From Marinosulfonomonas sp. PRT-SC04 (lineage in GTDB: Bacteria > Pseudomonadota > Alphaproteobacteria > Rhodobacterales > Rhodobacteraceae), in NCBI GenBank assembly GCA_001321835.1, contig JPUR01000248.1, forward strand, positions 1 to 21,568: DNA of 21,568 nucleotides. Direction: 5' to 3'. The notes under the pieces are model-generated. The model worked only from the letters and a program-made list of their open reading frames with translations, was not told the DNA's origin and ran no database searches. This document shows positions 1 through 21,568 of this stretch, one piece after another (position 1 is the first letter of the stretch; every line of letters begins with the position of its first letter). A program made the position numbers and the translations under genes.

Positions 1-268
1 GCAAATCGTCATACCAACCGGCACAACGATCCGTTCGGGCAACCTGCCGCCCCAGCGCGCCGTAAATCTTCAACGCCGCCGTATCGAGCCGATCACCGAT
101 CACCACGCCTGCCCTCGCGTGAACACGGCAATCATCAGGCAGATCCGGCAACACCTTCGCCGCTTCGATAGCTGCTTTGTCGCGCGCCGCTGCCGCGATT
201 GCGCGATCACCGCAACCGGTTAAAAAGATCAGGACCAACAATGCAGCTGGGATGAATTTGCGTTCCAT
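1..268 (-). CDS. Rz1-like o-spanin lipoprotein, partial (cut by window edge)
   Basis: The visible 89 residues begin MERKFIPAALLVLIFLTGC, a short lipoprotein signal ending in a lipobox (LTGC, Cys19). The body is Cys-containing and ends in RCAGWYDD, a pattern typical of Rz1-like outer spanin subunits. In that family the lipoprotein sits in the outer membrane, pairs with the inner-membrane spanin, and fuses the two membranes in the last step of lysis. I chose the ATG at 268 over the one at 274: the AGGAG at 276-280 lies about 7 nt before 268 but only 1 nt before 274. The first 62 nt overlap the end of the i-spanin gene in another frame, a classic Rz/Rz1 arrangement. The 3' end lies outside the window. 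Confidence 0.75.
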   Translation of the reverse strand, partial: MERKFIPAALLVLIFLTGCGDRAIAAAARDKAAIEAAKVLPDLPDDCRVHARAGVVIGDRLDTAALKIYGALGRQVARTDRCAGWYDDL

Positions 269-560
269 TTTCATACTCCTGAATTTTCTGGGCGTATTCC
301 GCCGCCTGTGCATCGGCCACATGGGCCTTGGTGCGAAATATTTGCAGGGCATCCACGGCGACCTGACGGCGGCGCTCAAGCTCTGCAAGCTGATCCTGTG
401 CCACCATCGACACGAATTTATCGGCCTGCGCGTTCACGGCGTGGCGCACAGCCGATGTTTTATCAAATGTGACCCAAAGGCCCGCAACGAGGATCACCCC
501 CAGCGGTAGGCCAATCTGGATGCGCAGGAGCTTGATTATGACGGGCAGGATTACTGCCAT
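207..560 (-). CDS. i-spanin (Rz-like) inner-membrane protein
   Basis: This is a 117-residue protein with one N-terminal membrane segment (about residues 15-31, GLPLGVILVAGLW). A charged, probably coiled-coil periplasmic stretch follows (about 38-98, including QDQLAELERRRQ), with a single late cysteine (Cys106). That is the layout of Rz-type spanins, which form a membrane-fusing complex with an outer lipoprotein. The ATG at 560 shares one base with the endolysin stop codon (TGATG), implying translational coupling. The o-spanin gene starts inside its 3' end. No sequence-level family match could be run; the call rests on topology, size and position after the endolysin. Confidence 0.72.
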   Translation of the reverse strand: MAVILPVIIKLLRIQIGLPLGVILVAGLWVTFDKTSAVRHAVNAQADKFVSMVAQDQLAELERRRQVAVDALQIFRTKAHVADAQAAEYAQKIQEYENGTQIHPSCIVGPDLFNRLR

Positions 561-1318
561 CACCCCTGCCCCTGCATGCACATAGCATATTCACCGGACC
601 GCCGACGCACCAAACCACGGATCACCCGCCCGCCCGCTTTGTTCCACCACGTCAAGGCGTCACAGCCCGCCGCAATTCGCCCGGCGTTCAAACGCCGCGT
701 TGCGGTACTTTTACCTGCGCCCCGAACGCCCACGTTATAAGCCAAGCTGACATATGCCACTTCACGGGGCGTAGTCAGGCGGACGGCCTTGGTCTCGGCG
801 GTAAAATACCCCCGCAGCCCGGCACGATAGGACGCAATTTCCACCGTGAACATAGCGTCACATTCCCGCTTGGTGTATTTATCGCCCGCTTTGACACCTT
901 TGGTCTCTCCATAACAAACCGTCCAAACACCCACGATGTCGCGGTAGGCTTGCAGTCGCAGGCCTTCCCAGCCGCCAATGAATTCCACGGCGAGCGGGGT
1001 GAAGTTATGCTGTGCGACGGCTATGGGAAAGCTGGCTTCACTTGCTCGTGACGACTGTGAAAACCCACCCCCCATCAACGCAATAACAAGCAACCAGCCA
1101 AGCGTTGTGTTTCGGGAAATTCCCTGATCCTTGACGCGTCCAATGATGCCATAGACCAGCAGCACCAGCGCAATCAGCCACCAAAAACGCGGGCTGGTAT
1201 CAATCTCAAACCAGTAATAGATTAATTCAGGCACCACCAAGCAAATAGCGCTTAAATACAAGGCCCACATTGAATGCGCGGTCAGCGCAATTCGCTTCCA
1301 GTTTTGAACAAGTTTCAT
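560..1318 (-). CDS. Membrane-anchored GH24 endolysin with holin-like N-terminal domain
   Basis: The 252-residue product has two parts. Residues 1-86 carry three hydrophobic segments (about 17-37, 45-61 and 72-86), with a short basic loop between the second and third. They resemble small holin-like proteins of proteobacterial phages. Residues 109-252 are a glycoside hydrolase family 24 lysozyme. The triad E118, D127, T133 fits the E-8aa-D-5aa-T spacing of T4/P22-type lysozymes (WEGLRLQAYRD, then WTVCYGET). It should cleave the glycan backbone of peptidoglycan. I chose the ATG at 1318 because AAGGGA lies about 8 nt upstream; an in-frame TTG at 1324 is less likely. Spanin genes follow at once. 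Holin and endolysin are usually separate genes, so the fusion is notable; the third segment may instead act as a signal-anchor. Confidence 0.85.
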   Translation of the reverse strand: MKLVQNWKRIALTAHSMWALYLSAICLVVPELIYYWFEIDTSPRFWWLIALVLLVYGIIGRVKDQGISRNTTLGWLLVIALMGGGFSQSSRASEASFPIAVAQHNFTPLAVEFIGGWEGLRLQAYRDIVGVWTVCYGETKGVKAGDKYTKRECDAMFTVEIASYRAGLRGYFTAETKAVRLTTPREVAYVSLAYNVGVRGAGKSTATRRLNAGRIAAGCDALTWWNKAGGRVIRGLVRRRSGEYAMCMQGQG

Positions 1319-1320
1319 GA

Positions 1321-1410
1321 TCAATTTCCCTTTTCTATTTCCCTGATGGCTAAACGCACATCAGCATGATTGTATTTTCCGCCCCGTTTGAGGTCAGCCA
1401 CCGCCCTCAA
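1321..1410 (-). CDS. Putative micro-ORF upstream of the endolysin (29 aa)
   Basis: In the gap before the endolysin a short frame opens at TTG (1410), with GAAGG six nt upstream. It encodes a charged, helix-prone peptide containing VADLKRGGKYNHADVRLA and ends at TGA (1321-1323), two bases before the endolysin ATG. A GTG at 1401 is an alternative start. The endolysin ribosome binding site lies inside its last codons, so translation of this peptide could control access to the lysis gene. The peptide reads like natural protein, but the frame is short enough to be chance. Function unknown. Confidence 0.35.
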   Translation of the reverse strand: MRAVADLKRGGKYNHADVRLAIREIEKGN

Positions 1411-1426
1411 ACCCTTCCTTCACACC

Positions 1427-1663
1427 TCACTTACTCGCCACCTTCTCGATCAGCTTTTTAATATCGGCTGCGATCACCCCAAGCTGTTCTAACTGTTCCT
1501 TGCGCGACGCGATGGCTTCCTGATGATCCTCGTGACGCTGTTCTTTGAGGTGTTTTATCTCGTTGGAATTTGCCTTACCTCGCCCCTCCAGCCGAAACAG
1601 CCACGCCAATCCCGCAACAGCTCCCGTGATGACGCCCCAAAAGTCTGATAGAAAATCCAGCAT
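1427..1663 (-). CDS. Small membrane protein with coiled-coil tail
   Basis: The 78-residue product starts MLDFLSDFWGVITGAVAGLA: one N-terminal membrane segment (about 5-24), then a charged heptad-rich helix (NEIKHLKEQRHEDHQEAIASRKEQLEQL in part, about 33-70). The layout resembles small phage DUF2730-like or accessory lysis/holin proteins, but no family can be assigned. The ATG at 1663 is preceded by AAGGGAAATAAG and is preferred over a non-ATG start further upstream. It sits just downstream of a terminator hairpin and upstream of the endolysin, so a role as accessory holin or lysis regulator is inferred from position only. Confidence 0.6.
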   Translation of the reverse strand: MLDFLSDFWGVITGAVAGLAWLFRLEGRGKANSNEIKHLKEQRHEDHQEAIASRKEQLEQLGVIAADIKKLIEKVASK

Positions 1664-1686
1664 TCTTATTTCCCTTACTGCCATGC

Positions 1687-1713
1687 AAAAAACCCCGACC
1701 GATTAAGTCGAGG
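1687..1713 (-). terminator. Rho-independent terminator
   Basis: On the minus-strand RNA, CCUCGAC pairs with GUCGGGG (7 bp, one U-G wobble) around a 7-nt loop, followed directly by six U. The wobble pairs only in the minus-strand RNA. It lies between the HDxxY membrane-protein gene (ends 1755) and the small membrane gene (starts 1663), so it separates the tail/accessory genes from the lysis genes. Confidence 0.75.
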
Positions 1714-1754
1714 CATTCCAGTTGGTTGTCGTTGGTGGTTAAACTATTTTAGGC

Positions 1755-2159
1755 TCAACTATTCGTAGCCCCATAATCAGACAGGATTTGTTCAAGCGAT
1801 CTGTAGCCGGTGCCAAAGTGAAAACCACTCCGGCCACCAAAGGCGCGAACCGCGAGAAAAAACAGCGTGGCAATCAGGATCGCAACAGGGGCCGCAACAA
1901 TCCAGATCAAGGCGGGTTGTGAAACTGCATCGCGCAACATGGCGCGGTAGAATTTCCAATCATACTGCCGCCGATGCGCTTTCGTGTACCCCAGAGAATA
2001 GCCAAAATCATGGTGTCGCCAGCTGGCGTCCTTGAAGAACCAACTGGCTGTTTCGGTGATTGATGTACGCAACCAATTTGGCAACCAGCTGGGGCCAAGG
2101 CCGTTGCCAAAATGCGCCTGTTGCGCCGGTGTTAGGTCAGCAAAGGATGGGCGGGCCAT
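1755..2159 (-). CDS. Unknown protein with phospholipase A2-like HDxxY motif and one membrane segment
   Basis: The 134-residue product has a soluble N-terminal half and a clear membrane helix at about 83-107 (LIWIVAAPVAILIATLFFLA). The N-terminal half contains GNGLGPSWLP (18-27) and RHHDFGYSLGY (48-58). An H-D dyad two residues before a Tyr, preceded by a Gly-rich loop, is how compact phospholipase A2 domains look: a Ca-binding loop, then HDxxY. A cysteine-poor version exists in parvoviruses. A later Asp (about 68, QYDWKFYRAM) follows. This resemblance is by motif only. The ATG at 2159 overlaps the preceding stop by one base. It lies between the fibre module and the lysis module, so entry, lysis or superinfection roles are possible. 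Confidence 0.5.
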   Translation of the reverse strand: MARPSFADLTPAQQAHFGNGLGPSWLPNWLRTSITETASWFFKDASWRHHDFGYSLGYTKAHRRQYDWKFYRAMLRDAVSQPALIWIVAAPVAILIATLFFLAVRAFGGRSGFHFGTGYRSLEQILSDYGATNS

Positions 2160-2926
2160 TACTCCCTCTCCGATACTGGGGTGGTCTTTTGTTCTGGGGT
2201 TTGCGCCTTCCACTGTGCAATGGCAGCGCTGGTTGCTGTGGTGATTTCTGCAAACACAGCGTTGATAGCTGCCGCGACCTGATCAATCGGGATGGCCTCA
2301 TTTGTCGCCTGCACAATCGCCGTCTTGGCCTTGGCTTTCAAACCAGCGGCCATGCCGGTCAGGGCTTGGAACGCCTCGGCCTTTGCAATGATTGTTGCCG
2401 TTAATGTTGACGCCTCAATCCCGCTGCCCTCGGCCTCATAGCCAATCATCGCCTGTTGACCCGCTGTGGCCGTGCCCGCCGCAATCGCGCGCGCGGCACG
2501 TTCCTTGGTTGGCCATGTGTCACGCTCCTCAACGGTTGCGCTGCCGGTCAGCTTAAGCAGGAATTTGCTGTGTTCTTGATCAATGCGGTTGAGCGCTGAC
2601 GCTTGGAACTCTTGCCTCGTCGGCATGTGGGGCCGGATGATCTTCCCGTCCCAGACCAGCCGCGTTTCGCTTTGGTATACCGATTGAAGGGCATCGGCGT
2701 TTGTGGCTGAAATAACCCGCATCTCGACGGGAAACAGCGCTGTAATGTCGCTGGATTGCCCAACAACATCGCCACGCTCATTCACTAAGAAAAAGAAGCC
2801 CAGAACCTGTGCCTTGGCGACGTCATAGAAGTCCTGCCCATCATCATTTTGGGCAAACTGGATGTTATGTGGATTGTCCCCGTCAGGGGTGTAGCGGGTG
2901 AAATACCCGAGGTCTGTGAACTGCAT
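2159..2926 (-). CDS. Tail fibre-associated protein (DUF4376-like / fibre assembly)
   Basis: The 255-residue product starts MQFTDLGYFTRYTPDG. The centre (about 107-160) contains WDGKIIRPHMPTRQEFQ and TWPTKERAARAIAAG, resembling the DUF4376 region found in phage tail and fibre-assembly proteins. The C-terminal 100 residues are Ala-rich and helical. I start at the ATG at 2926, two bases after the fibre gene stop, with AGGTG about 6 nt upstream; an upstream in-frame start at 2953 would overlap the fibre gene. Immediate coupling to the fibre gene suggests a chaperone or accessory fibre subunit. Family assignment is from remembered motif patterns, not a search. Confidence 0.6.
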   Translation of the reverse strand: MQFTDLGYFTRYTPDGDNPHNIQFAQNDDGQDFYDVAKAQVLGFFFLVNERGDVVGQSSDITALFPVEMRVISATNADALQSVYQSETRLVWDGKIIRPHMPTRQEFQASALNRIDQEHSKFLLKLTGSATVEERDTWPTKERAARAIAAGTATAGQQAMIGYEAEGSGIEASTLTATIIAKAEAFQALTGMAAGLKAKAKTAIVQATNEAIPIDQVAAAINAVFAEITTATSAAIAQWKAQTPEQKTTPVSERE

Positions 2927-2928
2927 GA

Positions 2929-3891
2929 TTACACCTGCGCGATTGTGACCCAAGAGCCATTGATGAATTTTTGAATGGGGCGGGATTTGTAGCCTGACAT
3001 GACATCATCCCCGTACTGCCACTGGATGCGAACGCCCGTGAGAACAAAGCCGGGGTCGGCCAAGTACCAAGTGTTAATGCCGGTATCTGTTGAGAATAGC
3101 TCCTGCACCTCTGCGCCCATGCGAACATCATTTACAGTGGTCCTCCAGTCCGTCCATGTGACGGGATCACCTGTACCGGTGCGGGTATTCGTTCGTCCCC
3201 ATTCATGCACGATTTGCGTAAACCGCGCCCCCGCACCCCACTGGCGTTCAATAACTTGCATCGTCGCCACATAGGAAGTGCTTGCCGCCTGCCATGGGCC
3301 ATTCACCCAACTGCCTGAGATAGAATACAGTCCACCAACAACGATGTTGTCAAAGTCGCTGCTAAAACCGAAGTCTCCGGCAGACGGGGCAACACCCCTA
3401 AAGGTAGTCGAAGCCGCAAGTGCTTTGATCTCAGTCTCCGTAGAAAGCACACGAAACCATGCACCCCAGACGCCAGCCTTGTTGAACCGGCACCACGCAT
3501 TCGAGTCGTCGTCGTCCGACGAGGTAGTACCGAACACCTCCTGCTTAATCCAATCGATCTTGTGCGAGGTCACTAAGCCCGTCACCCAGCCTAATAAGGG
3601 CGCGTTTGCAGCCCCAAGCCCTGAATACCAACCATTGGCGGTCGCATCGTTCCAGTCACTTGTGTAGGACTCGTAGGCGTGTTCGCCTAAGCGGTTTGGA
3701 AGGGTGATCGCAACGGCCCCCGCTTCAACCGTAAGCACCCACGCGGCGAATGCATCCATCTCTGGCGCCAGTGTATTTGTTTGCCAATCCATAAAGCTGC
3801 TAACATTCGCATCAAAAACCGCTTGGGATTGCCCCTTCGCAGGAACAACTCCGGGGTATTGTGTGATTGCAGGGGCTGGTGGGTGTGTCAT
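2929..3891 (-). CDS. Tail fibre / receptor-binding protein with knob-like domains
   Basis: The 320-residue product has a short N-terminal attachment region (QAVFDANVSSFMDWQTN, about 24-40). A domain at about 178-256 (DNIVVGGLYSISGSW ... TWTDWRT) follows the strand pattern of pyocin-knob fibre domains: a D-N/-T-x-G-x-Y start and a W-x-x-W-R end. Residues about 78-150 (WNDATANGWYSGLG ... GVWGAWFRV) look like a second, divergent copy. The C-terminal segment ends YKSRPIQKFINGSWVTIAQV, a common fibre tip style. It is probably the host-recognition protein at the tail tip. It starts four bases inside the preceding gene (ATGA overlap). The next gene begins two bases later and is probably its partner. 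Confidence 0.7.
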   Translation of the reverse strand: MTHPPAPAITQYPGVVPAKGQSQAVFDANVSSFMDWQTNTLAPEMDAFAAWVLTVEAGAVAITLPNRLGEHAYESYTSDWNDATANGWYSGLGAANAPLLGWVTGLVTSHKIDWIKQEVFGTTSSDDDDSNAWCRFNKAGVWGAWFRVLSTETEIKALAASTTFRGVAPSAGDFGFSSDFDNIVVGGLYSISGSWVNGPWQAASTSYVATMQVIERQWGAGARFTQIVHEWGRTNTRTGTGDPVTWTDWRTTVNDVRMGAEVQELFSTDTGINTWYLADPGFVLTGVRIQWQYGDDVMSGYKSRPIQKFINGSWVTIAQV

Positions 3892-4793
3892 AGGCTTTCG
3901 ACCTCCATTGATACTTTTGAAATTCCGACGCCAACGGCTGTCACCTGCGCGGTGTTGATAAAGCCGTAAACGGACAACTCAGGCGCATTATCAGGGCCAG
4001 AGAATACAGCCCCAACCCCGTCTAAATCGTCTAAAACCCGCCAAAAGGGATCAGCTTCGTAATCCTGTAAAACAATCTGGTAGGTAACTTTTGCCGATGG
4101 TGTCCGCCGCAAAAGTGAAGTCAGCAAGCCTTCGGTTTTTTTGATTGATCGACTGCGCAGGGTGCGACTGGTTCCGGGTGTGACCGTTCCAAATTCCACC
4201 ACCGCGCCCATTGCGATTGTGCCGACTTGTGCTGTGCCCGTTGAATGACTTATGGTTATTTCGACAGTTGAACCTTGCGGAATATTGACGCTCAAATTGA
4301 TGTATTTTCGTTCAACCGACTGCGGGATAAACATCCACCGCCACATTGAACCGATGTACGCCGTGGCATCCTGCAATGCATAATCCACATCTAGGACATC
4401 CCCCGTCGTAGCAACGGTTGCAACAACCCGAATGTTTGTTGCGGCCAAGCCGAATAATGCGATGCCGTTAATTTGCGACAAGCCTTCAAGCGTGTAAGTG
4501 ATACTGCCCGCATTGGTGGTGACCGTCTCAACCACTCGGTATTTATCTGCCCCAAATTGCAAATCAAATGCGGCGTAGCGATTGGCTGGGCCAGCGTCGA
4601 ACCACTCGGTGGAACCTGGGGCGGACGGGTCAGCCGTTGTTGTGGCCGCGCTCACCTCAAAGATACGGTCTCCGACACGCCTCTGGTCCCCAAGCGTATA
4701 AGTTCCCGCTACCCAGACGGATTCTAGTGCGACATTCGTTGCCGTTATGTTGGCCTCACCGATCTGGATCGGTTGCATCATTCTGAGTGTCAA
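3888..4793 (-). CDS. Tail-tip structural protein
   Basis: The 301-residue product carries VAGTYTLGDQRRVGDRIFEV (about 29-48) and GPANRYAAFD (about 68-77). This combination is seen in tail proteins encoded just after the tape measure gene in several siphoviruses with long non-lambda-like tips. The rest is beta-rich (EITISHSTGTAQVGTIAMG). The frame opens at TTG 4793, which overlaps the tape-measure stop as TTGA, with GGAG 8 nt upstream; ATGs at 4781 and 4778 are alternatives without a clear ribosome site. It probably forms part of the distal tail or fibre-attachment platform. No catalytic motif is visible. Confidence 0.6.
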   Translation of the reverse strand: MTLRMMQPIQIGEANITATNVALESVWVAGTYTLGDQRRVGDRIFEVSAATTTADPSAPGSTEWFDAGPANRYAAFDLQFGADKYRVVETVTTNAGSITYTLEGLSQINGIALFGLAATNIRVVATVATTGDVLDVDYALQDATAYIGSMWRWMFIPQSVERKYINLSVNIPQGSTVEITISHSTGTAQVGTIAMGAVVEFGTVTPGTSRTLRSRSIKKTEGLLTSLLRRTPSAKVTYQIVLQDYEADPFWRVLDDLDGVGAVFSGPDNAPELSVYGFINTAQVTAVGVGISKVSMEVESL

Positions 4794-7700
4794 AGCGCTG
4801 TCTCCAATGCAATTGCAACCTGATCTTCTGTATTGTTTGCGGTGCTACCCGTGTTTGCAGCCGTGATCTCGGATGTGCTTTGCAACAAATCCAGCCGCGC
4901 ATTCAATGCCCGCAACTCAACAAGAATTTCGGCTTGGCTTCGCTCTGGTGTGTATCCAATATTATTGCCTGCCCGTGATAGAGCACGCCGATAATCAACG
5001 CCGCTGGCAAACTTGGCTTCGGTCACTGACGCCAGCAAAGCACCCGAAAGGGTATTCGCCGCACTGGTCACATTCACAAAGGCTGGCGCAAGCTGGATCA
5101 ATGCAGCGCCCAATTCGGTATCGCCGGTCGCCATCGCCGTATCGACCAACTTACGGTAGGCCGCATTCGTGTCTGGCACAAAGTTGACGCCAAGACCGGC
5201 AAGGCTTTCCGTTAGGCGCGCCGTCGCATTCGCCAGCTTTTCTTTTCCGGTGTAAAATTGATCATAATAAACCACTGAGGATTTAGTGAAGTTTTCGAGA
5301 GACCCGAACAGTTCCGCGAATTTCGCAGCAGCCTCACCACCTGCAAGCGAGATGTTAAACAAGCTGAAATCCAAATCCCGAAAGGCATCGTTCACCGTGA
5401 CCAACGAGGCACTTAATCGCACCAGCGCGTCATATGAACCATCGACATCATCGCCAGAACCAAGAACACGCAAAGCCAAAGCATCGCCAAGACCACTCAT
5501 GGCTTCTTCGATCTTGACCTGCTTTGCAGCGTCATCAAGCCCCTTAAGCGACAGTTTGAATGTGTGGCTAAACCCATCGAAGACATCAGCGCTAACGCCA
5601 AGACTTTCTGCGGCTTGAAGAACACTGCCTTTCACCAAATCCACAGCCTGCGTAAATGGCGCAGAATCCTTTTCTGAGATTTTGGAATAGCTCGTTCTGA
5701 TTTTCTTAGACAGGCCCCAGAAACGTGTCGTCTTGATTTTTTTGTAGCTTTCGAACATGGCCGCTTCCATGTCGATTATGCCGCGAATACCGGAATCAAG
5801 CAGTTTGGTTTTCTTTTTGAAGAACGAGAACACAGCCAACGCAATGCCAATCACAGGAAGGGCCGCGCCAATGCTGGACATGATCCCTGCCCCGCCGCCA
5901 ATGCTGCTGAACAAGCCACCTATCCCGCCACCGGTTCCAAATGTTCCGGCAAGCGTATTTCCAAGCCCGCCGAGCAATCCAGTGCCGCCGCCGAGACTGC
6001 CAAAACCTGCCGCTAGACCGCCACCACCAAATAGTGATGCACCCTTGCCGAAGCCGCCAATAGCCTTGCCGAACAACCCACTAAGCAAGCCCCCACCGCC
6101 AGCACCACCACCCGTTGCGGCAGACGCGGCAGAACCAGCGATGCCGCCTGACCCGCTAAGGCCAAGCGCAATTTTGATCGGGTTTGCGATAGCGGTGCTG
6201 ATCAAATCGCTCAATAATTTCTTAAACGAATCTCGGATGCCGTCCACCATCCCCTTGAAATTCTTGAACCCGCCCGCGACCCAATCACCAAACGCCCCCG
6301 CCACATCACCCACAGCAGAACTTAGCCGACCCGCGAATGCCTTGGCCGCGCCTTCTGCCGCAGTTTTTGTTTCTTTCAACGCCCCAGCGGCCCCACCCTT
6401 GCCGCCCTTGCCGCCCTTGCCACCGGTCAAGGTTTTGGTGAAGGTTTCAGTTTCTTCATTCGCATCGCCAACAGCGTCCCCCATCTCTGCCATTGCCGCG
6501 CTCATTTTTTCAAACGCCGGACTTGATCTGTTGAGATAAGCCCAGCCAGCGTCTGCCATTGTATCAAGGGTTTTAGACGTGGCGTTCGCCTCGTTCGCCA
6601 TATCCCGTAAGCCCGAAACCGCGCCGCCAGTGTAATCTGTATTCATTGCCGCCGAGAACGCACCGGACACAGCCGCGCCCATTCCTGCAGCGTCTGGGAC
6701 CACAACGCGCGCGCCGGAAAAGTCTAGCTTCACAGCCGACATGCCAGCAAGTTCACGAATTGCGTTGAGAGGGATCATCAACTTCTTAACGCCGCTCTCG
6801 ACCATTTCTATCAGGCCATTGATTGCTTGTGCGCCGATCCGCTTGAAGGCCGTGGGCAGCGTCTCAAACCCTGCCACCACCGCATCCTTGACGCCAACGA
6901 ATGTCCCGATAAATTTATTCGCCCAAGTTCCGGACACCCATTCCAGCACATCCGCTAACGCACCAATAAGAGACCCTTTTATCCCCGCAGCATCAGATTT
7001 AATGCGCAACAGCAGGACGGTCCCGAATTCACCAAGCCTCCCAAATATCTCTTGGCCCACTTCCTTCAAAAGAACCAAAGCGGTGCCAAAACCGCCAACC
7101 GCCGTGACAAGACCACTGAACTTTGCAGTCAGATAGCCAGCGCCGACGATAAGCGCGCCGATCCCCGTTGCAACCAGTGCACGTTTCAGAACAGTCAATG
7201 CACCTGCAAAAGTGAAGGTTGCCACCTTCGCAGCAATCAGCGCGCCCACATAACGAACACCAAAAGCGACAACCGCAATATTCATTGACGCGATTATTAC
7301 ATCAATATTACCCACAAGGCCGTCAATCACCCCCCGCAGCATCCCGCCTTCACGCATGGAATCGTTGAAACCTATGGCAAGCGATGTCAGCGCTGGGGCA
7401 AGTGCGCCGCTGATACGATACCCGATGCCCTTCACGGCCATGCCCGTATCATTGAGCGCAGCCCGCAAGCCAGTCAGCGACACTATCGTACTGGTGCTCA
7501 TGATACCGCCAAGCGTTCTCGCATTTTCGCCAAGCCGTGCCATTTCGGCCCCGCCGTTTCGCAACAGGGGGATTAAGGCGGTTGTGTCCGAGGCCATTGC
7601 CTCAAGATAAAACGTCATTTCCTGCTGGCTCAAACCAGCTTTTTCAAGGGATGTCGTATAAAGCTGCAATGCTTGCGGCCCAGACAAATCACGAAACGCA

Positions 7701-8104
7701 TCCGCAGTTATACCAATTTTAGGCGCGACGTTCTCAAAGAAGTCGGCCATTGGCCCGCCGCCTGTAGTCAGGAAATCACCAACACGGTCATTCACATCCT
7801 TTAGAATGTCCGCCAATTTCTCCTGTTCAATGCCTACTGATTTCGATGCAGCAGCCCATTTTTGCAGCTCTTCAGGGGCAGCATTGGCAACTTGTGCGAA
7901 AGTTTTGATTTCAGCCGCCGTTTTCGATGTGGAAATCGTCAAAGCCGTAAGCGCCCCAGCCAACGTCACAGCAACACCAGAAACAGCAAGGAATTGCCCC
8001 CGCATCCGCTTCAACGGAGCATCAAGACGCCTTGCGCCCCTTTCGAATTGAGCGCTATCCAGCCCAAGGTTAACCCTGAGACTGCCAATTACAGATGCAG
8101 ACAT
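4790..8104 (-). CDS. Tail tape measure protein
   Basis: At 1104 residues this is the longest gene. It starts MSASVIGSLRVNLGLDSAQF, the usual tape-measure opening, and sets tail length and helps DNA ejection. Hydrophobic segments occur near 36-58 and across about 268-345. There is a GGKGGKGGKGG stretch near 560-570 and a long Gly-rich stretch (about 655-765) ending in a hydrophobic segment before FFKKKTK. The C-terminus (LVELRALNARLDLLQS, then a TAANTGSTANNTED-like tail) matches the style of this family. If the rule of about 1.5 angstrom per residue holds, the tail would be roughly 165 nm. AAGGA lies about 7 nt before the ATG. It follows the tail chaperone genes, as expected. Confidence 0.93.
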   Translation of the reverse strand: MSASVIGSLRVNLGLDSAQFERGARRLDAPLKRMRGQFLAVSGVAVTLAGALTALTISTSKTAAEIKTFAQVANAAPEELQKWAAASKSVGIEQEKLADILKDVNDRVGDFLTTGGGPMADFFENVAPKIGITADAFRDLSGPQALQLYTTSLEKAGLSQQEMTFYLEAMASDTTALIPLLRNGGAEMARLGENARTLGGIMSTSTIVSLTGLRAALNDTGMAVKGIGYRISGALAPALTSLAIGFNDSMREGGMLRGVIDGLVGNIDVIIASMNIAVVAFGVRYVGALIAAKVATFTFAGALTVLKRALVATGIGALIVGAGYLTAKFSGLVTAVGGFGTALVLLKEVGQEIFGRLGEFGTVLLLRIKSDAAGIKGSLIGALADVLEWVSGTWANKFIGTFVGVKDAVVAGFETLPTAFKRIGAQAINGLIEMVESGVKKLMIPLNAIRELAGMSAVKLDFSGARVVVPDAAGMGAAVSGAFSAAMNTDYTGGAVSGLRDMANEANATSKTLDTMADAGWAYLNRSSPAFEKMSAAMAEMGDAVGDANEETETFTKTLTGGKGGKGGKGGAAGALKETKTAAEGAAKAFAGRLSSAVGDVAGAFGDWVAGGFKNFKGMVDGIRDSFKKLLSDLISTAIANPIKIALGLSGSGGIAGSAASAATGGGAGGGGLLSGLFGKAIGGFGKGASLFGGGGLAAGFGSLGGGTGLLGGLGNTLAGTFGTGGGIGGLFSSIGGGAGIMSSIGAALPVIGIALAVFSFFKKKTKLLDSGIRGIIDMEAAMFESYKKIKTTRFWGLSKKIRTSYSKISEKDSAPFTQAVDLVKGSVLQAAESLGVSADVFDGFSHTFKLSLKGLDDAAKQVKIEEAMSGLGDALALRVLGSGDDVDGSYDALVRLSASLVTVNDAFRDLDFSLFNISLAGGEAAAKFAELFGSLENFTKSSVVYYDQFYTGKEKLANATARLTESLAGLGVNFVPDTNAAYRKLVDTAMATGDTELGAALIQLAPAFVNVTSAANTLSGALLASVTEAKFASGVDYRRALSRAGNNIGYTPERSQAEILVELRALNARLDLLQSTSEITAANTGSTANNTEDQVAIALETAL

Positions 8105-8194
8105 TTATAAATCCTTGATGAAGGTGCGGGTCAGTACCGTTGCACCGCAGATCGACACGGTGACCGGTTGGTTTTTACTGGTCTTAGAAGGCCA

Positions 8195-8539
8195 CTAAGC
8201 CCCAGACGCGAGCGCCAAGGCGATAAATGCCCCCCGCGCCCTTGCTTGATTTGCCTCATCCGAAACAGGCTTTGGCTTTTCACCATGTGGCTTATAGTCC
8301 GGCATTTTCTTTGGATCATGGTGCGCAATGGCTATGAGGCCGGCCATTTCAAAGTTACGAATGCGCGCCCGTTCAAAACTGTCCGTCTCGCGTTGCCGCG
8401 TGGCGTTTACAACAAGAATGACCTCTTTAGGCGTCATATTCCAAAAAGATTGGTATTCTTGGCCCGCGTCCAACCACGCGCCAAGAAGCTCTTCGATATA
8501 ATCGGTTACTTGGCTTTGGCGGGTTTCCCCGCTGGGGCC
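8195..8539 (-). CDS. Tail assembly chaperone, frameshift extension (T-like part)
   Basis: This segment is open in the -1 frame relative to the upstream chaperone gene, from the slippery site through to TAG at 8195-8197, with no stop in the overlap. It adds 114 residues (GPSGETRQSQVTDYIEELLG, continuing WNMTPKEVILVVNATRQRE), giving a fused product of about 220 residues. In lambda and many long-tailed phages the equivalent G-T fusion binds the tape measure and recruits tail tube subunits, and is not part of the virion. The first possible internal start is a TTG at 8473, with no good ribosome site, which supports production by frameshifting. The coordinates give only the extension; the fusion starts at 8856. 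Confidence 0.75.
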   Translation of the reverse strand, partial: GPSGETRQSQVTDYIEELLGAWLDAGQEYQSFWNMTPKEVILVVNATRQRETDSFERARIRNFEMAGLIAIAHHDPKKMPDYKPHGEKPKPVSDEANQARARGAFIALALASGA

Positions 8540-8856
8540 TTTCCCGATTTGTCCTCGACTGGAGGGAACGCAAGTTCTGCGGCCTCTGATACTTTTTCAA
8601 GCGCCTCAGAAAACCCAACAACGTCCATAATGTCACCGGCCTTCTCAGGCGTCATATCATCAATGTGAGACAGGCCCGCCCAGAACAAATTACGCATCCG
8701 GCGAACATCGCTCTGGTTGGTCTGCAAGGCCGCAATCCCGTCCAGAAACGATTCACCCGTGTGATCTTGATAGCGCACCATCGCGTTGGTGGTGATGCGA
8801 ACCGAATAGGTATCATCGCCAGATTTAAGCGTTATGCCGCCGCGTTTGCTGTTCAT
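8506..8856 (-). CDS. Tail assembly chaperone (GTA gp10-like, G-like part)
   Basis: The 116-residue product starts MNSKRGGITLKSGDDTYSVR and contains FLDGIAALQTNQSDVRRMRN and WAGLSHIDDMTPEKAGDIMD. This is the pattern of the gene-transfer-agent gp10-like family (Phage_TAC_11 type), small proteins encoded between the tail tube and tape measure. The ATG at 8856 overlaps the tube gene stop as ATGA. The last dozen codons encode a Lys/Pro/Ala-rich tail that overlaps the -1 frame extension, so a fraction of ribosomes would make the longer fusion. Confidence 0.8.
   Translation of the reverse strand: MNSKRGGITLKSGDDTYSVRITTNAMVRYQDHTGESFLDGIAALQTNQSDVRRMRNLFWAGLSHIDDMTPEKAGDIMDVVGFSEALEKVSEAAELAFPPVEDKSGKAPAGKPAKAK
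8539..8545 (-). promoter_or_regulatory. Programmed -1 frameshift slippery site GGGAAAG
   Basis: In the zero frame the codons read TCG GGA AAG GCC, so the heptamer is G GGA AAG, the same slippery sequence as the lambda G-T frameshift. After slipping back one base the codons GGG AAA are read and the frame stays open to 8195. The stop of the unshifted frame is at 8506-8508. Confidence 0.8.
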
Positions 8857-9293
8857 ACAGCTACAGCCCCACGCGTCCATGTCACAGGCCCTGTTGTGCG
8901 AATGCTGATGTTCAGACCAACCAATGCCCCAACGTCATTGCCTTCAACTTCTGGCGTTGGAAAACCACGAAATTCGAAAACATCGCCAGCTGATTGGCGC
9001 GGTTGCGGGCGCAAGGTGCAGCGGTAATAGATTGCGCCGACCGCAGCCTGATCTGCAAGCTGTTGCTCATAGCCCGCAGCCGTATAGCCTGCGGGAATGC
9101 TGATCACACCAGCATCTTTCAAGCCCTTAACATATTCCTTGAAGCCACCCGCACTATCGAGTGAAGTCGCCTCGATATAATCGGTTTCAACCTTCGGGAT
9201 AGCAACACCCTTGGCCTCTGGAATTTCAGTCCAGACAGTACCGTCAACGGAACGCTCTTGCTTGCCCCCGTATGCAATAATTTGTTCACTCAT
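8853..9293 (-). CDS. Major tail (tube) protein
   Basis: The 146-residue product starts MSEQIIAYGGKQERSVDGTVW and contains KVETDYIEATSLDSAGGFKE and IYYRCTLRPQPRQSAGDVFE, then GNDVGALVGLNISIRTTGPV near the C-terminus. These are features of the small tail tube family that polymerises into the tail shaft. AGGAG lies 7 nt before the ATG, the strongest ribosome site in this stretch, as expected for an abundant structural protein. It sits between the tail-completion gene and the tail chaperone. Confidence 0.85.
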   Translation of the reverse strand: MSEQIIAYGGKQERSVDGTVWTEIPEAKGVAIPKVETDYIEATSLDSAGGFKEYVKGLKDAGVISIPAGYTAAGYEQQLADQAAVGAIYYRCTLRPQPRQSAGDVFEFRGFPTPEVEGNDVGALVGLNISIRTTGPVTWTRGAVAV

Positions 9294-9302
9294 AAGAGTC
9301 TC

Positions 9303-9689
9303 CTAAGTTGTTGTGAAGTGGACCATGAAGTCCATAGAAACGCGGTAGGGCCGCTCCGCTTCATTTGATCCGCCCTCTCGTCCGCCCCGTGTTCCCACGA
9401 GAAAGACGCCTTGAAACGCGCCGCCTTGGTAGCCGCTCAAAAGCGACCGCACAGCGCGCGACAATAGTTTTGCGGCCCCATAGGTGCCTGCGTAGCAATC
9501 GACCTGAATGCGCGTGTGCGTGACGCCGTTCGGCCCGTTTAAGGTGTATCCCTCAGACTCGCTGATTGTGTTCAACACGATTGCTGGAAACGGTTGCCCT
9601 TGCGGGTGCGCTCCGAAATTCACCCGGTCGCTGACATGACTTGAAACCCCACTGTCAACCAACAGCAGGCTTCTTAGTTGCTCTTCCAT
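9303..9689 (-). CDS. Tail completion protein (DUF3168-like)
   Basis: The 128-residue product starts MEEQLRSLLLVDSGVSSHVS. It contains GAHPQGQPFPAIVLNTISES and a THTRIQVDCYAGTYGAAKLL segment, the conserved layout of DUF3168 proteins that cap the tail tube next to the head (gpU-like tail terminator role). AAAGGA lies about 6 nt before the ATG. It is placed between the gp10-like gene and the tail tube gene, the standard position for this function. Confidence 0.82.
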   Translation of the reverse strand: MEEQLRSLLLVDSGVSSHVSDRVNFGAHPQGQPFPAIVLNTISESEGYTLNGPNGVTHTRIQVDCYAGTYGAAKLLSRAVRSLLSGYQGGAFQGVFLVGTRGGREGGSNEAERPYRVSMDFMVHFTTT

Positions 9690-9692
9690 CCG

Positions 9693-10151
9693 CTATCCTT
9701 TCGTGCGGGCTTTCGCGGCCTTGCGCTCGGCCCGTGCTACCGACTTTTCCACCTCGTCCCAGAGGATACGCCCAAGGCGATCCAGCGTTGGGAGCGCCTC
9801 TTTGTCCCATGCGGGCCGAAGTGCAGGCTGTGGCCCGTGGTTTGCATTGCCGAATTCTTGCTGAACACCTGCTGGGTCATTGGTGCCGACAAATCCCTCA
9901 ACCGTCGCCTTTTCATTGCGGAACATTTTCCGGTGCAGCCCGGCTTGCCGCTTGTTCAGCTTTGTGCTGTAGGAGAATGACCCCGCGTAATTGCCCGTTT
10001 TACCAACCGGCGCAAACTCATTTGCAGTATCCGCAATCGGGGTTGCCGCCTTCTTTAAGGACCGACGCAACACGCCTTTGCCAGCCGCCTTTGAAAGCCG
10101 CTCAGGTTCTTTCTCAAGTTCCTTGAAGCCGAAAAGTTTAACCGTTGCCAT
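9693..10151 (-). CDS. HK97 gp10-like head-tail/tail component
   Basis: The 152-residue product starts MATVKLFGFKELEKEPERLS and contains RSLKKAATPIADTANEFAPV, then GFVGTNDPAGVQQEFGN and ALRPAWDKEA. These are the conserved elements of HK97 gp10-type proteins (a helix-rich start, an HxG/EFG motif, and a P-R-P-W-D element). They work at the head-tail junction. I chose the ATG at 10151 because GGAGG lies just upstream; it overlaps the head-closure gene by 14 nt. An upstream in-frame start at 10181 would add ten basic residues and is less likely. Confidence 0.82.
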   Translation of the reverse strand: MATVKLFGFKELEKEPERLSKAAGKGVLRRSLKKAATPIADTANEFAPVGKTGNYAGSFSYSTKLNKRQAGLHRKMFRNEKATVEGFVGTNDPAGVQQEFGNANHGPQPALRPAWDKEALPTLDRLGRILWDEVEKSVARAERKAAKARTKG

Positions 10152-10476
10152 TGCTGACCTCCGCACCCGCCGTGATTTCAAGGCGCTGATTTCTGCCTAT
10201 TTTCTTGATGCCGAATATCGCATAGATGACACCGCTGTAGACCAAGGTATCCTTGGCGGTCAGATCCCGTGTGAATGTTGATGAGCGCACAACAAATTGA
10301 GCCGTCAGAGTTGCCGAAACCGCGCCAGCCCGCACCCGCTCCCCGTCACTGACATCCTCCTTTGAGGCCCAGACAGGCGACCCGTGATCGACAAACTTTT
10401 CAATCTTGCCAAACCCATCATCAAACCAGGTGAAGCGCCGAAACTGTATGCGGTGATCAAGCTTACCCGTGCCCAT
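10138..10476 (-). CDS. Head closure / head-tail adaptor protein (SPP1 gp16-like)
   Basis: The 112-residue product starts MGTGKLDHRIQFRRFTWFDD. It has DHGSPVWASKEDVSDGERVR and a C-terminal beta stretch (FVVRSSTFTRDLTAKDTLVY, then IGRNQRLEITAGA). The L-x-x-R-I-x-F opening, W-A-x-x, and R-L-E-I-T end are hallmarks of phage head-tail joining proteins (PF05521 type). They sit under the connector and close the head after packaging. It begins two bases after the connector gene stop and overlaps the gp10-like gene by 14 nt. Confidence 0.85.
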   Translation of the reverse strand: MGTGKLDHRIQFRRFTWFDDGFGKIEKFVDHGSPVWASKEDVSDGERVRAGAVSATLTAQFVVRSSTFTRDLTAKDTLVYSGVIYAIFGIKKIGRNQRLEITAGAEVSNGNG

Positions 10477-10478
10477 AA

Positions 10479-11060
10479 TCAGCCCGCCGCAAATTCACAG
10501 GGGCGCTGATAGCGCGCCTGTTTTATGAGGGCGCGGCATCCAAAAGAAACCTTCAAGTATTCTGTTTCCTCAACCGAAATCCCAGCATCATACCAGTCCT
10601 TGGTTATCAGAATAATTGCCTGCCTCAATCCAAGAGGCACCGCAGCTTGATCATGCCCAACCGTTGCTTGCACACGTATCTCGACAGCATTTGACAGGAT
10701 TGATCCCAGATCCGATGAAAGCAGCATTTGCGGCTCGTCATGCCCCATTGCCAATCGCACCCCGGCTAAGTCTAAATCGACCCAAACCCCATCGCCAGTG
10801 TGATATGAAACGGCAGTGATTTCTGTGACTGGCGCGACAGGGAACCACCACCGCAACCAGCCACCATTGGCCACTGAAAATTCAACAGGACGTTGCAGCA
10901 ATGGCCGCCGCGCTGCGGTCTCAACAACCTCCGTCGCAGCCGCCAAATATGCGCCAATAAGAGCATCATCATCAGATTCATCAATCGTCAGATGGATTGC
11001 CGCCTTAAAGTCAGCGGCTGTGACCGCCCCTGCAAGCGCTGCTGTGCCAATATATTTCAT
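10479..11060 (-). CDS. Head-tail connector (gp6-like)
   Basis: The 193-residue product has an N-terminal helical region with DDDALIGAYLAAATEVVETA (about 30-49), the D-x-x-L-x-x-Y-x-x-A-A pattern of gp6-like connectors. A middle beta domain follows (WFPVAPVTEITAVSYH), then a C-terminal helix (VPLGLRQAIILITKDWYD). The family forms the adaptor ring below the portal. The ATG at 11060 has GGGGCAG upstream. It is encoded between the small coiled-coil protein and the head-closure gene, the expected position. Confidence 0.85.
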   Translation of the reverse strand: MKYIGTAALAGAVTAADFKAAIHLTIDESDDDALIGAYLAAATEVVETAARRPLLQRPVEFSVANGGWLRWWFPVAPVTEITAVSYHTGDGVWVDLDLAGVRLAMGHDEPQMLLSSDLGSILSNAVEIRVQATVGHDQAAVPLGLRQAIILITKDWYDAGISVEETEYLKVSFGCRALIKQARYQRPCEFAAG

Positions 11061-11078
11061 ATTTACTGCCCCTAGACC

Positions 11079-11468
11079 TTACTTCTTACCTTGGGCCGGA
11101 GGCTTTCCACCACCATCCTGATCTTTATCAGTCACAGGGTTTTCCAATTTGGCCACCGCCTGTTCGCGGGCATCCAAATCAGCTTCGCGCTCCTTCAATG
11201 AAGCATCAGCAGCGTCCAGCTCTTCTGTGCGCGCCAGCAAAACGTCAGCCTTTTGTTCAAATTCTGCGCTGGCCTCATCAATCATTTTTTGCACTTCGGC
11301 AGTACCCACTTCAAGGGTCACTTTCCGCCCCGCCCCCTTCACATCACCAACAATTTTCGCGACCTTTTCAGTCTCGAACTTTTCTGCGACCAAGCGATCA
11401 AAGCCCGCTGTCTCACCCACGTTATATTTGCCGTGCGCCTTCAAAAATTTAACCAGAACATTCGCCAT
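11079..11468 (-). CDS. Unknown small head-module protein with coiled coil
   Basis: The 129-residue product starts MANVLVKFLKAHGKYNVGET. This short beta/turn motif (V-K-F-L-K-x-x-G-x-Y-x-x-G-E-x-A-G-F) is common in small phage proteins encoded next to the capsid gene. A long charged helix follows (about 57-108, including ELDAADASLKEREADLDARE), then a Gly/Lys-rich tail. I start at 11468 because AAGGA lies 8 nt upstream; a longer start at 11492 would abut the terminator hairpin. Possible roles are decoration, head assembly or a connector accessory; none is shown. It is separated from the capsid gene by a terminator-like hairpin, so expression may be lower. Confidence 0.65.
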   Translation of the reverse strand: MANVLVKFLKAHGKYNVGETAGFDRLVAEKFETEKVAKIVGDVKGAGRKVTLEVGTAEVQKMIDEASAEFEQKADVLLARTEELDAADASLKEREADLDAREQAVAKLENPVTDKDQDGGGKPPAQGKK

Positions 11469-11496
11469 CATCTTATCCTTATTTTGCGCCATAAAG

Positions 11497-11522
11497 CCCC
11501 CCAACAAGCAAATGTTAGGGGG
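11497..11522 (-). terminator. Hairpin terminator after the major capsid gene
   Basis: The minus-strand RNA reads CCCCCUAACA, loop UUUGCU, UGUUGGGGGG: a 10-bp stem with one U-G wobble. The wobble pairs only on the minus-strand RNA, which supports function in the direction of the late genes. It is followed by CUUUAU, a weak U tract, so it is probably a partial terminator or mRNA-stabilising end that sets capsid mRNA above its downstream neighbours. Confidence 0.65.
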
Positions 11523-11554
11523 TTATTTATTTTACGCGTTACATGTTTTGTGGA

Positions 11555-12871
11555 TTACAGAGACCAGCCAGCGCCATTCAGACCGGCGATGGCCACATCA
11601 TGCTCTGGCGCAAGATCATGCTCGGAAATCGCATTCATCAAGGTCAAATCATTCTGGAATGCCGAAATCGTATTGCCGCCACTATCAACATAGGTCGCAA
11701 CATTGGACGAAGAAACGATGATATTCATCGCATCACCAATCATGATTTCGTCAAAATCAGCGAAATAAACTTCAGTTTCATCGCCACCGACGCCCAGATT
11801 GTCAGGGATTTGCGATGTGGTGCGAATAGTATATCCGTGCAATTCGCCTTTGGCATCAATCGACGGAAACACCAACACACCTGATGATGGATCGCGCAAA
11901 CTGGCCAGCCAGTTTTTAGCGCTCGCACGCATCATCCAGCCCGGCTTGGCCATAGCAACATCGGCATCTTCAACCAATGATTTCAGCTTGCGAAGTGCTG
12001 CCTCTGCCGCTGCAACATTTGCCGCCACCAATGGCAACCAATTTGGGGCCAAGCACCAGTTGCGCAACCCCTTAGGGGTGTTGCCGCTACCGTCACCACG
12101 AATAAAGGCCAAATCTTCACGCCGCGCCATGACCTTCAACATGTCATCGCGCACCATCATCGCAATTTGGGCGCTGGAATGGCGCAACAACGAGTTGCCA
12201 ATCGGCACCAAGCTCGTCAGCTTTTTGAAAGACTGGTCAATCTTTTCAAATGTTGGCTGGCTTTCAACCATCGCCGCATTTTCACCGATATATGATGCGG
12301 TGGCTGGGGCCAGTTGTTTTGCATGACGCAACTCGCCAGCAGGCATAGGCACAGAGCGCGCCCCAGATGCCCGAACGACGACCCGTGAGCGCAACAATTC
12401 AATCATTTCTGTTGATTGAGCGCGGGGGATTGTCACACCACCCGCCGCCTCTGTTGCGCCAGACAGCGCCGCAGAGACACCCGAATGGCCATCGGCTTCA
12501 AGTGCTGCAACTGCTTTGTCCCGATCACCACCAGAGTTTGCCAATGCATGCAACATGAAGCCAGCGGTCACCCCCTTATGATCCGGGTTGATGGCCTGTG
12601 CAGGAACGGTGCCTGTCTGGGTGGACGTGCCTTCATCGCCTGCCCCCATAGATGTGGCTTGAGCCGATTCAACGCTCTCAGCGCGCTTAACTGCGGCGTC
12701 TGATGCATCAAAAGCAACTTGTGCAGTGTCAAATGCGGCTGTCGCTGCGACCAGCTTTTCTGCCATATCATCGCCGCCAGCGCCTTCGATTGTGTTGATA
12801 TCTGCCGCAAGTGTTTGCAGATTGTCAGCCGCCGCTTTGCGGTCGCGGCGCAGATCGTTAATGTCTTTCAT
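11555..12871 (-). CDS. Major capsid protein, HK97 family
   Basis: The 438-residue product has an N-terminal helical region (about 1-120, starting MKDINDLRRDRKAAADNLQT), likely the scaffolding delta domain removed by the protease. The HK97-fold core follows. Recognisable parts are GGVTIPRAQSTEMIELLRSR, the E-loop region SYIGENAAMVESQPTFEKID, SLVPIGNSLLRHSSAQIAMM, and FIRGDGSGNTPKGLRNW, all typical of this family. AAGAAG precedes the ATG at 12871; a longer non-conserved start at 12940 is rejected. It is encoded directly after the protease and followed by a hairpin terminator. Confidence 0.95.
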   Translation of the reverse strand: MKDINDLRRDRKAAADNLQTLAADINTIEGAGGDDMAEKLVAATAAFDTAQVAFDASDAAVKRAESVESAQATSMGAGDEGTSTQTGTVPAQAINPDHKGVTAGFMLHALANSGGDRDKAVAALEADGHSGVSAALSGATEAAGGVTIPRAQSTEMIELLRSRVVVRASGARSVPMPAGELRHAKQLAPATASYIGENAAMVESQPTFEKIDQSFKKLTSLVPIGNSLLRHSSAQIAMMVRDDMLKVMARREDLAFIRGDGSGNTPKGLRNWCLAPNWLPLVAANVAAAEAALRKLKSLVEDADVAMAKPGWMMRASAKNWLASLRDPSSGVLVFPSIDAKGELHGYTIRTTSQIPDNLGVGGDETEVYFADFDEIMIGDAMNIIVSSSNVATYVDSGGNTISAFQNDLTLMNAISEHDLAPEHDVAIAGLNGAGWSL

Positions 12872-12964
12872 AGTTTCTTCTTTCTTGAAAGTGGCGCCAT
12901 ACAGGCAGCCGAATTGACCCCGCCGCGATGGGCAAGGCAAATGACACGCAATTTTTACGCGTGA

Positions 12965-13888
12965 TTAGGTTTGTGAAATTGCCAGGGCTGCCGCCGCTTT
13001 GGCGGCAAATGCTTTCGCAGATTTGCGTGGCGCAGGCGCATAGACCGAGAAAATGCGCTCATAAAACGCGGCCCGTGTCTCAATGGTATCAGCCAGACCG
13101 CGCTCAAGTGCATCCGGCCCACGGTAAACAGCACCGCCATCCGCAACATCATCAGTCACAGTCAGACGCTGCGCAAGATCACTCAGAGGAATGCCTCGGC
13201 CAGCGGCCACGGCAGCATGAAAGTCTACCTCGATGGCATCAATATCCCGCATGATTTCAGCACGCCCCTTGTCGGTGGCGGGGTCAGGGCGCTTTGCAGC
13301 GGCATGGCTAGACGGCATATCAAACCACTTATTGCCATACATGTCTGGCTTGACAGAGGAGCTGGAATAAGCCGCCACCCCGATAGAGCCAACAACACTC
13401 CCAGGCGTCATCGCAATATCCGTCGCTTGGCTTGCAATCCAATATCCCGCTGAAGCCGCCATTGGGTTTACCAACGCATGCACTGGCTTGATCGCAGCCA
13501 GCCGCGCAATTGCAGTGCTGGCCGCTTCAAGCCCCAAAACAAATCCGCCCGGCGTGTCGATTTCCAAAACCACGGCATCAACATCATCATGGCTGTGAAG
13601 CTCGGCCATGGTTTCTTCCAAACCGTGATAGGTTGACCAGCCAAACCATTTTTCCAGCGCAAAGAAATTAGGCGTCAACATCCCGCGCACAGGAACAACC
13701 GCCACCCCGCGTGAAATCGCAAACCGCTCGCCCCGCTCAATGATTACGCTGTCACCGGATCCCGCCTGCGCAAAGCCTGCACCCAGCGCCTCATCTGGCA
13801 AGCTAAGCCCGAGCAGAGCGCTGCCGTGTTCCATAGAAAACGCCATCGGCGCGGCCCCGACCAGTTGAGAAATTGTTGGTTTACTCAT
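12965..13888 (-). CDS. S49-family (SppA/ClpP-like) prohead protease
   Basis: The 307-residue product has the S49 peptidase core: a strand region VAVVPVRGML (62-71), IDTPGGFVLG (110-119) and MAASAGYWIASQATDIAMTP with the nucleophile Ser146. VVGSIGVAAY follows. It is the prohead maturation protease, expected to cleave the capsid delta domain. Four consecutive ATG codons (13897-13886) precede SKPTIS; the last at 13888 sits 9 nt from AAGG and is preferred. These codons are read in another frame as the Asp-rich C-terminus of the portal gene, giving an 8-nt overlap at the chosen start. Confidence 0.9.
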   Translation of the reverse strand: MSKPTISQLVGAAPMAFSMEHGSALLGLSLPDEALGAGFAQAGSGDSVIIERGERFAISRGVAVVPVRGMLTPNFFALEKWFGWSTYHGLEETMAELHSHDDVDAVVLEIDTPGGFVLGLEAASTAIARLAAIKPVHALVNPMAASAGYWIASQATDIAMTPGSVVGSIGVAAYSSSSVKPDMYGNKWFDMPSSHAAAKRPDPATDKGRAEIMRDIDAIEVDFHAAVAAGRGIPLSDLAQRLTVTDDVADGGAVYRGPDALERGLADTIETRAAFYERIFSVYAPAPRKSAKAFAAKAAAALAISQT

Positions 13889-15149
13889 CATCATCATCCT
13901 TTTGATCATCACCGCTATCATCGCGGGTCATATTTGGCGCAGGGTTCAATTTGTCGCCACCAGCAACATCTGGCAGCCCTTCTTTTTTGCGCGCCTCATT
14001 CGGTGTCATGATTGGCCCACCAACAGCTTTGCCGAACGCCTCATAGCGTTCTTTTGTCGTTGCTTGCAGCAAAGTGTTATAGTCGTGTCGGAAAAACATT
14101 TTAGCGCGGCGCTCCGCTTCAGTTAATATTCCCAGATCATATTGCGCCTCAATAAACTTCCCCCAGTGCAGTAAGCAGTCTGATCGGTAATCTATTGCCT
14201 GCTGTTGGCCATTGGCCTTCACACCATGCTCCAACATTTGCAATTTACTTGGCGGCATCCGATAAATTGCAGCAATCATTTCACGGTCAAATTTTTGACC
14301 CTCGAGCAACTGCTGATCAGATGCCGACATATCCAGCGGAATTATGTCCTCTTCAGTGCCGATAATGGGCCAGCCTTTACCCTCTGGATCAGCCATCGCA
14401 TTGCGAATGCGTTTGGCATTGCGCGTCCAGTCTTCTTCATCTTCAAAAACATCCGCCATCTTGATCACACCGCGCGTTGCGCCCCCCGCTGCCATCCGCG
14501 CCGCAGCCTCTTGTCGTGCCAGCGCCAGCCCGATGCTTTCGGATGCAACCTCAATGGGGCTACGTCCCGTCCACCCATCTTCTGCCATATAGCGCATATG
14601 CACCATTGAGCGATTTGGAACGCGGCGACGCACACCTGCGCCATCCTCAAACTCATAATACCGCGACCGTCCAGCCGCCAATTCGGTGCAGAGGTCAGGG
14701 CTGATTGCCTCTATCAAAGTGATTTCACCACCAGCATCACGCGGCGCATATCCATAAGACCGCCCACGCAATAAAAAGGCATAGGCCAAAGAAAACCGCA
14801 GGCCGATTGCAGAGACCCCCATAGACGCTTCAACATTCAGCAAATAAGTGGCTGGATGATCGCGCACCCGAACCTCGACACCATTTTCATCACGTTGATA
14901 AAGCTTCAATGGCACTTTGGCGTGATCACCGGCAATGTTATTACAGCACGCAAACACAGTCGCATGGCGGGCCGCTGTTCTTCCACTGGCAACCGGCAGG
15001 TTTTTAACGCGGCTTTGACCACCGGCACCAATATCAACCATCCAGCCCTGTGGGCTTTTGGTCCCGCTGGTATCAGCAGTGGCTTGAACTGGCGGCTCAA
15101 TCCGCGCGGTGCCTTCGTTACGGCCCATCATGCGACTAAAAATGCTCAT
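13881..15149 (-). CDS. Portal protein, HK97 family
   Basis: The 422-residue product contains ARHATVFACCNNIAGDHAKV (about 60-79), a conserved portal motif, DHPATYLLN, FSLAYAFLLRGRSYGYAPRD, and VHMRYMAEDGWTGRSPIEVA. Later parts are EGQKFDREMIAAIYRMPPSK and MTPNEARKKEGLPDV, both standard in HK97-type portals (Phage_portal). The dodecameric ring is the DNA channel and head-tail attachment point. The C-terminus is strongly acidic (DDSGDDQKDDDDE). It starts in an ATGA overlap with the large terminase gene. Confidence 0.95.
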   Translation of the reverse strand: MSIFSRMMGRNEGTARIEPPVQATADTSGTKSPQGWMVDIGAGGQSRVKNLPVASGRTAARHATVFACCNNIAGDHAKVPLKLYQRDENGVEVRVRDHPATYLLNVEASMGVSAIGLRFSLAYAFLLRGRSYGYAPRDAGGEITLIEAISPDLCTELAAGRSRYYEFEDGAGVRRRVPNRSMVHMRYMAEDGWTGRSPIEVASESIGLALARQEAAARMAAGGATRGVIKMADVFEDEEDWTRNAKRIRNAMADPEGKGWPIIGTEEDIIPLDMSASDQQLLEGQKFDREMIAAIYRMPPSKLQMLEHGVKANGQQQAIDYRSDCLLHWGKFIEAQYDLGILTEAERRAKMFFRHDYNTLLQATTKERYEAFGKAVGGPIMTPNEARKKEGLPDVAGGDKLNPAPNMTRDDSGDDQKDDDDE

Positions 15150-16813
15150 ACCACTTCGATTTCCCTTGATTTGCGTTTGCCGTCTGCCGCCTCAGCACGG
15201 CCAATGGCCATAATGGCAGCAACTGCGGCATCGATGCGTCCGGTAGATTTCTTTTTGTTTGGTTTGATGTTTTCCGCAGCGTCCTCGTCACGGTGAACAT
15301 TCCCAATTTGCCACGCCAAAACAGGGTTGCCGCCATGGCGGATTTTCCCCTGCGCGACTTTTTCCTCAAGCCGCTTCATTGGATTTGACATAGACGCATA
15401 ACCCTGCCGGTGCTCCACCATCGGAAACCGCCGTTTGTCCAGCTTATCGGCCAAATATTTCATGCCCCAAGGGTCATATGCGACCTCTTGCAGATCGAAT
15501 TTCTTTCTGATCCATTCCAACCGTGTCGCAATTTCATCCTCGTCAATCACCCCACCTTCATGCACCTCAAGCCAATGATCGTCACGCCAGCCGACATATT
15601 CACGCTTTTCGGTTTGGGCGCGATGAATAAACCCTTTTGGACCCGACGGCAGGAACGTGTAAGCAATCAGATAAATCAGCCCATCAACAGGGATCGCCAC
15701 CACAATGGCGGTGGTGTCAATCTTGTTTGACAAATCCAGAGCAACCCACGCTTTTTTGCCATAGAGCATCGCAGGGTCAAACGGGGCGGCACTCAATCCA
15801 GCATCCCAGATATCCCGCGCTATCCATGTTTGCGCACCCTCTGTCCACAGGTTCAAATGAAACCTGCGAAACCCTGGCATCTTTCCTTGAATCGCCTGCG
15901 CAGCAATCAGCTTTTTCTCCATCGCCGATACTTTTTTACTGACACCCAAATTCGGGTTGCCCATCGCCCAAGCTTTTGGGTCAGCAGGATCACAATCCAT
16001 GGCAGGTTCGGCAACATAGGCAAACAAGCTATCGTCAGTCACATCGCCGCGTAAAACGCTTTCGCTGTAATCGCGCAACTCGCCACACAATGATGCCCTA
16101 TTCATGCCAGCGGTTGTGATCACCCAATCAATCGGCTGATCCCGCGCAATCATACTTTCAACAATGGTGTCGGCCAAATCTCGATCTGTCCAACGATGCA
16201 TTTCATCCCGTGCTAGGAAATACGGGTTAATTCCATCCGATGAATCCCCATCGCGAGACAGGCATGAAATCGTGCCGTCTGTTCTTTTGGTCTCAATCAC
16301 CTTTGCCGAAGGGTTCATCAACTGGCGCAAGAATGGCGATCTTTTGATCATCCGTTTCAGTTCTTTGAATAACAGACCGGCTTGATCCCGTGTTGTGGCA
16401 GCACAGAACCCTTGCGGTGCGGCCTCCCCATCAAACAGCTGAGTGAATAGCATCGGCACCGCAGTATCAGTCGTTTTTCCGTTCTTCTTTCCAATCTGGT
16501 GATAGGTTGATTCAAAGCGCCGCAGCCCGGTCTCCTCATGCTTCCAGCCAAATATGGATCCGTGCCGAAACACCTGCCATGGCTCCAGAACAAACGGCCT
16601 GCCCGCATATGGTCCAACTGTGTGCTGCAACATGCCGCTAAATCGAATGATCCGATCCGCCGCGTTGCAATCAAAAAACAACCCACGATCTGCGCCGGTT
16701 TCCAAATCAAGCAAGTGACGCTCACAGGCCATTCTGACCATATTTCCAGCAATTATTTCACCTTCAAGAACACCAAGTGCATATTTGGAAACGGCGTGGT
16801 CAATTGGTTCCAT
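15146..16813 (-). CDS. terL: Large terminase subunit (HK97-type, Terminase_1)
   Basis: The 555-residue motor has an N-terminal ATPase and a C-terminal RNase H-like nuclease. The Walker A-like loop is QIGKKNGKTT (106-115). The Walker B strand is INPYFLARDE with D203/E204. Nuclease acidic residues fit D360 (WVALDLSNKIDTTAI), D447 (VAYDPWGM) and D528 (GRIDAAVAAI). It cuts and pumps DNA through the portal. Its start overlaps the small subunit gene by 14 nt. Length is typical for HK97-like enzymes that make cohesive ends, but the end type cannot be proven here. Confidence 0.95.
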   Translation of the reverse strand: MEPIDHAVSKYALGVLEGEIIAGNMVRMACERHLLDLETGADRGLFFDCNAADRIIRFSGMLQHTVGPYAGRPFVLEPWQVFRHGSIFGWKHEETGLRRFESTYHQIGKKNGKTTDTAVPMLFTQLFDGEAAPQGFCAATTRDQAGLLFKELKRMIKRSPFLRQLMNPSAKVIETKRTDGTISCLSRDGDSSDGINPYFLARDEMHRWTDRDLADTIVESMIARDQPIDWVITTAGMNRASLCGELRDYSESVLRGDVTDDSLFAYVAEPAMDCDPADPKAWAMGNPNLGVSKKVSAMEKKLIAAQAIQGKMPGFRRFHLNLWTEGAQTWIARDIWDAGLSAAPFDPAMLYGKKAWVALDLSNKIDTTAIVVAIPVDGLIYLIAYTFLPSGPKGFIHRAQTEKREYVGWRDDHWLEVHEGGVIDEDEIATRLEWIRKKFDLQEVAYDPWGMKYLADKLDKRRFPMVEHRQGYASMSNPMKRLEEKVAQGKIRHGGNPVLAWQIGNVHRDEDAAENIKPNKKKSTGRIDAAVAAIMAIGRAEAADGKRKSREIEVV

Positions 16814-17240
16814 TGAGCTGCCTCATGATATCCGCAAAAAGATCACCTTGACCACCAGACCCCAATCTTGTGGCATCCACCGGCGACAGACCAAACAGGG
16901 CAGCGTCACGACGCATCCCCGCCATCGCTTCTTGTTGAATCCCCCATGACGCGGTTTTCTTTTGTTGTATGCCATTGCGGGTTTTAGTCTCATAATACCG
17001 TCCCTCCACAGCGATACAGGCTGTGGCAGATAGAAAATTCGAAACGCATTCGCAGTAAGATGCAAATTGATAGGTGTAGAGCGGATCCCATCGCTCTTTA
17101 GATACGAGGCCAGGCATCAATTCATCCCAGACGTCGCGGGCAATCTCATTCATAAACTCGAGTGCCGGTGGAATGGCGACAGCATCGGCATCACCCTTCA
17201 TGGGGGTGACAACTGTTAGATTTGGTTTCTTACCTTTCAT
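16800..17240 (-). CDS. terS: Small terminase subunit (P27 family)
   Basis: The 146-residue product starts MKGKKPNLTVVTPMKGDADA and contains PPALEFMNEIARDVWDELMP, then YCECVSNFLSATACIAVEG, with a C-terminal GLSPVDATRLG before the end. This follows P27-type small terminases: an N-terminal basic tail, the P-x-x-L-x-x-x-A-x-x-x-W helix, and a C-terminal SP-x-x-R-x-R-like element. It recognises the packaging site. Three tandem starts (GTG 17246, ATG 17243, ATG 17240) follow AAAGGGGG; I use 17240. It sits directly before the large subunit gene and after an HNH nuclease gene, a standard cos-phage order. Confidence 0.85.
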   Translation of the reverse strand: MKGKKPNLTVVTPMKGDADAVAIPPALEFMNEIARDVWDELMPGLVSKERWDPLYTYQFASYCECVSNFLSATACIAVEGRYYETKTRNGIQQKKTASWGIQQEAMAGMRRDAALFGLSPVDATRLGSGGQGDLFADIMRQLNGTN

Positions 17241-17336
17241 CATCACCCCCTTTCTTTTTACATTTGGTTGTTTATTCGTGGGCTTTTTTCCCCAATTTCC
17301 CGACCGTGAAAGAAAACGTTATCCCACCGGTTAACT

Positions 17337-17747
17337 CTAGGGGCCGTTGGTTTTCAGACACCCCCGGTCACCTGCTAGAACCTCCCTCGCAGTCTTTCTG
17401 CTGTGGCAAGGATGGCAAAGAGACTGCCAATTCCTTCGGTCCCAAAACTTCTTTCGGTCACCTTCATGCGGCTCGATGTGGTCAACATCCCTTGCCGCAA
17501 TGACCAAGCCAAACTCGCCACAATCCACACACAGAGGATGCTTGGAAAGATGTGCCTTGCGAGCTTTGCGCCATGCACGGCATTCATACAATCGATGGTG
17601 TTGCCTTGCCTTATCGCCTTGGCCTGCCCTTGCGCGCCGCGCCTTTAACTTGGCTTGCCGCGCGGCCTCATGGTCAGCACAATGCGAAAGAGCAGGCAAA
17701 GCCATGTCATCACAGCCAGCAGCCACGCATATCTTTTGCAGCGCCAT
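17337..17747 (-). CDS. HNH endonuclease
   Basis: The 136-residue product has a basic N-terminal region with two early cysteines and two His-rich patches. The HNH core is at about 73-115: C73/C76, D89-H90 (DVDHIEPHEGD), N106 (RRNWQSL), and C111/C114 with H115 (CHPCHSRKTA). The two CxxC pairs probably hold a structural zinc. HNH proteins next to terminase genes in HK97-like phages stimulate specific DNA cleavage during packaging. The ATG at 17747 follows the small CxC reading frame by 18 nt. A 96-nt gap to the small terminase follows and could hold part of the packaging site. Confidence 0.88.
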   Translation of the reverse strand: MALQKICVAAGCDDMALPALSHCADHEAARQAKLKARRARAGQGDKARQHHRLYECRAWRKARKAHLSKHPLCVDCGEFGLVIAARDVDHIEPHEGDRKKFWDRRNWQSLCHPCHSRKTAREVLAGDRGCLKTNGP

Positions 17748-17765
17748 CGTTCCATCACCCTATGA

Positions 17766-18012
17766 TCAACGTGACCACCACCTATCCAGCTTGGTGATGA
17801 TCGGTGTGTCGGGGTCACGCCCTATGCGCGCCGGAACCTCATGGGGAATGCCAAAAGCAAAAGCCGCATCGGTTTCCCGTTGCAGCTTGTGTATCTTTCC
17901 ATTGCAGTGGCAGTGCGTAACGCGGCGATGCTCTTGCTCTGCCGTGCTACCGTGGGTCCAGCGCCATCACATCCTGTGCAATGAGTTCTCTAACTGGATC
18001 GTCCTGATTCAC
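17766..18012 (-). pseudogene. Small CxC protein gene split by a +1 frameshift
   Basis: Two adjoining frames look like one gene. The first opens at GTG 18012 and encodes 21 residues (NQDDPVRELIAQDVMALD) before TAG at 17947-17949. The second, in the +1 frame, is open from 17966 to TGA at 17766-17768 and encodes a natural-looking sequence (HRRVTHCHCNGKIHKLQRE, then FGIPHEVPARIGRDPDTP and KLDRWW) with no start codon of its own. Removing one C from the CCC at 17955-17957 joins them into about 81 residues reading ALDHGSTAEQEHRR. It may be a true mutation, a sequencing error, or a recoding event. Function unknown; the CHC and nearby His could bind metal. Confidence 0.55.
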
Positions 18013-18043
18013 CTATAAGCTCAGAGTTTCCACCTCGTCAACT

Positions 18044-18718
18044 CTATTCTCGTCGCGGCACCAACAGCCCTGCATCAATCTCAATAGAGCGAACAGCCCC
18101 AAAGAACTGCACCAATGCCCGCGCTGACCCACCGTTAATGTCAACGACCGTTGCCTCCAGACCATCCAGCGGGCCACTGCCAGAACCGTAATCAATCCGC
18201 ACCTCATCACCGACCGCGTACTCATGACCACTGCGCATTCCAGCCTGATTGACTGGCGCAACATGACTGCCCGCCGCCGACTTACGGCGCAACCCGTCAA
18301 TCTCTTCCTGAGTGATCAGCATAGGCCGACCATCGGCCCCAACAACACCGGTCACCAGATCGAGCCGCAACAGATCGCGCCACCGGTCCATGCCCTTTGG
18401 CCAGCCAACAAAGATCCAATTGGCCAACAACGGAAACGAAACCAGATGCTTAGACTTGCTGTAACGATTGATCCGCCGCCACTCTTGACGGATCGGCAGG
18501 AACACATCAAAGCCCGCCCGCTGTAACAACAATTCCGGCACCAATACCCGATGGCCAGTGCCTTTGACCGGACGCTTGCGAGGCACACCATCACGGCCAC
18601 GATATGTTTCATAACTCGCGCCAACCATGACAGACCTACGACCTGTGTTGCGCGGTGGCTTGAACCGAACCGCATACCATTGCAGCGCACAAACATCAGC
18701 TGTGTTGACCATGTTCAT
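18044..18718 (-). CDS. NusG-family transcription antiterminator-like protein (NGN + KOW)
   Basis: The 224-residue product has an NGN-type domain at about 13-145: WYAVRFKP (14-21), GFDVFLPIRQEW (69-80), SFPLLANWIFVGWP (94-107), and VTGVVGADGRPMLIT (122-136), the usual strand order of NusG, RfaH and LoaP. Residues 22-66 are a basic insertion (TYRGRDGVPRKRPVKGTG) absent from short NusG. A KOW-like domain follows at about 166-222 (YAVGDEVRIDYGSG, LEATVVDING, SIEIDAGLLVP). Such specialised NusG paralogues bind RNA polymerase and suppress termination over chosen operons. Its ATG overlaps the preceding gene as ATGA. It is the last early-type gene before the packaging/late genes, a position like that of phage late antiterminators. 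Confidence 0.82.
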   Translation of the reverse strand: MNMVNTADVCALQWYAVRFKPPRNTGRRSVMVGASYETYRGRDGVPRKRPVKGTGHRVLVPELLLQRAGFDVFLPIRQEWRRINRYSKSKHLVSFPLLANWIFVGWPKGMDRWRDLLRLDLVTGVVGADGRPMLITQEEIDGLRRKSAAGSHVAPVNQAGMRSGHEYAVGDEVRIDYGSGSGPLDGLEATVVDINGGSARALVQFFGAVRSIEIDAGLLVPRRE

Positions 18719-19293
18719 ACCGCCCTCTTTTCATCACCACCACGCACAATCGCCTCGCAATATGCCAACCGTTTTTCATATCGGCCCAACCACGAAACAT
18801 CATCATCGGATGCCCTGCTTTTGGCCGCGCGCTCACGGATACGCTGCGCAAGGCTCTGGTTGCGCGTGGCCTCCTCGGCGATATGCCGACCAGCGTTAAA
18901 TGGCGGGCGCTTGTTCTTCTGAAAATATGCCCATGTCTCAACCAACGTCCCAGCCGCCAGACACTTCGGCCCCTCGACCGATTGAAACCAGCTTAATAGA
19001 TTTGGCAATTCCTGAACCGGACACGGCTGCACCAACTCGGCAAACCCACAGATCGTTGCCGCCGATGGCCAGACGTCACGACCACGCCCCTCGCCTTTGC
19101 TTTTCAACATATCGAACATCACAGCCAAATTCTGATCCGACATGTAGGTCAGGCTGTCGATCATGCTGGCCATCTTGGTTTTGAAGACATCAGCAGGCAC
19201 CTTGGCATTGCGCCGAAACCCCAACGCCTCCAGCGGCTCAATCAACAACCGGCGCACCCGCCCTCGCTTGCTTTCTTCAACTTCACTGCCCAT
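18715..19293 (-). CDS. Unknown early protein, possibly replication-linked
   Basis: The 192-residue protein is not recognised. It starts MGSEVEESKRGRVRRLLIEP and contains a helical region (ADVFKTKMASMIDSLTYMSD), GRGRDVWPSAATICGFAELV (about 74-93), and a basic helical C-terminus (EEATRNQSLAQRIRERAAKS). The WPSxxxI element preceded by Arg loosely recalls a motif in lambda-P-type helicase loaders, but this is weak. GAAGGGG lies before the ATG at 19293. It is the first gene after the candidate origin and is coupled to the NusG-like gene by an ATGA overlap. Confidence 0.6.
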   Translation of the reverse strand: MGSEVEESKRGRVRRLLIEPLEALGFRRNAKVPADVFKTKMASMIDSLTYMSDQNLAVMFDMLKSKGEGRGRDVWPSAATICGFAELVQPCPVQELPNLLSWFQSVEGPKCLAAGTLVETWAYFQKNKRPPFNAGRHIAEEATRNQSLAQRIRERAAKSRASDDDVSWLGRYEKRLAYCEAIVRGGDEKRAV

Positions 19294-19326
19294 TTTCTCG
19301 CCCCTTCTTTCCCCAGCAATTCAAAC

Positions 19327-19335
19327 TTATCCACA
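19327..19335 (+). promoter_or_regulatory. Perfect DnaA box TTATCCACA
   Basis: The 9-mer TTATCCACA matches the strong DnaA-box consensus exactly. It lies in the non-coding gap between the two replication-region genes, about 30 bp from an AT-rich tract. Confidence 0.7.
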
Positions 19336-19468
19336 GGCACCCGCTGGTTGTGGTGCGATCTGTCAGTTTATTTTCTTTTTTTTTATTTTTATTTCTGTTC
19401 TTTTCCTTTCAGCGGCGACAGAACTGACGAAAAAACCGGAACAAAACCGAAAGATTCAGGAATGTTCC

Positions 19469-19508
19469 GTAAATTTCCGTAACAGTTCTGTAAATTTCCG
19501 TAACAGTT
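19469..19508. repeat. Two 19-bp direct repeats, iteron-like
   Basis: GTAAATTTCCGTAACAGTT occurs at 19469-19487 and again at 19490-19508, identical, with a spacing of 21 bp (two helical turns). TTCTGTAA (19486-19493) and TTACAGAA (19507-19514) add an 8-bp inverted pair. Such phasing fits binding of an initiator to one face of the DNA. Confidence 0.75.
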
Positions 19509-19526
19509 ACAGAATGAAACAGAATG

Positions 19527-20123
19527 TCAGACCGCCAAACTGAGTGCGTCCAGCCCGTCCCTGACCACATTTTCTGTCCGATTTTGTTCCGGTCTGTTTT
19601 TCAGCAACCATTCATCCAGCCGCTCTATGAAGCCCTCGTTGTTCATCATCTGCTTTGCGCCGATCCGCTCGATCTTTTCGCGCAAATCACTGAAACGCTT
19701 GCGTTGCCGTCCGGCCTCGCGCCGCACTGAACTGGCAGCCTTAAAACCTATAGCCTTGATCACCATTTCGGTGACCACAGCGTGCGCCAACCGCACCTCA
19801 CCCGTGTCGCAAACCACCTCGGACCAATTGTATAACGGCGATATTTTGCGCTCACACGCCGCCTTCCAGCGCTCGATATCGATGCCCAGATACTTGGCCA
19901 GCAACAGATCATCACAGGGCAACGTGCCAACCGGTGACTGATCCTGCGCTATGAAAAACAGATCAAACCCGTAGGCTCGAACCTCTGGCTCAGCCAGCAT
20001 CCTGAACGTGCTGTTTAGCCACCGGCGCTGGTGAAACTCCACATAGAAATGATTCTCCAACCGCTGATCTGATCTGATCGGGTATTCCGGCATTCCTGCC
20101 ACATCAACTACACTCAATCTCAT
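19527..20123 (-). CDS. Replication protein with DUF1376-like N-terminal domain
   Basis: The 198-residue product has, at about 24-85, NHFYVEFHQRRWLNSTFRML, then EVRAYGFDLFFIAQDQSPVG and LPCDDLLLAKYLG. This matches the DUF1376 pattern: F-Y-x-x-D/E-x-x-x-W, x-R-x-x-x-L, a winged-helix style fold, G-x-L-P-x-D-x-x-x-L-A-x-x-L-G. It is common in phage replication/initiator proteins that bind an origin within or next to their gene. The C-terminus is basic and helical (VRREAGRQRKRFSDLREKI). The repeats of the candidate origin begin right after its stop. It starts in an ATGA overlap with the gene before. Confidence 0.65.
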   Translation of the reverse strand: MRLSVVDVAGMPEYPIRSDQRLENHFYVEFHQRRWLNSTFRMLAEPEVRAYGFDLFFIAQDQSPVGTLPCDDLLLAKYLGIDIERWKAACERKISPLYNWSEVVCDTGEVRLAHAVVTEMVIKAIGFKAASSVRREAGRQRKRFSDLREKIERIGAKQMMNNEGFIERLDEWLLKNRPEQNRTENVVRDGLDALSLAV

Positions 20124-20569
20124 ATTTCCACCGCCTTTCTGGAGGCCAAAACACGCCTTGCGTCAGCCATCAAACCCGTAATTATGAAGCTGCCATCGGC
20201 ATCATCATCGTCAAATCCAGACAGGATTTTACGCGCCAAATCTTCCATGGTTTTCGATGGCACCGCAGCGATTTTCCGCTTTTTAATCCAGAGGTCGTCG
20301 CATAACGGGTTGGTCACGAGGGCGTCAAATTCCGCCTCGGCCTGCAAACCGCTTTCCCCGTTAACATCAGCTACATTTGCCAAGTGAGACCCCTCTTCAA
20401 GGGCGGCGCTCCATTGACCGTCTATGCGCTCCCAGTCGCGATACAGGCGCTGGATCTCTGTTTCAGGTGCCGCAATCGCAGGGGTGGCGACAAGGGGCGC
20501 TACGGCGGTCCCTGCGATAAATTTACGGCGTGAGATGTGGGTATGGTTTGATTTTTGGTTCGCTGACAT
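20120..20569 (-). CDS. Unknown protein with twin-arginine-like signal
   Basis: The 149-residue product starts MSANQKSNHTHISRRKFIAG, then a hydrophobic stretch ending APAIAAPE-like at about residue 35 (TPAIAAPE). S-R-R-K-F-I is a Tat motif and AIA-A is a plausible signal-peptidase site, so export in folded form is possible. The rest contains IQRLYRDWERIDGQWSAALE and an acidic stretch (SGFDDDDADGSF). Function unknown; proteins with this leader occur in early regions of related phages, where the leader may not be used. GGAG lies 7 nt before the ATG at 20569. The start is the first gene of the leftward operon, behind a structured leader. Confidence 0.65.
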   Translation of the reverse strand: MSANQKSNHTHISRRKFIAGTAVAPLVATPAIAAPETEIQRLYRDWERIDGQWSAALEEGSHLANVADVNGESGLQAEAEFDALVTNPLCDDLWIKKRKIAAVPSKTMEDLARKILSGFDDDDADGSFIITGLMADARRVLASRKAVEI

Positions 20570-20576
20570 AGCGGGT

Positions 20577-20584
20577 CTCCTACG
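20577..20584 (-). promoter_or_regulatory. Ribosome binding site complementary to an upstream hairpin loop
   Basis: On the minus-strand RNA the Shine-Dalgarno region of the 20569 gene reads CGUAGGAG. A hairpin 62 nt upstream (20647-20663) has UCCUACG in its 7-nt loop, an exact complement, so the site could be sequestered. Confidence 0.5.
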
Positions 20585-20646
20585 ATTGGATTGCACCCAA
20601 ATCCCCCCCGTCAAAAGGGTGTCCGGGCAAACAACAGGTTGACGGA

Positions 20647-20663
20647 CCGACCGTAGGAGTCGG
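20647..20663 (-). promoter_or_regulatory. Leader hairpin with anti-Shine-Dalgarno loop
   Basis: The minus-strand RNA forms CCGAC/GUCGG with the loop UCCUACG. The loop is a perfect 7-nt complement to the Shine-Dalgarno region at 20578-20584; counting one stem base, the match is 8 nt. Just 5' of it is a second hairpin (20665-20678) with an AGACC/GGUCU stem and a GCAA tetraloop of the GNRA class. Confidence 0.5.
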
Positions 20664-20696
20664 CAGACCTTGCGGTCTCCCATTGCGCCCGAACAG

Positions 20697-20724
20697 AAAA
20701 AGCCACGACATACGGCGCGGCTTT
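20697..20724 (-). terminator. Leader terminator/attenuator-like hairpin
   Basis: On the minus-strand RNA AAAGCCGC pairs with GUGGCUUU (8 bp, one G-U wobble) around a 10-nt loop, ending in a run of five U. It lies only a few bases after the predicted leftward start site, so it would end most transcripts unless overcome. Confidence 0.55.
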
Positions 20725-20735
20725 GGGGTGCACCT

Positions 20736-20763
20736 ACTATAGACAGGCCGTCAAACCCGACAA
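20736..20763 (-). promoter_or_regulatory. Candidate leftward early promoter
   Basis: Minus strand: -35 TTGTCG (20758-20763), 16-nt spacer, -10 TATAGT (20736-20741). Transcription would start near 20729, on an 8-bp palindrome GGTGCACC (20727-20734) that could be an operator. It would read the leader and all minus-strand genes. Judged by consensus only. Confidence 0.45.
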
Positions 20764-20843
20764 CAAAGCATTTCCCCTGTTGCAGGTTGACTCTAGCCCG
20801 TCGCGGCGCATTCTTCAAGATATTGATTAATTGGAGATTCGAT

Positions 20844-21464
20844 ATGAGCGACCAAAACATTCGCGATGGACAATTCCACGGTAAAGAAATTGCAGACCGC
20901 CAGACAACCCAACTCATTGGTATGGCCCAAGGCATGATTGCCGATGGCAAGCTTGTTGATGCTGAAATACACTTCTTGCACAAATGGCTCGTAGCCAATG
21001 AAAGTGTTCGCTCAAACCCGCTTATTTCGATCCTTATTGCGCGGATTGATGAAATCTTGGCCGATGGTATCATTGACGAAGACGAACGAGAAAGCCTGCG
21101 CGAAACTATGACCTCGCTTACCGCGGCAGATTTTGAGCTTGGCGAGATAGCGAAATCTACCGACTTGCCTGTATGTGATCCGGCGCCAGAAATCCACTTT
21201 GACAACACCCGATTTTGCTTCACCGGCACATTCACATTTGGCAAACGTAAGGACTGCGAGGGAGCCGTGGCAGAATTGGGGGCAAATGCTGGCAGCCTCA
21301 CAAAGAAAACTGATTTCTTAGTGATTGGCGAGTACGCAACAGCATCTTGGAAGCAGGAGGCCTTCGGTAGGAAGATAGAGAAAGCCGTCGAAATGCGCGA
21401 AAACGGTGATCCCATTTTCATCATAACCGAGGCGCACTGGCGAAACGCGGTATCGCAAGCGTAG
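20844..21464 (+). CDS. BRCT-domain protein with helical N-terminal (TerB-like) region
   Basis: The 206-residue product is the only plus-strand gene. Residues about 23-95 form acidic helices in two similar halves (GMAQGMIADGKLVDAEIHFL and ARIDEILADGIIDEDERESL), recalling TerB-type folds. Residues about 117-205 are a BRCT domain of the DNA-ligase/RFC1 kind (RFCFTGTF at 123-130, AVAELGANAGSLTKKTDFLV at 141-160, ending AHWRNAV). BRCT domains bind DNA ends or phosphoproteins in DNA repair. The ATG at 20844 has GGAG about 8 nt upstream; an upstream in-frame start at 20670 lies in the leader region and is rejected. It may be a moron, a phage repair accessory or the first flanking host gene. Confidence 0.75.
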   Translation: MSDQNIRDGQFHGKEIADRQTTQLIGMAQGMIADGKLVDAEIHFLHKWLVANESVRSNPLISILIARIDEILADGIIDEDERESLRETMTSLTAADFELGEIAKSTDLPVCDPAPEIHFDNTRFCFTGTFTFGKRKDCEGAVAELGANAGSLTKKTDFLVIGEYATASWKQEAFGRKIEKAVEMRENGDPIFIITEAHWRNAVSQA

Positions 21465-21568
21465 ATAATTGCCATGCTAGTATTGGCTTGCGGGCAGCAA
21501 ACTAAAGTCACACCCCCCCCCCATATTCCGACCCTTTTTTGATCACGAACACGGGCTTCATGGCCTTC
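21465..21568. other. Right-end stretch with a C10 homopolymer
   Basis: No complete gene is visible. On the minus strand a frame running in from the right edge ends KPVFVIKKGSEYGGGV at TGA (21508-21510); this could be the last codons of a neighbouring gene, but it is too short to identify. A run of ten C (21513-21522) lies inside it, so its frame is sensitive to sequencing or slippage errors. Confidence 0.3.

Follow-up and report, generated by a model that had tools for sequence, protein, structure and literature searches.

A candidate replication origin with phased iterons, a purine/A-rich tract and a DnaA box between the initiator and helicase-loader candidate genes of Rhodobacterales prophages

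To our knowledge, mapped replication origins are scarce among temperate phages of Alphaproteobacteria. The compact origins P1 oriR, pSC101 and RK2 each bring together iterons, an AT-rich unwinding element and a DnaA box; they are served by an initiator of the Rep family, their iterons are longer, several DnaA boxes are often present, and no phage helicase loader is known to take part. In phage lambda, the initiator gene O, the origin and the loader gene P form part of one early operon, and the origin (read here in J02459) consists of four annotated 18-bp iterons within the O gene, followed on the same strand by a purine/A-rich tract. The AT-rich tract is described in PMC7466680 as the part of the lambda origin that unwinds. 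For Paracoccus phages, Decewicz et al. 2019 (PMC6536676) named pben1_p32 as a replication protein, whereas no replication protein of Psul1 was recognized by similarity to known ones and p21 was suggested for this role; the main text of that study of the Paracoccus virome contains the words "DnaA" and "iteron" 0 times and gives no origin. We found no description of the origin discussed below in the open-access literature that was searched.

To judge from sequence comparison, the locus analyzed here resembles a lambda-type module whose origin is a hybrid of the plasmid kind. It is a gap of 233 bases (19294-19526) between two minus-strand phage genes of the window, that is, of the whole 21,568-base stretch of DNA that was analyzed. 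The gap opens just past the stop codon of a gene for a 198-aa initiator candidate (19527-20123, minus strand) and closes at the start of a gene for a 192-aa all-helical protein, the helicase-loader candidate (18715-19293, minus strand). The next gene of the early operon (18044-18718, minus strand) encodes a NusG-type antiterminator (PF02357, E 1.1e-8; phrog_6386, E 2.6e-14). A previous sequence-only reading of this DNA had the gap begin at the stop codon of the 198-aa gene, which the open reading frame positions bear out, and placed the origin downstream of the initiator gene, which is correct and holds throughout the family, the position being better put as between the initiator and the helicase-loader candidate. 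The features listed in that reading, namely a DnaA box, an AT-rich tract, the arms of an inverted repeat and two identical 19-mers, are all present in the sequence of the gap.

Read along the coding strand, the 198-aa stop codon is followed by an inverted unit, four TTACRGAA units, a stretch closing in CGCTGAAAGG, the purine/A-rich tract, TGTGGATAA, GCTGGGGAAAG and the 192-aa start codon. As in lambda, iterons are followed on the same strand by a purine/A-rich tract that adjoins them; the order of the candidate initiator gene and the candidate loader gene in one early operon would match that of lambda O and P. Unlike in lambda, the repeat array starts past the stop codon of the initiator gene instead of lying inside its coding sequence, so that the iterons, which are shorter units one helix turn apart, are located between the genes; also, a DnaA box lies past the tract. 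The initiator candidate is of the DUF1376 fold. As in P1 oriR, pSC101 and RK2, iterons, an AT-rich element and a DnaA box occur together as sequence features of a single compact region, with the box found in about two thirds of the relatives. Compared with the iteron plasmids, the gap family typically has one box in one orientation.

A search for exact 8-bp units finds five in the whole 21,568-base window, all of them in the gap. Four are direct units that conform to TTCYGTAA on the plus strand (TTACRGAA on the coding strand): in plus-strand letters, TTCCGTAA at 19465-19472, 19475-19482 and 19496-19503 (where the coding strand reads TTACGGAA) and TTCTGTAA at 19486-19493. The fifth, TTACAGAA at 19507-19514, is inverted, so that it conforms to TTACRGAA on the plus strand and reads TTCTGTAA on the coding strand, where it comes first after the 198-aa stop codon. 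Along the coding strand, the units are spaced 11, 10, 11 and 10 bp from start to start. The two identical 19-bp repeats 21 bp apart that had been noticed previously exist (19469-19487 and 19490-19508; TRF period 21, score 83), but the basic repeat is an 8-bp unit that recurs every 10-11 bp, and the 19-mers are better read as the same array taken in 21-bp steps.

The purine/A-rich tract, the candidate unwinding element, extends over 19366-19412 on the minus strand and opens with CTGAAAGG (19412-19405); the AT-rich tract as previously claimed is present at about 19366-19410. The DnaA box, TGTGGATAA on the minus strand at 19327-19335 (TTATCCACA on the plus strand), is recognized by exact match and by conservation and, in agreement with the claim of a perfect box, is the sole exact copy that the window has on its two strands. 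If one mismatch is tolerated, the window contains 6 matches compared with 3.7 expected, so that a single box taken alone is weak evidence. TTATCCACA is one of three motifs used for finding oriC in Rhodobacteraceae (PMC6699656). Closer to the loader start lies GCTGGGGAAAG (19307-19317, minus strand), the form taken in the window by a conserved word, GCTGAGAAA.

The AlphaFold2 model of the 198-aa protein (pLDDT 95.1) contains a winged helix formed by helices 46-60, 72-79 and 83-90 and strands 100-104 and 110-114, followed by a long helix (115-154) and a helical C-terminus. The description of its gene as DUF1376-like holds at the level of the fold (best BFVD match, E 5.6e-8, TMq 0.57) but not at that of the sequence score, which, at 14.4 bits against DUF1376 (PF07120), falls under the Pfam cut-off of 30.1. 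Among 61 members of the initiator family, 3 match the DUF1376 profile at E 0.01 or better (best E 0.0028), and 39 match phrog_22470, annotated "replication protein", which does not match the window's own protein. The best structural match of the 192-aa loader candidate is lambda P, a weak one, and scans of Pfam and PHROG gave no useful family for this protein. Comparison of both proteins by sequence with solved structures returned nothing meaningful, and Foldseek against the PDB gave no match at E 0.001.

The virus record that shares the most words with the window (G001, 85%) contains nothing that matches 19100-20200, and the phage collection holds no near-identical phage at the DNA level. The closest viral contig that contains the region is IMGVR_UViG_2518645504_000007, with flanking genes 77% and 97% identical to those of the window; its gap has diverged, yet keeps the 10/11-bp unit spacing, the CGCTGA word, the purine tract and the box, and the four exact TTACRGAA units in its 19.6 kb all lie in the gap. 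A search with nothing but a DNA pattern of phased TTAC..G units returned two viral contigs, this one and IMGVR_UViG_3300037321_000083, which has the same initiator-gap-loader layout although it was missed by the first protein search. The Paracoccus phages vB_PsuS_Psul1 and vB_PbeS_Pben1 share both the layout and TGTGGATAA; their repeat words differ (GACAGTC-like; CTGWAAT-like), with a similar phasing as judged by eye. The initiator homolog found here in Psul1 is p22, as opposed to p21 suggested in PMC6536676.

The family was sampled by scans with the initiator alignment, from which we took the best 80 of 89 relatives in genome_contigs and the best 80 of 126 in viral_contigs; together with two phage records and the window, these make 163 matched loci. 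Removal of 6 loci at contig ends left 157, and a redundancy filter (more than 50% shared 11-mers in the 300 nt past the initiator stop codon) left 118. A loader was found in 111 of these 118 loci (7 were without), and the 109 loci with a gap of at most 350 nt constitute the syntenic set. The gaps of the first 60 of the 118 loci were read by eye, as were the ends of 34 gaps without a box. Going by their names, we take the genome loci to belong to Rhodobacterales, except for a few, such as one Alteromonadaceae MAG and two labeled only as Alphaproteobacteria.

Across the 118 loci, identical 6-mers recur in the first 160 nt past the initiator stop codon at lags of 10 and 11 (z 57 and 46). Lags of 20, 21 and 22 are raised in these loci as well (z 32, 64 and 25), as are 31-33, 42 and 52, and pairs at lag 10 number 335 past the stop codon versus 16 over the same length inside the initiator gene. 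Lags of 5, 6, 12 and 15 are likewise raised (z 12-19), which probably comes from the purine tract. Conservation of the repeats in relatives had been named as a check on the origin, and it is strong, given the recovery of relatives by DNA pattern only, the helical phasing in 118 loci and the tracking of the initiator described below. A switch of GC skew at the gap, another of the checks named, was not seen: the skew keeps one sign in the region, and over the 109 loci there is only a bump in bins 0 and +1 kb, in a test that is confounded by the shared orientation of all genes in the operon.

A purine tract of at least 30 nt on the gene strand is present in 71 of the 109 gaps, compared with 1 of 109 for the pyrimidine equivalent and with 0 of 55 equal stretches of the initiator gene, for which 55 of the 109 loci were used. 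Wherever a gap has both elements, the tract begins upstream of the box (51 of 51). The words CTGAAAGGA and GCTGAGAAA occur in 47 and 37 of the 109 gaps, respectively. A search of the viral contigs for CTGAAAGGANNNGA followed after 45-75 nt by TGTGGATAA returned 23 records, 22 of which have an initiator homolog upstream and a loader homolog downstream; 21 of these 22 contigs were already among the best 80 of 126 viral relatives, so that the search demonstrates specificity and not new members. IMGVR_UViG_2645727927_000003 is a further family member from outside those best 80. In the one exception among the 23, IMGVR_UViG_3300020045_011319, tract and box match at 5626-5720 with neither gene within 1 kb, possibly as part of a different module or by chance.

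The exact TGTGGATAA lies within 300 nt past the initiator stop codon in 66 of the 118 loci, always on the gene strand and never on the opposite one; none of 939 equally sized control windows contains it on either strand. Among the 109 gaps, no other 9-mer is as common (64 gaps, versus 0.03 expected from shuffles). The mismatches of the best box in each gap are bimodally distributed (0 in 64 gaps, 1 in 11, 2 in 4, 3 in 21 and 4 in 9), which puts a box within one mismatch in 75 of the 109 gaps, leaves 34 without one, and gives 30 in which the best match has three or more mismatches. In the 75 gaps with a box, its distance to the loader start has a median of 40 nt (10th-75th percentile 37-44.5, 90th percentile 60.6); the distance between box and purine tract has a median of 34 nt (quartiles 29 and 37.5, 90th percentile 132).

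Boxes are found in every iteron class. Box presence requires 20 changes along the tree of initiators (shuffled mean 29.3; none of 300 shuffles as low) and 26 along that of loaders (22 of 300 shuffles as low). Because related origins have lost the box or never had it (34 of 109 gaps), host DnaA looks like an optional or accessory partner across the family. Joint initiation with host DnaA, as the sequence-only reading had suggested, is supported by the exact box in a single orientation (66 of 118 loci versus 0 of 939 controls), with the qualification that the boxless gaps impose. PMC9437464 reports predicted DnaA sites in alphaproteobacterial phages without positional asymmetry across the phage genomes; as that account concerns the whole-genome distribution, it speaks neither for nor against a single box that is conserved.

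The repeats vary in step with the initiator. Over the 109 loci, iteron distance correlates with initiator distance (Spearman rho 0.619; partial 0.620; reached by 0 of 500 permutations) and not with loader distance (rho -0.002; partial -0.039; reached by 468 of 500). Iteron classes, which were set after the gaps had been viewed, from iteron sequence alone, require 9 changes along the tree of initiators and 44 along that of loaders, with shuffled means of 55.4 and 55.5; none of 300 shuffles reaches either count, so that the loader tree also keeps a slight signal. By position along the gap, the correlation with the initiator amounts to 0.46 over the first 50 nt and 0.54 over the following 50, and drops to 0.04 over the final 40 nt, a pattern to which physical linkage could contribute. 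Along the initiator, the link peaks at residues 113-142 (rho 0.60), just past the wing of the winged helix, and is still 0.54 at residues 162-191, and the residues that are informative about iteron class are densest in the C-terminal half (105 loci, the 4 of class "other" being left out).

The gap is a real, conserved element, with its anatomy, conservation, helical phasing, inheritance of repeats together with the initiator, and place and strand of the box all read directly from the compared loci. Very probably, it is the theta-type replication origin of the prophage, a function to which the comparison of sequences points; this interpretation is supported by the repeats, which are conserved and phased in relatives, and by the box, which is fixed in strand and place. 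For the steps of initiation, we infer all protein-DNA contacts, the strand opening and the loader function. The 198-aa winged-helix initiator, produced from the gene just upstream, would bind the units on one face of the helix and wrap the DNA into a nucleoprotein complex, as lambda O does on its iterons, while host DnaA would bind the single box across the purine/A-rich tract from the repeats. The tract between the initiator complex and DnaA would then open, and the 192-aa protein would recruit DnaB, as lambda P does, for the forks to start.

The role of the box within such an origin allows another reading, namely that TGTGGATAA acts in transcription, with DnaA bound about 40 bp ahead of the loader gene regulating expression of the loader or the activation of the origin by transcription, without helping to open the strands. 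We consider this rather unlikely: the position of the box, a median of 40 nt ahead of the loader start in 75 gaps, and its absence from 34 of the 109 gaps are in its favor, but the gap lacks a sigma-70-like promoter match (although the hosts may use other promoters), and the distance between box and tract, fairly narrow despite its 90th percentile of 132, is as expected for unwinding. Phased dyads are typical of operators, too, and the array could be such a site, bound by a repressor or by the 198-aa protein in control of its own gene, with the origin elsewhere; such an arrangement is improbable given that the array lies downstream of the gene to be autoregulated, inside a one-way run of genes and in a gap with no promoter match, and it leaves both the purine tract and the DnaA box unexplained.

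An RNA leader that controls the loader gene or NusG-like antitermination might be suspected from the folding of the repeat part, which is stronger than that of shuffled sequences (z -2.3 for the gap of the window, mean z -2.88 for 55 of the 109 gaps). However, the antisense strand folds about equally (mean z -2.70), the last 110 nt ahead of the loader have a mean z of -0.31 versus -0.24 for the coding control, and no Rfam family matches the gap, so that the signal reflects DNA dyads; an RNA element was rejected on account of the near-equal folding of both strands and the lack of an Rfam match, and we regard a leader of this kind as highly improbable. Finally, one-mismatch boxes are unremarkable in the window alone, which would fit a stray box and repeats that happen to lie in an AT-rich spacer, but conservation over 118 loci and 109 syntenic gaps refutes chance, to which we attach a negligible probability. 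A coding function was set aside as well. Two open reading frames overlap the gap (19163-19543, plus strand, and 19409-19570, minus strand), but the same gap in relatives holds phased units of different sequence, the frame of the box with respect to the loader takes all three values (32, 18 and 25 of 75), and an in-frame stop codon separates box and loader in 50 of 75.

With the gap read as an origin, a large prophage family gains a recognizable candidate origin, and an unannotated gene pair is linked to replication. Naturally occurring origins that have or lack a DnaA box would form a matched set for assessing how much host DnaA contributes when phages replicate, and iterons and initiators that vary in step offer a data set on how initiators read DNA. 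We further propose, tentatively, that Rhodobacterales prophages quite possibly possess a modular origin, in which the cassette of initiator plus iterons is exchanged whole, loaders are swapped freely, and the single oriented DnaA box is often gained and lost. If this is true, the prophages switch between DnaA-assisted and DnaA-independent replication, with some phages tied to the host cell cycle and others freed from it.

Several other features of the window are outside the gap. A C4 antisense RNA (RF01695, 52.5 bits, cut-off 45) precedes the early genes of the minus strand, at their head (20615-20700, minus strand), and just upstream of it, at 20740-20796 and 20696-20783 (both minus strand), are matches to an a1/b1 target (30.2 bits, cut-off 46.7) and to an isrK-like RNA (27.2 bits, cut-off 50), both sub-threshold. 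Together, these presumably represent a P1/Gifsy-type RNA immunity switch in the prophage of an apparently alphaproteobacterial host. A search for pairing of the C4 RNA with the downstream region gave 8-base matches only, and the nearest relative, IMGVR_UViG_2518645504_000007, has other genes at the place of the C4 RNA. Directly after this RNA, a 149-aa protein (20120-20569, minus strand) has a Tat-signal-like N-terminus (PF10518, E 0.023, sub-threshold), an unusual trait in the product of an early gene of a phage. The gene at 20847-21464 (plus strand) runs opposite to the operon; its product matches phrog_3989 strongly (E 2.3e-59) and carries a BRCT domain (PF00533) at its C-terminus. The end of the window, 21513-21568, is the reverse of approximately the first 55 bases of a related contig, with divergence beyond; both contigs may end in sequence that is repeated in one assembly.
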